DNA of 64,000 nt from Halococcus salsus (lineage in GTDB: Archaea; Halobacteriota; Halobacteria; Halobacteriales; Halococcaceae). The notes below the pieces were generated by a model. It worked only from the letters and a program-made list of their open reading frames with translations, was not told the DNA's origin and made no database searches. The position numbers were made by a program, and so were the translations under genes. Below, piece after piece: positions 1-64,000 of this stretch. Position 1 is the first letter of the stretch. Every line of letters begins with the position of its first letter. The stretch covers positions 1,105,216-1,169,215 of the forward strand of contig NZ_JAAAJC010000001.1 of the NCBI RefSeq assembly GCF_009900715.1, given 5' to 3'.

Positions 1-345
1 CTGGACGGCGTTGAGCGCGAACTGGACCGCGACCGCCGCATCGACCGCGTTGCCGCCCGCGTCGAGCACGTCGGTGCCGGCCGTGACCGCCCGCGGATCG
101 CTCGCCGCCACTATCCCGTCGCTACTGGTGGCCGTGTCGACCCGCTCGATCCGCTCGCGTTCGTCGTCCCAGGCGGACGCGCGGCCGGCGCTCATCGAGA
201 GTGCCCCCGCCCCGAGTGCGACGGCCGATCCCTTCAGAAACGTTCGTCGGTCGCTTCCCGATCGGGTTTTCGGCTCCCGATCCGCGAGTTCGCTCGCTGG
301 TGAATCCGTTACCGTCGATGTCCCGTCATCGTCGTGCTGTGACAT
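1..345 (-). CDS. ggt: Gamma-glutamyltransferase, Tat-exported (N-terminal part)
   Basis: Only the first 115 codons are present; the gene runs off the left edge. Residues 32-39 read DRRTFLKG, a twin-arginine motif, followed by a hydrophobic stretch and an AGRASA cleavage-like site near residue 58, so the product should be folded and then exported by Tat. The mature part opens with the family signature near residues 91-105 (DVLDAGGNAVDAAVA). The family cleaves gamma-glutamyl peptides such as gamma-Glu-Cys. An AT-rich box (GATTTAAGA, reverse strand, about 370-378) lies 27 nt before the ATG, which fits a leaderless mRNA. A second, signal-less homologue occurs at 31126-32796. Confidence 0.85.
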   Translation of the reverse strand, partial: MSQHDDDGTSTVTDSPASELADREPKTRSGSDRRTFLKGSAVALGAGALSMSAGRASAWDDERERIERVDTATSSDGIVAASDPRAVTAGTDVLDAGGNAVDAAVAVQFALNAVQ

Positions 346-518
346 ACCGTACGAACGTGTCGTGCTACCGTCTTAAATCCACAGCACGATCGACAGCCTC
401 GGACCGTCGCGATGACGTCGATCCACGGTCTTCGCGACTGGATTACCGGTACCCGAAACGGCCTAGGTTTCCTCCGGTTCCGTCACCGTTTTTCGCGGTC
501 GGCGGCTACGCGGAATCG

Positions 519-1619
519 ATGACGGAGGACCTGTTTACGCCGCTTTCGTTGCGCGAGACCGAAGCCCGGAATCGGGTGATGGTCTCGCCGATGTGTCAGT
601 ACTCGTGTGAAGACCGTGACGGGATGGCCTCGAACTGGCATCTCGTTCATCTGGGAAGTCGCGCGGTCGGCGGGGCCGGCATCGTGATGACCGAAGCCAC
701 CGCCGTCGAACCTCGTGGGCGGATATCGCCCGAGGACCTCGGCATCTGGAGCGACGAGCACGGCGAAGCGCTCGCGCCGACCGCCGAGTTCATCGCCGAC
801 CAGGGGTCGGTCCCGGCGATCCAGCTGGCTCACGCCGGTCGGAAGGCCGCGACGAGCCGGCCGTGGGAGGGGCACGACCCGCTCCAGCCCGACGAGGGTG
901 GCTGGGAGGTGCTCGCACCGAGCGACGACGCGTGGGACTACGGCGACCAGGAGTCCCCGCCGCTGAAGAAGGCCGACCAGGACGACATCGAGGGCGTGAT
1001 CGACTCCTTCCGCGAGAGCGCCGAACGCGCGCTCGACGCCGGCTTCGAGGTCGCGGAGGTCCACGCGGCCCACGGCTACCTCCTCCACGAGTTCCTCTCG
1101 CCGGTCACGAACCACCGCGAGGACGACTACGGGGGCAGCTTCGAGAACCGCGCGCGCTTGGTTCGGGAAGTCACCGAGGCGGTGCGCGAGGTCTGGCCCG
1201 ACGACAAACCCGTCTTCGTTCGTATCTCGGCGACCGACTGGATCGAGGGGCAGGAATCGTGGGACCCCGACCAGTCCGCACGGCTCGCGGACGTGCTCTA
1301 CGAGGCCGGCGCGGACCTGCTCGACGTGAGTGCCGGCGGGGCCGACCCCGCTCAGGAAGTCCCCCACTCCGGGCCGAACTACCAGGTGCCCTACGCCGAG
1401 CACATCAGCGAACAGAAGGAGAGCGACATCGCGATCGGCGCGGTCGGCGGGATCGAGACCGCCGAACAGGCCGATGCGATCGTTCGCAACGACCGCGCGG
1501 ACCTCGCGATCCTCGCGCGCGAACACCTTCGTGACCCCTACTTCTCGCTCCACGCCGCCGACACGCTCGACCAGTCCGAGGAGGCCCCGGTGCCGGACCA
1601 GTACCGCCGCGGGTTCTGA
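519..1619 (+). CDS. NADH:flavin oxidoreductase, old yellow enzyme (YqjM-like)
   Basis: A 366-residue protein of the FMN-dependent ene-reductase family, which reduces activated C=C bonds with NAD(P)H. Early residues SPMCQYS place Cys26 and Tyr28 as in the YqjM subgroup, and the substrate-binding pair HAAH lies in VHAAHGYLLHEFLSP near residue 180. The C-terminal FMN phosphate site is seen as GGIETAEQAD followed by LAREHLRDPYF. The ATG at 519 is chosen because family homology begins there; in-frame upstream sequence is not protein-like, and a T-rich box (about 488-494) lies 27 nt upstream. The physiological substrate is unknown. Confidence 0.9.
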   Translation: MTEDLFTPLSLRETEARNRVMVSPMCQYSCEDRDGMASNWHLVHLGSRAVGGAGIVMTEATAVEPRGRISPEDLGIWSDEHGEALAPTAEFIADQGSVPAIQLAHAGRKAATSRPWEGHDPLQPDEGGWEVLAPSDDAWDYGDQESPPLKKADQDDIEGVIDSFRESAERALDAGFEVAEVHAAHGYLLHEFLSPVTNHREDDYGGSFENRARLVREVTEAVREVWPDDKPVFVRISATDWIEGQESWDPDQSARLADVLYEAGADLLDVSAGGADPAQEVPHSGPNYQVPYAEHISEQKESDIAIGAVGGIETAEQADAIVRNDRADLAILAREHLRDPYFSLHAADTLDQSEEAPVPDQYRRGF

Positions 1620-1701
1620 TCTCTTCGGCGGTTCTAATCCCCCGGCCGTCTCGACTGCCGGTGCCGAAAGAGGTTATCGTGTTCCATTCGTTTTCCGGGA
1701 C

Positions 1702-2538
1702 GTGGCAACGAACAACCAGAGCGACACGTTCGACATCGGCGGCGAGGACACGGTTCACCGACTCGGCTTCGGCGCGATGCGACTCACAGGAGAAGACATC
1801 ATCGGGCCGCCGGAGGACGAGGCGGCGGCGAAGGACGTCCTCCACCGCGCGACCGACCTCGGCGTCGACTTCATCGACACCGCCGACTCCTACGGGCCGG
1901 CGGTCTCCGAGCGCCTGATCGGCGAGGCGCTCGCGCCCTACGACGACGCCTTCGTGGCGACCAAAGGTGGCCTCTGGCGCGACGACCGCGACGGTTCGTG
2001 GCCCAAGTGTGGCCAGCCGGGCTACCTCCGGAACGCGATCCTCGGGAGTCTCGACCGACTCCAGGTCGACCAGATCGACCTCTATCAGTACCACCGGCCC
2101 GACCCCGACGTCGACTACGCCGACGCCGTCGGGACGTTCGCGGACTTCAAGGACGAGGGCAAGGTCAAACACGTCGGCGTCTCGAACGCCTCCGTCGAGC
2201 AGATCGAGGAGGCCCGCGACGTGGTCGAGATCGCAACCGTCCAGAACCAGTACAACATCGGCGACCGTGAGGACGAGGAGGTCCTCGAATACTGTGAGGA
2301 GAACGACATCGGCTTCATCCCGTGGGCCCCGCTCGGCTCAGGCGAGCTCGACGGGCTCAACGAAGTGGCCGACAACCACGACGCGACGGAGTACCAAGTG
2401 GGGCTGGCGTGGTTGCTCCAGCATTCTCCTGTTATGCTCCCGATCCCGGGAACGAGCAGCGTCGACCACCTCGAAGAGAACGTCGCCGCCTCGGAAATCG
2501 ACCTCACCGACGAGGAGATCGAGACGATCGAGAACTGA
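1702..2538 (+). CDS. Aldo/keto reductase
   Basis: A 278-residue NADPH-dependent aldo/keto reductase. The catalytic tetrad is visible as Asp and Tyr in DTADSYG, Lys in VATKG and His in YQYHRPD. The cofactor end is the IPGTSSVDHLEEN segment near the C-terminus. A GTG start at 1702 is inferred because alignment to the family begins within about 20 residues; no ATG is available nearby. It follows the flavin oxidoreductase by 82 nt on the same strand, so the two redox genes may be cotranscribed. Substrate unknown. Confidence 0.87.
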   Translation: MATNNQSDTFDIGGEDTVHRLGFGAMRLTGEDIIGPPEDEAAAKDVLHRATDLGVDFIDTADSYGPAVSERLIGEALAPYDDAFVATKGGLWRDDRDGSWPKCGQPGYLRNAILGSLDRLQVDQIDLYQYHRPDPDVDYADAVGTFADFKDEGKVKHVGVSNASVEQIEEARDVVEIATVQNQYNIGDREDEEVLEYCEENDIGFIPWAPLGSGELDGLNEVADNHDATEYQVGLAWLLQHSPVMLPIPGTSSVDHLEENVAASEIDLTDEEIETIEN

Positions 2539-2806
2539 AGCGACCGGCAGACACCGACTTCATCGACTCTTTTCGAATGTTGTCCCTGACCCGAGTGCGG
2601 TGGCGCGCGCTCGCGGTCGTGCGCGAACGGACGTGAGCGCGCGACCACGAATCGGCGTGCGAGGGATGAGCATCGCAGCGAGCGGAGCGAGCGAGAAGCG
2701 CAGTCGGCTGGGGAGGCACGTGGCTTGCGGTTCTCAGTTGTATCGGGAATCGCCGTAGACGGATCAGTGATCGTCACTTTGTGGATTCCGTGACTTAGTG
2801 CGAAGG
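2539..2806. other. Intergenic region with strong hairpin and GAGCGAGCG-type repeat
   Basis: Gene-free stretch between convergent genes. A 9-bp stem (CGCGCGCTC at 2604-2612 with GAGCGCGCG at 2635-2643, 22-nt loop), extended by TGG/CCA, follows the aldo/keto reductase gene. It is followed by purine-rich GCGAGCGGAGCGAGCGA (about 2679-2695) and the motif AGTCGGCTGGGGAGGC. From memory, similar tracts recur between genes in many haloarchaea. It may act as a terminator or a structured RNA; nothing here proves transcription. Confidence 0.4.
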
Positions 2807-3364
2807 TCACTCAATTCGGTCGCACCAATCCTCCCGAAGCAACCCATACCGAATATTGTCCATGTACTCGCCGTCGACGAACCGATCCCGTCTGATTCGT
2901 CCCTCCTCTTCGAAACCGAGGGATTCCAGAAGCCCCCGAGAAGCGTCGTTGAACGCGTAGACACCCGCTCCGACCGCGGGATGGTCGTAGGTCCGGAACA
3001 CGTAGTCGACCACCAGTGAGACCATCTCCGTCGCGTAGCCCTCGCCGTGGACCTCGGGGATCAGCCAGTAACCGAGTTCGGGACGTCGCCAGTCGGCGTC
3101 CCTGACTGTCATCCCGCCGATCCGTCGGACGTCGTCCTCGTCCGGTGATCCCGGTCCCGCGTCGTCGCCGTCGAGACAGACGAGGAATCGGTCCGTACCG
3201 TCGTCCTCCTTGGGGATCTCGAACTGCTCGCGATTTTTCGGCGAGTTGCCGAGCGGGTAGCGGAGTTCGGGGTTCGCCGCCGCACGCTGGAGGAACGGCA
3301 CGTCCTCCTGCTCGACGGTACGAAGGGTGACTTGCTCGCCGCTCGCGACGCGTGCGCCGGGCAT
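2807..3364 (-). CDS. GNAT family N-acetyltransferase (RimJ/RimL type)
   Basis: A 185-residue acetyltransferase of the RimJ/RimL subgroup, which transfers acetyl from acetyl-CoA to protein N-termini or small amines. Typical features are the opening VTLRTVEQEDVPFL, the central GYWLIPEVHGEGYATEM with the acetyl-CoA loop (G-E-G-Y-A-T), and the C-terminal NDASRGLLESLGFEEEGR motif. ATG at 3364 is preferred; a GTG seven codons earlier (3385) is possible. It converges on the aldo/keto reductase across the hairpin region. The substrate is not predictable. Confidence 0.85.
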   Translation of the reverse strand: MPGARVASGEQVTLRTVEQEDVPFLQRAAANPELRYPLGNSPKNREQFEIPKEDDGTDRFLVCLDGDDAGPGSPDEDDVRRIGGMTVRDADWRRPELGYWLIPEVHGEGYATEMVSLVVDYVFRTYDHPAVGAGVYAFNDASRGLLESLGFEEEGRIRRDRFVDGEYMDNIRYGLLREDWCDRIE

Positions 3365-3524
3365 GGACACACCGAGCACGACCACTGCAATACGCTTTCG
3401 CCCGAACGAAGCCGAAGCTCGATACGACGAAGGGCGTGAAGGGGCATCACGTCGACCAACGAACGAACCGATGAATCATGCAATCGGGCAGTACAGTTAA
3501 TTATCCCGAGGTGGTGCTGGAACC

Positions 3525-4271
3525 ATGGACGGCGGCTGGGGGTCGTTTCGAACCGTCGACGGGACGGCGTCGGTCGGCGACGAGGCGCTCCGGATCGAAC
3601 GCTCTCCGGGGCGATTCGTTCGTGGGCAGCGAACGCGATGGCACACCGGCGACCGTCGACAGCGGGTCGTCGCGCTCGGCAAATTGCTCGGGTTCGTGCT
3701 GACCCCGCTGTTCGCGGTCTATCAGGTCTCGATGGCGCTCGGGACCGCGGCTGGGACGGTCGCAGCCCTCTCGTTCGGTTTCGTCGTACTCGGGTTCGTT
3801 CAGTTCCTCCGGGAACGGACCCGGAACACGCGGATCGAACTCTCGACCATCGAGCGTGTCACGCTCGACGAGGACGGTCGGGAACTACGGCTCACGCACG
3901 GCGCGTCGGGTCGTCTGGCTCGATTCGACGCCTGGATCCGACGGTGGCTCTCCGCTCGGGGATTCTCGGCGGCGGACGACACGGAAACCGAAACCACGCT
4001 CACGCTCCTCACTAACGACGACGTTCGGGCGGCGCGGGCGGCCCTCCGAGCGCGGGGAATTTCCGTTGTCGACGACGCTTCCACGGACGAAGGCGAAGTC
4101 GAGACGGAGTATCACTACGAGATACGGAACGGGGTGGTGTTCTGCGACCTCTGTGGAGCGCAGGTCTCGCCGAACGACCGGACCTGCCCGTCGTGTGAAC
4201 GACGGCTGAAGGTCGACGGATCGGCTGAAGACGAGGTACGGGAATCCCGGGAGCGAACGGTCGAATACTGA
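3525..4271 (+). CDS. Haloarchaeal membrane protein with C-terminal zinc ribbon
   Basis: I do not recognise a named family. The 248-residue product has an N-terminal soluble segment containing SFRTVDG, two hydrophobic helices (about residues 50-95), a charged cytoplasmic-type region, and near residues 210-230 a four-cysteine zinc ribbon (CDLCG...CPSCE). Its N-terminus and two-helix layout resemble the shorter 163-residue protein at 6630-7121, so the two look like paralogues, this one having gained a long tail with the ribbon. Function unknown; a membrane-tethered sensing or assembly role is only a guess. Confidence 0.7.
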   Translation: MDGGWGSFRTVDGTASVGDEALRIERSPGRFVRGQRTRWHTGDRRQRVVALGKLLGFVLTPLFAVYQVSMALGTAAGTVAALSFGFVVLGFVQFLRERTRNTRIELSTIERVTLDEDGRELRLTHGASGRLARFDAWIRRWLSARGFSAADDTETETTLTLLTNDDVRAARAALRARGISVVDDASTDEGEVETEYHYEIRNGVVFCDLCGAQVSPNDRTCPSCERRLKVDGSAEDEVRESRERTVEY

Positions 4272-4301
4272 CCGGCGACCGCTTATCGGTCGGTTTGAGC
4301 G

Positions 4302-5336
4302 TTACCAGGTGCCGTGGAACGTGTCGAACTCGAGGTCTTCGAGCGGTTCGTTGCCGACGGCGATCTCGTACTCCCCAGGAGTCAACATCGGCTTGTGGAA
4401 GCGCGGGCCATCGTCGGTCGTGATCCGCGGACAGCCGGTGTTGACGAACGCATCCATGTCGAAGTTTCGGAGTCTGTCGGGCGTGACCTCGTCCATCGTG
4501 ATGAGGTAGGCGTTCTCGTTCTCCTCGACGATCTGCTCGGCCTGGTCCCAGCGACCCTGGCCGATCTTGGTACAGAAGATGACGCCCCACTTCGTGGCGT
4601 CCATCGCGCGGTGCACAGCACCATAGCGCTGTTTCAGGAACTTCTCCGTATCGGCGACCGAGACGGCGTTGTTCACCGGATCGGCGATGACGACCTTCTT
4701 CTCCGGGTGTTCCATCGCCAGCCCGAGGGGGTGGAACTTGCCGCCGCCGACGTAGAGGATCTGGTCGGCATCGATGTCGGCCGAGGCGTAGTTGCAGCCG
4801 AGGACCTGGCCTTCGTGAGTGAGGCGCTCGTCGCCACGGCGGGTGTGCACGGTGAAGTCGCGGGCTTCGAGCCACTCGCGCATCTCCTCGAACTTGTTCA
4901 TGTGCTGAGCGGTGGTGACGAGCCCGACGTCCTCCTCGGGGAGTTCGTCGAGCGCGTCGGTCATGATCGGTTCGACGTCCACATTTGAAAAGAGCGGGAC
5001 GTAGATGATCTTGTCCGACTCCTTCATCGGGGAGTGGCCGAAGTGGACGAAGACATCTGTGCGGCGCATCAGGAAGGTGTCGAGGTCGCAGGCCCCGTAG
5101 CACGGCTGGCCCGAGAGCATCACGCGCACGTCGTCCGGGAGGAGGTCCCGAAGGTCGTCGGTCACGGCGGGGCCGCGGCGTTTCAGCCCCTCGGGGAACT
5201 GGAGACCGACCTTCTTCGCGTCGCGCTCCTCGACGGCCTCGACGATCCGTTCGAGTTCGTAGTCCCACTCGCGGTCGTGTTTGAGCGACATCCCGGTTCG
5301 GGTGAGGTCGCCCTCCGATGGCTCGGTGTGGCTCAT
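4302..5336 (-). CDS. dph2: Diphthamide synthase, archaeal Dph2
   Basis: A 344-residue 2-(3-amino-3-carboxypropyl)histidine synthase. This noncanonical radical-SAM enzyme begins diphthamide synthesis by modifying a histidine of elongation factor 2. The three cysteines that ligate the 4Fe-4S cluster in archaeal Dph2 are visible as GQPCYGAC, LGCNYA and NTGCPR, spaced along three repeated domains. VGLQFPEGLKRRGP near the start is typical. The ATG at 5336 (MSHTEPSEG) is preferred over upstream in-frame codons because a TATA box lies 27 nt before it. Confidence 0.92.
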   Translation of the reverse strand: MSHTEPSEGDLTRTGMSLKHDREWDYELERIVEAVEERDAKKVGLQFPEGLKRRGPAVTDDLRDLLPDDVRVMLSGQPCYGACDLDTFLMRRTDVFVHFGHSPMKESDKIIYVPLFSNVDVEPIMTDALDELPEEDVGLVTTAQHMNKFEEMREWLEARDFTVHTRRGDERLTHEGQVLGCNYASADIDADQILYVGGGKFHPLGLAMEHPEKKVVIADPVNNAVSVADTEKFLKQRYGAVHRAMDATKWGVIFCTKIGQGRWDQAEQIVEENENAYLITMDEVTPDRLRNFDMDAFVNTGCPRITTDDGPRFHKPMLTPGEYEIAVGNEPLEDLEFDTFHGTW

Positions 5337-5359
5337 TGGGATGGATTGGGTGTCATGAC

Positions 5360-5366
5360 GTTTAAT
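5360..5366 (-). promoter_or_regulatory. TATA box of dph2
   Basis: Reverse-strand ATTAAAC centred 27 nt upstream of the dph2 ATG, the spacing expected for a leaderless haloarchaeal transcript. It supports the chosen start. Confidence 0.55.
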
Positions 5367-5450
5367 CTCGGTGTTTCCATGGGCGAATCGGTCGGCCCGT
5401 GACGTCGACGTCACTCGGGGATTGAAACCGTCCGCCCGCCTACACCTGGT

Positions 5451-6107
5451 ATGGCCGACCTCTCGCTCGAACACGTCTACGCCGAGCCCGACAGTCCTAC
5501 CGACGGCCCCGCACCCGCGGTGTTCGTCCTCCACGGCCGTGGGGCCGACGAGGAGGACCTCTTACCCGTGGCCCAGCACCTCCCCGACGAACTCGCCGTC
5601 GTCAGCCTCCGTGCGCCCGATCGGTTGATGGGGGGCTACACCTGGTACGAACTCGAGATGCCCGACGGCGACCTCCATCGAAGCCAACCGAACCAGGAGG
5701 AGTTCCACCGAAGCCTCGACTCGGTCTCCGAGAGCATCGATGCCGCCATCGAGACCTACGACCTCGATCCGGACCGAATCGGATTGCTCGGTTTCAGTCA
5801 GGGGTCGATCACGAGCCTCGCGCTCCTCTGTGAACACCCCGAGCGGTTCGCGTGGGTGGTGGCGCTCCACGGCTACCTCGCGGACTCACACGCCGATATG
5901 GAGCCGGCGGGCATCGAGGGGAAGCCGGTGTTCGTCGGGTCGGGAACGATGGATCAGGTGATCCCGACCGAACGCGCCGAGGCCGCCGCCGACCGCCTCC
6001 GGGAGCTGGGGGCCGACGTCGAATCCAACCAGTACGGGTCCGCCCACGGGATCGGGCGGGACGAACTGGCCGATATCGTGGCGTGGGTCGAAAGCAGGAT
6101 GAGATAG
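5451..6107 (+). CDS. Phospholipase/carboxylesterase-type alpha/beta hydrolase
   Basis: A 218-residue serine hydrolase of the carboxylesterase/phospholipase family 2 (YpfH-like). The oxyanion segment is LHGRGADEEDL, the nucleophile sits in GFSQGS near residue 120, the acid is the Asp in GTMDQVIP and the base is the His in SAHGIG. These are in the expected order and spacing. It has no signal peptide and is probably a cytoplasmic esterase acting on short acyl esters or acyl-proteins. It is divergent from dph2 and followed 50 nt later by a YlbF-like gene. Confidence 0.88.
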   Translation: MADLSLEHVYAEPDSPTDGPAPAVFVLHGRGADEEDLLPVAQHLPDELAVVSLRAPDRLMGGYTWYELEMPDGDLHRSQPNQEEFHRSLDSVSESIDAAIETYDLDPDRIGLLGFSQGSITSLALLCEHPERFAWVVALHGYLADSHADMEPAGIEGKPVFVGSGTMDQVIPTERAEAAADRLRELGADVESNQYGSAHGIGRDELADIVAWVESRMR

Positions 6108-6157
6108 TCACCTCCGCCACCGTCAGACTGAAGCGGTGGACGGCCCGTGATCGAACG

Positions 6158-6562
6158 ATGAGCACGGATTCGGACGTCGAGACCGGCATCGACCCCACCA
6201 CCCGGTCACCGGAAGCGGTCGCGGGCGACCTCGGGGCGGCGATCGCCGCGACCGACGAGTACGAGCGCTACGTCGAGACGAAGACCGCCGTCGAGGAGAG
6301 CCCCGAAGCTCAGGAGCGGGTCCGGGAGTTCGAGCGCCTCCGCGACGGGTTCGTCCAGGCCCGCCAGATCGGCGAGGCCACGGAGGAGGACCGCGAGACC
6401 CTCCTGGCCGCCCAGCGCGAACTCCATTCCCTCCCCGAGATGGCCGCCTACCTCGCGGCCCAGCAGGAACTCGACGCGCGGCTCGAACGTCTCAACACCG
6501 CCATCGGGACCGACCTCGACGTGGACTTCGGCGACCGCATCGGCAGCTGTTGTCAGGACTGA
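6158..6562 (+). CDS. YlbF/YmcA-family protein (DUF964)
   Basis: A 134-residue mostly helical protein. It matches the pattern of YlbF-type regulators: an N-terminal pair of helices (AIAATDEYERYVETKTAVEE) and a long second helix pair (FERLRDGFVQARQ, then LPEMAAYLAAQQEL). Bacterial relatives form a complex that affects RNase Y and biofilm or competence regulation; the archaeal role is not known. The C-terminus ends with a CysCys pair (GSCCQD), as in Fe-S-binding members of the YlbF/YmcA group. The ATG at 6158 is the first codon within the conserved frame. Confidence 0.75.
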   Translation: MSTDSDVETGIDPTTRSPEAVAGDLGAAIAATDEYERYVETKTAVEESPEAQERVREFERLRDGFVQARQIGEATEEDRETLLAAQRELHSLPEMAAYLAAQQELDARLERLNTAIGTDLDVDFGDRIGSCCQD

Positions 6563-6629
6563 CTATCGAAGCACGAGGAGTCTCTGGACGCCGAAGGATA
6601 CAAACCGAACCCGCGTGCGGGTACTGGGA

Positions 6630-7121
6630 ATGGACGAGGAGGCGACAAGCTTCCGGACGAAGCGCGGCCGATGCGTGCTCGATAGCGAGGCCGGCGAGCT
6701 ACGATTGACGTCGAGCTGGCGCGGGCTGTTCAAGCGGTATTACGAAGGGAACAAGCTCGTTTTCGGAGGGATGGTTCTCGGCTTGGGCTCCCTCCCGATC
6801 GCACTGCTCTCGGCGGATCGAAGAACGCTACTCGTGGGGCTGGGTTTACTCGTAGTCCTCATCGCTGGCGGCCGGCTCTCCAACTCCGTGCGGGGATTCA
6901 CGACTGCCCGCCGAATTCCGCTCGATTCGGTCGTCGCCATCGAGCCGATCGAGGGTTCGGCGGTGACACGGCCGCGGTTCGTCGTCTCCTATTCAGCGGC
7001 AGGCACAGTGAAAAAACGATACGTGATGTTGCCGTCACGGTATCTCTCCTATACAGGTGAGGAATTCGAGAAGGCCAAATCCCTCTTTCGGCGGCACGAC
7101 CTCCCGCTCGAAGCGTTCTGA
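6630..7121 (+). CDS. Haloarchaeal two-helix membrane protein
   Basis: Unrecognised 163-residue protein. An N-terminal segment with SFRTKRGR is followed by two hydrophobic helices (about residues 45-80: VFGGMVLGLGSLPIALL, then LLVGLGLLVVLIAGG) and a soluble domain ending in a basic KKRYVMLPSRYLSYTG segment. It resembles the N-terminal two thirds of the product of 3525-4271 but lacks the zinc ribbon. The ATG at 6630 is preferred to the GTG at 6615. It is followed by the pyr genes but has no obvious link to them. Confidence 0.65.
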   Translation: MDEEATSFRTKRGRCVLDSEAGELRLTSSWRGLFKRYYEGNKLVFGGMVLGLGSLPIALLSADRRTLLVGLGLLVVLIAGGRLSNSVRGFTTARRIPLDSVVAIEPIEGSAVTRPRFVVSYSAAGTVKKRYVMLPSRYLSYTGEEFEKAKSLFRRHDLPLEAF

Positions 7122-7191
7122 CTGGCGCGGTTGTGCCGAACAGGTCAGCCCAATAGATACAAGTCCTCAGGCCAACCGACTGCTGGTAACG

Positions 7192-7230
7192 ATGGCAGAG
7201 CCCGAGCGGCGCAACGGTGGTTGGTCGTGA
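7192..7230 (+). other. Possible 12-codon leader frame overlapping pyrB
   Basis: ATG at 7192 opens [12 protein letters not shown] and stops with TGA at 7228-7230, which overlaps the GTG start of pyrB (7227-7229) as GTGA. A weak AT-rich box (CAATAGATAC, 7151-7160) would place transcription initiation just before this ATG. Translation of such a short frame is unproven; it may be chance. Confidence 0.3.
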
Positions 7231-8159
7231 GCCTCGCGGACGGCGACACCGACCAGGTCGTCAGCGCGAAGGACCTCTCGCGCGCGGACATCGAGACGGT
7301 GTGTGACCGCGCGGCCGAGATCGAGCGCTCGCCACCGGACCGCGCGCGCCACGCCGGGACCCTGCTCGGCCTCCTCTTCTTCGAGCCGAGCACGCGCACG
7401 CGGATGAGCTTCGAATCGGCGATCAAGCGCCTCGGCGGCGACGCGCTCGGGATGGGCTCGGTCGAATCCTCCAGCGCGGCCAAGGGCGAGAGCCTCGCCG
7501 ACACGGTGCGCGTCACCGAGGGCTACGCCGACGCGCTGGTGCTCCGCCACCCGAGCGAGGGCGCGGCGACGATGGCCGCGGAGTTCGTCGACGTCCCGCT
7601 CATCAACGCGGGCGACGGCGCGGGCCAGCACCCGACCCAGACCCTCCTCGACCTCTACACGATGCGCGAGAACACGGATGGCCTCTCGGACCTCACGGTG
7701 GGGATCATGGGCGACCTGAAGTATGGTAGAACCGTGCACTCGCTGGCCTACGCGCTCACGAAGTTCGACGCCCGTCAGCACTTCATCAGCCCCGAGAGCC
7801 TTCGCCTTCCGCGTTCTGTGCGCTACGACCTCCACGAAGCGGGCGCGAACGTCAAGGAACACACCGACCTCGACACCGTGCTCCCGGAGCTCGACGTGCT
7901 CTACGTCACCCGGATCCAGCGCGAGCGCTTCCCCGACGAGAACGAGTACCGCCAGGTCGCGGGCGAGTACCGGATCGACGCCGCGGGCCTCGACGCCGCG
8001 CGCGACGACCTCACCCTGATGCACCCGCTCCCGCGGGTCGACGAGATCGCCCCGGACGTGGACGAGACCCAGCACGCCCACTACTTCGAACAGGCCCACA
8101 ACGGGGTCCCAGTTAGGATGGCGCTGCTCGACCTCCTGCTCGATGGAGGACAGTCGTGA
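7227..8159 (+). CDS. pyrB: Aspartate carbamoyltransferase, catalytic subunit
   Basis: A 310-residue catalytic chain that condenses carbamoyl phosphate with aspartate in the committed step of pyrimidine synthesis. Ligand-binding motifs are clear: [14 protein letters not shown] for carbamoyl phosphate, [13 protein letters not shown] in the middle and HPLPRVDEI near the C-terminus. The GTG at 7227 gives [19 protein letters not shown], close to the usual family start; further upstream the frame is not conserved-looking. The stop overlaps the pyrI start (GTGA), so the two subunits are translationally coupled. Confidence 0.93.
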
Positions 8160-8662
8160 ACGATCCGACGGACGGTGATCGAGGCGGCGACCACGGGGCC
8201 GACCAGCCGGCCCACGAACTCCGGATCAGCAAGATCGAGAGCGGGACCGTGATCGACCACATCGCAGGCGGCCACGCGCCCGACGTGCTCGCGATCCTCG
8301 GTATCGACAGCTCGACCGACGAGGTCGTGAGCGTCGGGATGAACGTTCCCTCCGACCGGCTGGGTCGCAAGGACGTCGTGAAGATCGAGGGGCGCGAACT
8401 CAGTCAGGACGAGGTCGACGTGATCTCGCTGATCGCGCCCGCCGCGTCGATCAACATCATCCGCGGGTTCGCGGTCGCCGAGAAGAACCGGGTCGAACGG
8501 CCCGACTTCGTCGAGGGCGTGCTGTCGTGTCCGAACCGCAACTGCATCTCCACCGAGGGTGAACCCGTCGCCTCGCGGTTCGCGGTGCTCGACGACGGGG
8601 TGCGCTGTGTCTACTGCGAGACCATCGTCCGCGAACAGCTCGCCGACCACATCTCCGTCTGA
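8156..8662 (+). CDS. pyrI: Aspartate carbamoyltransferase, regulatory subunit
   Basis: A 168-residue regulatory chain that binds nucleotide effectors and joins PyrB trimers into the holoenzyme. The N-terminal allosteric domain begins at [15 protein letters not shown], and the C-terminal zinc domain carries four cysteines as CPNRNC and CVYC. About 20 extra acidic and polar residues precede the usual start, which is common in halophiles. The GTG start at 8156 overlaps the pyrB stop by 4 nt. Its presence implies that this organism's ATCase is under feedback control. Confidence 0.93.
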
Positions 8663-8696
8663 CGTCTTCAGTCCGACCGATACCCGACCTCGTTCC

Positions 8697-9488
8697 TCAC
8701 AGGGACTCGACGAACTTGCTCAAGACCCGATTGAACCGCTCGGGCTCTTCGAGCGTCGGGCAGTGACCGCTCTCCGCGAACAGTTCGAACTCGGCGTCCG
8801 GGACGAGTTCCGCGACCGCTTCGACGCTGGCGACACGCCGATGTTTCTCGTCCGCACCGGCACACACCAGGGTCGGTACGTCGATTGTGGACAGCACGTC
8901 CCGATAATCGCAGAGGAGCTCCGGGAGCAGTGCGCTCTTTATCGGCGGCGGACAGCGCGACTCCTCGTCGAACATCGTGGTTCGCATCGCCGGCGATGGG
9001 GGGTTCTTGAGCAGTTGCTCGATGCTTCGCTCGACGAGACCCAGGTGGTCGGACTGGATGGCGCTGTGCAGCTCCCGGAGTTGCTCCCGGTCGTCGGGAC
9101 ACCGGTCGTCCGACCCGAGCGGTGACGGCTCCATGTCGACGTCGACCAGCGCCCGGATCCGGTCGGTACCGAACTGCGCGACGTACTCCCAGGAGACGAG
9201 CGCGCCCATCGACCACCCCACCACGACGACGTCGTGGAGGTCCCGACCGTCGAGGAACGAACGGAGGTCGCGAGCGTACTGTGCGAGCGTGTGCCCCGCG
9301 TCGGTCTTCTCCGAGCGCCCGTGGCCCCTGAAGTCGAACGCCGTCGTCCGATACTCGTCGGCGAGCCCGTTCAGTTGTGGTTCGAAGTATCTGAGCCCGG
9401 CCCACGCCCCGTGCAGGAAGACGATAGGCCGACCGGTCCCGTACTCCTCGTAGTAGAGGCTCGCCCCGTTACATTCGATGGTCGGCAC
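8697..9488 (-). CDS. Alpha/beta-fold hydrolase
   Basis: A 263-residue hydrolase. The HG-containing oxyanion segment FLHGAWAGLRYFEPQ, the nucleophile elbow VGWSMGALVSWEY near residue 92, the acid in LVCAGADEKH and the His in AESGHCPTLEEPERF make a complete triad. This pattern is shared by epoxide hydrolases, haloperoxidase-like esterases and carboxylic ester hydrolases; the exact reaction cannot be chosen. The GTG at 9488 (VPTIECNGASLYY) is preferred because the family begins there; a longer in-frame start at 9554 is less likely. Confidence 0.85.
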   Translation of the reverse strand: MPTIECNGASLYYEEYGTGRPIVFLHGAWAGLRYFEPQLNGLADEYRTTAFDFRGHGRSEKTDAGHTLAQYARDLRSFLDGRDLHDVVVVGWSMGALVSWEYVAQFGTDRIRALVDVDMEPSPLGSDDRCPDDREQLRELHSAIQSDHLGLVERSIEQLLKNPPSPAMRTTMFDEESRCPPPIKSALLPELLCDYRDVLSTIDVPTLVCAGADEKHRRVASVEAVAELVPDAEFELFAESGHCPTLEEPERFNRVLSKFVESL

Positions 9489-9635
9489 GGCACTCCCCGT
9501 AGGACGAGGGACCACAAGAAGCTGCGCTGGTCGTAGTGTCACCGGGAGAATCACTGCACGACCCCTGTTGGACCGACCAGCGATGCCTGCATCCGCCTGC
9601 TCAACCCCGAAGGCCGCCCCGAAGTTGGGTCGTCC

Positions 9636-9842
9636 ATGGCCAACTCAGGCAATCGGTTCGGCTTCGACTTCGTGACGACGCTCGTGGGGTCGGGCCTCAC
9701 GCTTCTGGTCTCGGCGGGGATCATGCGCTACGGGGAGCAACTCCGGTGGACTGCCACCGAGCTCTACGCGATCGGGGGCGGCGTCCTGCTCGTCGGCGGG
9801 CTGCTCCTCGGGTTGGTCGTCGTCGCCGCCGGCCTGAAGTAG
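9636..9842 (+). CDS. Small two-helix membrane protein
   Basis: A 68-residue hydrophobic protein with two predicted membrane helices (FDFVTTLVGSGLTLLVSAGI and AIGGGVLLVGGLLLGLVVV), separated by a short polar loop. I do not recognise a family. It lies 41 nt before the TIM-barrel-like gene on the same strand. It is supported as a gene by its start context and uninterrupted hydrophobic pattern only. Confidence 0.55.
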   Translation: MANSGNRFGFDFVTTLVGSGLTLLVSAGIMRYGEQLRWTATELYAIGGGVLLVGGLLLGLVVVAAGLK

Positions 9843-9883
9843 CGGAGCGAATCGCTTACCCGCACCGCCCACCCACGGCCACC

Positions 9884-10711
9884 ATGTTCGGGGTCGTCAC
9901 ACGCAACCCGGAGGAGGTCGAGTGGCCGGAGTTCGACCGACAGTTCCTCGAGGTCAAGTCGGTGAGCGGCCGGACCAACGAACCCGTCGCCGAGGCGGTG
10001 AGCATGGTCTCGTGTCACGCCGACAACGCCATCGCGAACGCGAACCCCGACGTCGTGCCGGTCAGCGACGCGGGCGAACCCGCCACCCGCGAGCGGCGCT
10101 ACTTCGATTGGTCGTACGTCTGCCCGACCCATCCCGACTACCGCGAGGGGCTGCTCGAAACCATCGCGGACGTCGGCGCGGTGAGCGGCGACGTCCGCCT
10201 CGACGACGTGGGCTTTCCCCGACCCGAGTACTGCTTCTGCGAGCGGTGCACCCGGCTGTTCGAGGAGAGCGCGTTCGACGACCGGTTCGCGTGGCGCGAG
10301 AACGTGATCACCGAGTTCGTCGCGGAGGCCACCGACCGGATCCCCGAGCGGAGCTACCTCACGGTCCATCCCGACCCCTACCCCGGCCACCTCGTCGAGC
10401 GCTCGGGGATCGACCTCGACGCGCTCGCCGAACACGTCGACGAGTTCGTCGTGCCGCTCTACGACATGGCCTACTCGACGACCTACTGGGTCGAGATCAT
10501 CGCCAGTGGCTTCCTCGACGCGCTCGCGACCCCCTTCTCGGTCGAACTCTACGCTCCCGACATCGAGATCGACGACCTGATCCACGCCGCCGACGTGGCC
10601 GACGCCTACGCCAAGGACGTCCTCTTCGGCTACGATTCGAGCAACGCCCGCGCGGCGGTCCGGCGGATGAACGCCGAACGAAACCAGGGGAACGTCTACG
10701 GGCCGGAGTGA
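9884..10711 (+). CDS. Glycosidase-like TIM-barrel protein (haloarchaeal conserved)
   Basis: A 275-residue protein not assignable to a named enzyme. Several segments resemble glycoside-hydrolase-like barrels: YVCPTHPDYREGLLETI, the strand VRLDDVGFPRPEYCFCERC with a three-cysteine cluster, and a late strand with VVPLYDMAYSTTYW. In related barrels the Asp of the RLDD-type strand is functional. No signal peptide is present, so it would act in the cytoplasm. The ATG at 9884 is the clear start, and the downstream Nudix gene converges on it. Substrate unknown. Confidence 0.6.
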   Translation: MFGVVTRNPEEVEWPEFDRQFLEVKSVSGRTNEPVAEAVSMVSCHADNAIANANPDVVPVSDAGEPATRERRYFDWSYVCPTHPDYREGLLETIADVGAVSGDVRLDDVGFPRPEYCFCERCTRLFEESAFDDRFAWRENVITEFVAEATDRIPERSYLTVHPDPYPGHLVERSGIDLDALAEHVDEFVVPLYDMAYSTTYWVEIIASGFLDALATPFSVELYAPDIEIDDLIHAADVADAYAKDVLFGYDSSNARAAVRRMNAERNQGNVYGPE

Positions 10712-10721
10712 CCCGGGTCGC

Positions 10722-11276
10722 TCAGAGCGCCTGATAGCGCCAGGCGAGCAGGTCCTGGCGGTCGCGGGTGTCGGCGGGGAGGTCGGCGAACCACTCGGCG
10801 GCCGAGATCTCCTCGTCGGGGTCCGCGATCGAGGGTTCGGTGGTCTCGGCGGCGGCCGCGAAGACCGGGAGCACACCCCAGGTCGCGTGGTCGTCACACC
10901 GGACCTCGACCCGGGTGGCGAGCGCGAGTCCCTCGTACCGCGCCTCGACGCCGGCCTCCTCGGCGAGCTCGCGCTCGGCGGTCTCGCGAAAGCTCTCGCC
11001 GGGGTCGACTCCACCGCCGGGGAGCACCCAGAGCCCGACGCCCTCGTGGCGACAGAGGAGGAGTTCGCCCGAGGGTCGGTAGACGATGGTGTGGGCACCG
11101 TAGGGTGCGCCGGTGGCCCGGATCCGCTCGGCGAGCGTGCGGAAGCGCTCGCGGGAGACGCGACGGTGACGGGACCGTTCGAGGGTGGCGTCGTAGTCGG
11201 TCGTCAGCGCGTGATACGCCTGGGCCGCACGCTGGTCGGCCTCGTCGGCCAGAAACCAGAGGTCGCCGAGGGTCAT
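10722..11276 (-). CDS. Nudix hydrolase
   Basis: A 184-residue protein with a perfect Nudix box, GGVDPGESFRETAERELAEEAGV in pattern (Gx5Ex7REUxEExGU), at about residues 85-107. It is preceded by a helical N-terminal domain of about 55 residues (DEADQRAAQAYHALTTDYD) that resembles the N-terminal extension of NUDIX_N-type ADP-ribose or nucleotide pyrophosphatases. It hydrolyses a nucleoside diphosphate linked to another moiety; the substrate cannot be specified. A gap of only 10 nt separates it from the convergent gene ending at 10711. Confidence 0.88.
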   Translation of the reverse strand: MTLGDLWFLADEADQRAAQAYHALTTDYDATLERSRHRRVSRERFRTLAERIRATGAPYGAHTIVYRPSGELLLCRHEGVGLWVLPGGGVDPGESFRETAERELAEEAGVEARYEGLALATRVEVRCDDHATWGVLPVFAAAAETTEPSIADPDEEISAAEWFADLPADTRDRQDLLAWRYQAL

Positions 11277-11390
11277 CGGTTCGACTGGGGGGCGGCGATT
11301 CGGACGCCATCACGAGCCGATAGCTCCGGGAGAGGGGTGTAGATCATTGCCGAGGGTTCGGTCGGCACCGGCATAAACGTTCGAGTCGCG

Positions 11391-12191
11391 TCAGGTCCAC
11401 GGCGAGCCGTCGCGGTCGAACCGGCGGTACCGCCGCTCGATGCCGTCGATACGCATCCGGTCCTCGTTGTCGAGCCCCAATCCGAGTCCAGCGAGGTTGT
11501 CCTCGATGTGGTCGGTCCCCGATGCCTTCGTGACGACCGGGACGCTCTGGTGGGCGAGCCACGAGATGAGCACCCGTGCGGGGCTGGCGTCGTGCTTCTC
11601 GGCGACCGCGATGACCCCGTCGAGCCCGAGGGCCTCACCCCGACACAGCGGTGAATACGCGACGGGAGCGACGTCGTGGTTTGTACAGTACGAGAGCATC
11701 GCGCCCGTCGGCGGCAACAGGGGGTGCATCTCCACCTGGTTCGCGACGACCGGCGCGTCGAGTCGTTCCCGGGCGTCGGCGAGCAGGTCGAGGTCGAAGT
11801 TCGAGACGCCGACGTGGTCGGTCCAGCCGCGGTCGCGAACCTCGTCGAACGCCGGGAGGGTTGCCTCGGGGTCGTAGGCGTCGGTCGGCCAGTGGACGTA
11901 CAGCAGGTCGACCGACTCCACCCCGAGGGCGTCGAGGCTCGCCCTCGTCGACTCGATCACGTCGTCGTACGCGAGGTTCTCGGGGTGAACCTTCGTGGCG
12001 AGAAAGACGTCCTCGCGTTCGACGTCGGCGGCCTCGATCCCGCGGCCGACGCTCGCCTCGTTGCCGTACATCTGCGCGGTGTCGATGTGCTCGTAGCCCG
12101 CCTCGATCGCCATTCGGACGTTCTCACGACAGTCGTCCGGGTCGTCCATGCCGGAGGTTCCGAGCCCGATCGGGGGGAGTTCCGTCGTCAT
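11391..12191 (-). CDS. Aldo/keto reductase (2,5-diketogluconate reductase-like)
   Basis: A 266-residue AKR of the small, AKR5-like subgroup. The tetrad is Asp and Tyr in HIDTAQMYGNE, Lys in FLATKVHPEN and His in LYVHWPTD; the GVSNFDLDLL segment is typical. The ATG at 12191 (MTTELPPIGLGTSG) is chosen because a box TTAAGG (reverse strand, about 12217-12222) lies about 27 nt upstream. It is one of three aldo/keto reductases in the first 18 kb and the only one on the minus strand. Likely role: reduction of aldehydes or keto sugars. Confidence 0.88.
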   Translation of the reverse strand: MTTELPPIGLGTSGMDDPDDCRENVRMAIEAGYEHIDTAQMYGNEASVGRGIEAADVEREDVFLATKVHPENLAYDDVIESTRASLDALGVESVDLLYVHWPTDAYDPEATLPAFDEVRDRGWTDHVGVSNFDLDLLADARERLDAPVVANQVEMHPLLPPTGAMLSYCTNHDVAPVAYSPLCRGEALGLDGVIAVAEKHDASPARVLISWLAHQSVPVVTKASGTDHIEDNLAGLGLGLDNEDRMRIDGIERRYRRFDRDGSPWT

Positions 12192-12313
12192 CACCGGAGC
12201 GATGCCCGCGGGGACCTTAACATGGTAGCACACACCATGCACAGGATACATACCGTTCGATCGGGTGGGTTCCCGTCCGCAACAGGTTTTTACCATCGAC
12301 CACTGTGGGCGAT

Positions 12314-12706
12314 ATGGACGATTCCCAGGCGGACCGCGATGGGACGGCCCCATCGCGGCTCGGCCGGACGGTGCTCGGGCTGGGGCTGGCGCTCCAGGCT
12401 TCGGAGGACTTCCGAGACATGGAGGACAACGTCGAGTACGCCGAGTCGGCGGGGGTGCCGATGCCGGACCTCGTCGCGCCGTTCGCGTCGGGGATGATGG
12501 TCGCGAGCGGGCTCGGACTCGCGCTCTGGCGGTTCCCGCGGATCGCGACGGGCGGCGTCGTCACCTTCCTCACCCTCGTGACCGCGACGATGCACGACTT
12601 CTGGAACGCCGACGAGGATTCGAAGGATGGTGAACGCCTCGCCTTCTTCGGCAACCTCGCGATGCTCGGCGGGGCGCTCGTCTTCCTCCGCGAAGCCTAC
12701 CGATAG
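12314..12706 (+). CDS. DoxX-like membrane protein
   Basis: A 130-residue protein with four predicted membrane helices and the DoxX-family layout: RTVLGLGLALQASEDF, LVAPFASGMMVASGLGLALW, GGVVTFLTLVTATMHDFWN and FGNLAMLGGALVFLREAY. The MHDFWN segment between helices 3 and 4 is characteristic. DoxX-like proteins are linked to quinone or thiol redox chemistry in membranes, but most archaeal members are uncharacterised. ATG at 12314 is preferred over GTG at 12305. It converges on the methyltransferase gene with a 9-nt gap. Confidence 0.75.
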   Translation: MDDSQADRDGTAPSRLGRTVLGLGLALQASEDFRDMEDNVEYAESAGVPMPDLVAPFASGMMVASGLGLALWRFPRIATGGVVTFLTLVTATMHDFWNADEDSKDGERLAFFGNLAMLGGALVFLREAYR

Positions 12707-12715
12707 GTCGAAAGG

Positions 12716-13429
12716 TCATCGTTTTTCGAGCGCCGCGACGTACGTCTCCGCCGAGAAGCGTCGCACCTCGGCGACCTGCCACCCCGTCCCGACGACGGCT
12801 TCTCGAAGTCGGTCGGGACTGAACAGGCGAAACAGCAAGGTCTCGTGCTGGTCGCGGTAGGTCGTGTGGTAGACCCGGTGGGCGAGCCCCGGCGTCGGGT
12901 CGGCGCGGTAACCCAGAATTTCCACAGTGGCCTCGCGGTCGGGGTCGTAGCCGTGGAGCAGTGCCGTCCCGTCGGGGGTCGTCACGAACGCGAGGTCGCC
13001 GAGGAACCGCCGGAGGCCCTGCATCGACCCCGCGAGGCCGACCTGGGTGCCGAACGCGAACGCCGAGCGGAACCGGTCGCGCTCGAACTCCTCGCGGAGC
13101 GCGAACATGTCGCCGAGTCGCGCGTCCCGCACACCACGTTCGCGCATGGTCTCGACGAGCCGTTCGCTGACTTCGAGCGCGACGGTCTCGAATTTTTCCT
13201 GGAAGTGGAGCGTGTCGCGGCCCGCACCCGCCCCGATGTCGAGCGCGGGGCCCGACAGCCACGACGCCTCCCACTCGGCGACCTCGCGGTCGGGGTCACG
13301 CGCGTCGAAGTAGAACCGCTGGATCGGCTGTTCGCGGGTCGCGGTGCCGTCGCGGTCGACCAGCGGTTCGTCCCATTCGTCCCGATGGTGGTCGTAGACT
13401 GCCCAGCCGAGCGGGTCGTCTCCCGTCAT
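12716..13429 (-). CDS. SAM-dependent methyltransferase
   Basis: A 237-residue class I methyltransferase. SAM-binding motif I is ALDIGAGAGRDTLHF (about residues 60-75) and is followed by VALEVSERLVETM (motif II). The C-terminal half carries strand segments FVTTPDGTALLHGY and GWQVAEVRRFSAETY. An ATG at 13441 (MSQC...) is four codons upstream, but the AT box TTATTACAA at 13450-13458 (reverse strand) sits 26-27 nt before the ATG at 13429, favouring the shorter form. Substrate unknown; a small molecule is likely from the size. Confidence 0.83.
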   Translation of the reverse strand: MTGDDPLGWAVYDHHRDEWDEPLVDRDGTATREQPIQRFYFDARDPDREVAEWEASWLSGPALDIGAGAGRDTLHFQEKFETVALEVSERLVETMRERGVRDARLGDMFALREEFERDRFRSAFAFGTQVGLAGSMQGLRRFLGDLAFVTTPDGTALLHGYDPDREATVEILGYRADPTPGLAHRVYHTTYRDQHETLLFRLFSPDRLREAVVGTGWQVAEVRRFSAETYVAALEKR

Positions 13430-13449
13430 ACACTGTGACATACCAGCAT

Positions 13450-13544
13450 TTGTAATAAATCCGCAACGAGTGTCGGTACCGAGGCACGAAGGACTCGATA
13501 GATCCGTCCAGTTCGAACCGGTCGATGCACAACGCTTATTACAA
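13450..13544. promoter_or_regulatory. Mirror-image TATA-like boxes TTGTAATAA / TTATTACAA
   Basis: TTGTAATAA (13450-13458) and its exact reverse complement TTATTACAA (13536-13544) face outward. The left one has the right spacing to be the methyltransferase promoter. The right one would drive rightward transcription toward the antisense strand of tRNA-Glu; no convincing gene starts there. The rest of the gap 13430-13691 shows nothing recognisable. Confidence 0.4.
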
Positions 13545-13691
13545 TAACTGATGATCGTTGATGTAGGACTCGCGAGGGACGCGTTGCGTGGCATCACCGT
13601 TGCAGCACTCCCCGTGGTCCACCTTCCCCCGGTCAGTATCCCGAGAGCGATGGCGCTGGTGCTGTTCGACTCGGGGAAAACGTGGAGAACT

Positions 13692-13765
13692 GCTCCGGCA
13701 GGGATTCGAACCCTGGTCATCACCGTGAGAGGGTGATATGATTGGCCGGACTACACCACCGGAGC
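13692..13765 (-). tRNA. tRNA-Glu (anticodon CTC)
   Basis: On the reverse strand the 74-nt sequence starts GCTCCGGTGG and ends CCGGAGC, giving a 7-bp acceptor stem. The anticodon stem TCACC/GGTGA encloses the loop CTCTCAC, hence anticodon CTC reading GAG. The T arm contains GGTTCGAATCC. CCA is not encoded and no intron is seen. Confidence 0.95.
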
Positions 13766-13847
13766 GCAATCGGCCCGTTCGTCGCGGGCATCCGAGTGCA
13801 TTCCGTGATAACGACGAATCCCGTTTAACCGTTGTGTTTTCGCCCGG

Positions 13848-14990
13848 TCACTCGTCGTCGAAGGGCGACCGGGTGGCGGTGGGTTCGTGGCCCGCGAGGC
13901 TGACGATGTTCTCGCGACCGACCCGGAGTTTGGTGAGGGTTCCCTCGTCGGCCATCTCCGAGAGCAGGGTGCTGACCTTGGACTTCGACCAGTCGGTCTC
14001 CTCGACGATCGCGGTCTGTTGCATCCGCCCGCCGTTGGCTTCGAGCAGCCCGACGATCCGGTCCTCGTCGCTCCGGAGGTCGGCGCTCGTCACCGCCGGC
14101 GTGGTCGGATCGTCGGGGTCGTCGGCGTCCGCATCGTTTCCCGTCTCGTCGTCCGTCACTGACTCCGTCGTCGCCGACGCTTCGGCGGGTGGCGTCTCCT
14201 CTTCACTCCCCGAGCCGAACACCGGTCCCGACGAACGACGGACGAACACCGCCCCGAGGACGACCGCGAGGGCGACCGTGAGCACCGCCCACGGGAGCGG
14301 CGAGGTGAGCATCGACTGGCTCCCGACTGGGTCCTCGGACCCGGTGAACGTGACCCGGGGCTGGCCGCTCGCGAACTGGGTCTCGCCGAAGTAGGTCAGC
14401 GAGTCGGAGGTGTTCCCCGACCCGTTGGTCGAGGCGTCGGGCGTCGGCTCCACCGACGACCAGTCGACCCCGAGGTTCGGGCCGGCCCGGATCTCGATCG
14501 ACATGTTCGGCGAGAGATAGATGCCGTTCTCGAAGGTGTCCCCGACCGTCACGCCACCGTCGCTCGGCGCGGTGAAGTTCGTCCAGAGGAAGGACATCTC
14601 CACGACGCCGGTCGTGCTCGGTTGGGAGGTGACCTCGGCGGTGTGGGTGAACCCCCGAGCGCTCATCGTGCGCCCGGTGGCGTTCGAGCCGGCGGCGGTG
14701 AGGTCCGTCGCCCGCTGTCTGAAGTCGGTGTAGACCGGCGTCTCCTCCGTGTTGAATCGCTCCGCGTAGGTCCGGAACTGCTGGGTCCGGGTCTCGTTCG
14801 CGAGGGGCTGGTTGTACCGTTGGGTCCAGCGTGCCGAGCCGTTCTCGTAGACCGTGACGACGAACTGGGTCTCGCCGAACGACGGGCTCGACGCGTTCGC
14901 CGCCTCCGGCTGGGCCGCCGCCGGTCCGGCGAGGGCGAGGCCTCCAACCAGAACCATCGCGACGAGACCGAACGCCCACAGCCGGTTCAT
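13848..14990 (-). CDS. Membrane-anchored extracytoplasmic protein with C-terminal winged HTH
   Basis: A 380-residue haloarchaeal protein. It has a cleavable-looking signal peptide (residues 1-26, ending PAAAQ), an Asn-Gly-rich exported domain rich in N-x-S/T sites (about 30-235), one membrane helix (LPWAVLTVALAVVLGAVFV, about 236-255), an acidic linker, and a cytoplasmic winged helix-turn-helix (RIVGLLEANGGRMQQTAIVEETDWSKSKVSTLL, about 310-360). This topology suggests a one-component transmembrane regulator that senses outside the cell; the ligand is unknown. The promoter box TTTATATAC (15012-15020) fits a leaderless mRNA. Confidence 0.8.
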   Translation of the reverse strand: MNRLWAFGLVAMVLVGGLALAGPAAAQPEAANASSPSFGETQFVVTVYENGSARWTQRYNQPLANETRTQQFRTYAERFNTEETPVYTDFRQRATDLTAAGSNATGRTMSARGFTHTAEVTSQPSTTGVVEMSFLWTNFTAPSDGGVTVGDTFENGIYLSPNMSIEIRAGPNLGVDWSSVEPTPDASTNGSGNTSDSLTYFGETQFASGQPRVTFTGSEDPVGSQSMLTSPLPWAVLTVALAVVLGAVFVRRSSGPVFGSGSEEETPPAEASATTESVTDDETGNDADADDPDDPTTPAVTSADLRSDEDRIVGLLEANGGRMQQTAIVEETDWSKSKVSTLLSEMADEGTLTKLRVGRENIVSLAGHEPTATRSPFDDE

Positions 14991-15011
14991 CTATTCAACA
15001 CCACCGCACCA

Positions 15012-15020
15012 GTATATAAA
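15012..15020 (-). promoter_or_regulatory. TATA box of the membrane HTH gene
   Basis: Reverse-strand TTTATATAC, centred 26 nt upstream of the ATG at 14990; a near-ideal haloarchaeal TATA element. Confidence 0.65.
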
Positions 15021-15050
15021 AACACTGTGACCACCATGCAGGTCTCACAC

Positions 15051-15794
15051 CTACGGAGCCAGGCGATTCTTCCGCCCCTTCAGCTGCTCGTCGTAGTACT
15101 CGAAGGTTATCGGGCACCACTCCGCCGCGAGGTCGAGCACCGACTCCGTGAGCTCCCGGATCTCCCACTGGCTGTCGGCGGCGGCACGCATGTCGGCGAC
15201 GTGCATCAACATCCGGGCGTTGAGCGAGAAGACGAGGTTGACCTCCGTCCCGATGGGGAGCACGAACCGGGCGTCCTCGGGAGCCATCCCCAGGTCGAGG
15301 AGCTCCTGATAGGACTCGACCGACTGGGTCACGGACTCGCGGAAGACCTCCCGCCGGCGCTCGACGGTCGCCTCGTCGGTGTCGGTCCGTCGCTGGTTCC
15401 GACCGATCCAGTCGGCGTCCGTGACGGCGGGCGGTGTCACCACCATCGCGCCCTCGCGCACGTCTTCGGGGTCGACCTCGTCGAAGGCGACGTAGCGCAT
15501 CGACTGGACGTCGAAGGAGACGTGGCGGTGGCGGGTGAGCTGGGCCATGCACGATCGGGAGATCCCTTCGACCGCGAAGGTGGCCTGGGGGTGTTCGAAC
15601 GGGCCGAAGTGGCCGTGGGAGAGGAGGTGGCCGATCAGGGTTCGTTTCTTCTCGTCGAGGTCGTCGCCCTCGATGGTCGACATGAGGTCCTCGAAGGACT
15701 GGTCGCCGACGTAGTCGGACGAATAATCACACCGCGCCGCGGTACAGATCACGCGTTCGGGGTCGTCGGTGGCTTCGAGCAGACGAACGTCCAT
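15051..15794 (-). CDS. thyX: Flavin-dependent thymidylate synthase
   Basis: A 247-residue ThyX. The signature RHRxxSxxxxSxRY is present as RHRHVSFDVQSMRY near residue 85, and the C-terminal NARMLMHVADMRAAADSQWEIR segment contains the FAD/dUMP-binding Arg and helix. ThyX makes dTMP from dUMP using methylene-tetrahydrofolate and reduced FAD. Length and motif order are normal. An AT box near 15821-15828 lies about 27 nt upstream, consistent with leaderless expression. No thyA-type gene is visible in the window. Confidence 0.95.
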   Translation of the reverse strand: MDVRLLEATDDPERVICTAARCDYSSDYVGDQSFEDLMSTIEGDDLDEKKRTLIGHLLSHGHFGPFEHPQATFAVEGISRSCMAQLTRHRHVSFDVQSMRYVAFDEVDPEDVREGAMVVTPPAVTDADWIGRNQRRTDTDEATVERRREVFRESVTQSVESYQELLDLGMAPEDARFVLPIGTEVNLVFSLNARMLMHVADMRAAADSQWEIRELTESVLDLAAEWCPITFEYYDEQLKGRKNRLAP

Positions 15795-15851
15795 ACAGGA
15801 ACCGAGATGGCCGCGGACTAATAGTTGGTTGATACCGTCCGCCGACGCGGA

Positions 15852-16331
15852 CTATTCGAGCAGCCGTCGTGTTTCGGCGTGGCGGTACCGAAACATCGGC
15901 TCGAACCCGACGACGGCGAACGGACCGGCGAGGTGGCCGAGTTCGCCGAACGGGAGGCGGTACTCGACCCGGTCGCGCGCGATGGTCTCCGCGCCGTCGG
16001 CGTAGAAGCTGTGGGTGTGCGTCCAGCTCGGGAACGGGCCGTCGCTCATCTCGTCGCGGAACAGCGCCGCGCCCTCGCTCTCGCGTCGTTCGACGATGGT
16101 CGAAGTCCAGCCCTGGCGCGGCCCGACGCCGAACGGTCGCATCGAGAGGTCGACCGTGGACCCTTCCTCCAGAACCTCTGGGTCAGGCTCGCCGTCGGGG
16201 CCGCGCGACGCCTCCACCCGAAGGTTCATGAACGCGGGCGTGACTTCGGTGAGCCCCTCGATCCTCGAGTGGAAGTCCCAGACGTCCTCGAACGGCGCAC
16301 GGATCCGCGATTCGTGCTGGTAGGTCGGCAT
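15852..16331 (-). CDS. SRPBCC (START-like) domain protein
   Basis: A 159-residue helix-grip protein of the cyclase/dehydrase or CDP-type SRPBCC group. The start MPTYQHESRIRAPFEDVWDFHSRIEGL is typical; later segments VPSWTHTHSF-like and AETIARDRVEYRLPFG mark the central beta strands. These proteins bind hydrophobic ligands or act as epimerase/SnoaL-like accessory factors. A second SRPBCC gene lies at 16718-17164 with a zinc-finger gene between them. The ligand is unknown. ATG at 16331 gives the standard family start. Confidence 0.75.
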   Translation of the reverse strand: MPTYQHESRIRAPFEDVWDFHSRIEGLTEVTPAFMNLRVEASRGPDGEPDPEVLEEGSTVDLSMRPFGVGPRQGWTSTIVERRESEGAALFRDEMSDGPFPSWTHTHSFYADGAETIARDRVEYRLPFGELGHLAGPFAVVGFEPMFRYRHAETRRLLE

Positions 16332-16450
16332 AGCCGATGGAGGGTCTCGTCCACCAAAACCCCTCGTCTCCCGTCGGTGAGGCTCCACGGCCGCCGACCG
16401 TGATAGAGAATCACTCACTATCGTGTCAGTTACGTGGGAAAAGCGGCATG

Positions 16451-16457
16451 CATATAT
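16451..16457 (+). promoter_or_regulatory. TATA box of zinc-finger gene
   Basis: CATATAT centred 27 nt before the ATG at 16481, which favours that start over the in-frame ATG at 16448 lying upstream of the box. Confidence 0.55.
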
Positions 16458-16480
16458 CCGAGGGCGTCGATGAGTCCGGC

Positions 16481-16717
16481 ATGACTCACACCTGCCGGAA
16501 CTGCAAGCGGACCTTCGGGACCGAACTCGAACTCGAACTCCACCGCGACGTCTGCACGGACGCCCAGCTGTTCTGTGAGGTATGCGGCGACCGATTCGCC
16601 GAGCGAACCGCGACGAGGGACGGCTGGCGATTCTCCTGTCCGAACGAGGACTGCGAGGGCGAGGGCCTCGAAGAGGACCTCCACTCCGTCGGCGACGTGC
16701 TCGTCTCCGCCCGATAG
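16481..16717 (+). CDS. Small haloarchaeal zinc-finger protein
   Basis: A 78-residue protein with two zinc-binding modules. The first is C2HC-like: Cys5, Cys8, His21, Cys25 (C-x2-C-x12-H-x3-C). The second uses Cys32/Cys35 and Cys53/Cys58. Small zinc-finger proteins are abundant in haloarchaea and some affect motility or biofilm, but none of those functions can be assigned here. The gene's TAG stop abuts the stop of the convergent SRPBCC gene with no spacer. The start is set by the TATA box 27 nt upstream. Confidence 0.75.
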   Translation: MTHTCRNCKRTFGTELELELHRDVCTDAQLFCEVCGDRFAERTATRDGWRFSCPNEDCEGEGLEEDLHSVGDVLVSAR

Positions 16718-17164
16718 TCAACTCCGCTCGCGGAGCGCGATCCGCTCGATTTCGCCGAGCGCACGCCGACAGACCGGGACGTAGCCGGCAGCGAGCATCG
16801 GCACCTCGATCGCGACCCGGCAGGTTTCTCCCTCCCCCTCGACCCGGTGGCCCGTTGCCGGGATGCCCGCGACCCGCCACGTCCAGCGGTGGTTCTCGCA
16901 GTCGACCACGCGAAACGGTATCCGAGGTCCCATCGAGCCCGCATCGCGACCGAACAGTGACCCTGGACCCGGAATTCGGACGTAGCCACGCGATCCGGCG
17001 GTGACGAACCGGTCGGCACACTTGACCCCCGCGACCGAGGGCCCCCACTCGGGCCAGCGCTCGGTGTCGGTCAGCACGCGCCAGGCGGTCTCGGCCGGTG
17101 TCTCGATAGCTCTCGAAACGACGACCCGGCGGCCGTCGGGGGTCCGTTCGATCTCGGACGGCAT
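16718..17164 (-). CDS. SRPBCC domain protein (polyketide cyclase-like)
   Basis: A 148-residue START-like protein. The N-terminal strand-helix VVVSRAIETPAETAWRVLTDTERWPEWGPSV is the classic SRPBCC entry; the central RIPFRVVDCENHRWTWRVAGIP is a typical beta-hairpin. The ligand is unknown. It has no detectable paralogy to the 15852-16331 protein beyond the fold. It is divergent from the aldo/keto reductase at 17224, with 59 nt between starts that must hold both promoters (GTTTTTGC near 17191). Confidence 0.78.
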   Translation of the reverse strand: MPSEIERTPDGRRVVVSRAIETPAETAWRVLTDTERWPEWGPSVAGVKCADRFVTAGSRGYVRIPGPGSLFGRDAGSMGPRIPFRVVDCENHRWTWRVAGIPATGHRVEGEGETCRVAIEVPMLAAGYVPVCRRALGEIERIALRERS

Positions 17165-17223
17165 GGGGACGGGTTCCTCGCCGGCGCGGATAGGTTTTTG
17201 CGAGCCGCCGACGAACGAATCGC

Positions 17224-18201
17224 GTGGAATACACGACCCTCGGCAACACGGGCATGACCGTCAGCAAGATCTGTCTCGGCTGTATGAGCTTCGGGAGTTC
17301 GGACTGGCGCGAGTGGGTGCTCGACGAGGACGAAAGCGAGGAGATCATCGACAAAGCGGTGGACCTCGGGATCAACTTCTTCGACACGGCGAACATGTAC
17401 TCCCGGGGCGAGTCCGAGCGCGTCGTCGGCAACGCGCTCTCGGGCTACGACCGCGACTGGCTGGTGCTCGCCACCAAGGTCTTCAACCCGATGGACGACG
17501 ACAACCCCAACGCACAGGGACTCTCCCGGAAGGCCATCGAGCAGGAACTCCAGCACTCCCTCGACCGGCTCGGGGTAGATACCATCGACCTCTATCAGAC
17601 CCATCGGTGGGACGACGACGCGCCGATCGAGGAGACACTGAAGACGCTCGACGACGCCGTCCGCCGGAATCAGGTGCGCTACATCGGCGGCTCGTCGATG
17701 TGGGCCCACCAGTTCGCGGAGGCCCTCCACACCAGCGATTCGCTGGACCTCGAACGGTTCGCGACGATGCAGAACCACTACAGCCTCGCCTACCGCGAGG
17801 AGGAGCGCGAGATGCTGCCGCTCTGCGAGAAGGAGGACGTCGGGGTGATCCCGTGGAGCCCGCTCGCGCGTGGCTACCTCACCCGCCCCCACGAGGAGTT
17901 CGACACCACCACGCGTGGGGAGACCGACGAGTACGCCAGAGAACACCCCTACGCGGCGAACGGTGGCGAGGAGATCAACGAACGCGTCGAGGAGGTCGCG
18001 AACGACGAGGGCGCGACGATGGCCCAGATCGCGCTCGCGTGGATGCTCCACAAGGACTGGGTCGACGCGCCGATCGTCGGTACCACGAGCGTCGAACACT
18101 TAGAAGACGCCGTCGCGGCGCTCGACATCTCACTTTCTGAGAGCGACATCGAGTACCTCGAAGCGCCCTACGGGCCGGTGCCCGTCTCGGGCCACCAGTG
18201 A
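17224..18201 (+). CDS. Aldo/keto reductase (YajO/AKR12-like)
   Basis: A 325-residue NADP-dependent aldo/keto reductase of the large subgroup. Catalytic residues: Asp and Tyr in FFDTANMYSRGESE, Lys in LVLATKVFNP and His in LYQTHRWDDD. The cofactor segment is IVGTTSVEHLEDAVAAL. GTG at 17224 starts VEYTTLGNTGMTVS, which is the canonical AKR opening. Likely an aldehyde or xenobiotic reductase; substrate unknown. Confidence 0.9.
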   Translation: MEYTTLGNTGMTVSKICLGCMSFGSSDWREWVLDEDESEEIIDKAVDLGINFFDTANMYSRGESERVVGNALSGYDRDWLVLATKVFNPMDDDNPNAQGLSRKAIEQELQHSLDRLGVDTIDLYQTHRWDDDAPIEETLKTLDDAVRRNQVRYIGGSSMWAHQFAEALHTSDSLDLERFATMQNHYSLAYREEEREMLPLCEKEDVGVIPWSPLARGYLTRPHEEFDTTTRGETDEYAREHPYAANGGEEINERVEEVANDEGATMAQIALAWMLHKDWVDAPIVGTTSVEHLEDAVAALDISLSESDIEYLEAPYGPVPVSGHQ

Positions 18202-18222
18202 GTCCGTAGAAAGGAACCGTTC

Positions 18223-20382
18223 TCAGTTTCCGTCGAAACCGAGTTCCGATTCGAGGTCGGTTCCCGCCTCGGTGCCGAGTTTTCCGATCCACCCCAGCGC
18301 CTCCTCGATATCCGTCTGCGGTGGCGAACAGGTGAACGACCGACAGACGTAGATCGTGGGATCGTCGTTGCGCTGAGTGCGGTCGGCCCAGATCGCCGGG
18401 GCTTCCGCGAGGCCGAGGGTGTCGAGCCAGCCCCGCAGCTCGTCGTCGGTCGGCGGCCGGTGCGCGAGCACGCGGCCAGGGAGGAACCCCCGACCGATCC
18501 GTTCGCGCCACGCGTCGGGTAGTGAATCCGCCACGACGGTGAGTTCGAGCGAACCTGCACTGTGGCGTTCGGCCGCGAGCGCGAGCGAGGCGCGTGCGAG
18601 CGGCGACGATTCGATCGTCTCGGCGTGGGTTTCGAGCACGCCCTCGGCGATCCCGGCGAAGTTTTCACTGGGGGCGAAGTGGTCGAGCGCGAGCAGCGTC
18701 TCGACCGCGACACCAGTACTAGAAGGCGTCGACTGGTCGTCGAGTTCCTGGGGGCGCGCGACGAGCGACTCGCCGCTGCTCGGCGTGAAGTAGAGGGTCC
18801 CCTCCTCGGGGTCCCAGAACTCCGACTCGATGGTGCGCGCCAGGTCGAGCGCGAATGCGAGGTGACGCACGTCGCCGGTCGCCTCGTAGCAGGCGAGTGC
18901 GCCCCGCGCGAGGAAGGCGTAATCCTCGAGGTAGCCGTCGATCTTCACCTCCCCGTCCTTGTACCGACGGGAGAGGAGGTGTTCCGTTTCGTCCCAGAGT
19001 TCCTCGCGGACGAAGTCGAGCGCCGCCACCGCGGTCTCCGCAAAGCGGGCGTCGAGCGCGAGGCCGGCCTCGGCGAACGCCGCGATCATCAGCCCGTTCC
19101 ATCCAGCGAGAACTTTCTCGTCGCGGTTGGGTCGCGAGCGCTCGGCGCGCGCCGCGAACACGGCCTCGCGGGCGCGTTCGAGGTCGGCCTCGACGTCCTC
19201 GACGGTGGTCCCGTGCTCGTCGGCGAGCGCCTCGACGTCGGTGGCCAGCGTCAGCACCGTCGTTCCGTTCTCGAAGTTGCCCGACTCGGTGACCCCGTAC
19301 CGTTCGCAGAACAGCTCGGCGGCGCGGTCGTCGCCCACCGCGTCGTGGATCTCGTCGGGCGTCCAGACGTAGAACGCACCCTCCTCGCGCTCGCCCGACT
19401 CGCCGACGCTCTGGGCGTCGAGGGTGCTGAAGAACCCTCCCTCCTGACTCGTGAGTTCGCGCTCGACGAACCCGAGCGTCTCACGGGCGACCTCGGCGTA
19501 GCGCTCGTCGTCGAACAGCCGGTAGCCGTCGAGGTAGGCCCGGACGAGTTCGGCGTTGTCGTAGAGCATCTTCTCGAAGTGGGGGACCGTCCACTCGCGG
19601 TCGGTGGTGTAACGGTGGAACCCGCCGCCGACGTGGTCGCGCAATCCCCCAGTAGCCATCGCGTCGAGGGCCTCGCGGGCGACGGTTCCGAACTCCTCGT
19701 CGTCGGTTCGGTCGGCGGCCTCCATCAGGATCCGGAGGCGGCCGGTCTGGGGGAACTTCTGACCGCGGCCCGAGCCACCGTACTCCCGGTCCGCGTTTCG
19801 CACGGCGCTCCTCGCAGCCGTTTCGAGGAGTTCGCTTCCCGGCGGGTCGCCCGGCTCTGGGGTGTCCTCGAGTTCGCCCGCCATCGCGTCGGCCCACTGG
19901 TCGGCGCGCCCCTCGATGTCCTCGCGCTCGGTCTCCCACGCCTCGGTGATCGAATCGAGGAGGTCGAGAAACCCGGGCTGGCCGCGTTTCGCCTCCGGCG
20001 GGAAGTAGGTCCCGATGTAGAAGGGGCGGCCGTCGGGCGTGAGCCAGACCGAGAGCGGCCATCCGCCTCTCCCGCTCACCATCCCGATCACCGTCTGGTA
20101 GAGCCTGTCGAGGTCGGGCCGCTCCTCCCTATCGACTTTTATCGGGACGAACGCCTCGTTGAGCCGTTCCGCAACCCGCTCGTCCTCGAAGCTCTCGTCG
20201 GCCATGACGTGACACCAGTGACACGACGAGTAGCCGATCGAGAGGAAGATCGGGACGTCGTGCTCGCGGGCCGCGTCGAGCGCGTCGTCGTCCCAGGGCT
20301 GCCAGTTGACGGGGTTGTCGGCGTGCTGGCGAAGGTAGGGACTCCGTTCGGTATCGAGCCGGTTTCGCTCGGTGACGGTCAT
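18223..20382 (-). CDS. Thioredoxin-domain protein, YyaL / SSP411 family
   Basis: A 719-residue protein. The N-terminal DUF255 thioredoxin-like domain carries CxxC as SSCHWCHVMADESFED (about residues 52-67), followed by an alpha/alpha six-hairpin barrel like N-acylglucosamine 2-epimerase (about 200-580) and a C-terminal domain with a further Cys pair near VCRSFTC. Length is normal for the family. The members are widespread but without a settled biochemical role; a redox or cellobiose-epimerase-like function has been proposed for relatives. It overlaps no neighbour. Confidence 0.88.
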   Translation of the reverse strand: MTVTERNRLDTERSPYLRQHADNPVNWQPWDDDALDAAREHDVPIFLSIGYSSCHWCHVMADESFEDERVAERLNEAFVPIKVDREERPDLDRLYQTVIGMVSGRGGWPLSVWLTPDGRPFYIGTYFPPEAKRGQPGFLDLLDSITEAWETEREDIEGRADQWADAMAGELEDTPEPGDPPGSELLETAARSAVRNADREYGGSGRGQKFPQTGRLRILMEAADRTDDEEFGTVAREALDAMATGGLRDHVGGGFHRYTTDREWTVPHFEKMLYDNAELVRAYLDGYRLFDDERYAEVARETLGFVERELTSQEGGFFSTLDAQSVGESGEREEGAFYVWTPDEIHDAVGDDRAAELFCERYGVTESGNFENGTTVLTLATDVEALADEHGTTVEDVEADLERAREAVFAARAERSRPNRDEKVLAGWNGLMIAAFAEAGLALDARFAETAVAALDFVREELWDETEHLLSRRYKDGEVKIDGYLEDYAFLARGALACYEATGDVRHLAFALDLARTIESEFWDPEEGTLYFTPSSGESLVARPQELDDQSTPSSTGVAVETLLALDHFAPSENFAGIAEGVLETHAETIESSPLARASLALAAERHSAGSLELTVVADSLPDAWRERIGRGFLPGRVLAHRPPTDDELRGWLDTLGLAEAPAIWADRTQRNDDPTIYVCRSFTCSPPQTDIEEALGWIGKLGTEAGTDLESELGFDGN

Positions 20383-20427
20383 GGCTCGGCGTACGCATCC
20401 GAGACGGGTAAACCACCGTTCGCGTTC

Positions 20428-20715
20428 TCAGGCCCCGAGTTCGAGCGAGAGCCGGTCGATGTGGACCTTCTCGTCGTCCTGGAGCATCCCGAGGATGCTC
20501 TGATTCCCGCTCGGCTCGGCGTCGAGGGTAGTGATCGTCGGGCGGTAGCCCGCGTCGAGCGCACCCTCGAAGAAGGCGAGCGCGGTCGGCGCGTCGAGGT
20601 TCTGGAGGTCGACGGTGAGCGAGCCGTCGGCACCGAGGCCGTCGCGGGCGGTGGCGAGTTCGGTGGCGGCGTCCTCGAGTTCACGGTCGCTCATGTCGAT
20701 GGTCACGTCTGCCAT
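20428..20715 (-). CDS. Haloarchaeal conserved small protein
   Basis: Unrecognised 95-residue acidic protein, starting MADVTIDMSDRELEDAATEL. It alternates helices and strands (LTVDLQNLDAPTALAFFEGALDAGYRPTITTLD) and looks like a compact alpha/beta domain without motifs, cysteines or membrane segments. It lies 45 nt before the YyaL-family gene on the same strand, so the two may be cotranscribed. No function is proposed. Confidence 0.6.
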   Translation of the reverse strand: MADVTIDMSDRELEDAATELATARDGLGADGSLTVDLQNLDAPTALAFFEGALDAGYRPTITTLDAEPSGNQSILGMLQDDEKVHIDRLSLELGA

Positions 20716-20769
20716 ACCGGGACGAGCCACCGAATCGGGATAAGCGGTCGGGTCGATGCGGTGGATCCG

Positions 20770-21576
20770 TTACGCCGAGTCCGGATCGGCGGGCGTCACG
20801 GGCGGGCCTTTGATCACGACCGAGTGGCCGGTGACGAACGAGGCGGCCGGGCTGGCGAGGAAACGGACCAGGTCCGCGACCTCGCCCGGAGTCCCGACCT
20901 CGCGGTCGACGTCGCTCCGATCGGGGTCGCCGACACCCATCCGCTCTTTGATCGTCTCGGTGGCGATATAGCCCGGCGAGACCGCGTTGACCCGGACGTC
21001 CTCGCCCGCCCACTCGTTCGCGAGCGTGCGGGTGAGCGAGATGACGCCCGCCTTCGCCGCACCGTAGGCCGACATCCCCGGGATCCCGTACTCCCCCGCC
21101 ATGCTCGCGGTGTTGACCACCGCGCCGCCGCCGTCGGTGAGCGCGTCGGCGAACGCACGGGTCACGTTGTAGGTGCCGGTGAGGTTCACCCGAACGAGTC
21201 GGTCCCACTCGTCGGGGTCGAGCGAGTCGAGATGTGAGAGGTCACCGCCCCCGCCCGCGTTGTTCACGAGGATATCGACCCCGCCGAACTCCTCGACGGT
21301 GGCCTCGGCGAGCGCCTCAACGTCCCCGCGGTCGGTGACGTCGGCCTCGACGGGGAGGACCTCACCCGGGAGGTCCTGGCCGTTCAGATCGTCGGCGACG
21401 GTTTCGACGTCCGCTTGGGAACGTGAACAGACCACCACGTCGGCTCCGTCGGCGACGAACGTTGCGGCTATCTCGCGCCCGATACCGCTCGACCCGCCCG
21501 TGACGACCGCGGTATGATCGGCGACGCTCGATCGGTTTCGGACCGCTTCGGTCGAGAGATCAGAACCATTCGTCAT
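20770..21576 (-). CDS. Short-chain dehydrogenase/reductase
   Basis: A 268-residue classical SDR. NAD(P) motif TGGSSGIG lies near residue 28, NNAG is present at about residue 110 (VNNAGGGG), and the catalytic Ser-Tyr-Lys set is NTASM then SAYGAAKAG. An FabG-like C-terminus with NAVSPGYIATETIKERMG follows. The first 20 residues (MTNGSDLSTEAVRNRSSVAD) are an extension. It probably reduces a 3-oxoacyl or keto group; substrate not defined. Divergent from the 21742 gene. Confidence 0.9.
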   Translation of the reverse strand: MTNGSDLSTEAVRNRSSVADHTAVVTGGSSGIGREIAATFVADGADVVVCSRSQADVETVADDLNGQDLPGEVLPVEADVTDRGDVEALAEATVEEFGGVDILVNNAGGGGDLSHLDSLDPDEWDRLVRVNLTGTYNVTRAFADALTDGGGAVVNTASMAGEYGIPGMSAYGAAKAGVISLTRTLANEWAGEDVRVNAVSPGYIATETIKERMGVGDPDRSDVDREVGTPGEVADLVRFLASPAASFVTGHSVVIKGPPVTPADPDSA

Positions 21577-21707
21577 CACTCGATCGTAGCGCCGTCCGTC
21601 GGATAAGGGTCGGGGAACGGACAAAATACGGTCGGGCCGCGTCCGCGCCGTCGACGTTTCCGGCCACGAGATCGGGATTCGTTCGCGACCAACCGCCGGG
21701 CGGCTAC

Positions 21708-21714
21708 GTTTATA
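21708..21714 (+). promoter_or_regulatory. TATA box of the 21742 gene
   Basis: GTTTATA centred about 30 nt upstream of the GTG at 21742; supports the GTG as start of a leaderless message. Confidence 0.5.
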
Positions 21715-21741
21715 CGACGCTGGCGAGAACGGGAAACGACC

Positions 21742-22596
21742 GTGTGCCCAGCGTTCTCGCTCGATCGATTCCGCCGACCCGAGTACACCGGCGAGAACCG
21801 GTGTCTCCCGTGTACGGCGACCAATGTCGGTATCGCGGCCGTGGCCGGCGCGCTGGTCGCGCTCGTCTGGCTCCCCGCCGGCGCGGGCGTGGTCGCGTTC
21901 GGTCTCCTCGCGATCTACCTCCGAGGATACCTCGTCCCTGGAACACCAGCCTTCACCCGACGGTACTTCCCCGAACCCGTGCTCCGCGCGTTCGACAAAA
22001 CCGACTCGCGCCCCGCTCCCCCCGCGGACCGGCCGGCGACCGATCGACCGGCCGAAGCCTCGGAGTCGACGTTCCTCGACGACCCCGAGGCGTTGCTGTC
22101 GGCGGCCGACGCCGTCGAACCCGACCCCGGGACGGACGACCTCCGTCTCGTACCGACGTTCCGTGCCGCGTGGCACGACCACATCGACCGGATCCGAACC
22201 GAAGGGACCGAAGAACGCGCCCTCCACACGCTGTTGGGCATCGACGAGACGGTCCACCTCGACGACGAGAACCCCGACGGCGTCGTCATGGCGCACACCG
22301 AAAGCAGACCGGTTGGCTACTGGGAGTCCCGGGCGGCGTTCCTCGCCGACCTCGCGGCCGCGGTCGAACTCTCGTCGCGATACGAGGACTGGGGTCGGCT
22401 CTCGATAGAAGGCCGGAGCCAGGCCGTCAACGGCCTCCGGGTCTTCCTCGATCGCTGTCCGACCTGTGACGGCGAGGTGGTCTTCGGCGAAACCACCGTT
22501 CGGTCCTGCTGTCGGTCACACGAGGTGCTCGCCGTCTCCTGCGTCGCGTGCGGCGCACGGATCCTCGAGGTCGATGCGCCCGAGACGGAGTCTTGA
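21742..22596 (+). CDS. Haloarchaeal two-helix membrane protein with Cys clusters
   Basis: Unrecognised 284-residue protein. The N-terminal region has YTGENRCLPCTATN, with CxxC just before two membrane helices (about residues 30-72: VAGALVALVWLPAGAGVVAFGLLAIYL). A soluble acidic domain follows, and a C-terminal zinc-ribbon-like region carries five cysteines (CPTCDGE, SCC, SCVACGA). The CxxC pairs at both ends suggest metal binding on the cytoplasmic side. I know of no assigned function. Confidence 0.65.
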   Translation: MCPAFSLDRFRRPEYTGENRCLPCTATNVGIAAVAGALVALVWLPAGAGVVAFGLLAIYLRGYLVPGTPAFTRRYFPEPVLRAFDKTDSRPAPPADRPATDRPAEASESTFLDDPEALLSAADAVEPDPGTDDLRLVPTFRAAWHDHIDRIRTEGTEERALHTLLGIDETVHLDDENPDGVVMAHTESRPVGYWESRAAFLADLAAAVELSSRYEDWGRLSIEGRSQAVNGLRVFLDRCPTCDGEVVFGETTVRSCCRSHEVLAVSCVACGARILEVDAPETES

Positions 22597-22676
22597 TAGC
22601 CGTCGGGAGTGGGGTTGGTTGTCGCGACACCACCGAAAGCGATCGGCGAGTCTGTCTGCGGCCGTCTGGAACCTAT

Positions 22677-23918
22677 TCAGTACGGGTCCGGCTGGAACTC
22701 TTCACCGTCTCTTCGGAAGGTGGCCGAAAACTCGTCGGCGTTGATGGCGTACAGTTGCCCATCGTAGGCATAGACGTCCCTATCCGACCCTTCTACGTAT
22801 CCAATGGCATTCCGCTCACTGACCTCGTCTTCCGGGTCGATACCATCTATCTCGTAGATCCCGCCTTCCGTTTCGACGATGTACTTGCATCTCTCCCCGT
22901 TCGCTTCGATCTCGAGGAGGTGGTCTGGTCGGTTCCCGACGTGTGCGGCCTTTCCATCGATGGTGACCCGCAGCGACCCGTCCGCATCGAAATCGAACGT
23001 CTGTAACGTACCATCGAATCCGTAGGCGTCCTTCCCGGATTGGACCGAGCCGCTCACCAACCTCCCGGAACGGTCGTTGATCGTTCCCCCGAGACGATCG
23101 CTGCCGTCGATAGTCGCCCCGTAGGCACTGCTCTTGCGGACCTCACCACTTGTAGAGAACGTGTACGGCGTGTTCGATCCGGTCCCCTCGATGAGGAGGA
23201 GGTGGTCCGGTCGTTGACCGACGCGCGTAGGCAACCCATCGAGCGTGACCTGTACCGCTCCTGATCGGTCGAAGTCGAACGAGTGGAGGTCGCCGTCGAA
23301 CGTATAGGCGTCCTTCCCTCGACCGACTGCGCCATGCGCACTCTGTTGTATGACCTGGTCCAAACTATCGACGGTTGCGCCATAGGCCGTGCTTTTTTCG
23401 AGGGTTGGTCCTGCTGTGAACGAGTACGATGTCGTCGGACCAGTTCCCTCGATGACGAGGAGGTGGTCCGGCCGATTGCCTACGCGGGCGGGTTCTCCAT
23501 CGAGAGTCACCTGGATATCGTCAGACCCCCTGAAATCAAACGAATAGAGGGGGCCATCGAACGTGTAGGCGTTCGTTTCACTGATAACGGCACCGTGCCC
23601 ACTCTGCCCGTCGATCCAGTCCTGATTCTCATCGATTCTGGCTCCACCAGCAGTGCTTTTCTGTAGATTACTTCCAACAGTGAACGAATATGACGTGGTT
23701 GTTCTGTCGCCGATGCCTTCGATAATGAGGGTATGCTCTCCAGTGGCTGCTGCCGCATGGCCTACTGCGCCAAGCGTCCCGAGACCCGCTACCCCGACGG
23801 CGCTCGTTTTGAGAAAACGGCGTCGCGAGGTACTGTTGGATCCGTCTTCGATGTGGGTCGCGTTGGATAGTGTTCCCTCTCGTTTCTCGGATTCACTGAC
23901 GTCTTGCAGGTTCTTCAC
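22677..23918 (-). CDS. Tat-exported protein of four tandem beta-rich repeats
   Basis: A 413-residue protein. After a polar N-region, SRRRFLKTSAVGVAG (about residues 31-45) is a clear Tat signal, ending at HAAAATGEHT. The rest is four tandem copies of about 85-92 residues, each with the pattern IEGxG-x-T-x-Y-x-F, KSxAxGAxID, DAYxFDG, and VTLDG...VGxRPDH; the fourth is divergent and ends the protein. From memory, single copies of this type end some haloarchaeal surface proteins. Codon usage looks less GC-rich than neighbours, hinting at transfer. Function unknown; extracellular binding or adhesion is a guess. Confidence 0.72.
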   Translation of the reverse strand: MKNLQDVSESEKREGTLSNATHIEDGSNSTSRRRFLKTSAVGVAGLGTLGAVGHAAAATGEHTLIIEGIGDRTTTSYSFTVGSNLQKSTAGGARIDENQDWIDGQSGHGAVISETNAYTFDGPLYSFDFRGSDDIQVTLDGEPARVGNRPDHLLVIEGTGPTTSYSFTAGPTLEKSTAYGATVDSLDQVIQQSAHGAVGRGKDAYTFDGDLHSFDFDRSGAVQVTLDGLPTRVGQRPDHLLLIEGTGSNTPYTFSTSGEVRKSSAYGATIDGSDRLGGTINDRSGRLVSGSVQSGKDAYGFDGTLQTFDFDADGSLRVTIDGKAAHVGNRPDHLLEIEANGERCKYIVETEGGIYEIDGIDPEDEVSERNAIGYVEGSDRDVYAYDGQLYAINADEFSATFRRDGEEFQPDPY

Positions 23919-23995
23919 GATAGAAATCCCGCTGAAAAGAGCATAAGCTTTGTGCGGATCTGCTGTGAAGCGGCCTCGTACTGGCGAATTTCGAT

Positions 23996-24067
23996 AGTCC
24001 CGGGCAGATTCGAACTGCCGTCAACGGCTCCAAAGGCCGTTATGATTGGCCACTACACCACGGGACT
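23996..24067 (-). tRNA. tRNA-Gln (anticodon TTG)
   Basis: Reverse strand, 72 nt. The acceptor stem AGTCCCG/CGGGACT is perfect, the T arm is GGCAGTTCGAATCTGCC, and the anticodon stem ACGGC/GCCGT holds loop CTTTGGA, giving TTG. CCA is not encoded and no intron is seen. The 5' end (AGTCCCGTGGTG) recurs upstream. Confidence 0.92.
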
Positions 24068-24257
24068 GCGCTCACTTCGTTCGCTCGTCCCGTGTACCTC
24101 GCAAATCCTGCGGATTTGCTCACCACCACGGGACTCCTCATCTCAGTCGTCGTCCCGTGAGTATCGAAAACCCTTCGGGTTTTCTCACCACCGGAACGCT
24201 CGCTTCCCTCGCGTTCCGAGCCTCGCCTCGCTTCGTTCGGCGAGACACCACGGGACT
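24056..24257 (-). repeat. Modular hairpin array carrying copies of the tRNA-Gln 5' end
   Basis: The 12-mer CACCACGGGACT (the reverse complement of the tRNA-Gln 5' end) recurs exactly at 24056, 24124 and 24246, with a degenerate copy at 24186, giving units of 60-68 nt. The first two intervals contain an 8-bp stem (cacgggac/gtcccgtg at 24059/24087 and 24127/24152). They then carry a second 8-bp hairpin with a triloop: GCAAATCC/GGATTTGC (24101-24119) and GAAAACCC/GGGTTTTC (24166-24184). The third interval has stems GGAACGC/GCGTTCC (24193-24217) and CTCGCC/GGCGAG (24222-24244). It lies between sirR and the tRNA, all on one strand. Confidence 0.7.
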
Positions 24258-24301
24258 CCGGTCTTGGGTACCGTCGATGCGTACTTGAACGCTTCGAGAG
24301 G

Positions 24302-24733
24302 TCAGTCCGCCGCGCTGGGTTCGGCGTCGAGGAGTTCACAGACGTCCTCGTCGGGGGCGAAACAGTCGGGACACTCGCACTCGCGGTCGATGATGGTGTC
24401 GAGGCGTTCGGCCACCGTCTCGTCGATCACGCTTTCGAGCTGACTGGCCTCGGTGCGGTAGTCCTCGACGCCGAGCACCGAGACCAGGAACCGCTCGATG
24501 ATGCAGTAGGTCTGGAGCGAGTCGCGCGCCCGCTCGATCCCCTCGTCGGTGAGCGTCACGCCCTTGTACTTCTCGTGGTCGGCGAGCCCGCGGGCTTCGA
24601 GTTTCCCGATCATCTCGTTCGCGCTCGCGGGGCTCACGCCGAGCGAGTCGGCCAGCTTGCCGGTGGACGCCGGACCGTTCTCGATCTGCTGGACGAGATA
24701 GATCGCCTTGAGATATTGTTCTGCAGTGTTCAT
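24302..24733 (-). CDS. sirR: DtxR/SirR-family metal-dependent repressor
   Basis: A 143-residue regulator. The N-terminal winged helix (TAEQYLKAIYLVQQ to GVSPASANEMIGKLEARGL) is followed by the DtxR dimerisation and metal domain, including YCIIERFLVSVLGV and the metal-ligand Cys/His/Glu region EASQLESVIDETV; a C-terminal ECECPDCF cysteine cluster is present. The SH3-like third domain is absent, as in MntR/SirR types. The family represses iron or manganese uptake genes when metal is bound. It is the last gene of the sufCBD/ferritin-like cluster, suggesting feedback on iron-sulfur assembly. Confidence 0.88.
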   Translation of the reverse strand: MNTAEQYLKAIYLVQQIENGPASTGKLADSLGVSPASANEMIGKLEARGLADHEKYKGVTLTDEGIERARDSLQTYCIIERFLVSVLGVEDYRTEASQLESVIDETVAERLDTIIDRECECPDCFAPDEDVCELLDAEPSAAD

Positions 24734-24773
24734 TGAAACCTCGTCTCCGGATCGCGTTGTCGGAATGCCGTCG

Positions 24774-25256
24774 TCATTCGCGTGCCTCCATGAGTTTCGT
24801 GACGTCCTCCGCCCCGTCGGCCTCCTCGGCGCGGATCCCCGCGAGCGTCTCGACCAGTCGGTCGCGCTCGATGCTGAACGTGGCCTCGCTCGCCTCGATC
24901 GCGCCGATGAGGTCGTCGTAGAACTTGTACGCCGTCTCCTCGTTCGCGAGCTGGTCGTAGAGCACGCCGTCGGTGTCGCGGTCGTGGTCGTAGTGTTCGG
25001 CCACCAGCGGCGAGATCTGGTCGAACGGGATCTGCTCGGCGTCGAGCTCGTCGATCAGCGCCGAGAGCCGGTCGCGGTGGTCCGCGGACTCCTCGGCCGC
25101 GTGGTCGAGCAGCGCCTCGATCTCGGGGTCGAGGTCCGCCTCGAACGACTGGTGGTGCTGGTTGGCGCGTGCCTCCACGACCTCCTCCAAGACCATGCCG
25201 ATCTGGAGCAGGCGTGCGAGCTGGTGGTCCGAGGCCACCGGTTGGCTGACGCTCAT
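24774..25256 (-). CDS. Ferritin-like (rubrerythrin-type) protein
   Basis: A 160-residue four-helix protein. The di-iron-type helices show residues spaced as LEEVVEARANQHHQSF, HAAEESADHRDRLSALI and EETAYKFYDDLIGAIE, with Glu and His positions fitting a ferritin-like core, although the exact ExxH ligand pairs cannot be fixed by eye. No rubredoxin domain. ATG at 25256 is favoured over GTG at 25265. A TTTAAG box (25334-25339) may give it its own promoter. It sits between sufD and sirR, which suits iron storage or peroxide detoxification. Confidence 0.75.
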   Translation of the reverse strand: MSVSQPVASDHQLARLLQIGMVLEEVVEARANQHHQSFEADLDPEIEALLDHAAEESADHRDRLSALIDELDAEQIPFDQISPLVAEHYDHDRDTDGVLYDQLANEETAYKFYDDLIGAIEASEATFSIERDRLVETLAGIRAEEADGAEDVTKLMEARE

Positions 25257-25341
25257 CCCGACCACCCGGTCGAAACGCGCACGAAAATCGATACCTCCGA
25301 AGCGGTCATAGCACGATTCCGGACCCCAGGGACTTAAACGA

Positions 25342-26553
25342 TTACTCCCGAAGGCGCGCCGCCACGAGCCCCGAGAGGTCGTCGCGGAACTCCTCGACCG
25401 CGATCTCTTCGAGCACCGGCACGAAGAACCCCTCCACGAGCATGTTCCGCGCCGTCCGCGGCGAGACCCCGCGCGAGGTCATGTAGAACAGGTCCAGTTC
25501 GTCGACCTGCCCCACCGACGCGGCGTGGGAGGCCTCGGTGTCGTGGTTGTTGATGATGAGCTTCGGCGAGGCGTCGGCCTCCGATTCGTCGCTCAGCATC
25601 AGGGTGTTCTCGCGCTGGTAGGAACTCGTGTTCCACGCGTCCCGGCCGACGTCCTGGACGCCCTCGTAGACCGACCGGGCGTGGTCGTCGAGCACGCCGC
25701 GGGTCACGAGGTCGGCGGTCGTGTGTTCGGCCTCGTGCCACACCCGCGAGGCGACGTCGAAGTGCTGGTCGTTGTGGCCGAAGAAGGCCCCGACGATGTG
25801 GGTCTCGGAGCCCTCACCCAGCAGTCGCGTCTCGACCGAGGACTTCGTGAGTCGCGAGCCGACGTTGCCCTCGATCCAGTTGATCGTGGCGTTGACGTCG
25901 GCGTGGCCGCGCTTCAGGGTGTAGTCGTAGCTCGTCTCGTCGAGGTTCTGGAGCGAGCCGTACTGGACGTTGGAGTTCTCGCCCGCGGCGATCTCGACGA
26001 GTCCGGAGTAGTAGCGTTCACCGTCCACCTCCTCCCCGGTCGTCTGGCGTTCGAGGATCGTCGCCGAGCTCGATTTGCCAGTAATGACGAGGGTGTAGTT
26101 GAACAGCGACCGGGAGTTCATCCGGGTCCGCACCGTGATGTCCTCGGCGTCGACGCCGTCGGGGACGACCACCACTGTGCCGGTCGAGAACAGCGCGGTC
26201 TGGAGCGCCGTGAGGTAGTTCTCCTGCGGGTCGATGACGCTGCCGAAGTGCTCGCGAACGAGCTCCTCGTGGCTGTCGAGCGCCTCGGCGATCGACATGA
26301 CCTCGACCTCGTCGGGGCCCACCTGGTCCTTCTCCTCGGCCGCGTTGAGCGGGTCGACCAACGACTCGAAGTCGAGGTCGTAGAGGTTGGTCCAGTTACG
26401 ACCCGGCGTCCGGATCACGTCCGGCATGTCGAGTTCCGAGAGCGCGCCGAGCGCGTCGAGGCGCTGCTGGAGTAGCCACTCTGGCTCGTCGAGCCGGCTC
26501 GATATCTCCCGTACCTGCTCCTCCGTGAGGTTTGCGTGTAGCTGTGTACTCAT
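25342..26553 (-). CDS. sufD: Fe-S cluster assembly protein SufD
   Basis: A 403-residue SufD, a scaffold partner of SufB in the SufBC2D complex. The N-terminal helical part (EEQVREISSRLDEPEWLLQQR) is followed by the right-handed beta-helix core typical of SufB/SufD (for example TALFSTGTVVVVPDGV and VGRDAWNTSSYQRENTLML). The C-terminal helix pair is SRGVSPRTARNMLVEGFF with His/Cys-type residues near. It lies 18 nt after sufB on the same strand and follows the usual C-B-D order. Confidence 0.92.
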   Translation of the reverse strand: MSTQLHANLTEEQVREISSRLDEPEWLLQQRLDALGALSELDMPDVIRTPGRNWTNLYDLDFESLVDPLNAAEEKDQVGPDEVEVMSIAEALDSHEELVREHFGSVIDPQENYLTALQTALFSTGTVVVVPDGVDAEDITVRTRMNSRSLFNYTLVITGKSSSATILERQTTGEEVDGERYYSGLVEIAAGENSNVQYGSLQNLDETSYDYTLKRGHADVNATINWIEGNVGSRLTKSSVETRLLGEGSETHIVGAFFGHNDQHFDVASRVWHEAEHTTADLVTRGVLDDHARSVYEGVQDVGRDAWNTSSYQRENTLMLSDESEADASPKLIINNHDTEASHAASVGQVDELDLFYMTSRGVSPRTARNMLVEGFFVPVLEEIAVEEFRDDLSGLVAARLRE

Positions 26554-26571
26554 GTGTCGCGAGACCGGGAG

Positions 26572-28005
26572 TTACCCGAGGCTCCCCTCCATCTCGAGTT
26601 CGATCAGTCGGTTGAGTTCGACCGCGTACTCGATCGGGAGCTCTTCGGTGATCGGTTCGATGAAGCCGGCGACGATCATCTGCTTGGCGTCGTCGTCGTC
26701 CAGTCCGCGCGACTGGAGGTAGAAGACGTCCTCGTCGCCGATCTTTCCGACCGTCGCCTCGTGGGCTACGTCGACCTTCGACTCCTCGATCTCCATGTAC
26801 GGCATCGTATCGGAGGTCGACTCGTTGTCGAACATCAGCGCGTCACACTCCACCGATGTACTGGAGTGCTCCGCGCCGTCGGAGATGTGGACCAGCCCTC
26901 GGTAGTTGGTCCGGCCACCGTCCTTCGATATCGACTTGGATTCGATCGTGGACTTGGTTCGTGGCGCGTTGTGGTAGACCTTCGCACCGGTGTCGATGTT
27001 CTGGCCCTCGCCCGCGAAGGCGATCGTGATGTGGTTGTCGGTCGCACCGCGGCCCTTCAGGATGGTCGAGGGGTAGAGCATCGTGGCCTTCGAGCCCATC
27101 GAGCCCGAGACCCACTCCATCGTGCCGTTGGCCTCACAGATCGCGCGCTTGGTGTTGAGGTTGTAGGTGTTCTTCGACCAGTTCTGGACGGTGGAGTACT
27201 GGACGTGGGCGTCCTCGCCAACGAAGACCTCGACGCCGCCGGAGTGGAGGTTGAAGCTCGCGTACTGCGGGGCCGAACAGCCCTCGATGTAGTGGACCTC
27301 CGAGCCCTCCTCGGCGATGATGAGGGTGTGCTCGAACTGGCCCATCCCCTCCGAGTTCATTCGGAAGTAGGCCTGGACGGGCATGTCGACGGTGACGCCC
27401 TCGGGGACGTAGACGAAGCTCCCGCCGGACCAGATCGCGCCGTGGAGCGCCGCGAACTTGTTGTCCGACGGCGGAACGTTCTCCGTCATGAAGTGTTCCT
27501 TGACGAGTTCTGGGTATTCCTGGACCGCCTCGTCCATGTTGCAGAAGATGACGCCCTTCTCCTCCCAGCGCTCCTGCATGTTCTGGTAGACGACCTCGGA
27601 CTCGTACTGGGCACCGACGCCCGAGAGCGCGTTCTTCTCGGCCTCGGGGATCCCGAGCTGGTCGAAGGTGTCCTTGATGTCGTCGGGGAGCTCGCTCCAG
27701 TCGTCGACGCCACCGCGGACGTCGACGTCGGGTCGGATGTAGGGGACGATCTCCGCGATGTCGACCTCGGAGAGGTCGGGCTGGCCCGGCCAGTCGGTCG
27801 GCATCGGCATCGCGTGGAACTGCTTCAGGGCTCGAAGGCGGCGCTCAAGCATCCACTCGGGCTCGTCCTTGTCCTCGGAGATGACCCGGATGGTCTCCTC
27901 GTCGAGTGCGCCCTTCTCGGTTCTGAACGCGGAGGCCTCGTCCTTCTTGAACTCGAAGCGCTTCTCGGAGTCGGTCTCGCGCAGGTGGTCTTGGTCTGAA
28001 CTCAT
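26572..28005 (-). CDS. sufB: Fe-S cluster assembly protein SufB
   Basis: A 477-residue SufB scaffold. Typical segments are EDKDEPEWMLERRLRALKQF near the N-terminus, the beta-helix core with VEVFVGEDAHVQYSTVQNWSKNTYNL, the cysteine-bearing IEGCSAPQYASFNLH, and the C-terminal LQSRGLDDDDAKQMIVAGF. SufB assembles nascent 4Fe-4S clusters with SufC and SufD. Length is normal. It lies 36 nt after sufC, within the same transcription unit. Confidence 0.93.
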   Translation of the reverse strand: MSSDQDHLRETDSEKRFEFKKDEASAFRTEKGALDEETIRVISEDKDEPEWMLERRLRALKQFHAMPMPTDWPGQPDLSEVDIAEIVPYIRPDVDVRGGVDDWSELPDDIKDTFDQLGIPEAEKNALSGVGAQYESEVVYQNMQERWEEKGVIFCNMDEAVQEYPELVKEHFMTENVPPSDNKFAALHGAIWSGGSFVYVPEGVTVDMPVQAYFRMNSEGMGQFEHTLIIAEEGSEVHYIEGCSAPQYASFNLHSGGVEVFVGEDAHVQYSTVQNWSKNTYNLNTKRAICEANGTMEWVSGSMGSKATMLYPSTILKGRGATDNHITIAFAGEGQNIDTGAKVYHNAPRTKSTIESKSISKDGGRTNYRGLVHISDGAEHSSTSVECDALMFDNESTSDTMPYMEIEESKVDVAHEATVGKIGDEDVFYLQSRGLDDDDAKQMIVAGFIEPITEELPIEYAVELNRLIELEMEGSLG

Positions 28006-28041
28006 GGTTTGTTTCGTTGTTTGGTAGTGGTCGTAGCCTTA

Positions 28042-28947
28042 TCAGGCTGTCTCGTATGCCTCTTCGCGGACCCAGTCGTAGCCCTCGTCCTCGAGGCGTT
28101 CGGCGAGCTCGGGCCCGCCGCTGGTGGCGATCTTGCCGTCGAGCATGACGTGGACGTGGTCGGGCTCGACGTAGTCGAGGATCCGCTGGTAGTGGGTGAT
28201 CTGGAGGATGCCCGCGCCCTGCTCGTCACGGAGCGCGTTGATGCCCTTCGAGACGTCCTGGAGGCGGTCGATGTCGAGCCCCGAGTCGATCTCGTCGAGC
28301 ACGGCGATCGACGGCTCGAGGATCGCGGCCTGAAGCACCTCGTTCTGCTTCTTCTCCCCACCGGAGAAGCCCGCGTTGAGGTAGCGCTGGGCGAACGTGG
28401 TGTCCATGTCGAGCTGGTCCATCTTCTCGGCCATCAGCTCCTGGAACTCCGAGACGCTGACCTCGCCCTCGTCGACGTTACCCTCCATCGGCGAGGTGTC
28501 GTAGCCCGAGTCTTCCTCTTCTTCCACCTCGGCCTCGCCCTCCTCGAAGAGGTCGTCGCGCTCTTCGAGCTTGGCGTTGAGCGCCGTTCGGAGGAAGTTC
28601 ACCATCGTGACGCCCTCGATCTCGACGGGGTACTGGAATCCCAGGAAGACGCCGACCGCTGCGCGTTCGTTGGGTTCGAGGTCGAGGAGGTTCCAGGTCC
28701 GCTTCTCCTCGGGGATCGTCATCCCCTCGAACTCGTCCTCGTCGAGGTGGACCAGCACCTCGCCCTCGGTGACCTCGTAGGCCGGGTGGCCCGCGATGAC
28801 CTTCGCGGTCGTGGACTTGCCCGAGCCGTTGGGTCCCATCAGCGCGTGGATCTCGCCCGACGACACTTCGAGGTCGACGCCGTCGAGGATCTTCTCCCCG
28901 CCCTCCGCGACCTTCGCGTGAAGGTTCTTGAGCTGTAGCCGTGCCAT
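28042..28947 (-). CDS. sufC: Fe-S cluster assembly ATPase SufC
   Basis: A 301-residue ABC ATPase. Walker A is GPNGSGKST (about residues 37-45), the signature lies in FSGGEKKQNEVLQA, and Walker B is IAVLDEIDSGLDID. It is longer than bacterial SufC (about 250) because of an acidic insertion near the middle (DDLFEEGEAEVEEEEDSG), a common halophilic elaboration. ATG at 28947 (MARLQLKNLHAKV) starts at the family's first strand. It is first in the operon sufC-sufB-sufD. Confidence 0.93.
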   Translation of the reverse strand: MARLQLKNLHAKVAEGGEKILDGVDLEVSSGEIHALMGPNGSGKSTTAKVIAGHPAYEVTEGEVLVHLDEDEFEGMTIPEEKRTWNLLDLEPNERAAVGVFLGFQYPVEIEGVTMVNFLRTALNAKLEERDDLFEEGEAEVEEEEDSGYDTSPMEGNVDEGEVSVSEFQELMAEKMDQLDMDTTFAQRYLNAGFSGGEKKQNEVLQAAILEPSIAVLDEIDSGLDIDRLQDVSKGINALRDEQGAGILQITHYQRILDYVEPDHVHVMLDGKIATSGGPELAERLEDEGYDWVREEAYETA

Positions 28948-28980
28948 GTTCCTATCACCCCCAGGTTGGCTCGTGAACCT

Positions 28981-29026
28981 GATAATGGTTTCCATCCACC
29001 CCCAACGATTTTCGATGATGGAAAAT
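28981..29026 (-). promoter_or_regulatory. sufC promoter with inverted repeat ATTTTC-N7-GAAAAT
   Basis: An ATTAT-type box (28980-28987, reverse strand) lies about 35 nt before the sufC ATG. Immediately upstream, at 29008-29026, is the perfect 6-7-6 inverted repeat ATTTTC/GAAAAT. Its position fits an operator or activator site; SirR is a candidate binder by context only. The remaining part of 28948-29166 also holds the promoter of the divergent binding-protein gene (TTTATC near 29122). Confidence 0.45.
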
Positions 29027-29166
29027 ATCTTTCACGCTGACGAAAGCCACCGTTGCGCGATGAGACCGGCGAACGACCCGTCGCGACCCGCGACTCCTTT
29101 CGAATCCGTTCTGCTACGTAATTTATCGAAAGTGATTTCCGGGGTGTGTTCGCGATAACGTATACC

Positions 29167-31038
29167 GTGACAAACGACAGCAGTGGCCGGCGGACGAGGC
29201 GACGATTCCTTCTGGCGACGGGCGCGGCGGGTGCGGCCGCGCTCGCGGGTTGTTCCGGTGGGGGTAGTGATGGCGGGTCGAATGGGTCGAACGGGTCGAG
29301 CGCCAACGGCAGCGGCGGTGGTTCCGACGGAGCCGCCGGCAACGCAAGCGCCGGGAACGCCACCGCCGGCGCGAGCGGCGGGTCGAACGAGCGCGGTCGG
29401 CTCGACCTCGTCAGCGCCAGCGTCTCGTCGTTCGACCCCGTCGCGGCGTCCGACACGGCCTCGGGGGCGGTGACCACGCAGGTCTTCGACGGGCTGATGA
29501 CCTACCCGAACGGCGAGATACCGGTCACGAACCTCATCGCGGCCGATTACGAGGTCTCCGACGACTACACGACCTACACCTTCTCGCTGAAGGAGGGGGT
29601 CACGTTCCACAACGGCGACGAGGTCACCGCGAACGACTTCGTCTACAGCTACGAGCGCCTCGCGGCGTCGCCGAACTCCCAGGCGGTCGCGGACATCCTC
29701 GATTCGGTCGGGATCGCCCACGAGACCGACGGCGACGACGCCTACAGACCCGGCACGCTCGCCACCGAGGCGGTCGACGACTACACCTTCCGCTTCGAGA
29801 TCGAACAGCCGTTCCACGCCGCGCTCCAGGTGCTCTCGAACAACCAGTTCGCGGCGGTCCCCGAGGGGATCGTCGGCGACATCGAGGGCTATGACGGCGA
29901 GATGGAGCAGGGCGCGTTCGCGAACGACCCCGTCGGCGCGGGGCCGTTCCGATTCGCGGGCATGGAAGCCGGCACCGCAGTCGACGTCGAGCGGTTCGAG
30001 AACTACCACGGCGAGGTCCCGCAGGTCTCGGGGGTCAACTGGCAGATAATCGAGGACTCGAGCTCCATCTACAACTACGTGGTCGGCCGGAACGCGGACG
30101 TCTTCAACATCCCGACCGCCCAGTACCAACAGGAGAAGGCCACGATCGAACGTACCGACGACCAGGGCCGACGCCACGGCACCTACGGTCCGCTCAAGAA
30201 CGGCGAGACGGTGAACTACCTCGAAGTGCCGTCGCTGTCGGTCTACTACATCGGTTTCAACGTCCCGAACGTGCCGACGCCCGTCCGGAAGGCGATGGCG
30301 TACGCCCTCGACCAGTCCACCGTCGTCGACCAGGTGTTCAAGGGTCGTGGGCTACCGGCGTACCACTACACCGTCCCGAGCATCTACCCCGGCGGCCCGG
30401 AGGCCTACCAGCGCCACGCGAAACAGCAGTACCCCTACGGCTACAACGAGACACAACTCGACGAGGCCCGTCGGGTGATGGAGGAGGCGGGTTACAGCCA
30501 GAACGACCCGTTCGAACTCGGGTTCACGATCTACCAGTCCGACACGTGGCTCCAGACCGCGAAGCTCCTCCGCGACCAGCTCGCGAGCGCCCACATCGAG
30601 ATGACGATCCAGCAGATCCAGTTCTCGGCGCTGCTCGAACAGATCCAGAACGGCAACGTCGAGGCGTTCACGCTCGGGTGGATCGTGCCGTGGGCCGCGC
30701 CGGACGCCTTCCTCAAACACCTGAACCCCGCGACCTCGGACACCAGTGCGGCCTCGCCCGAGTCGTACTCGAACCAGCCGACGGACACCGAGACCGCCCA
30801 GCGCGCCATCTCGGCGTGGGAGACGGTTCAGGAGAACCCCGCACCGACCGACGCGGCCCAGCAGGCCCGCAACGACGCCTATGTCACGATGGAGGAGGCG
30901 AACTGGGAGACGGTGGCGAGCCTCCCGGTCTACCACGAGACGACCCCGCGGTTCTGGTACGAGGCGGTCGACATCCCGCCGTTCGGGGTCGCCGGCGACT
31001 ACAAACAGAAGTTCAACCGGGTCTCCATCAGCGGCTGA
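29167..31038 (+). CDS. Peptide-type ABC solute-binding lipoprotein (family 5)
   Basis: A 623-residue extracytoplasmic binding protein. A Tat signal RRTRRRFLLATGAAGAA ends in a lipobox LAGC, so the mature Cys is lipid-anchored. A long Gly/Ser/Asn linker (about 30-80) follows, typical of halophilic surface lipoproteins. The mature SBP_bac_5 fold shows TYTFSLKEGVTFHNGDEVTANDFVYSYERL and YYIGFNVPNVPTPVRKAMAYALD. Such proteins bind oligopeptides, glutathione or nickel complexes. No permease or ATPase gene adjoins it. GTG at 29167 is preferred; GTG at 29146 is possible. It is followed by a gamma-glutamyltransferase gene. Confidence 0.87.
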   Translation: MTNDSSGRRTRRRFLLATGAAGAAALAGCSGGGSDGGSNGSNGSSANGSGGGSDGAAGNASAGNATAGASGGSNERGRLDLVSASVSSFDPVAASDTASGAVTTQVFDGLMTYPNGEIPVTNLIAADYEVSDDYTTYTFSLKEGVTFHNGDEVTANDFVYSYERLAASPNSQAVADILDSVGIAHETDGDDAYRPGTLATEAVDDYTFRFEIEQPFHAALQVLSNNQFAAVPEGIVGDIEGYDGEMEQGAFANDPVGAGPFRFAGMEAGTAVDVERFENYHGEVPQVSGVNWQIIEDSSSIYNYVVGRNADVFNIPTAQYQQEKATIERTDDQGRRHGTYGPLKNGETVNYLEVPSLSVYYIGFNVPNVPTPVRKAMAYALDQSTVVDQVFKGRGLPAYHYTVPSIYPGGPEAYQRHAKQQYPYGYNETQLDEARRVMEEAGYSQNDPFELGFTIYQSDTWLQTAKLLRDQLASAHIEMTIQQIQFSALLEQIQNGNVEAFTLGWIVPWAAPDAFLKHLNPATSDTSAASPESYSNQPTDTETAQRAISAWETVQENPAPTDAAQQARNDAYVTMEEANWETVASLPVYHETTPRFWYEAVDIPPFGVAGDYKQKFNRVSISG

Positions 31039-31125
31039 GACCGTCGCGTGCGAACGGGCGATCCCTCGTCGGACGGCGGGTCCGGTCGGCAGGGGATTTA
31101 CGATGGTGGCCGGTGGAGTGGTGGC

Positions 31126-32796
31126 ATGCCAGCACCCGATCTCGATCGATTCACCTCCCGCCGCTCGACCGTCTACGCCACCGAGGGGGTCGTCGCCACC
31201 AGCCAGCCGCTCGCCGCCGAAGCGGGTGTCGAGACCCTCCGGGAGGGCGGCAACGCCTTCGACGCCGCCGTCGCCACCGCCGCGGCGCTCAACGTCGTCG
31301 AACCGACGAGCACGGGCCTCGGCGGCGACGTCTTCGCGCTCTACCGCACCGCCGACGGCGAGGTCGGCGCGATGTCGTCCTGTGGCGGCGCGCCCGCCGA
31401 GGCCACGATCGAGAACGTCCGCGAGTCGGTCGAGACCCACGCGGACGCCGACGAGTGGTATCCCGAAGACCGCGGAGCGGCGGTCGACAGCGGCGGCGAG
31501 CGCGGGATGCCGTTCCTCGGTCCGCACGCCGTCACCATCCCCGGGACGGCGCGGGGGTGGGAGACGACCATCGAGCGCTTCGGCTGTGGAACCCTGAGCG
31601 ACGCGCTTCAGCCCGCGATCCGCTACGCGACGGATGGGTATCCCGTCACGGAGGTCATCGCCGACCACTGGAAGGGTGCCGAGAGCCTGTTCACCGACGA
31701 GAACGCCGCCGAGGCGTACCTGAACGACGGCCACGCGCCGACGGTCGGCGAGCGCATGCGTCTGCCTCGACTCGGTGAGAGCCTGGAGGCGATCGCCACA
31801 GAGGGTGCGGACGTGGTCTACGAGGGTCGGATCGGTGAGGCGATCGCCGAGGAGATTCAGTCGAAGGGCGGTTTTCTCACCACCGACGACCTCGCGGCCT
31901 TCGAGCCGGCCTTCCCCGACCCGGTCTCGACGCGCTACAACGGTGCGGAGGTCTACGAACTCCCGCCGAACAATCAGGGATTGATTGCGCTCGAAGCGCT
32001 GAATATTGCCGAAGAGATCGACGCCGGTAGCCATCCGCTCGACACGCCCGAGCGGGTTCACTACTTCGCGGAGGCCACCAAACGCGCGTTCCACGACGGC
32101 CACCGCTACATCACCGATCCGACCTACGAAGACGTACCGCCGCTCGCGTCCGAGGCGTGGGCGGCGGAGCGAGCGAACGACGTCGACGCGACCGCGAGCG
32201 ACGTGAGCTTTGGCGTCCCTGACTCACACGCCGAGGACGCAGATACCGTCCTCCTCTGTGTCGCCGACGCCGCGGGCAACGTGGTCTCGTTCATCAACTC
32301 GCGCTTCGCGGGCTTCGGGAGCGGGCTGGTCGCCGGCGACACCGGGATCGCCCTCCAGAACCGCGGCGCGTCGTTCTCGCTCGACCCCGACCACCCGAAC
32401 AGCCTCGAGCCGGGCAAACGGCCGTTCCACACCCTGATCCCTGGCCTCGTGGACTTCGCGCCCGACGAGGGCCGCGACGACTGGGCCGCCTTCGGCGTGA
32501 TGGGCGGGTTCATGCAGCCCCAGGGCCACGTCCAGACCATCTCGAACGTCATGGACTACGACCTCCCGCTCCAGGCCGCGCTCGACCTCCCGCGATGGCG
32601 CTACCGCGAGGACGGCTCGCTCGCGATCGAGGGGCGGATGGATGGAAACCTCGCGACCAAACTCGCGCGGATGGGTCACGACGTTCGGGTGCTTCCACCC
32701 GTACAGTTCGGCGGCGCACAGATAGCGCGAAACAACGAGGGGATCCTCTCGGGTGCGACCGAACCCCGAAAGGACGGCACCGTCGCCGGCTACTGA
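31126..32796 (+). CDS. ggt: Gamma-glutamyltransferase family protein, cytoplasmic form
   Basis: A 556-residue Ntn-hydrolase. ETLREGGNAFDAAVATAAALNVVEP and the STGLGGDVFALY segment are N-terminal family signatures; the autoprocessing threonine is likely in DADTVLLCVADAAGNVVSF, where the usual TT pair is reduced to TV. The C-terminal GGFMQPQGHVQTISNV motif is intact. No signal peptide is present, unlike the homologue at position 1-345. It starts 87 nt after the binding-protein gene, so the pair may handle gamma-glutamyl peptides, such as gamma-Glu-Cys, the main thiol of haloarchaea. Confidence 0.9.
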   Translation: MPAPDLDRFTSRRSTVYATEGVVATSQPLAAEAGVETLREGGNAFDAAVATAAALNVVEPTSTGLGGDVFALYRTADGEVGAMSSCGGAPAEATIENVRESVETHADADEWYPEDRGAAVDSGGERGMPFLGPHAVTIPGTARGWETTIERFGCGTLSDALQPAIRYATDGYPVTEVIADHWKGAESLFTDENAAEAYLNDGHAPTVGERMRLPRLGESLEAIATEGADVVYEGRIGEAIAEEIQSKGGFLTTDDLAAFEPAFPDPVSTRYNGAEVYELPPNNQGLIALEALNIAEEIDAGSHPLDTPERVHYFAEATKRAFHDGHRYITDPTYEDVPPLASEAWAAERANDVDATASDVSFGVPDSHAEDADTVLLCVADAAGNVVSFINSRFAGFGSGLVAGDTGIALQNRGASFSLDPDHPNSLEPGKRPFHTLIPGLVDFAPDEGRDDWAAFGVMGGFMQPQGHVQTISNVMDYDLPLQAALDLPRWRYREDGSLAIEGRMDGNLATKLARMGHDVRVLPPVQFGGAQIARNNEGILSGATEPRKDGTVAGY

Positions 32797-32874
32797 ATCC
32801 GCACGAGTCCACCGTGGACCCGAGCACGCAGGTGTGGAGGAGTCACTCGATCGCCAGTTGCGGTGGCCGACACC

Positions 32875-33669
32875 TCAGACGAGCAGCAGGACGGCGGTGT
32901 AGCCCGCCGCGCCGACCGCGAACGCCCACCACCGACTCTCGAAGTTCTCGGGGAGCTCCTCCTTGATCACGTTGAGGATGATCCCGCCGGCCAGGAAGGC
33001 GACCAACACGGCGACGAGCGCCTCGCCGACCTCGAAGAACGCGCCGATGGCCGCCCCGACGACGACCGCGAACGAGAGCACCCACCGACCGACGTCGTGA
33101 TATCGGTGTTCGTGGTCCTCGCGCAGGCTGGCGTCGTTGACGACGAAGTGCACTCCCATGGCGACGGCGAACAGGACGGTCGCCGTGGGACCGGCCCGGT
33201 CGTGGAGGAGGTAGCCGATGATCGCGTTGTAGAGCGCGAACGAGCCGATGTGGATCCAGAAGACCCCAGCAGCCGGTAGCGAGATCCCAAACGGGGCGTC
33301 GTCCTGTTGCGAACGGGTGACCAGCCGTTCGAGACCGTAGAACACGGCGAACCCGGTGAGCGCGACGAGATAGACGTGATGCTCGAAGAAAGCCGCGACG
33401 AAGAGGTCGCTCTCCTCGAGTATCTCGCCCCGTTCTTGGAGTTCGGGGAACAGGTGAACGAAGACGTACGCGACCGAGATGCCGCCCCCGAACGAGAGCC
33501 ACCCGCTCCGCGGGATACGATCGATGGCGCGGAGTCCACCCGCGAGCAGGTGGACGACCGCGAGCGCGATGGCCGCCGCGAAAACCACCCCGGTTCCGGG
33601 GTCGAACTCGACGAGAGCGCCCCCGACTCCCGAGGCGCTCCCCACGACCGTGATTTCGGGTTCCCACAT
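32875..33669 (-). CDS. Divergent ZIP-like membrane protein
   Basis: A 264-residue protein with eight predicted membrane helices. Segments VAYVFVHLFPELQERG, VAMGVHFVVNDASLRED and GGIILNVIKEELPEN recall the ZIP (zinc/iron-regulated transporter) fold, where His-x-x-x-x-Asn-Asp and terminal LPE motifs occur. The canonical HNxxDG helix is only approximate, so substrate and even transport activity are uncertain. A fully unrelated haloarchaeal membrane family is the alternative. ATG at 33669 starts MWEPEITVVG. Confidence 0.5.
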   Translation of the reverse strand: MWEPEITVVGSASGVGGALVEFDPGTGVVFAAAIALAVVHLLAGGLRAIDRIPRSGWLSFGGGISVAYVFVHLFPELQERGEILEESDLFVAAFFEHHVYLVALTGFAVFYGLERLVTRSQQDDAPFGISLPAAGVFWIHIGSFALYNAIIGYLLHDRAGPTATVLFAVAMGVHFVVNDASLREDHEHRYHDVGRWVLSFAVVVGAAIGAFFEVGEALVAVLVAFLAGGIILNVIKEELPENFESRWWAFAVGAAGYTAVLLLV

Positions 33670-33910
33670 GGAGCGTACCAACGTATCGAAAGCGGAACAG
33701 CCCTCGGGTGAGGTCGCACATCGAGCACTCACCGTTCCCTACCCAGTGCAGGATCCACACCCGAGACAGGCTCGCCGGAACTCCGCGTGGGATGTATCGT
33801 CGACGACACGGGGCCGATCCGCAGCGACGACCGACCATCCGGGGACGGGTCCTTCAAGGGGTGACGCGGGCCGACGGGTCGAGAGAACTATCGGCAGCGA
33901 TCGGGAACGG

Positions 33911-35164
33911 TTACTCGGGCGGTTTGAGGGCGATGGACATGAGACCCGCGAGGATCGCGAGCACGCCACCGGCGAGGAAGGTCGGCGTCCAGCCCGCGAC
34001 CGCGATCAGCCAGCCCGCGACCGCACCGCCGAGCACGCCGCCGCCGACCTTGCCCATGTAGACCAGCGCGTAGTTGCTGGAGGAGTTCGCCTCGCCGTAG
34101 TAGTCGCCGACGAGACTGGGATAGAGCGTGAACTGCGGGCTCCAGAAGAAGGTGGTGACGACCACGGCGGCGATGAACCCCACCCCGGACCCCAGCCGGC
34201 CGAGCCAGACCATCGCGAACAGCCCGAGCCCCGAGACCAGCGACATCACCACGATAGCCCACTTTCGGGAGACCCTGTCCGAGACCCCACCGACGACGAT
34301 CCGGCTGAGGCCGCCGACTAGGGCGAGCACCGTCGCGGAGGTGGTGGCGACCGCGGCGGCGAGCCCGAAGCTCTGGGCGAACGAGACCACCTTCGCCGTC
34401 ACCAACAGGCCGGCGGCGTTGACGAACGTGAAGGTCACGAACAGGATCCAGAACTGCCAGGTTCGGAGCACCTCGCGCGGGGTGTACTGGCGGCGGGTGT
34501 CCCCGCTTGTCGTGCCCCCGTTCGCGGCGGTTCGTTGGTCGTCATCGTCGTCGGCGAGCCAGTCCTCCGGCGGGTCGCGGAGCGCGACCGCGCCGACGAG
34601 GATGCCGACCCCGATCAGGAGACCCATGTTCCGGAGGACCTCCGAGTAGGCCCCCAGGCCCGTGTTCGCACGGACGTACGGGATGAACACGGCGCTCCCG
34701 GCGGCGAAGGCCATCGTGCCGACCCCGGTGGTGAGCCCGCGCTTGTCGGGGAACCACTTGAGCGCGGTGTTCACCGCCACGGTGTAGACGATACCGACCC
34801 CGAGCGCGCCGAGCGAGTAGAGCAGGTAGACCTGCCAGATCGCCGTCGCGTAGGCCAATCCGAGGTAGCCCCCGCCGGCGAGCACGCCCGCGACGAGGCT
34901 GATCGTTCGGGGGCCGTGGTTGTCGCGCCAGATGCCGACCGGGAACTGCGAGAGGGACTGGATCGCGACGAAGAGCGTGAAGACCACGCTGAGCGCCGAG
35001 AGCTGGACGTTGAGGTCGGCGGCGAGCGGGCCCTCGATCGACGACCAGACGTACTGGTAGGGGCTGATGAGCCCCATCATCAGCGCGGCGGCGACGACCT
35101 GCCACCACCGCGACCGCCCCAGAACCTCCTTCGCGCGTGCCCCGTGGTCGATGTCGGAGGCCAC
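33911..35164 (-). CDS. MFS transporter, OFA (oxalate/formate antiporter-like) family
   Basis: A 417-residue, 12-helix major facilitator protein. Signature elements include the loop 2-3 motif QFPVGIWRDNHGPR, GALGVGIVYTVAVNTALKWFPDKRGLTTGVGTMAFAAGSA typical of the OFA family, and a central acidic cytoplasmic loop (DDDDDQRTAANGG). OFA carriers exchange monocarboxylates such as oxalate, lactate or pyruvate; the substrate is unknown here. GTG at 35164 gives MASDIDHGARAKEVLG. Gap 35165-35302 holds no obvious gene. Confidence 0.87.
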   Translation of the reverse strand: MASDIDHGARAKEVLGRSRWWQVVAAALMMGLISPYQYVWSSIEGPLAADLNVQLSALSVVFTLFVAIQSLSQFPVGIWRDNHGPRTISLVAGVLAGGGYLGLAYATAIWQVYLLYSLGALGVGIVYTVAVNTALKWFPDKRGLTTGVGTMAFAAGSAVFIPYVRANTGLGAYSEVLRNMGLLIGVGILVGAVALRDPPEDWLADDDDDQRTAANGGTTSGDTRRQYTPREVLRTWQFWILFVTFTFVNAAGLLVTAKVVSFAQSFGLAAAVATTSATVLALVGGLSRIVVGGVSDRVSRKWAIVVMSLVSGLGLFAMVWLGRLGSGVGFIAAVVVTTFFWSPQFTLYPSLVGDYYGEANSSSNYALVYMGKVGGGVLGGAVAGWLIAVAGWTPTFLAGGVLAILAGLMSIALKPPE

Positions 35165-35302
35165 GTTACGCCGTTCGCCCCTCGTCGGATCGAACGCTAC
35201 GCGACGTCCCGCACCCGTTCCACGGACGGCGACCGGTGTTCATACGCTCGGTTCGCCGCTGGCCCGAATAAGTACCCCGGAATCAGCGGAATTCGCGGTC
35301 GG

Positions 35303-35881
35303 TCAGTTCCCCTCGATGGCGTCGATCACCATCGCGGCGGCGATAACGGCCTCCTTCGGGACGTCGCCGGTGTCCTCGACCCTGACGGTGTACTCGTCGC
35401 GGAGCGAGAACCGCCCGTCGATCGAGCCCACGTGGCCGCCACCGGCGTCGGTGATCTCGTACGAGTGGGGGATGAACGAGAAGACGTCGGAGGCGTATCT
35501 GAGGAGGTCCGCGAGGGTGCTCCCGGACTCGATCCGCGCGATGACGGACTCGTCGTCCGGGTCGCGGAGGGTCCACTTGTCGGTCAGCATCGTCCACTGC
35601 CGATCGAGCACGACGACCGGTTCGCCGGTGACGTCGTCGGTGAGGGTGTAGTTGCCGGCGACGTCGAGGATGCCCCCCGCCGTGACGGTGAACACCGGGT
35701 CGCCATCCGGGCCGACGAACGGGAACTCCTCCTTCAGCCGGAACATCTTCTGTGAGCCCTTGAGGACCACGTCGCCCGACGAGTCGTAGGCCCGGTACTT
35801 GTTCCGGACCAACGATTGGACGACTCGGTACTCGTCGTCGGTGAGTTCGATGCCCGCGAGAGCGTCGTCGGTGCGTGACAT
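35303..35881 (-). CDS. LURP-one-related / scramblase-like protein
   Basis: A 192-residue protein of the LURP-one (Tubby C-terminal-like) group. Repeated beta-hairpins with central segments GDVVLKGSQKMFRLKEEFPFV, PVFTVTAGGILDVAGNYTL and SFIPHSYEITDAGGGHVGSI are diagnostic. Archaeal members have no settled role; the fold binds membranes or lipids. ATG at 35881 follows the divergent-region element. An extended reading frame upstream (to 36265) falls in the repeat element and is rejected. Confidence 0.78.
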   Translation of the reverse strand: MSRTDDALAGIELTDDEYRVVQSLVRNKYRAYDSSGDVVLKGSQKMFRLKEEFPFVGPDGDPVFTVTAGGILDVAGNYTLTDDVTGEPVVVLDRQWTMLTDKWTLRDPDDESVIARIESGSTLADLLRYASDVFSFIPHSYEITDAGGGHVGSIDGRFSLRDEYTVRVEDTGDVPKEAVIAAAMVIDAIEGN

Positions 35882-36264
35882 TGGTCGGTTCTCGCCGGTC
35901 GAAGTGAAATAGTTTTGCACGAGTGTCGTGGGGGCGGAGCCGCCGCCCGGCGGCGGTGCGGTGGCGGCCGCGGTGCGGTTGCGGTCGGCGGTTGCAGTGT
36001 GGTGCCTGGTGGATGAAGGGCGAGGCCCGAACGGAGTGAGGGCCGAGGGCTTCGGCGGTGCGGTGCTGTGCGGTTGCGGAGGTGCTGGTGGTTGTACCGC
36101 GAGTGAGCCGAAGGCGAACGAGCGGGCCAAGGAACCCCCGAGTGAAACGAGGGGGTGACGCTGGCTTTTGATCCACATTTTGCCAGCGAAGGAGCGAAGC
36201 GACTGAGTGCAGCAAAAGGTGGGGAACCGACAGGGTTTCACTCCCGGCGACCCCAGCGAACACA
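35882..36264. repeat. Dispersed intergenic element, copy A (inverted relative to copy B)
   Basis: This 383-nt gap between divergent genes holds, in reverse orientation, the same ordered blocks as 48446-48840. From right to left (reverse strand) these are CCACCTTTTGCTGC (about 36208-36221), GCTGGCAAAATGTGGATCAA, GCGGTACAACCACCAGCACC (about 36080-36100), ACCGAAGCCCTCGG, CCTCGCCCTTCATCC (about 36011-36025) and GCCGCCGGGCGGCGG (about 35940-35955). The first two blocks form an 11-bp stem. No protein-coding pattern is convincing. uvrA's own promoter must lie at the right end. Confidence 0.65.
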
Positions 36265-39207
36265 ATGAGTAAGGACGCCATCGAGGTCCGGGGAGCCGAA
36301 GAGCACAACCTCAAAGACCTCGACGTCACCATCCCGCGCGATGCGTTCACGGTCGTCACCGGATTGTCGGGATCCGGGAAGTCCTCGTTGGCCTTCGAGA
36401 CCGTCTACGCGGAGGGCCAGCGCCGATACATCGAGTCGCTCTCCGCCTACGCGCGGAACTTCCTGGGTCAGATGGATAAACCCCAGGTCGAGACAGTGGA
36501 AGGGCTCTCGCCGGCGATCTCGATCGACCAGAAGAACGCCGCCAACAACCCTCGGTCCACGGTCGGGACCGTCACCGAACTTCACGACTACCTTCGCCTG
36601 CTCTACGCCCGCGTCGGCGTGCCCCACTGTCCGGACTGTGGGCGCGAGGTCGGCGAGCAGTCCGCCCAGCAGATGGTCCGGCGGATCCTCGAACTGCCCG
36701 AGGGGACGCGGGCGAAGGTCGCCGCGCCCGTCATCCGCGACCAGAAGGGGGCCTTCGTGGACCTCTTCGACGACCTCGTGAGCGAGGGCTACTCGCGGGT
36801 GGAGGTCGACGGCGAGAGCTACGACCTCGCGACGAACCGCCCCGAACTCGACGAGAACTACGACCACACCGTCGACGTGGTGGTCGACCGCGTGAAGATC
36901 AGCGAGGACGCGCGGTCGCGGATCACCGACAGCGTCGAGACGGCGCTCGAAGAGGCCGACGGCGTCCTCAAAGTCATTCTCCCCGATCCACCCGCGGACG
37001 CGGACCTCGGTGGGGCCGTGGCACGTGCGACGGGCGACCTCGCGGGTGAGGCCGACGACCGTGCGGTGGTCGAGTTCTCGGAAGCCCTCGCGTGTACCCA
37101 CTGCGGCATCGACATCTCCGAGATCGAGACCCGGAGCTTCTCGTTCAACAGCCCGCACGGGGCCTGCCCCGAGTGTGAGGGCATCGGCGAGACGAAGGAG
37201 GTCGACCGGGATCTCGTTGTCCAGGACCCCGAGAAACCCCTCAAGGAGGTCTTCGAACCCTGGAGTTACTCCCGGTCGTACTACCAGACCCGGCTCGACG
37301 CCGTCTCGGACCACTTCGGCGTCTCGCTCAGCACGCCCTTCGAGGAGCTCGACCCCGACGTTCAGGACGCGTTTCTCTACGGCACTTCCCGGAAGATCGT
37401 CTTCGAGAGCCGAACGCGGAACGGCACGCGGCGAAAGGAGAAACGCTTCGAAGGTGTGATCCCGAACCTCGACCGTCGGTACGTCGAGACCGAGAGCAAG
37501 AGCACGCGCGAGCACATCGAGAAGTACATGGCCGTCACCACGTGCCCGGCCTGTGAGGGGACCCGCCTCAAACCCGAGAGCCGCGCGGTGCTGGTCGACG
37601 ACACCCCGATCACCGACGTCAATCGGATGTCCATCGGCGACGCGCTCGCACACTTCGAGGGGATGGAGGACGGAATGAGCGAGCGCGATCTCACCATCGC
37701 CGAGGAGATCCTGAAGGAGATCCGCTCGCGGCTCGGGTTCATGTGCGAGGTCGGGCTCGAATACCTCACCCTCGACCGCCAGGCCGCCACGCTCTCCGGT
37801 GGTGAGAACCAACGCATTCGGCTCGCGACGCAGATCGGCTCCGGATTGGTGGGTGTGCTCTACGTGCTCGACGAGCCATCGATCGGACTCCACCAGCGCG
37901 ACAACGACCGATTGTTGAACACCCTCGAAGAGCTCCGCGACATCGGCAACACACTACTCGTCGTCGAACACGACGAGGCCACGATGCGCCGGGCCGACGA
38001 GGTGATCGATATGGGCCCGGGTCCCGGTAAGCGCGGCGGCGAGGTCGTCGCCCAGGGCACCGTCGAGGAGATCGAGCAGGTCGAGGGCTCGATCACGGGC
38101 GAGTACCTCTCGGGACGACGGGCGATCCCGGTGCCCGAGGAGCGCCGCGAACCCCAGGGCGAGATCCGGATCCGGGGGGCGCGCGAGCACAACCTCGCGA
38201 ACCTCGACGTCTCGATCCCGACCGGCTGTTTCACCGCCATCACGGGTGTGTCAGGCTCCGGGAAGTCCACCCTGATGCACGACGTGCTCTACAAGGGCCT
38301 CGTTCGCGAGATGAACGACAACAGAACTGTCGACCCTGGCGAGCACGACGCCATCGAACACGAGGACATCGAGACCGCGAGGCTGATCGACCAGTCGCCG
38401 ATCGGCCGCACGCCGCGCTCGAACCCCGCGACGTACACCGGTGTTTTCGACCACGTCCGCGAGCGGTTCGCGAGCACGAGCCTCGCCAAACAGCGCGGCT
38501 ACGAGAAGGGGCGCTTCTCCTTCAACGTCAAGGGCGGTCGGTGTGAGGCCTGTGGCGGGCAGGGAACCGTCAAGATCGAGATGAACTTCCTCTCGGACGT
38601 CCACGTCCCCTGCGAGGAGTGTGGCGGCGCGCGCTACAACGACGAGACCCTCGAGGTCGAGTTCAAGGGCAAGACCATCGCGGACGTGCTCGATATGAGT
38701 GTCGAGGAGGCCTACGAGTTCTTCGAGGCCGACACCCGACTCAAGCGCCGGCTCCAGCTCCTCCGCGACGTGGGTCTGGATTACATGCGCCTCGGCCAGC
38801 CCTCGACCACCCTCTCCGGGGGCGAGGCCCAGCGCGTCAAGCTCGCCGAGGAGCTCGGGAAGAAACAGACCGGCGACACCCTCTACCTCCTCGACGAACC
38901 GACCACGGGACTCCACTCGGCCGACGAACGCAAGCTCATCGGGGTGCTCCAGCGCCTCGTCGACAACGGCAACACCGTCGTCGTGATCGAACACGAACTC
39001 GACCTCGTGAAGAACGCCGACCACGTCATCGACCTCGGTCCCGAGGGCGGCGAACACGGTGGCGAGGTCGTCGCGGCCGACAGCCCGGAGGCCATCGCCC
39101 ACAACGAGGACTCCCACACCGGGCGCTACCTCAGGGACCTCCTCCCGGCTGTGGAGCTCGACGGACCGCGTTCGGACCGCCGGGTCAGCGCGGCGAGCGA
39201 CGACTGA
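36265..39207 (+). CDS. uvrA: Excinuclease ABC subunit A
   Basis: A 980-residue UvrA, the damage-recognition ATPase of nucleotide excision repair. Both ABC modules are complete: Walker A GLSGSGKSSLAFE (about residue 32) and GVSGSGKSTLMHD (about 660), with two LSGGE signatures and Walker B regions LYVLDEPSIGLH and LYLLDEPTTGLH. Zinc-finger cysteines appear as CPDCG, CTHCG/CPEC, CPAC and CEACGGQG/CEEC. The C-terminal extension is short and acidic. It is a single gene; uvrB and uvrC are not in the window. Confidence 0.96.
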   Translation: MSKDAIEVRGAEEHNLKDLDVTIPRDAFTVVTGLSGSGKSSLAFETVYAEGQRRYIESLSAYARNFLGQMDKPQVETVEGLSPAISIDQKNAANNPRSTVGTVTELHDYLRLLYARVGVPHCPDCGREVGEQSAQQMVRRILELPEGTRAKVAAPVIRDQKGAFVDLFDDLVSEGYSRVEVDGESYDLATNRPELDENYDHTVDVVVDRVKISEDARSRITDSVETALEEADGVLKVILPDPPADADLGGAVARATGDLAGEADDRAVVEFSEALACTHCGIDISEIETRSFSFNSPHGACPECEGIGETKEVDRDLVVQDPEKPLKEVFEPWSYSRSYYQTRLDAVSDHFGVSLSTPFEELDPDVQDAFLYGTSRKIVFESRTRNGTRRKEKRFEGVIPNLDRRYVETESKSTREHIEKYMAVTTCPACEGTRLKPESRAVLVDDTPITDVNRMSIGDALAHFEGMEDGMSERDLTIAEEILKEIRSRLGFMCEVGLEYLTLDRQAATLSGGENQRIRLATQIGSGLVGVLYVLDEPSIGLHQRDNDRLLNTLEELRDIGNTLLVVEHDEATMRRADEVIDMGPGPGKRGGEVVAQGTVEEIEQVEGSITGEYLSGRRAIPVPEERREPQGEIRIRGAREHNLANLDVSIPTGCFTAITGVSGSGKSTLMHDVLYKGLVREMNDNRTVDPGEHDAIEHEDIETARLIDQSPIGRTPRSNPATYTGVFDHVRERFASTSLAKQRGYEKGRFSFNVKGGRCEACGGQGTVKIEMNFLSDVHVPCEECGGARYNDETLEVEFKGKTIADVLDMSVEEAYEFFEADTRLKRRLQLLRDVGLDYMRLGQPSTTLSGGEAQRVKLAEELGKKQTGDTLYLLDEPTTGLHSADERKLIGVLQRLVDNGNTVVVIEHELDLVKNADHVIDLGPEGGEHGGEVVAADSPEAIAHNEDSHTGRYLRDLLPAVELDGPRSDRRVSAASDD

Positions 39208-39222
39208 CCGGAGCGGATCGAG

Positions 39223-41628
39223 TTACGACCCGCCGTTGCGGGCCCGCCGGAACCACCGTGAGAGCCGGGATCGGAGGTCGAGCCGGCGTTTCGCCATGAT
39301 GACCGTGCCGTCGGCCTCCAGACCGACGGCCTCGGGGGTCGCACCGAACACCAGGCGCTGGAGGAGCCCTTCGCGACTCGCACCCACGATCGTGAGGTCG
39401 TGGTCGGCCGAGAGCGAAGCGATCGTCGGGACGACCTCGTCGCCCTCGACTACGTCGCCCGCGACGTCCTCGGACTCGACGACGGCGGCCGTGGTCTCGA
39501 CGTCGCGTTCCGCTCGCTCCCGCTCGTCCGCGGACGCGTCCGGCGGCACGACCGAGACCACGCGAACGCGGGCGTCGTTCGCTCTCGCGAGCGCGCTGGC
39601 GACCTCGGCGGCGTACGCCGCGTGCGGGCCGCCCGCGGTGGGGACGAGGATCGACTCGACCGCGGTCGGCGGGCCGATCCGCTCGACGAGGACGTCACAC
39701 GGTGCGTCGGTGGCGACCCGGTCGACGTTGCTCCCGAGCACGAAGTCCCGGCGACGGCTCCGGCCGCGCCAGCCCAGCAGGATCTCGTCGACGTCCTCGG
39801 CTTCGGCCGTCGTGATAATCGCGTCGGCGACGTCGTGGCCGATCCTGACCGTGCCGCCAGCGAGAACCCCCGCCGCTTCGGCGGTCTCGATGGCCTCTTC
39901 GAGGAGTTCGCGCTTCGTCTCGACGAACTGCCGGCCCTCTTCGACCGGGGTCTGACGGGGGACCGTGACGACGCTCATCACCCGGATCTCGGCGTCGCGT
40001 TCGCGCGCGAGGTCGATCGCGGTCCGGAGGAGCCGGTCGGTGGTCTCCGGGTTCGCGAGCGGCACGAGGATCCGCCGTTCGCGCTCCTCGGGGGACTCCG
40101 CCGCGAGCACCGTCGGGGTCTCCGCCTCGCGCTCTTCGGCCTGTTTGCCCTTCGAGTAGCCGTAGAACACCGCGAGCCCGACGACCATCCAGACCCCGGT
40201 GACGGCGAGTGCGACGAGCCCCTCGTTGCTGGTGCCGATCCCGACGGCTTCGAGCCCGAGTTCGTAGATCAGGAAGGGCAGGAGCACGACCTGGGCGGCG
40301 ATCCCGATCAACGCGGGCCAGGGCATGAACGGCACCGTGAAGGTACGGTCCAGGTCCGGGTGGGTGGTTCGCATCCGTATCAGCGCCCAGTTGACCTGGA
40401 TGAATAGTAGTATAAACATGATGTCGGCCGAGGCCGCGACGCTCTCGATCGGGAGCGTGACCGACATCGCCACGATCAGCACCGTCGAGAGCAGGATGGC
40501 GACGTGGGGCGTGCGGCGCTCGGGGTGGATCCGCTCGAAGACCGCGGGGAGTTCCCGATTTCGCCCCATCGCGAACGACACCCGGCTCGACGAGTACACA
40601 GTCGCATTGAGCGCGCTCGACGTGGCCGCCACCCCCGCGACGAGCAGGAGGAGTGCACCGTAGGGCATGAACTGGTTGGCCGCCTCGACGATGCCGAGCT
40701 CCCCGAGCCCGCCGAGCGCCTGCCACGTCGGTGTGCCCGCGCTCACACCCGCCAACCCCGCGATCTCCCGTGTGACGTCGATCCCGCCGATCGCGACGAA
40801 CGCCACGAGGACGTAGATGGGGACGACGACCGCGAGCGAGTAGAACACCGCCTTCGGGACGTTTCTCCCGGGATCTTTGACCTCCTCGCCGGACTGGACG
40901 ATGATCTCGTAGCCCTCGAACGCGATGTAGGTGAAACCCATCGCGCCGATGATCCCGAATACGCTGTTGGGTGCGAACGAGGGGCTCGAGAGGAACTTCG
41001 CGGGCCAGTCGGGGGTGGTGAGGGTGGCGTACGCGCCGAAGACGATGAACAGCCCGAGGATCACGAGTTTGACGACGACCACTACCACCTCGGCGCGACC
41101 CGTCTCCTCGGCTCCGCGATAGTTGACGTAGCCGAAGCCGACCGCCACCAGCGCCGCCAACAGGCGCTCGGCCAGCGAGTGGGTGAGGAAGCCGAAGAAC
41201 ACGAAGTTCTCGGTGAGCGGCGTCACGGTGACGAGGAACTCCGTGAAGTAGGTCCCGAAGGTCACGGCGTAGAGCGCGCACGCGACGGCGTGGGCGAACC
41301 AGCTCATCCACCCGGCGTAGAAGCCGTTCGGCTCGACCAGCGACTCCGCGACCCAGAGGTAGCCCCCACCGGCCTCGGGGAACGCACCGCCGAGCTCGGC
41401 GTAGGACATCGCGGTGAACAGCGCCACGAACCCGTTGATCAGGAACGCCACCGTGAGCGCGGGGCCCGCGATCCCGGCGGCGAAGCCGGTGAGCGCGAAG
41501 ATGCCCGCCCCGATCATCGCCCCGACCCCGATGAACGTGATGTCCGCCAGCCCCATGTCCCGCGAGAGCTCGGTCGCGACGCCGGCCTCGCCCCGCCCGT
41601 CCGTACTGGTCTCCGTCGATTCTGTCAT
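39223..41628 (-). CDS. APC-family permease fused to two UspA domains
   Basis: An 801-residue fusion. Residues about 20-520 hold 12 membrane helices of the amino acid-polyamine-organocation family (IGVGAMIGAGIFALTGFAAG is the first-helix motif). The remainder is two cytoplasmic universal-stress domains: RRILVPLANPETTDRLLRTAID and SILVPTAGGPHAAYAAEVASAL. The second ends with GASREGLLQRLVFGATPE, the UspA nucleotide-binding loop. The Usp tail probably senses ATP or stress to gate uptake. A second fusion and a stand-alone double Usp follow upstream in the same cluster. Confidence 0.9.
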   Translation of the reverse strand: MTESTETSTDGRGEAGVATELSRDMGLADITFIGVGAMIGAGIFALTGFAAGIAGPALTVAFLINGFVALFTAMSYAELGGAFPEAGGGYLWVAESLVEPNGFYAGWMSWFAHAVACALYAVTFGTYFTEFLVTVTPLTENFVFFGFLTHSLAERLLAALVAVGFGYVNYRGAEETGRAEVVVVVVKLVILGLFIVFGAYATLTTPDWPAKFLSSPSFAPNSVFGIIGAMGFTYIAFEGYEIIVQSGEEVKDPGRNVPKAVFYSLAVVVPIYVLVAFVAIGGIDVTREIAGLAGVSAGTPTWQALGGLGELGIVEAANQFMPYGALLLLVAGVAATSSALNATVYSSSRVSFAMGRNRELPAVFERIHPERRTPHVAILLSTVLIVAMSVTLPIESVAASADIMFILLFIQVNWALIRMRTTHPDLDRTFTVPFMPWPALIGIAAQVVLLPFLIYELGLEAVGIGTSNEGLVALAVTGVWMVVGLAVFYGYSKGKQAEEREAETPTVLAAESPEERERRILVPLANPETTDRLLRTAIDLARERDAEIRVMSVVTVPRQTPVEEGRQFVETKRELLEEAIETAEAAGVLAGGTVRIGHDVADAIITTAEAEDVDEILLGWRGRSRRRDFVLGSNVDRVATDAPCDVLVERIGPPTAVESILVPTAGGPHAAYAAEVASALARANDARVRVVSVVPPDASADERERAERDVETTAAVVESEDVAGDVVEGDEVVPTIASLSADHDLTIVGASREGLLQRLVFGATPEAVGLEADGTVIMAKRRLDLRSRLSRWFRRARNGGS

Positions 41629-41691
41629 GTAGTATGTCCAATTGAGAACCCGGCGGCTATCGATCGGTTCGCGAACCGTGGGTGGGTCGTC

Positions 41692-42636
41692 CTACTCGGT
41701 CGGGTCCCCGGCGACCCACCGCTCGTAGATCGACTTGCTGCCGACGTCGTCCCGCGCCATCAACACGGCGTTCCCGGTGTGCTGGTTCACCGAGTCCGGG
41801 ACCGTCCCGAAGACGAACTGTTCGAGGAGGCCGCCGGTGGGCGAACCCAGCACCGTGAGGTCGTAGGCGTCGGAGCGGCTGATGATGGTCTCCTCGACCT
41901 TCTCGACGGCTTCGACCGCCGCCTCGACCCGCTCGACGTTCGTCAGCGCCCGCTCGGCCGCCTCGACGATCCGGGTTCCCTCCTCGTGGTCCTCGTCGCT
42001 CGCGTCCTCGGACATGAAGTGGACCGCGTCGACGCGGGCACCGGTATCGAGCGCGAGCGCGCGTGCCGCCTGCGCGGCCAAGCCCGAGTGTGGCCCGCCG
42101 CTGACCGCGAGGAGAACCGTCTCGACCGGCGTCTCGTCGGCGGCCTGCTTCTCGACGAACACCTCACACTCCGCACGCGAGACGACCCGCTCGGCCACGT
42201 CGCCGGTGAGGAGTCGGCGGCGCTGTGACTGCCCCCCACGGATGGCGAGCGTCACGCCGTCACAGTCGTAGGCCTCGACCGCGTTGAGCACCGACCCCGA
42301 CTCCTGATGGGTCAGATGCACACGACCGGTCGCCGGGACGCCGGTTCGCTCGACGGTCTCGACGAACCGTTCGGTCGTCTCGCGCGCCGCGACCAGTTTC
42401 GGTTCGTCGGCCGCGACCGCATCGAGCGGGGTCTGACGCGCGAAGTTTACGATGGAACAGACCACGAGCCCGCCGTCGCGTTCGCGCGCGATGGCCGTCG
42501 CGGTCCGGAGGCGTCGCTCCGCGTCCGCCGGCATCGTTTCGCCGGCGACCGGGAGCAGGAGCCGGTACCGGCCCTCCGGGAGGGCGTCCCCCACCCGCTC
42601 CGTTCCCGACCGGTGTCCACCATCGGTTGCGAACAT
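41692..42636 (-). CDS. Stand-alone double UspA-domain protein
   Basis: A 314-residue cytoplasmic protein made of two UspA domains (about 20-155 and 165-300), with no membrane part. The second starts VETVLLAVSGGPHSGLAAQAARAL and ends in VLGSPTGGLLEQFVFGTVP, parallel to the tails of the flanking permease fusions. The first resembles the proximal Usp domain of those fusions (RLRTATAIARERDGGLVV). ATG at 42636 is chosen because the longer frame's ATG at 42661-42663 lies inside the TATA box. It may modulate the neighbouring permeases. Confidence 0.85.
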   Translation of the reverse strand: MFATDGGHRSGTERVGDALPEGRYRLLLPVAGETMPADAERRLRTATAIARERDGGLVVCSIVNFARQTPLDAVAADEPKLVAARETTERFVETVERTGVPATGRVHLTHQESGSVLNAVEAYDCDGVTLAIRGGQSQRRRLLTGDVAERVVSRAECEVFVEKQAADETPVETVLLAVSGGPHSGLAAQAARALALDTGARVDAVHFMSEDASDEDHEEGTRIVEAAERALTNVERVEAAVEAVEKVEETIISRSDAYDLTVLGSPTGGLLEQFVFGTVPDSVNQHTGNAVLMARDDVGSKSIYERWVAGDPTE

Positions 42637-42660
42637 ATCCCCGTAGAGTTGTTGCAACAG

Positions 42661-42670
42661 CATAAACCGA
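42661..42670 (-). promoter_or_regulatory. TATA box of the double UspA gene
   Basis: Reverse-strand TCGGTTTATG, with the TTTATG core centred 27-28 nt before the ATG at 42636. It decides the start of this gene. The remaining gap to 42828 shows no feature. Confidence 0.55.
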
Positions 42671-42828
42671 ACGCCTGAATTGTTCGTTGCGCAATACTCG
42701 GTCGCGAAATTGGTTATTACCGTATGGGCGGGGTTGAAGGGTCGTTCGTCGTCGATCCCAGAGCAGTGTTCCCGTGCGGGGCATCGACGACATCGCTCGT
42801 CGGTCGGGGTCGGGAGGGCCGAGCCGTC

Positions 42829-45240
42829 TCAGCGCCAGCGCAGTATCTCGCGGAGGCGCGAGGTGATGTCGAGGTCGCGCTTCGCGAGTATCACCGTGCT
42901 CTCGGCACGCTCGCCAACGCGTTCGGGGATCGCGCCGAACACCACCCGTTGGAGGAGTCCCTCCCGGGTCGCGCCGATGATCGTGAGGTCGTGGTTCGCC
43001 GACTCCGCCGTGATCGCCCCCACGACGTCGTCGCCCTCGACGACCGTCGCGCCGGCGTCGATGCCCTCGAAGTCGGTCAGCGCCGCGTCGAGCACCGACT
43101 CGGCGTCCGCCCGGTCGGTCGCCTCGTCGTTCGGGTCCACGACGCGGAGGAGTTCGACGTGGGCGTCGGTCACGCGGGCGATCGACCGTGCGACCTCGGC
43201 CGCGAGGTCGGCGTGCGGGCCGCCCGCGGTCGGGAGGAGGATCGACCCGACGGTGGGCGCGCTCCCGGGGTCGATCCGCTCGACCAGCACGTCGCAGTCG
43301 GCCTCCTGGACGACGGTGTCGACGGTGCTCCCGAGGACGACGTCGCGCCGGCGGGCGCGCCAGCCACCCCAGCCCATAAGGACCGCGTCGCTGCCGTACT
43401 GTTCGATGGTGTTGAGGATCGCGCGGTCGACCTGGTGGCTGATCCGGACGGTGCCGCTGACCGGGACGTCCCCGCCCTCGCCGCCGTCGGCCATCGCCAT
43501 CGCCTGGTTGAGCACCTCGCGACGTTCGTCGGTGTACTGCTGGCCCGAGGCGAGCGGGGTCTGTTCGGGGAGGTCCACGACCGAGAGCACCATCACCTCG
43601 CCGTTGCGGTCGCGCGCGATGTCGGTCGCGGTTCGCATCAGGCGCTCGACGTTCTCGGGGTTCGCGATCGGCACCACGATCTGGTAGTCGCGGTCGCGGC
43701 CCGAGGGGTTCTGCTCGGCGACCGCGGTGGGAGTCTCGCGCTCGATCTCCTCGGTCGTGGGCGCACGGCCCTTCCAAGCGAACCAGAAGGCGATCCCGAT
43801 CGCCTCCGCGGCGAGGCCGAGTGCGATGGTTTCGAGCCCGAGGCTGACCACCAGCCCGACGTTGGCGATCACGGCGAGCGCGGGGACGTACGGCACCAGC
43901 GGCACCCGGAACCCGCGGTCGAGGTCCTCGAACTTCCGGCGCGAGAAGACCACCGCGACGTTCACCGTCGAGAACCCGAGCAGGAGCAGGAAGTTCGCGA
44001 CACCGGTGATGCTCTCGAGGCCGAGGTGAACCCCGAACAGCGGGAGGTCGGCGAACAGCCCGAACAGCGGGTGCTCGCTCCCGGCACCCGGCACTTCGCC
44101 GAAGAAGACGCTGAAGATCAGGATGAAGGTGAAGATGAACCCACCGGTGAGGAGGGTGGCCTTGTACGGCGTGCCGTAGTCGGGGTGGAGGTCCTCGAAC
44201 TGGCTCGGGAGGTGGTTGCGTCGCGCGAGCGCGAGCTTGACTCGCGAGCCCGCCAGAACCGTTGCGTTCGCCGCACTGAGCATTGAGAAGAGCGCGCCGA
44301 CGATGACGACGTAGAACCCGATGTTCCCCAGGTAGTACTGGGCGGCGAGCGCCATCGAGACCTCGCCGTTGTTGGCGACGTACTGCGTCGGTGAGAGCCC
44401 GCCGAGGTCGGTGTTCTGGGTGAGGAAGGTCAGGAAGTTCCCGTCGTTGATCGCGATCACGATCACCAGCACGACGAGCGCGTAGAGCACCGTCACGAAG
44501 CCCATGCTGATGTAGATCGCCCGCGGGATGGTGGTGCCCGGCTTCTTGATCTCGTCGGCGTTGGTGGCGATCGCCGAGAAGCCGATGAAGGTGATGAACA
44601 CCAGCGCGCTGGTGGCCCCGATCTCGACGACGTTCCCGATGTTCCGTGCGAAGGAGGTCGTGACGACGCCGGCGTCGAACGACCGGAGGCCGCCGTAGAG
44701 GAAGAGCACCAGGAGGAGGACCTTCGCCGCGGTGACGACGATCTGGAACTGGCTCGACTCCTCGCTCCCGCGGCTGTTGATGAAGACGAGGAGGCCGAGC
44801 ACGAGGATACCGGGGATCCAGTAGGGCACCCACTGGGGGATGCCGAAGACGGGGTAGATGAACCGGTAGAACCAATCGGAGAAGGAGGCGAGGTAGAAGG
44901 CCGCGCTCGCGGGATAGCCCACGATCATGGTCCAGCCCATGATGTATGTCAGGTTGCTCTTGAAGGTCTCGGAGACGTACATGTAGCCGCCGCCGGACTC
45001 GAAGTAGATCGAGGAGAACTCGGCGTAGGCGGCGGCGGTGAAGGCCGCGACGAGCGCCGCGAGCACGAACGAGAGGATCGCGACGGTCCCGACGTTCGAG
45101 ACCGCGAGCCCCGAGAGCACGAAGATACCCGCGGCGATCATCGTTCCGATGCCGATCGCGAGCGCGCCGAGCAGCCCGATGTTCCGGTCGAGCTCCTCGC
45201 CGATCTCCGCGCCGCCCGCCTCCGATGTACCCTCAGCCAT
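42829..45240 (-). CDS. APC-family permease fused to two UspA domains (second)
   Basis: An 803-residue paralogue of the 39223-41628 fusion. The permease half begins with IGIGTMIAAGIFVLSGLAVSN and spans about residues 20-500; the two Usp domains begin at YQIVVPIANPENVERLMRTATD and ILLPTAGGPHADLAAEVARSI. The C-terminal loop is GATREGLLQRVVFGAIPE. Sequence similarity to the first fusion runs the full length, so the cluster arose by duplication. A TTTATAAA box 26 nt upstream indicates leaderless expression. Likely substrates are cationic or neutral amino acids. Confidence 0.9.
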   Translation of the reverse strand: MAEGTSEAGGAEIGEELDRNIGLLGALAIGIGTMIAAGIFVLSGLAVSNVGTVAILSFVLAALVAAFTAAAYAEFSSIYFESGGGYMYVSETFKSNLTYIMGWTMIVGYPASAAFYLASFSDWFYRFIYPVFGIPQWVPYWIPGILVLGLLVFINSRGSEESSQFQIVVTAAKVLLLVLFLYGGLRSFDAGVVTTSFARNIGNVVEIGATSALVFITFIGFSAIATNADEIKKPGTTIPRAIYISMGFVTVLYALVVLVIVIAINDGNFLTFLTQNTDLGGLSPTQYVANNGEVSMALAAQYYLGNIGFYVVIVGALFSMLSAANATVLAGSRVKLALARRNHLPSQFEDLHPDYGTPYKATLLTGGFIFTFILIFSVFFGEVPGAGSEHPLFGLFADLPLFGVHLGLESITGVANFLLLLGFSTVNVAVVFSRRKFEDLDRGFRVPLVPYVPALAVIANVGLVVSLGLETIALGLAAEAIGIAFWFAWKGRAPTTEEIERETPTAVAEQNPSGRDRDYQIVVPIANPENVERLMRTATDIARDRNGEVMVLSVVDLPEQTPLASGQQYTDERREVLNQAMAMADGGEGGDVPVSGTVRISHQVDRAILNTIEQYGSDAVLMGWGGWRARRRDVVLGSTVDTVVQEADCDVLVERIDPGSAPTVGSILLPTAGGPHADLAAEVARSIARVTDAHVELLRVVDPNDEATDRADAESVLDAALTDFEGIDAGATVVEGDDVVGAITAESANHDLTIIGATREGLLQRVVFGAIPERVGERAESTVILAKRDLDITSRLREILRWR

Positions 45241-45260
45241 TGTGCGTGGGATGGCCGCAG

Positions 45261-45270
45261 TTTATAAAAA
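45261..45270 (-). promoter_or_regulatory. TATA box of second permease-Usp gene
   Basis: Reverse-strand TTTTTATAAA centred about 26 nt before the ATG at 45240; a strong haloarchaeal promoter element. Confidence 0.65.
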
Positions 45271-45304
45271 GGCTCATGTTCGTCCCGAACGTGTCGGTAC
45301 GGGG

Positions 45305-46303
45305 TCAGTCCTCGAACTCGGTGCGCTCGACGCCGGCGGGAACGCGGCCACCGTCGTTACCGGCCGTCCGATAGGCCGCCCGGTACCGGGCGAGTTTTCG
45401 AAAGAGGAAGTAGCCGAAGAAGCCGTCGTAGACGACCACGAACCCGAGCAGTGCGAGGAAGTACGGGACGTCGAGCAGCCCGGCGACGATGCCGGGAACG
45501 AACGAGAGGGTGTTGTAGGTGCCGTGGATGAACACCGCGATCAGGAGCCCCTTGACGACGATCGGCCCCGCCCGGTCCGGGTTGAACTTCGCGAGCCCGA
45601 GGTAGTAGCCCGAGAACGCAGCGTAGATAACGTGGCCCGGGCCGGCGATCGCCCGGACGGGCGTGATCCCGCCGCCCGCCCCGAGGAGGTTGCTCGCGAC
45701 CGGCATCCCGACCGCGTTGGTGATGTAGAGTGCGTTCTCGATCGTGGCGAAGCCGAGGCCCGCGACCGCGCCGTAGACCGCCCCGTCGATCACGGCGTCG
45801 AACCGCACGCTCCGGAAGGCGTAGAGCCGAACCGCGAGCCACTTCACCGTCTCCTCGATCGGCCCGACCACGAGGTAGTAGAACCAGATCGGGCCCACTA
45901 TCGGGACGACCGTGAGGATTCGGCTTCCGACGTCGTTGACCACCGCCGCGAACCCGGCGAACAGGACCCCGAGCGCGAACGTTGCCGCGAGCAGCGAGAC
46001 GGGTTCGGAGGTGATGTCGCTCCGCCAGACGAACACCACCAGCGCGAGCGCGGGGACGACCGAGAGCAGCGTGAAACCGGTGATGACGGGGTTGAAAACC
46101 CGCGAGAGGCTGGAGAATTGGATGAACTGGTACAACAACAACAGCGCGACGGCCACGAGGATGAACCGTGCGGTCGCGCTCAAGAAGCGATAGACGAAGA
46201 CCGCGACACGGTCGAGCGGCGAGCGCACGTCCCACGTCGCGATGTCGTAGAGGTCGCGCGACCCGTCGACGCTCGATTGCACCGGATCCCTACGGCTGGC
46301 CAT
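45305..46303 (-). CDS. PrsW-family intramembrane metalloprotease
   Basis: A 332-residue membrane protein with about eight helices. Four conserved protease motifs occur in order: PIEETVKWLAVR (the EE pair), GFATIENALY (Glu-Asn), GPGHVIYAAFSGYY (His) and AVFIHGTYNTL (His). These place it in the PrsW/CPBP-related glutamic/metallo family that cleaves membrane-embedded substrates; in Bacillus subtilis PrsW cuts an anti-sigma factor. The archaeal target is unknown. ATG at 46303 has basic N-terminal residues (MASRRDPV). Confidence 0.87.
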   Translation of the reverse strand: MASRRDPVQSSVDGSRDLYDIATWDVRSPLDRVAVFVYRFLSATARFILVAVALLLLYQFIQFSSLSRVFNPVITGFTLLSVVPALALVVFVWRSDITSEPVSLLAATFALGVLFAGFAAVVNDVGSRILTVVPIVGPIWFYYLVVGPIEETVKWLAVRLYAFRSVRFDAVIDGAVYGAVAGLGFATIENALYITNAVGMPVASNLLGAGGGITPVRAIAGPGHVIYAAFSGYYLGLAKFNPDRAGPIVVKGLLIAVFIHGTYNTLSFVPGIVAGLLDVPYFLALLGFVVVYDGFFGYFLFRKLARYRAAYRTAGNDGGRVPAGVERTEFED

Positions 46304-46414
46304 ACACCCGTGATGGCACCCGGCGTCTAACCGTTTCCCCTCGTTCCTTCGATCGCCTTTCGAGCGAACGTCCGGACGACTGCGATCCCCCAGCTGGATC
46401 GACCACGCTTCGCG

Positions 46415-47743
46415 TCAGGCCCGTTCGCTTTCGACGTAGCGTATCCTGACGTCGAACGTGCTGACGTTGTGCGACTGGTCGAACGGGAGTGCGGTCGGCT
46501 GGACGGTTTGGTTGATCCGCCGCTGGAGGGGTTTCGCGAAGTTCGGGGCCTCGCTCCCGGTTGGCCGACTCAGGGTCACGGTGACGCTGGTGGGCTCTCG
46601 CGGCGGGATCGGGTCGTCGTACTCGAACTCGGTGTTCACCAACACGAGGTCCTCGTAGGGCTGTTGGTCGAGGAGGCCGTTGATCTCGCCGCGGACCTCC
46701 TCCTCGAACGTCGCGGTTCGATAGGAGTCGTAGGTGACGAGCCCGAGGAACGCCGACAGCACGAGGACCGCGACGACGAGCGTCCCGACGCGTTTTCGGG
46801 TCGCGTTCTGGGCGGCGTCCGCCTGGAACCAGTGGTCGGGTCGATACCCCATATACCAGAGCACGACGAGGGCGCTGAGGTTGATCGAGAGGGTGTTGAT
46901 GAGGACGATCACGGTCGCGCTGAGCACGGGGCTCGGCAGCCCCCACGCGATCCCGATACCGATCACCCCGAGGGGCGGCACGAGCGCCGCGGCGATCATC
47001 ACGCCGACGAGTGCGGCCGAGACACCGGTCGCGAGGCTCACGCCACCCGCGACGCCCGCACCGAGGGCCACCACGAGCGCGAGCAGTCCCGGCGACGTTC
47101 GGATGCTCACCTGCTGGATCGAGAGGACGTCCGTTCCCGGCGGGGCGAGGTTCGTCGCCCGGATGAACGCCGCGAACAGGGTCGCCGCGATGACGGCCAC
47201 GACGAGCCCGAGCGTCTGGAGTTTGACCCCGCGACGGAACATGTCGTGGTCGTCGACCACGGTGCCGACCGAGGTGGCCATCGCCGGACCGATCAGCGGG
47301 GCGATGACCATCGAGCCGACGATGATCGCCGCGTCGTTGAGGAGGAGCCCGGCCGTGGCGACGAGCGCGCTCACGACGGTCATCACCAGGAACGGACCGA
47401 CGTTGGGGGCGAGATCCTGGGCACGGCTGTGGATCTCCTCGCGCGCGATGCGGTTCTCGCTCTCGCCGTTCTCCTCGTACCGTTTCTCCAACTCGTCGAA
47501 CCGCCGGGAGACCACGGTTTCGGCGTCGAGGACGATGGTGTAGGCGTCGTCGTCGATGCCCGTCTCCCGAAGCCGGTCGAGGACGGGTTCGACCGCGCCG
47601 GTCGGCAGCGGGAAGTGGACCACGCCGGTGAACTCCCGGCCGCTGGTCTCCTCGGTGAGCACGTAGTCGATACCCTCATCGTCGAGTTCGCCCAACACGG
47701 CCTCGCGTTTGCCCGCCGGGATCGTCACTTGGACGAGTCGCAC
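46415..47743 (-). CDS. DUF389 / TIGR00341 family membrane protein
   Basis: A 442-residue protein. An N-terminal cytoplasmic alpha/beta domain ([31 protein letters not shown], residues 1-100) precedes a membrane region of about six helices with the conserved [27 protein letters not shown] segment, typical of DUF389. The family is widespread in archaea and cyanobacteria without a known activity. GTG at 47743 is the only start near the family's beginning. It is divergent from engB, with 84 nt between starts. Confidence 0.85.
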
Positions 47744-47827
47744 ATCCGTCCGTCTCGGGGGGTCGACAAATACCCCCCGATCGCGCGGAGCCGACGGGGA
47801 TTTACCCGCCGGCGGTCGAGACGGTGT

Positions 47828-48445
47828 ATGTTCGAGGGACGACCCGACCGGAGCGCCGAAGTGGTCTTCTGCGGCCGTTCGAACGTCGGGAAGTCCACGA
47901 TCCTCCGCGAGCTCACGGGCCACGACTTCACGACCGGGAAGAAACCGGGCGTCACGCGCTCGCCCGGCCACTACGACTGGGTCCCCGAGGACTTCGTGCT
48001 CACGGACCTCCCGGGCTTCGGGTTCATGTCCGGGGTTCCGGAGGAGGTCCGCGAGCGGATCAAGACCGACGTGGTGCGCTACATCGAGGACCACGCCGAC
48101 GAGATCCTCGTGGGCGTGCTCGTCCTCGACGGCAAGAGCGCCGTCGACATCATCGACCGTCACGCCGACCGCGGCGAGGTCCCCCACGACGTCGAACTGT
48201 TTCACTTCCTCCAGGACGTCGGGATCCCGACCGTAGTCGCCGTCAACAAGATGGACAAGGTCGACGACCGCGACGAACGGCTGAACGCGGTCTGCGACCG
48301 GCTCGGTCTCCCGTCGCCGTGGCAGCAATGGCAGGACACCATCGCCCCCGTCACCGCCAAACGCGGGTCGATCACGCCGCTCACCGAGGCGGTCCGCACC
48401 CACCTCCACGACCAGCGCCGGGATGATTTGTTGAAGTTCTTCTAG
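47828..48445 (+). CDS. engB: Ribosome-biogenesis GTPase EngB
   Basis: A 205-residue EngB/YihA-type GTPase. G1 is [10 protein letters not shown] (about residues 15-24), G3 [10 protein letters not shown]4 VNKMDKV and G5 TAKRGS, all in the correct order. The family assists assembly of the large ribosomal subunit in bacteria; the archaeal role is presumed similar. ATG at 47828 opens [16 protein letters not shown], the usual archaeal length. It is followed directly by repeat element copy B. Confidence 0.93.
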
Positions 48446-48878
48446 AACCCACCTTTTGCTGCGCTCACTTCGTTTGCTGGCAAAATGTGGATCAAAAGCG
48501 CGTCGGGTTCCCGATGGTCACCCTCGCGCCCGCTCGCTCCCTCCGGTCGCTCGCGGTACAACCACTAGCACCTCCGCGACCGCAACCGCCCCACACAGCA
48601 CCACCGAAGCCCTCACCGCGCGCTCCTTTCAGTCGCTACTCGCTCCCTCCGGTCGCTCGCGCGCCTCGCCCTTCATCCCACACAGCACCACCGAAGCCCT
48701 CACCGCGCGCTCCTTTCAGTCGCTACTCGCTCCCTCCGGTCGCTCGCGCGCCTCGCCCTTCATCCGCCAGGCCCGCACCGCTACCACAGCAGCACCGCGA
48801 CCGCACCGCATAGCCGCCGCACCGCGGCCGCGCCGGGCGGCGGAAAGCCTGATACCACCGGCCCGCGAAGGCCGACTC
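48446..48878. repeat. Dispersed intergenic element, copy B
   Basis: This 433-nt gene-free stretch starts with CCACCTTTTGCTGCGCTC and GCTGGCAAAATGTGGATCAA, forming an 11-bp stem with one mismatch. GCGGTACAACCACTAGCACC follows near 48553, then ACCGAAGCCCTC, CCTCGCCCTTCATCC and a GCGCCGGGCGGCGG end near 48830. The same ordered blocks, inverted, lie at about 35930-36225. Inside it, an 87-bp segment is tandemly duplicated. Confidence 0.65.
48592..48765. repeat. 87-bp perfect tandem duplication inside copy B
   Basis: CACACAGCACCACCGAAGCC... at 48592-48678 recurs without visible mismatch at 48679-48765. It includes GCTCCCTCCGGTCGCTCGCG and ends CTTCATCC. Copy A has only one equivalent of this block, so the duplication is specific to copy B and recent. 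Confidence 0.85.
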
Positions 48879-49325
48879 ATGAGCACGCGCGCGTGGGGCG
48901 ACATGATAGCCGGCGACCGGATGGCGGTCGACCGCGAGTTCGAAGGCGAGATCGAAGAGTCCGAGTTCAATCGCCAGCAGTGGGGCCTCGTCATGACCGC
49001 CGTCGAGTTCGAGATCGAGAACCCCGAGGACCCCGACCGGGCACGGCTCGTCGCTGACACCAGCAAACTCGGGCACGTCATGGGCGAACTCGACAACCTG
49101 GACTCACCGAACGCGATGGGCGGCGGTGGCGGGAGCGGAAACGGCGGATCGGGCGGCGGGGTCGTGGATTCGATCAAGAGTTCGCTCGGACTTGGCGGCG
49201 GTGGCGGGAACGGCGGGCGGCGCGCGGCGGCCGCGGAGCTCACCGAGCGCTACGCAGAGCAGCTGCAGGCCCACCTCGAAAGCAACGGGAAGTGGGAGCG
49301 CGTTCGAACGGCCGCCGCGAATTAA
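48879..49325 (+). CDS. Haloarchaeal DUF5799-like protein
   Basis: A 148-residue acidic protein. The N-terminal half (WGDMIAGDRMAVDREFEGEI, then QQWGLVMTAVEFEIENPED) is conserved in haloarchaeal DUF5799 proteins as I remember them, and a Gly-rich linker (about residues 80-105) leads to a C-terminal helix with LTERYAEQLQAHLESNGKWERV. Function unknown. ATG at 48879 follows the repeat element. Its TAA stop overlaps the stop of a small gene on the other strand by 3 nt (TTAA). Confidence 0.75.
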   Translation: MSTRAWGDMIAGDRMAVDREFEGEIEESEFNRQQWGLVMTAVEFEIENPEDPDRARLVADTSKLGHVMGELDNLDSPNAMGGGGGSGNGGSGGGVVDSIKSSLGLGGGGGNGGRRAAAAELTERYAEQLQAHLESNGKWERVRTAAAN

Positions 49326-49468
49326 GGACTGCCGCCGCGGAACAGGGTCCGCTCCTCGGTCTCGTAGATGTTGATGAGCTCGGTGACGATCTCGTTGTAG
49401 CTCTCCTCCTCGACGCGAAGTCGGTCGAGTCGGTCGACGGTCTCCTCGTCGAGTTCGATCTCGGGCAT
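49322..49468 (-). CDS. 48-residue haloarchaeal protein (ribbon-helix-helix-like)
   Basis: A very short gene: MPEIELDEETVDRLDRLR, then VEEESYNEIVTELINIYE and TEERTLFRGGSP. The strand-helix-helix pattern resembles the N-terminal part of VapB/RHH-type antitoxin or DUF7557-like proteins. No toxin gene adjoins it. Its stop overlaps the stop of the preceding convergent gene. Acidic composition and clean GC-rich third positions support it being real. Confidence 0.65.
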   Translation of the reverse strand: MPEIELDEETVDRLDRLRVEEESYNEIVTELINIYETEERTLFRGGSP

Positions 49469-49506
49469 ACTCGGGGGATCACGCGCGACCGGCTTAACCT
49501 CGACGG

Positions 49507-50481
49507 TCAGAGCCGGTCGAGCAGCGCCCGCTCGACGTCCTCGGTGGTGGCCTCACCACCCAGGTCGGGCGTCCGCGGCCCGTCGGCGAGCACCTCCAGC
49601 ACGGCCTGCCGGACCCGTTCTGCGCCCTCGTCGTGGCCCAAGAACTCACAACACATCGCGGCGCTCGACACCGTCGCGACGGGGTTCGCGACCCCCTCGC
49701 CAGCGATGTCGGGTGCGGTGCCGTGGACGGGTTCGAACAGCGCGCGCTCCTCGCCGATGTTCGCCGACGGCAACAGTCCGAGCCCGCCGACCAACCCAGC
49801 CGCGAGGTCCGAGAGCACGTCGCCCGCGAGGTTCGGACAGACCACGATGTCGAACGCCGACGGGCTGAGACAGACCTGCGTCGCGAACGCGTCCATCAGC
49901 ACCTCGTCCGTGGGGACCCCCCGCTCCTCCGCGACGTCGAGTACCGCTTCACGGAACCGGCCGTCCGTCTCGCGCATCACGTTGGCCTTGTGCGCGACGG
50001 TGAACTCGCCACCGCCATCCGCAACGTAGTCACACGCGAACTCGGCGAGCCGCCGTGAGGCTGAATCCGTGACGACGCGCGTCAGCGTCGAGAGGTCGTC
50101 CGAGAGCCGGTTCTCGTGGCCGGCGTAGACGCCTTCGGTGTTCTCACGGAGGAAGACGATATCCGTCTCGGGCCGGAGCGCGTCGACGCCCGGATACGCC
50201 CGCGCCGGGCGGACGTTCACGAACGACTCGACCGCCGCCCGCAGGGGGAGGATGACGTCCGCGGCGGTCTCGCCCGCCGCCCCGAACAACGTCGCGTCGC
50301 TCCCCTCGACCGCTCGCCGGGTCTCGGCCGGCAGCGCCTCGCCGGTCTCCGCTTGCACTGCGTCGCCCGCGTCGTACTCCTCGAACGCGAACTCGCCGAC
50401 CTCGTCGAGCACGGACACGGCCACCGGCACGACCTCCTGGCCGATCCCATCGCCCGGGATCACCGTGATGGTGTCAGTCAT
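49507..50481 (-). CDS. leuB: 3-isopropylmalate dehydrogenase
   Basis: A 324-residue decarboxylating dehydrogenase, last step before leucine transamination. The N-terminus [16 protein letters not shown], the substrate loop [16 protein letters not shown], the [12 protein letters not shown] segment and the NAD-binding [22 protein letters not shown] are all present. It overlaps the leuD stop by 8 nt (ATGACTGA), so translation is coupled. It is the last gene of the seven-gene unit; the operon ends about 40 nt before a divergent-facing small gene. Confidence 0.94.
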
Positions 50482-51100
50482 CGTCGGCGAGGTACGGCAG
50501 TGAGTTCGCGGTGTCGGCGACGGCACCCGAGTTGGACTTCATCAGCGCCGTGGTGTCCCAGACGCCGTCGACCAGTGCCCGTCGTTGGGCGTCCTCGACG
50601 GTGACGGCGACTTCCTCGTCGCCGTAGCGAACGACCTCCTCGGCCACGTCGATGTCGATCTCCCCATCCGGATTCGCGTCGATCCACTCCTGGATCGCCG
50701 TGACGGTCTCGTGGTCAGCGGTCACGGTGGGGATCCCGAGCGCGAGGCAGTTCCCCGCGAAGATCTCGGCGAAACTCTCGCCGATCAACGCGTCGATCCC
50801 CCAGCGCATCAGCGCCTGCGGGGCGTGTTCGCGCGAGGAGCCACAGCCGAAGTTGGCGTTGACAGTCATGATCGAGGCGTCCCGATACCGATCCTCGTTC
50901 ATCGGGTGGTCCTTCTCGTTGTCGTCGTCGTCGAAGCGCTGGTCGAAGAAGGCGAACTGACCGAGGCCGTCGAAGGTGACGACCTTCATGAACCGCGCCG
51001 GGATCACCTGGTCGGTGTCGATGTCGTTCCCGCGGATCGGGATGCCGGTCCCCGAGACCCGCTCGACGGTCTCGACACCCGCGTCCTCTTCGGCACTCAT
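50474..51100 (-). CDS. leuD: 3-isopropylmalate dehydratase, small subunit
   Basis: A 208-residue LeuD. Typical features are [16 protein letters not shown] near the start, [30 protein letters not shown] in the centre, and NCLALGIP. It pairs with LeuC to isomerise 2- to 3-isopropylmalate. The acidic insert [17 protein letters not shown] is a halophilic feature. Start overlaps the leuC stop by 4 nt (ATGA). Confidence 0.94.
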
Positions 51101-52518
51101 CGGACCGCCACCTCCGGGAGCTCGCGAACGTCGGTCACCTCGCCGGTGACCGCCGCCGCCGCGACCATCACGGGGCTCATCAGCACCGTCCGCCCCTCCT
51201 TCGAGCCCTGCCGGCCCACGAAGTTCCGGTTCGACGAGCTCGCACACGCCTCGTCGCCTTCTAACTGGTCTTCGTTCATCCCGAGACACATCGAACAGCC
51301 AGCCCCGCGCCAGTCGAAGCCCGCCTCGGTGAATATTTCATCCAAGCCTTCGTCCTCGGCGGCGGCCTTCACGCGCTCGCTACCGGGGACGACCATCGCA
51401 CGAACGCTGGGGTCGACCTCGCGACCCTCGACGACCGCCGCCGCGTCCCGGAGGTCGGGCAGGCGCGCGTTGGTACACGACCCCAGGAAGGCGACGTCGA
51501 TGTCGTAGCCCTGCATGGTCTCGCCGGGCGTGACCCGCATGTGCTCCTGGGAACGCCGTGCGGTGTCCTGCTTGTCCGCGGGGAGGTCCTCGGGCGCGGG
51601 GATCGGTTCGGAAATGCCGATGCCCTGGCCGGGTGTCGTCCCCCACGTCACGACGGGTTCGATCTCGTCGCCGTCGATGGTGACGACGTCGTCGTACTCG
51701 GCGTCCGCATCCGACCGGATCGACTCCCAGTACACCTTCCGTCGTTCGAATTTTTCAGGACTATCGGCGAACGCGTCGGTCTCCCGGAGCCACTCGTAGG
51801 TGGTCTCGTCCGGGTTGACGTAGCCCGCGCGCGCGCCACCCTCGATAGACATGTTACAGATACTCATCCGGCCCTCCATCCCGAGGCTCTCGATGGCGGA
51901 TCCCCCATATTCGTAGACGTAGCCAACGCCGCCCTCGACGCCGAGCCTCCGGATGATGGTCAGTATCACGTCCTTCGCGCCGACGTGGGAGCCGAGTTCG
52001 CCCGTGACCTCGATCTTCCGGACCTGCTTCTTGTCCATCGCGATCGTCTGGGTCGCGAGCACGTCCCGAATTTGGGAGGTGCCGATCCCGAACGCGAGCG
52101 CGCCGAACGCGCCGTGGGTCGAGGTGTGCGAGTCGCCGCAGACCACCGTCATTCCGGGTTGGGTGAGCCCCTGCTCCGGGCCGATGACGTGGACGATGCC
52201 CTGGTTCCCGCTTCCGGGGTCGTCGAAGACGATCCCCGAGTCGCGAACGTTCTGCTCCAACTCGCTCATCATCTCCTCGGCGGCGTCGTCGCCGAAGGGT
52301 CGGGACTGGTCCGCCGTGGGAACGATGTGGTCGACCGTCGCGTGCGTGAGCTCGGGATAGGCGACTTCGAGGTCGCGCTCGCCGAGCATCCCGAACGCCT
52401 GCGGGCTGGTGACCTCGTGGATGAGGTGGAGACCCACGAACAGCTGCGTCTGGCCGGTCGGGAGTTCGGTGACGGCGTGCTCGTCCCAGACCTTGTCGTA
52501 GAGGGTGCCCCGACTCAT
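51097..52518 (-). CDS. leuC: 3-isopropylmalate dehydratase, large subunit
   Basis: A 473-residue aconitase-family subunit. The three 4Fe-4S ligand cysteines are visible in [13 protein letters not shown] and [32 protein letters not shown] opens the protein. The substrate site [24 protein letters not shown] is intact. Start overlaps the stop of the preceding small gene by 4 nt. Function: leucine synthesis with LeuD. Confidence 0.95.
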
Positions 52519-52814
52519 CGATCGCCGTCGCGGCCCTCCCGACCACGCTCGAACACCCGATTCGCGTCGGCGTCGTTCGGCGGCTCGTGGTCGACGTCCT
52601 TCATCCGTACCTCCTCGTCCTCGTCGGCGTCCGTCTCCGCCGTTTCCTCGGTTTCCGCCGCGTCGGCCTCGCGCCCGCCGTCGGCCGCGACGACCGGGCC
52701 GCGGGCGAACACGACCTGGTCGCCGAACGGCCGGCCGGTGTCGGGGTGGGTGTGGTCGACGTTCTTCATCGCTCGGTTCCGTGCTTCGCTTCGGTTTCGG
52801 TTGGTGTCGTTCAT
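52515..52814 (-). CDS. Small acidic protein in the ilv-leu operon
   Basis: A 99-residue gene that overlaps ilvC (52811-52814) and leuC (52515-52518) by 4 nt each, so it is a true operon member. Two repeats are visible: [14 protein letters not shown]...VVFARG and [13 protein letters not shown]...RVFERG. The linker is Ala/Glu/Thr/Asp rich. The protein contains no leucine, isoleucine, cysteine, tryptophan or tyrosine, and only eight valines. I do not know its function. From memory, other haloarchaea also have a small gene here, which would need checking. Confidence 0.7.
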
Positions 52815-53854
52815 ACCTGTACTCGCTCCTCTTCGGTCTCGCTCGTCTCCTCGTCCTCGGTGTCGGCCCACGCGAACAAACCACGAAGACGTTCACCGAC
52901 TTCTTCGATCTCGTGGTTCTTCTCCGCGGTGCGGAGCTGGTTGTAGGACGGCCGGTTGGCCTGATTCTCGGTGATCCACTCGCGGGCGAACTCGCCCTGC
53001 TGGACCTGTTCGAGCACCGTCTCCATGTTCTCGCGGGCGTGGTCGTCGACCACGACGTCCCCGCGGGTCAGTCCCCCGAACTCGGCGGTGTCACTCACCG
53101 AGTCCCACATTCCGCCCATCCCACCCTCGTACATCAGGTCGACGATGAGCTTCATCTCGTTGAGACACTCGAAGTAGGCCATCTCCGGCGAGTAGCCCGC
53201 GTCCACGAGGGTCTCGTAGCCCATCTTGATGAGTTCGGTGACGCCACCGCAGAGCACCGCCTGCTCGCCGAACAGGTCGGTCTCGGTCTCCTCGCGGAAC
53301 GAGGTCTCGATGACGCCCGCGCGGGTGCAGCCGATGGCCTGACCGTAGGCGAGCGCCTCGTCCCACGCTTCGCCGGTCGAGTCGCGGTAGACCGCCAGCA
53401 GTCCGGGGGTACCCTCGCCGCGTTCGTAGTCCCGACGCACGATGTGACCTGGGCCCTTCGGCGCGATCATCGTGACGTCGACCCCCTCGTCGGGTTCGAT
53501 CTGCCCGAAGTGGATGTTGAAGCCGTGGGCGAACTGGAGGGTGTCGCCCTCGTCGAGCTCGCCCCTGATCTGCTCGTAGAGGTCGGGCTGGACGGTGTCC
53601 GGCACGAGCACCGAGACGATGTCCGCCTGCGCGGCGGCGTCCACAGGGGTGGCTACGTCGAGGCCGTCCTCGCGGGCGGCGTCGCGCGAACTCGACCCCT
53701 CGCGGAGCCCCACCACCACGTCGACCCCGCTGTCGTTGAGGTTCTGGGCGTGGGCGTGGCCCTGCGAACCGTAGCCCATGACGGCTACGGTCTTCCCGTC
53801 GAGTGCGGTGCTGTCGGCGTCGTCGTCGGTGTAGATGGTTGCGTTCTCAGTCAT
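52811..53854 (-). CDS. ilvC: Ketol-acid reductoisomerase
   Basis: A 347-residue class I KARI that converts acetolactate or acetohydroxybutyrate to dihydroxy acids using NADPH and Mg2+. Nucleotide motif [16 protein letters not shown] (about residue 26), the catalytic [22 protein letters not shown], and the C-terminal [19 protein letters not shown] with metal ligands are present. An acidic tail ([16 protein letters not shown]) is extra. The start overlaps the ilvN stop as ATGACTGA. Confidence 0.95.
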
Positions 53855-54494
53855 CGTTGGTTTCGGGTTGGGTCTGCATTCGTTCGTACCGTTCCTCCTC
53901 TGCGTAAGTGGTCCACTCGCCGCCGCGCGCGAGCGCGGTCTGTCCGGTTCGAGCGAGTTCGCGGACCCCGAACTGCTGGTAGGCGTCGATCGCGTCGTCG
54001 ATCTTCCGCTCGTCGCCGGTGATCTCGATCGTGATGGTGTCCCGGCCCGCGTGGAGCGTCGTCCCGCCGTACATCTCGGTGACGGCGTGGACCTTGTCCG
54101 GCTCCTCGCCGTGGACCTTCAGGACCACCAGCTCGCGACCCACGGCGTCGTCGCCGAGTTCGCGCACCGAGATCACGTTGACCAGCTTCGCGAGCTGGGT
54201 CTCGACCTGCCGGATCCCGGGTTCGGACTCCTCAATCACGACCGTCACCCGCGAGGTCTCGGGGTTCGTGGTCGTCCCCACGGTGAGCGATTCGATGTTG
54301 AACTGTCGGCGCGAGACCAGTCCGGAGATCTTCGCCAGCACGCCGGGTTCGTTCTTCACCAGCGCCGAGAGCACCGTGCGGCGGGTGTCGGGTTCGGCCT
54401 CGGTCTCGGGGTCGATCCGGATCCCCTGGCCGTTTCGCCGTCCCGTCGGATGGGGGCGTTCCTCGGGCGCAGGTCCCTGGAGACCGTCCCTCAT
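53847..54494 (-). CDS. ilvN: Acetolactate synthase, small (regulatory) subunit
   Basis: A 215-residue regulatory subunit. An N-terminal extension rich in Pro/Arg/Glu ([20 protein letters not shown]) precedes the ACT domain, [35 protein letters not shown], which binds branched-chain amino acids for feedback control. The C-terminal ALS_ss_C part, [24 protein letters not shown], follows. Start overlaps the ilvB stop by 4 nt (ATGA). Confidence 0.93.
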
Positions 54495-56287
54495 AGCTGC
54501 TCCTCCGCCAGAACGAACTGGCCGTTCGCCCCGCCGCTCGGGACCATCGGGTAGACATTCTCGTCGGGGTCGATGTGGGCGTCGACCACCGAAGGGCCGT
54601 CGTAGGCCAGCGCCTCGGTGATGACGTCCTCGACCTCGTCGTCGCCCTGCATCCGGAAACCGCGCGCGCCGAAGGCCTCGGCGAGCGTGGCGAAGTCGGG
54701 CATCCAGGGATATTCCGAGGCCATCCGGCGGCCCTCGAAGAAGCCGTCCTGCCACTGGCGCACCATCCCGATGCCCTCGTTGTTGAGCACGAAGACGGTG
54801 ATGTCGAGGTTCTCGCGAACCGCGACCGCGAGCTCCTGGAGCGTCATCAGGAAGGAGCCGTCGCCGTCGAAACAGACGACCGACTGGTCGTCGTCGGCGG
54901 CGACGCGCGCCCCGATCGCGGCGGGGAGCCCGTAGCCCATCGTTCCGAGGCCGTGGGAGGAGACCCACGTCCGCGGCTGGGTGTAGGTCCAGTACTGGCA
55001 GGCCCACATCTGATGTTGGCCCACCCCGGTGGTCACGATGGTGTCGTCGGCCGTCGCCGCGTCCACCGCCTCGACCACGAACTGGGGTTTCAGCGGTGCG
55101 TCCTCGGGCGCTGCGTAGTCCATCGGGTAGTCCGTCTTCCACCCCTGGCACTGCTCGCGCCACTCTCCGAACCGTTCGCCGGTGGCCGCCATGTCCGCCG
55201 CCCGCTCGTCGGCGAGCGCCTCGCCCACCTGTTCGATGACGGTGCCGGCGTCGCCGAGCAGCGGGTGGTCGGCGTGGACGTTCTTCGATATCTCGGCGGC
55301 GTCGATGTCGGCGTGGATGACCTGTGCCTCGGGCGCGAACGTCTCGACCCCACCGGGGAGGCGGTCGTCGAAGCGCGTCCCGACCGCGAACAGCACGTCA
55401 CAGTGGGTGATCGCCATGTTGGCGTAGCCCGTCCCGTGCATCCCCGCCATCTCCAGAGCGAGCTCGTGGTCCTCGGGGAACGCGCCGATCGCGGGCATCG
55501 TCGTCACCACCGGAATTCCATATTCGGTGGCGAACTCCCGCAACTCCGAACTCGCCTCGCCCTTGATGACGCCGCCGCCCGCGAGGATGACGGGCTTCTC
55601 CGCGCGTGCGAGCACGCCCGCGGCCTCCTCGACCGCGCTCTCGTCGGCGGCCTCGGGCGGGTTGTACGTGTCGGGCGTCCGACCGTCGCCGGGTTCCGTC
55701 TCCGTCGGTCCCGTCGTGATGTCCTTCGGGAGGTCGACGAGGGTCGGGCCCTGTCGGCCCGCGCCGGCGAGCGCGAACGCCTCACCGACCGTATCGCCGA
55801 TCGAGTCGGCGGAGTCCGCGAAGTAGTTCTCCTTCGTGACCGGCGCGGTCACGCCCGTCGTATCCGTCTCCTGGAAGGCGTCACTGCCGACCATGTCCGA
55901 GGGGACCTGCCCGGTGAGCGCGATCATCGGGTCCGAGTCCATCGAGGCATCGGCGATCCCCGTGACCAGATTCGTCGCGCCCGGCCCCGAGGTCGCGAGA
56001 CACACACCTGGCTCGCCCGAGACGATCCCGAAAGCGTCGGCGGCGTGGGCCGCGCCCTGCTCGTGGGCCATCGTGATGTGGGTCATCTCGGCGTCGTAGA
56101 GCGCGTCGTAGACCGGCATGATCGCGCCGCCCTGGACCCCGAAGAGCTGTTCGACGCCCGCCCGTTCGAGCGCCCGCACGACCGACTCCGCGCCGGTCGT
56201 CACGGGTGTTCGTTCTTCCTCGTTGGCTCGGTCGGCGGCCGGTTCGGCCTCGTCCGCCGCGCGCTGGGAAGGCTGGCCTTCACTCAT
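54491..56287 (-). CDS. ilvB: Acetolactate synthase, large (catalytic) subunit
   Basis: A 598-residue ThDP enzyme. The N-terminal Pyr domain (SVVRALERAGVEQLFGVQGGAIMPVYDAL) contains the catalytic Glu in MAHEQGAAHAADAF, and the PP domain has GDGSFLMTLQELAVAV...VLNN for ThDP-Mg binding. An extra acidic leader of about 30 residues precedes the core. It makes acetolactate (Val/Leu) or acetohydroxybutyrate (Ile). The ATG at 56287 overlaps a possible 30-codon upstream frame. It is the first gene of an unbroken overlapping set ilvB-ilvN-ilvC-small-leuC-leuD-leuB. Confidence 0.95.
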   Translation of the reverse strand: MSEGQPSQRAADEAEPAADRANEEERTPVTTGAESVVRALERAGVEQLFGVQGGAIMPVYDALYDAEMTHITMAHEQGAAHAADAFGIVSGEPGVCLATSGPGATNLVTGIADASMDSDPMIALTGQVPSDMVGSDAFQETDTTGVTAPVTKENYFADSADSIGDTVGEAFALAGAGRQGPTLVDLPKDITTGPTETEPGDGRTPDTYNPPEAADESAVEEAAGVLARAEKPVILAGGGVIKGEASSELREFATEYGIPVVTTMPAIGAFPEDHELALEMAGMHGTGYANMAITHCDVLFAVGTRFDDRLPGGVETFAPEAQVIHADIDAAEISKNVHADHPLLGDAGTVIEQVGEALADERAADMAATGERFGEWREQCQGWKTDYPMDYAAPEDAPLKPQFVVEAVDAATADDTIVTTGVGQHQMWACQYWTYTQPRTWVSSHGLGTMGYGLPAAIGARVAADDDQSVVCFDGDGSFLMTLQELAVAVRENLDITVFVLNNEGIGMVRQWQDGFFEGRRMASEYPWMPDFATLAEAFGARGFRMQGDDEVEDVITEALAYDGPSVVDAHIDPDENVYPMVPSGGANGQFVLAEEQL

Positions 56288-56372
56288 GGTTCGTCCCCCC
56301 GTTAGTGGGGTTCGGTGGTCGATACCTCAGTGCGGTCGGTCGCTGTGTGGGCTGCGGGTTTCGGTCTGTCAT
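56280..56372 (-). other. Possible 30-codon upstream reading frame of ilvB
   Basis: ATG at 56372 opens a Pro/Thr/Arg/Asn-rich frame that ends in TGA overlapping the ilvB ATG as ATGAGTGA. This is the same 8-nt overlap form seen at ilvN/ilvC and leuD/leuB (ATGACTGA). Against it, about a third of third positions are A or T, unlike real genes here. It contains only one leucine codon and no Ile or Val codons, so it is not a classical attenuator. Confidence 0.3.
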
Positions 56373-56651
56373 GTGGTCGGTGGGTGTCGCGGGTGCTGGT
56401 CGCTGTGTGGTCGATTCAGGGGTCGGGGGAAGGAGGTGCGTAGGGGTTATACCCCTACAATAATCGACTCGCGAACACCCGCCGCGTCGCTCGGGACTCG
56501 TGGATCCCCAGCGGCCGTCGGTCGGGTCGTCATACCCGGTCCATTCGGTCGGACGGTAATAACCCTTCCGTGGCGTGCAAACGTTGCACGAACCTCGGGG
56601 CGATCTCGAGACCCGCGACTCAGGGGTGGGGGCGTTCGGGGCGGGCATGGC
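56288..56651 (-). promoter_or_regulatory. ilvB leader and promoter region
   Basis: 364 nt without a firm gene, between the leuA stop and ilvB. The perfect palindrome GTAGGGGT-TAT-ACCCCTAC at 56440-56458 contains, on the reverse strand, GGTATAACC, a TATA-like core that would start transcription near 56423. The leader would then be about 135 nt. A 13-nt direct repeat GGTCGCTGTGTGG occurs at 56338-56350 and 56398-56410. A 30-codon frame (56280-56372, MTDRNPQPTQRPTALRYR...) ends 8 nt inside ilvB. The part 56460-56651 shows nothing clear apart from an inverted GCAAACGTTGC near 56577. Confidence 0.5.
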
Positions 56652-57896
<1,245 letters not shown>

Positions 57897-57914
57897 TCCT
57901 CACGAGGCCGATGT

Positions 57915-57923
57915 AGCATATAA
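57915..57923 (-). promoter_or_regulatory. TATA box of leuA
   Basis: Reverse-strand CTTATATGC centred about 24-27 nt before the ATG at 57896; implies a leaderless leuA transcript. Confidence 0.55.
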
Positions 57924-58109
57924 GTCTGGCGTTCCGTACTGGGGTTCGTCGGAAAACCGCCCCGAAATCGACGATCATAAACCGTGATGGTGGGGACGGG
58001 TCGCCGAGTACCCGACACCAAACCTTTTGATCCGGGCCGTGCAGGCACGGGACATGGATGGCCGGATGCGAACGACGGACACGCCCGGACCGAGCCGGGC
58101 GGCAGCGGT

Positions 58110-59093
58110 ATGACCGTTCTCGACGGTCTCGAACGCGTCGGCGACCTCGCGAGCACCTACTTCGTGGTCTGGATCCTGGCCTTCGCGGGTGCGGCGCTCG
58201 TCACCCCCGACTCGTTCACGTGGATCACGCCGTACATCACGCCGCTGCTGGGGGTCATCATGCTCGGGATGGGACTCACGCTCCGTCCGGTGGATTTCGA
58301 GCGGATCGCCGAGCGCCCGCGCGACGTCGCCGTCGGCGCGATAGCCCAGTGGGTCGTGATGCCGGTCGCGGCGTGGGTTCTCACCGTCGTCCTCTCCCTG
58401 CCGCCCGCGCTCGCGGTCGGCGTGATACTCCTCGGGGCAGCCCCCGGCGGGACGGCCTCGAACGTGATGACCTATCTCGCCGACGGTGACGTGGCGCTCT
58501 CGGTCTCGATCACGACCGTGACGACGCTCGCCGCCCCGGTCGTGATGCCGGCGTGGGTTGTCGCGCTCGCGGGCGAACAGTTGCAGGTCACCTTCGCCGA
58601 GATGTTTTCGAGCATCGTGCAAGTCGTGCTGATCCCCGTCGTCGCGGGGTTCGCTCTTCGACTCCTCCTCGACCGCTACGCGCCGCGGGTCGCCGAGGCC
58701 GGCCTGAACGTCTTTCCCGCGGTCAGCGTGGTCGCCATCGTCGCCATCGTGGCCGCGGTGGTCGGCGCGAACGTCTCGAACATTCTGGGGGCCGGTCTGG
58801 TGGTCTTCGTCGCGGTGGTCGCCCACAACGCGGTCGGTCTCGGGGCGGGCTACGGCGTCGGCCGCGCGACCGGCATGAGCGAGGACCGGGTTCGGGCGTG
58901 TACCTTCGAGGTCGCCCTCCAGAACAGCGGGCTCGCGGTGGCGCTCGCGACGGCCTACTTCAGCCCGCTCGCCGCGCTCCCGCCCGCGCTGTTCAGCGTC
59001 TGGCACAACATCTCGGGCCCCGCGGTCGCGACCTACTTCTCGCGTCGGTCGGGGACCGCTCGGACGGACGCGACCCCGACGGGCGACGACTGA
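58110..59093 (+). CDS. Bile acid:sodium symporter-family (BASS) transporter
   Basis: A 327-residue membrane protein with about ten helices. Segments TPLLGVIMLGMGLTLRPVDF, VGVILLGAAPGGTASNVMTYLADGDVALSVSITTVTTL and FEVALQNSGLAVALATAYF match the BASS family, including the sodium-site crossover motif GGTASN. Substrates in prokaryotes include pantothenate, pyruvate or other organic anions; none can be chosen. ATG at 58110 is used; in-frame codons back to 57984 give an unlikely soluble extension. Divergent from leuA. Confidence 0.88.
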   Translation: MTVLDGLERVGDLASTYFVVWILAFAGAALVTPDSFTWITPYITPLLGVIMLGMGLTLRPVDFERIAERPRDVAVGAIAQWVVMPVAAWVLTVVLSLPPALAVGVILLGAAPGGTASNVMTYLADGDVALSVSITTVTTLAAPVVMPAWVVALAGEQLQVTFAEMFSSIVQVVLIPVVAGFALRLLLDRYAPRVAEAGLNVFPAVSVVAIVAIVAAVVGANVSNILGAGLVVFVAVVAHNAVGLGAGYGVGRATGMSEDRVRACTFEVALQNSGLAVALATAYFSPLAALPPALFSVWHNISGPAVATYFSRRSGTARTDATPTGDD

Positions 59094-59130
59094 AGGGAGG
59101 GTTTTTGCGTGCCGACGATGAGGGGCGGAT

Positions 59131-59424
59131 ATGAGCGATTTCGACCTGGACCTGCAGGCCATCGAAGGCGAGATCGACGAGGCGGACGGCGCGGCGACGC
59201 GGGTCGTCCTCGGCGTGCTCGACGGCGGAACCCCGAAGTCCGAGTGGGTCGCCGAGATCGAGTCGGGCGGCGTGCTCGTACTCGCGGTCGAGGGCGACCT
59301 CAACCGGCTCGCCGGCGGTTTCGCGCGCGACGTCCGCGAGCTCGGTGGCGAACTCATCCACTTCCGGCAGTTCCTGATCGTGACCCCGCCGGGCGTCAGC
59401 ATCGACACCGATCGATTGGGATAG
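59131..59424 (+). CDS. Haloarchaeal DUF5779-like protein
   Basis: A 97-residue acidic alpha/beta protein, MSDFDLDLQAIEGEIDEAD through VSIDTDRLG. Strand-helix alternation RVVLGVLDGG, VLVLAVEGDLNRLAGGFARDV and LIHFRQFLIVTPPG is seen. It matches what I remember as DUF5779 in haloarchaea. No motif suggests an activity. The start follows a short gap after the BASS gene. Confidence 0.7.
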   Translation: MSDFDLDLQAIEGEIDEADGAATRVVLGVLDGGTPKSEWVAEIESGGVLVLAVEGDLNRLAGGFARDVRELGGELIHFRQFLIVTPPGVSIDTDRLG

Positions 59425-59491
59425 CCCGACGGCCGCGTCGCCCTCGCCGGACGGACGGAACCATTATTCGGCCGACGCGTGTATCCGGCCC

Positions 59492-60211
59492 ATGGATCTC
59501 CGAGACCGGGTAGCGGAGGCGAGGGACACGGCTACGACGACCGCCTCCGGTGCCAAAGAGACCGTCTCCGAGAAGGCCGGCGAGGCGAGAGGACGAGCCT
59601 CCGACGCCACGGGAACGGCTTCGACCGTGGTCTCGACGGCGACCCAGGCGGTTTCGGGGAGGGCCGACGACGCAAGAGGCCGTATCACGGCGCGGCTTCC
59701 CGACCGGCTGGTCGACGGTTCGGTCGTGCGCGAGCGGGTCGGGAACGGACCATCCGTCCACCGGTTGACGTCGGTGTCCTACGAACGGTTCGCGTTGCCG
59801 GACGTCCGCGTGCGACCGGCCCTCGAACGGGGTGGCGACAGGGCCGCCACCGTCGCGCGGGAAGCCGACTTCCGACGGGTGTTCCGGTTCGGGAAGGACG
59901 GGTTCGCGTACGGGAAGACGGTCGGTGACTACGTTCCCGTCGTCGGGAGCTACCTCCCCTACCTCGGGTTCGCGACGGGCATCGGTGTCGGCGTGCTGGA
60001 CGACATCGACGTCCTCACGGCCGACGCGGTCGCCGAGCTCTCCGCGTCGCTCTCGGAAGCGCTGGAGCAGGTCGTTCGAAGCGACGGCGGGGACCCCAGC
60101 GAGCGCCCGGTCACCGACGCCGTTGCGGACCCCGTGTCCGAAAAACGGGGGGCGGGCGGACCGCAGGAGCTCCTGGAGATGGACTACGAGGAGTTCGCCG
60201 GCAAACGGTAA
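59492..60211 (+). CDS. Haloarchaeal protein with LEA-like N-terminal repeat
   Basis: An unrecognised 239-residue protein. Residues about 1-65 are a low-complexity Ala/Thr/Ser/Glu/Arg helix with roughly 11-residue periodicity (ARDTATTTASGAKETVSEKAG), as in LEA-type or apolipoprotein-like segments. The middle (about 85-165) is a distinct domain with RVFRFGKDGFAYGKTVGDYVPVVGSYLPYLGFATGIGVG, partly hydrophobic and possibly membrane-associated. The C-terminus is acidic. Function unknown. Confidence 0.6.
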   Translation: MDLRDRVAEARDTATTTASGAKETVSEKAGEARGRASDATGTASTVVSTATQAVSGRADDARGRITARLPDRLVDGSVVRERVGNGPSVHRLTSVSYERFALPDVRVRPALERGGDRAATVAREADFRRVFRFGKDGFAYGKTVGDYVPVVGSYLPYLGFATGIGVGVLDDIDVLTADAVAELSASLSEALEQVVRSDGGDPSERPVTDAVADPVSEKRGAGGPQELLEMDYEEFAGKR

Positions 60212-60298
60212 CATCGACGCCCCGGAGGGCCCCGGCCACCCCAAAACGGGCATCCTCGCCACCGACGGCCTCATCCCACGCGCCCCCGAAGGTGACGT

Positions 60299-60976
60299 AT
60301 GCCGATGAAAGGTTCCGGCCGGGCGAGCTACGAGGAGATCGACCGGTTCGACGGCGGCGTTGGCTGGCTCGCCTACCCGGACGAACGCATGGAACGCGCG
60401 AGCCACGCGCTCACGACCGACGAGGGTGTCTGGCTGGTCGATCCGGTGGACACCGAGGGGCTCGACGACCTGCTCGCCGCGGAGGGCGAGGTCGCGGGCG
60501 TCGTGATCCTGCTCGACCGCCACAAGCGCGACGCCGCAACGATCGCGACCAGACACGACGTCTCGGTCCACATCCCGTCGTGGATGGCGGGCGTCGCCGA
60601 CGACATCGAGGCCTCGGTCGAGCGGTTCTCCGGCGAGCTCGGCGGAACGGGCTATCGCCTCCGGATGGTCGCGACCCCGCTCTGGCAGGAGGCGCTGCTC
60701 TACAACGAGGACGAGGGAACCCTGGTGGTTGCGGAGGCGGTCGGCACCTCGGAGTACATGCGAACCGGCGACGAGCGCCTCGGGGTCCACCCGATGCTCC
60801 GCCTCCTGCCGCCCCGCCGGTCCTTCCGGGACCTCTCGCCCGACCGGGTCCTGCTCGGTCACGGGGCCGGCGTCCACGACCACGCGAGCGCGGCGCTCTC
60901 CGCGGCGCTCTCGGGATCCCGTCGGCGCGCACCTGCGCTGTACGCGAAGGCCGTACGGCTGTTCCTCCCCGGATGA
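60299..60976 (+). CDS. MBL-fold-like protein lacking a standard metal site
   Basis: A 225-residue haloarchaeal protein. The opening (DRFDGGVGWLAYPDERMERASHALTTDEGVWLVDPVD) and VVILLDRHKRDAATIATRH recall the first half of a metallo-beta-lactamase fold. The HxHxDH motif, however, reads DRHKRD, so a canonical dinuclear site is absent. Later elements (WQEALLYNEDEGTLVVAEAVG and a terminal LLGHGAGV) fit the second half. It could be a non-catalytic relative or another fold. ATG at 60299 is taken. Confidence 0.55.
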   Translation: MPMKGSGRASYEEIDRFDGGVGWLAYPDERMERASHALTTDEGVWLVDPVDTEGLDDLLAAEGEVAGVVILLDRHKRDAATIATRHDVSVHIPSWMAGVADDIEASVERFSGELGGTGYRLRMVATPLWQEALLYNEDEGTLVVAEAVGTSEYMRTGDERLGVHPMLRLLPPRRSFRDLSPDRVLLGHGAGVHDHASAALSAALSGSRRRAPALYAKAVRLFLPG

Positions 60977-61013
60977 CCGCTGGAGTACTGGCTGCCGACG
61001 GTCGGACCGGCCG

Positions 61014-61436
61014 ATGAGGACCGTCCACGCGACCCGCGGGCTGGTCGACGGGCTGCTCGATTTCGCACGCGAGGCAGAACCCGAAGCGGTGACGATCCCG
61101 CTCGCGACCACGCTCGCGGGCGAGTTCGCGCCCGACCTCCCGCCCGAGACGCCCGTCTTCACGCACTTCTACTTCCCGGAGGCCGGCGGTGCGGTCTCGG
61201 CGGTCTTCGGTGTCGACCTCGGGGTTCCGGCCGGCCAGACCCAGGGGCGGTTCGTCTCACATCCCCAGGGGAGACTCGAACTCACCAAGGCCGACGACCT
61301 CCACGGGACGGTCTTCGTCGCGGTCGCGCCGTGGGAGCGGGCGTCGCTCGCGGCCTTCGGGCGCGACGGACGAAAGAAGTCGCTCGAACTCGTCGACACC
61401 GACCCGCCCGCGGAGTCCGTGGATCAGCCGAGGTAG
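61014..61436 (+). CDS. JAMM/MPN-like protein with degenerate metal motif
   Basis: A 140-residue protein. The opening VHATRGLVDGLLDFAREAEPEA resembles the first helix of small archaeal MPN/JAMM proteins. The central FVSHPQGRLELTKADDL aligns with HxHPx7SxxD, but the first His is Val and the Ser is Thr, so zinc binding and isopeptidase activity are doubtful. Without a structure, this family call is an inference. It starts 37 nt after the MBL-like gene and overlaps the convergent RHH gene by 13 nt at the stops. Confidence 0.45.
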   Translation: MRTVHATRGLVDGLLDFAREAEPEAVTIPLATTLAGEFAPDLPPETPVFTHFYFPEAGGAVSAVFGVDLGVPAGQTQGRFVSHPQGRLELTKADDLHGTVFVAVAPWERASLAAFGRDGRKKSLELVDTDPPAESVDQPR

Positions 61437-61633
61437 CCGAGGTCCCGGAGCTGGTCGGTTATCTCGTCGAACTCCGCCTCGGTGAGCTCGCCCTGTTGTT
61501 GGTGCTGGATCACGATGCTTCGGAGCAGGAAACGAACGAGGTCGCTGGTGCTCGAAAAGCTGGTGCCCTCGATGGTCTCCTCGACCCGGTCGGCGAGGTC
61601 CTTCGGGATCGAGACGGTGGTGTAGTCGGTCAT
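61424..61633 (-). CDS. Ribbon-helix-helix DNA-binding protein (CopG-like)
   Basis: A 69-residue protein. The beta strand TTVSIPKDLADRVEETIEG is followed by two helices (SSTSDLVRFLLRSIVIQHQQQ), the standard RHH layout; a C-terminal helix (EAEFDEITDQLRDLG) completes it. It is probably an autoregulatory or local repressor. No toxin partner adjoins it. The ATG at 61633 follows an AT-poor region. Its 3' end overlaps the JAMM-like gene. Confidence 0.8.
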   Translation of the reverse strand: MTDYTTVSIPKDLADRVEETIEGTSFSSTSDLVRFLLRSIVIQHQQQGELTEAEFDEITDQLRDLGYLG

Positions 61634-61711
61634 AGTAGGAGAAACACAGCCCGTCGGATAGTCGTTGTGCACTGTCCGCAGGGTTTTCGTCGCCCGAGCC
61701 GTACGGCAGGT

Positions 61712-62032
61712 ATGGCCGCGCGCCCGCCCCAGGACGACCCCGCTGAACCCGACGCCATCACGTTCGGGATCGCCGCGCTCGACGGTCGCCTCGCCGAGGC
61801 CGACCTCACCTACCCGACGGACGCCGCGACGGTCGTCGAGACCCTCGGCGACCCCGAAATCCCCTACGACCCCGCCGGCCAGTCGATCCCGCTCTCGACG
61901 GCACTCGACGAGGCGGGTCCAACTCAATTCGAGGACGAGAACCGGTTGCTCGACGCCCTCCACCCCGTCTTCGAGGAGCGCCGGCAGTCCGCGTCCACGG
62001 GCTTGCTGGCGCGGCTCCGGGCGCTGTTCTAG
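61712..62032 (+). CDS. Haloarchaeal small acidic protein (DUF5789-like)
   Basis: A 106-residue protein with the pattern ITFGIAALDGRLAEADLTYPTDAATVVETLGDPEIPYD, typical of short halophilic proteins that pair a helix-turn segment with YP and G-D elements; it recalls DUF5789. A basic C-terminal helix (SASTGLLARLRALF) follows. Function unknown. The stop overlaps that of the glycosyltransferase gene by 4 nt. Confidence 0.6.
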   Translation: MAARPPQDDPAEPDAITFGIAALDGRLAEADLTYPTDAATVVETLGDPEIPYDPAGQSIPLSTALDEAGPTQFEDENRLLDALHPVFEERRQSASTGLLARLRALF

Positions 62033-63102
62033 TCGCGCTCCGCGCCGACGCGTTCGGCTGGTGGATCGGCGGACGGGTCGCGCTTCGGTGACCGGTCCGG
62101 CTCGTCGGCCGATCCGGCCCGCTCCATCGAACTGCCGGGCCGGCGGTAGTCCGTCCGCGGGCGGTCGGTCGCCTCCCGGTCGAGCAGCGCCTCGAACCGT
62201 CGGGTCTGTTCGCGGTTGATCGCGAGGATCATGTCCGAGAGCACGCCGAAGATCACCAGTTGGACGCCGACGATGATGGCGAAGGCCGCCGCGACCGCGA
62301 GCACCTCGTGGGAGACCCGGAGGGTGACCCACTCGACGAAGACGTAGGCCGCGACGGCGACCCCAGCGATCCCCGAGAGCACGCCTGCGCTCCCGAAGTA
62401 GAAGAGCGGGTTGTTGGTTTTCGCCAGCCGGTAGAGCGTGAGGAGGATCTTCGCGCCGTCGCGGACGGGTCTGAGGTTGGTCTCGGAGTTCTCGGGGCGG
62501 GCGTGATACTCTATCGGTACTACCGTGAGGGGAACCCCGTGTTTGACGCACTCGACGGCGAGTTCGGTCTCGATACCGAAGCCGTCCGAGCGCGGGTCAC
62601 ACTGCTCGAACGACTCGCGAGTGAACGCGCGGTAGCCGCTCAGCACGTCGCCGACGTCGCGACCGTGGATCGAGCGGAACGCCCGGTTGATCAGCCGGTT
62701 CCCGACGCCGTTGAACCGGGTCATCGCGCCGTCGGCCATGTCGGCGTAGCGGTCGCCGACGACGTGGTCGGCTTCCCCGGTGAGGAGGGGTTCGAGGAGC
62801 GCGTCGGCGTCGGCCGGACGGTACGTGCCGTCGCCGTCGAGCATCAGGAGGTAGGGAGCCGTCGAGCGCGCGACGCCCTCGCGAACCGCCTGGCCCTTGC
62901 CGGTGCCCCGCCCTTGTCCGGACTGCTCGACGACGCGCGCGCCGTTCTCGCGTGCGATCGCGACCGTGTCGTCGGTCGAGTGGCCGTCGACCACGAGCAC
63001 GTCCTCGAACCCCCGTTCGCGGAACTCGCCGACGACGTCGCCGATCGTCGCGGCCTCGTTGTAGGTCGGGATCAGCACGCAGACGTCGCCGCGGTCGACC
63101 AT
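62029..63102 (-). CDS. aglJ: S-layer glycoprotein glycosyltransferase, AglJ-like
   Basis: A 357-residue GT2-family enzyme. CVLIPTYNEAATIGDVV, VVDGHSTDDTVAIA and the donor-site LLMLDGDGTYRPADAD form the GT-A domain, followed by two C-terminal membrane helices (AGVLSGIAGVAVAAYVFV, AAAFAIIVGVQLVIFGVLSDM). Members called AglJ add the first hexose to dolichyl phosphate in haloarchaeal N-glycosylation. Other dolichyl-phosphate hexosyltransferases look alike, so the symbol is moderately sure. ATG at 63102 is preferred over the GTG at 63111. Confidence 0.82.
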   Translation of the reverse strand: MVDRGDVCVLIPTYNEAATIGDVVGEFRERGFEDVLVVDGHSTDDTVAIARENGARVVEQSGQGRGTGKGQAVREGVARSTAPYLLMLDGDGTYRPADADALLEPLLTGEADHVVGDRYADMADGAMTRFNGVGNRLINRAFRSIHGRDVGDVLSGYRAFTRESFEQCDPRSDGFGIETELAVECVKHGVPLTVVPIEYHARPENSETNLRPVRDGAKILLTLYRLAKTNNPLFYFGSAGVLSGIAGVAVAAYVFVEWVTLRVSHEVLAVAAAFAIIVGVQLVIFGVLSDMILAINREQTRRFEALLDREATDRPRTDYRRPGSSMERAGSADEPDRSPKRDPSADPPAERVGAERD

Positions 63103-63236
63103 TTCACCCACGTCGGCGACCCACGCGCAAAACCCTTCGGACTCGGTCGAACGCCGTCTCGAAGCCGCTTCCGACGGGGACCACCCCTGCCGACGAATGA
63201 CAGCGCGTTTAGGGGCCTGGCGACGAAGGGGCGGGT

Positions 63237-64000
63237 ATGAGCGACCCGACGGGGACCCTCGCCGACCTGGGTCTCACGGAGTACGAACGGCGGGCGCTGG
63301 CCGAGCTGTTCGAGCTCGGTCGGACCACCGCGCCGACGCTCGCGGGAGCGACCGGGGTGCCGAAGGCTCGTATCTACGGGGTGTTGGAATCGCTCTCCGA
63401 CCAGGGCTTCGTCGAGGTGATACCCGGACGGCCGAAGGAGTACCACGCCCGGTCGCCGGCGGAGGTGCTCGACCGGGCGACCGAGAATCGCCGTCGGGAG
63501 TACGAGGCCTTCCGCGAGGAGGTCGAGGGGTCGCGCGAGGCCTTCCTCGCGGAGTTCGGCCCGCGATACGACGACGCGGTCGAGAGCCGGGACGACGAGC
63601 TGTTCTCGGTCGTGGACGTCGGCGAGCCGAGCGAGGCCGAGGCGCGCCGGCTCTACCGTACCGCCGAGACGGAGGTCCACGTCATCACGACGAGCTTCGA
63701 GTACCTCCCGACCGTCGAGACCGCGCTCGAAGAGGCCCTCGACAGGGGGATCGCGGTCCGGGTGCTCATGCTCCACCCCGACCACGTCCCGGGCGGGGAG
63801 CGCTCGCCCGCGGAGAAACGCGAGGTACAGGCCGGGATCGTCGACCGCCTCGCGACGGCGTACCCGGCGGTCGAGATCCGCTTTTCGACCGGCAAACTCC
63901 CGTGGCGCGGCACGTTCCGCGACCCGAGCGTGGCCTACGACTCGGGCGAAGCGGTTCTGCTCGTCGAGGAGAACGACGTCCCGAACGCGATCCGACAGGC
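63237..64000 (+). CDS. TrmB-family transcriptional regulator (5' part)
   Basis: The first 254 codons of a gene that runs off the right edge. The N-terminal winged helix LTEYERRALAELFELGRTTAPTLAGATGVPKARIYGVLESLSDQGFVEVIPGRP KEYHA (residues about 12-70) is the TrmB domain, followed by a helical linker and a PLD-like or sugar-binding region (EVHVITTSFEYLPTVETAL). TrmB proteins usually regulate sugar uptake and glycolytic genes. ATG at 63237 lies in a clear frame. Target unknown. Confidence 0.8.
   Translation, partial: MSDPTGTLADLGLTEYERRALAELFELGRTTAPTLAGATGVPKARIYGVLESLSDQGFVEVIPGRPKEYHARSPAEVLDRATENRRREYEAFREEVEGSREAFLAEFGPRYDDAVESRDDELFSVVDVGEPSEAEARRLYRTAETEVHVITTSFEYLPTVETALEEALDRGIAVRVLMLHPDHVPGGERSPAEKREVQAGIVDRLATAYPAVEIRFSTGKLPWRGTFRDPSVAYDSGEAVLLVEENDVPNAIRQ

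Follow-up and report, generated by a model that had tools for sequence, protein, structure and literature searches.

The window analysed here, a 64,000-nt stretch of the Halococcus salsus genome, contains an intact tRNA-Gln(TTG) gene and, upstream of it on the same strand, the gene of a DtxR/SirR-type iron-dependent repressor (sirR). The DNA between them holds an array of repeats and hairpins, whose features are listed in Table 1; X stands for the ~12 nt with which tRNA-Gln(TTG) begins, Xrc for their inverted copy. In the direction of the tRNA, the architecture is X-hairpin-Xrc-spacer-X. The promoter-like box CTCGAAGCGTTCAAGT comes first, followed by 25 nt, X and two larger hairpins, and next by GGTGGTGA-hairpin-CGATACT, Xrc, spacer, X. 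Then come GTGA-hairpin-CGAGGTA, Xrc, a spacer hairpin and the tRNA itself, starting with X. GGTGGTGA precedes both core hairpins.

Table 1. Positions in the window of the tRNA-Gln(TTG) gene, the array in front of it and the neighbouring gene.
Feature	Position	Strand	Evidence or remark
tRNA-Gln(TTG), intact	23995..24067	minus	ARAGORN; Rfam RF00005 61.6 bits
Innermost X, first 12 nt of tRNA-Gln, AGTCCCGTGGTG	24056-24067	minus	exact
Spacer hairpin, proximal unit, GAGCGAACGAAGTGAGC	24070..24086	minus	same spacer in relatives L002, L006
Xrc CACGGGAC, proximal unit, complementary to both adjoining X copies	24087..24094	minus	covariation
Core hairpin 1, GCAAATCC-GCA-GGATTTGC, conserved TGA / GA on its flanks	24101..24119	minus	
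X copy 1, exact tRNA 5' 12-mer	24124..24135	minus	
Spacer, distal unit	24136..24151	minus	
Xrc CACGGGAC, distal unit	24152..24159	minus	
Core hairpin 2, GAAAACCC-GAA-GGGTTTTC	24166..24184	minus	
CCGGTGGTG, part of the core module, degenerate copy of the earlier note	24186..24194	minus	
Inner hairpin GGAACGC..GCGTTCC, complex distal unit	24193..24217	minus	same place in L005, L008
Inner hairpin TCTCGCC..GGCGAG, complex distal unit	24222..24245	minus	
X copy 2, outermost, exact	24246..24257	minus	25 nt past promoter box
tRNA promoter-like box CTCGAAGCGTTCAAGT	24283..24298	minus	conserved in relatives with and without array
DtxR/SirR-type iron-dependent repressor gene, upstream, outside the element	24302..24733	minus	PF01325 2.8e-18, PF02742 2.3e-10

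The 3.5 Mb genome contains 5 exact copies of the 12-mer AGTCCCGTGGTG, 3 of them here; the other 2 lie elsewhere without the hairpin context of the array. The steps measure 68 nt, about 60 nt and about 62 nt. An earlier note on this DNA had described the tRNA 12-mer as repeated at 60-68 nt steps, twice exactly and once degenerately. The two exact upstream copies are confirmed, but the supposed degenerate one, CCGGTGGTG, has only its TGGTG part in common with the 12-mer; it is an element of the core module rather than of a tRNA copy. The same note had reported hairpins with triloops and differing but paired arms, both of which are found, and an 8-bp stem able to pair with the tRNA 5' end; this stem exists, although it is not limited to the first interval, CACGGGAC being present in both.

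The array region folds more stably than 100 of 100 dinucleotide shuffles (z = −4.35). In a search of the window against Rfam 15, the array gave no match above the gathering score, and only the two tRNAs matched. The decay of ordinary tandem tRNA gene duplications, also raised earlier, would agree with copies that are exact at the tRNA end. This origin is hardly credible, since remnants of the tRNA body are absent and copying always stops near tRNA position 12-14, where the common core hairpin follows and Xrc is present: of the tRNA, the end alone was copied, and with it come its inverted copy and a new hairpin core.

Conservation and covariation of the units

A covariance model built from 16 units matched 210 of the 392 genomes of the class, in 58 of its 86 genera, while the phylum sample gave no match outside the same order. 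The 30 best loci are all located in leaders of tRNA-Gln(TTG), with or without an intron (ARAGORN calls a few of the intron-containing copies Glu), and in the search of relatives, members of several families carry the unit ahead of tRNA-Gln. The covariance-model search of other haloarchaea, which had been proposed as a check, therefore finds the array conserved in relatives. The number of units at tRNA-Gln ranges from 0 to 3. Within the genus of the window, in assemblies that are partly draft, the array is present in the window genome (G000) and in G002, G003, G007 and G008, and absent from G001, G005 and G009.

In the first unit set, 7 of 8 hairpin-arm pairs were changed on both sides. In the larger set of 81 distinct units this holds for 15 of 16 pairs, with 96% of cells paired compared to 82% in shuffled ones, so that the claim of pairing retained despite sequence change is borne out. 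The arms are variable yet complementary, and the TGA..GA flanks of the core hairpin are invariant or nearly so. The loops are mostly C-GNN-G triloops, GAA being the commonest, and tandem G.A mismatches stand beside the stems. C-GNN-G triloops are unusually stable in DNA.

Additionally, a gene for an HNH endonuclease (PF01844, 2.2e-8) was observed upstream of intron-containing tRNA-Gln(TTG) in other haloarchaea (e.g. at loci L037, L046, L047 and L105). It ends directly before the tRNA at 17 of 36 intron-containing tRNA-Gln loci and at none of the 44 intron-less ones, which suggests an archaeal tRNA intron that spreads with an endonuclease encoded beside the intron and not inside it. A link between the HNH gene and the modules was rejected, as the gene tracks the tRNA intron and the modules occur with and without intron.

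Promoter position and folding of the leader

The promoter box of most genes without an array is found 23-40 nt before the tRNA. In genes with an array the distance from box to tRNA increases to 85-272 nt, whereas that from the box to the first X copy is mostly 25-40 nt; a distance of 25 nt, that of the window, holds for L001, L002, L004, L008, L010 and L015, and 23-40 nt for most others. The equality of the distance to the first X with the distance to an array-less tRNA indicates that the outermost X marks the former start of the tRNA. New DNA accordingly entered behind tRNA position ~12, and the gene end was regenerated.

The box is retained also where a different gene stands upstream. Its position and conservation point to a tRNA promoter, from which transcription would start at or just before the outermost X, the array then probably being the leader RNA of the pre-tRNA. 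Its transcription should be independent of readthrough from sirR, because sirR is separated from the outermost X by a promoter of the tRNA type. The proposed readthrough from the iron-regulator gene is unneeded and was rejected, the promoter intervening at the usual distance.

An array downstream of a promoter, strong covariation of the arms, invariant TGA/GA hairpin flanks and recurrence at tRNA-Gln across many genera all speak for a functional RNA, in which structured leader units steer the folding of pre-tRNA-Gln or its processing by RNase P, as a processing element or switch. We folded 22 intron-less Gln precursors as naked RNA. In 18 of them the minimum free energy fold gives the 3' strand of the acceptor stem another partner, by 0.1 to 5 kcal/mol, and the competition with the acceptor stem suspected earlier is thus possible in silico. 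However, such mispairing is an automatic result of the repeated X, and the other 4 precursors fold natively. Moreover, close relatives are entirely without the array, and covariation can also result from templated correction of DNA palindromes.

Modules at other tRNA ends and in reading frames

Weaker matches of the covariance model precede tRNA-Gly(CCC/TCC), tRNA-Thr(CGT) and tRNA-Gln(CTG), the enrichment at tRNAs being partly built in, since the module-finding model was trained on the modules themselves. The closing stem at these genes is mostly the 5' end of their own tRNA, e.g. GCGCCGG..CGGCGC, GTGCCGG..CGGCAC and GCACCGG..CGGTGC; the Gly units carry GCGCCGG, GTGCCGG or GCACCGG, each matching its own tRNA. 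The next class of matches, in nine genomes, lies on the antisense strand in tRNA 3' flanks (tRNA-Ala, Arg, Lys, Ser and Gly). In these modules X often reproduces the tRNA 3' end as its reverse complement, as in the tRNA-Ala module GACTCGGCGGGATTGAGC..GCGA..TTCGCCGAGT. X is more similar to its own than to other tRNAs, both at 5' ends (0.82 vs 0.60) and at 3' ends (0.71 vs 0.55).

An independent palindrome finder, used to count strict modules up to 250 nt from a tRNA, gave 78 sense and 2 antisense in the 5' flank, and 15 antisense and 2 sense in the 3' flank. Sense at the 5' end and antisense at the 3' end, the module is directed inward at either end of the tRNA gene, a mirror symmetry at the DNA level. 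The TGAGC/GCGA asymmetry of the core is tied to the element and not to the transcript. A loose GTGAGC..GCGA pattern gave 258 matches in the window's own genome against 113 in the control and was too noisy for use. A kink-turn or box C/D motif would suit the TGA..GA flanks in 5' leaders, but was rejected since the 3'-flank modules are antisense.

The weakest covariance matches are intergenic or within reading frames, with in-frame translations such as DGGERTEGSRSSSELRSDGG. A glpC-like gene of the window's own genome contains such a module (L191, G000:C3:159116-159158), common to G007, while the sister species G005 has the uninterrupted site ACCGACGGTGG. The in-frame modules carry TCGTC past the hairpin, which the tRNA modules do not. 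The two are likely related, judging from their common grammar at weak E-values (about 1e-4). We also observed, at L168, L183, L186, L188 and L189 in other genomes as well as at L191, palindromic insertions in the frame of unrelated proteins. They encode DGGER..GSR.SSE.RSDGG-like peptides, form a tandem pair in L168 and resemble Rickettsia palindromic elements.

The structure is hence not confined to the transcribed strand: the same oriented module stands antisense at tRNA 3' ends and similar ones occur in reading frames, where a function in the tRNA leader is inapplicable. Together with the non-uniform bistability of the precursors, these modules argue against a structure selected mainly for a role as leader RNA, and the step from covariation to RNA function made in the earlier note is not supported. 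We consider a processing element or switch unlikely as the main explanation, a secondary RNA role of the leader copies being possible.

Copies of tRNA ends were surveyed in the flanks (up to 400 nt) of 98 tRNAs from three genomes of three families. The tRNA's own 3' end is repeated downstream in 28 of the 98 and its own 5' end upstream in 6, compared with 0 for the 3' end upstream and 2 for the 5' end downstream in crossed controls. An inverted copy of at least 8 nt lies between the tRNA and the 3'-end copy in 22 of the 28 cases (mean 9.7 vs 5.6 shuffled), and these inverted copies between the repeats make the direct-inverted-direct pattern common to both tRNA ends. In the window's genome, eight tRNAs besides Gln have the pattern on their 3' side. 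They are Lys(TTT), Lys(CTT), Val(TAC), Val(CAC), Arg(TCG), Ser(GGA), Ser(CGA) and Tyr (L052, L054, L066, L077, L067, L068, L079 and L073, respectively), with exact or near-exact 3'-end copies 85-150 nt downstream, palindromes between, and two copies at Tyr and Ser(GGA).

Since 3'-end copies are common in the three genomes, the repeats might be attachment sites left by tyrosine recombinases, whose usual targets are tRNA genes. At archaeal att sites in these genes the tRNA end is regenerated, so that the gene is restored on integration, and direct repeats are left (PMC8371274), features that the array shares. Nevertheless, the direct repeats do not surround an integrase-bearing element: between most of them lie palindromes of about 50-180 nt, no integrase was seen inside these intervals, and an inverted X copy stands between the direct ones. 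Targeting of the 5' half is reported for pTN3-like integrases only (PMC8371274), and the array had zero similarity to the phage and plasmid collections searched. Scars of integrative elements are therefore a highly improbable source.

Proposed insertion of palindromic modules, and related systems

We regard the array, with a probability of roughly 60%, as made up of two small palindromic DNA modules of one kind, which is haloarchaeal and transposase-free and inserts at the ends of tRNA genes. Direct support comes from the X-Xrc-X architecture, the target-specific X, the mirror-oriented recurrence at both tRNA ends, the differences in occupancy among sister species, and the place of insertion with respect to the promoter. 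The Gln array looks like one case of a widespread haloarchaeal pattern, a DNA-level insertion and not an RNA switch. That the tRNA-Gln position is filled in many genera could also be compatible with selection. Neither a transposase or another gene for mobilisation nor any transposition event was observed.

According to the scheme that we propose, insertion behind the outermost ~12 nt (X) would regenerate the gene end and yield X - core hairpin - Xrc - spacer hairpin - X. The end of the core, (K)CC, may anneal to the terminal GG of X, and hairpin-primed extension from the core 3' end would copy X into Xrc. Folding back once more, now at the spacer, the strand would then copy Xrc into a new X, and re-annealing to the chromosome would complete the insertion. 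The tRNA would be kept intact and its promoter displaced outward, the array being transcribed as 5' leader and removed with it. Such fold-back accounts for X-Xrc-X, for the target-specific arms and for the exact restoration of the gene end. The complementarity of the arms would be maintained by templated repair of palindromes more than by RNA selection, and the module family presumably spread by insertion or fold-back copying.

Template switching during replication gives rise to inverted triplications with a direct-inverted-direct order, and the perfecting of quasi-palindromes gives covariation without selection. The modules share the direct-inverted-direct pattern, but random switching does not predict their recurring core or the fixed points, at gene ends, where they insert.

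Among the systems closest in kind are the small mobile repeats (SMR) and the palindrome-associated elements (PATE) of Haloquadratum walsbyi (PMC3119063). SMR are palindromic, about 80-110 bp long and transposase-free, with constant terminal inverted repeats and a strong preference for their targets, IS605-type elements, which are not duplicated; their mobilisation has been called 'enigmatic' (PMC3119063). Compared by description, the tRNA-end modules are likewise haloarchaeal, palindromic, transposase-free and selective in their targets, and they too are polymorphic among close relatives (0-3 units; empty in-frame site). However, in place of constant terminal inverted repeats they have outer arms copied from the target, they aim at tRNA ends, and X is duplicated.

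REP and Rickettsia palindromic elements (RPE) are tagged with GTAG or CGTC, the CGTC class being without a dedicated transposase (PMC3733652). As in these short palindromes, the modules are dispersed, intergenic and in-frame, with a constant foot and variable but complementary stems. Unlike the modules, REPs do not contain both an inverted and a direct target copy, and no hot spot at tRNA ends is described for them; the REP survey leaves haloarchaea unmentioned (PMC3733652). Inverted and direct target copies together are described neither for SMR/PATE (PMC3119063) nor for REP/RPE (PMC3733652), and tRNA-end copies in haloarchaea are undescribed in the open-access literature searched.

More tentatively, we propose a broader class of mobile, transposase-free palindromes that write their target into themselves, as X-Xrc-X by hairpin-primed synthesis, with tRNA ends as their main landing sites across haloarchaea. 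The modules make mobile palindromes that lack a transposase open to testing, and they caution that, where DNA is palindromic, covariation alone does not prove RNA function. In the three haloarchaea, between about a quarter and a third of the examined tRNA genes have copies of their ends, a frequency that makes this process a main force in shaping the leaders and trailers of tRNAs in these organisms.
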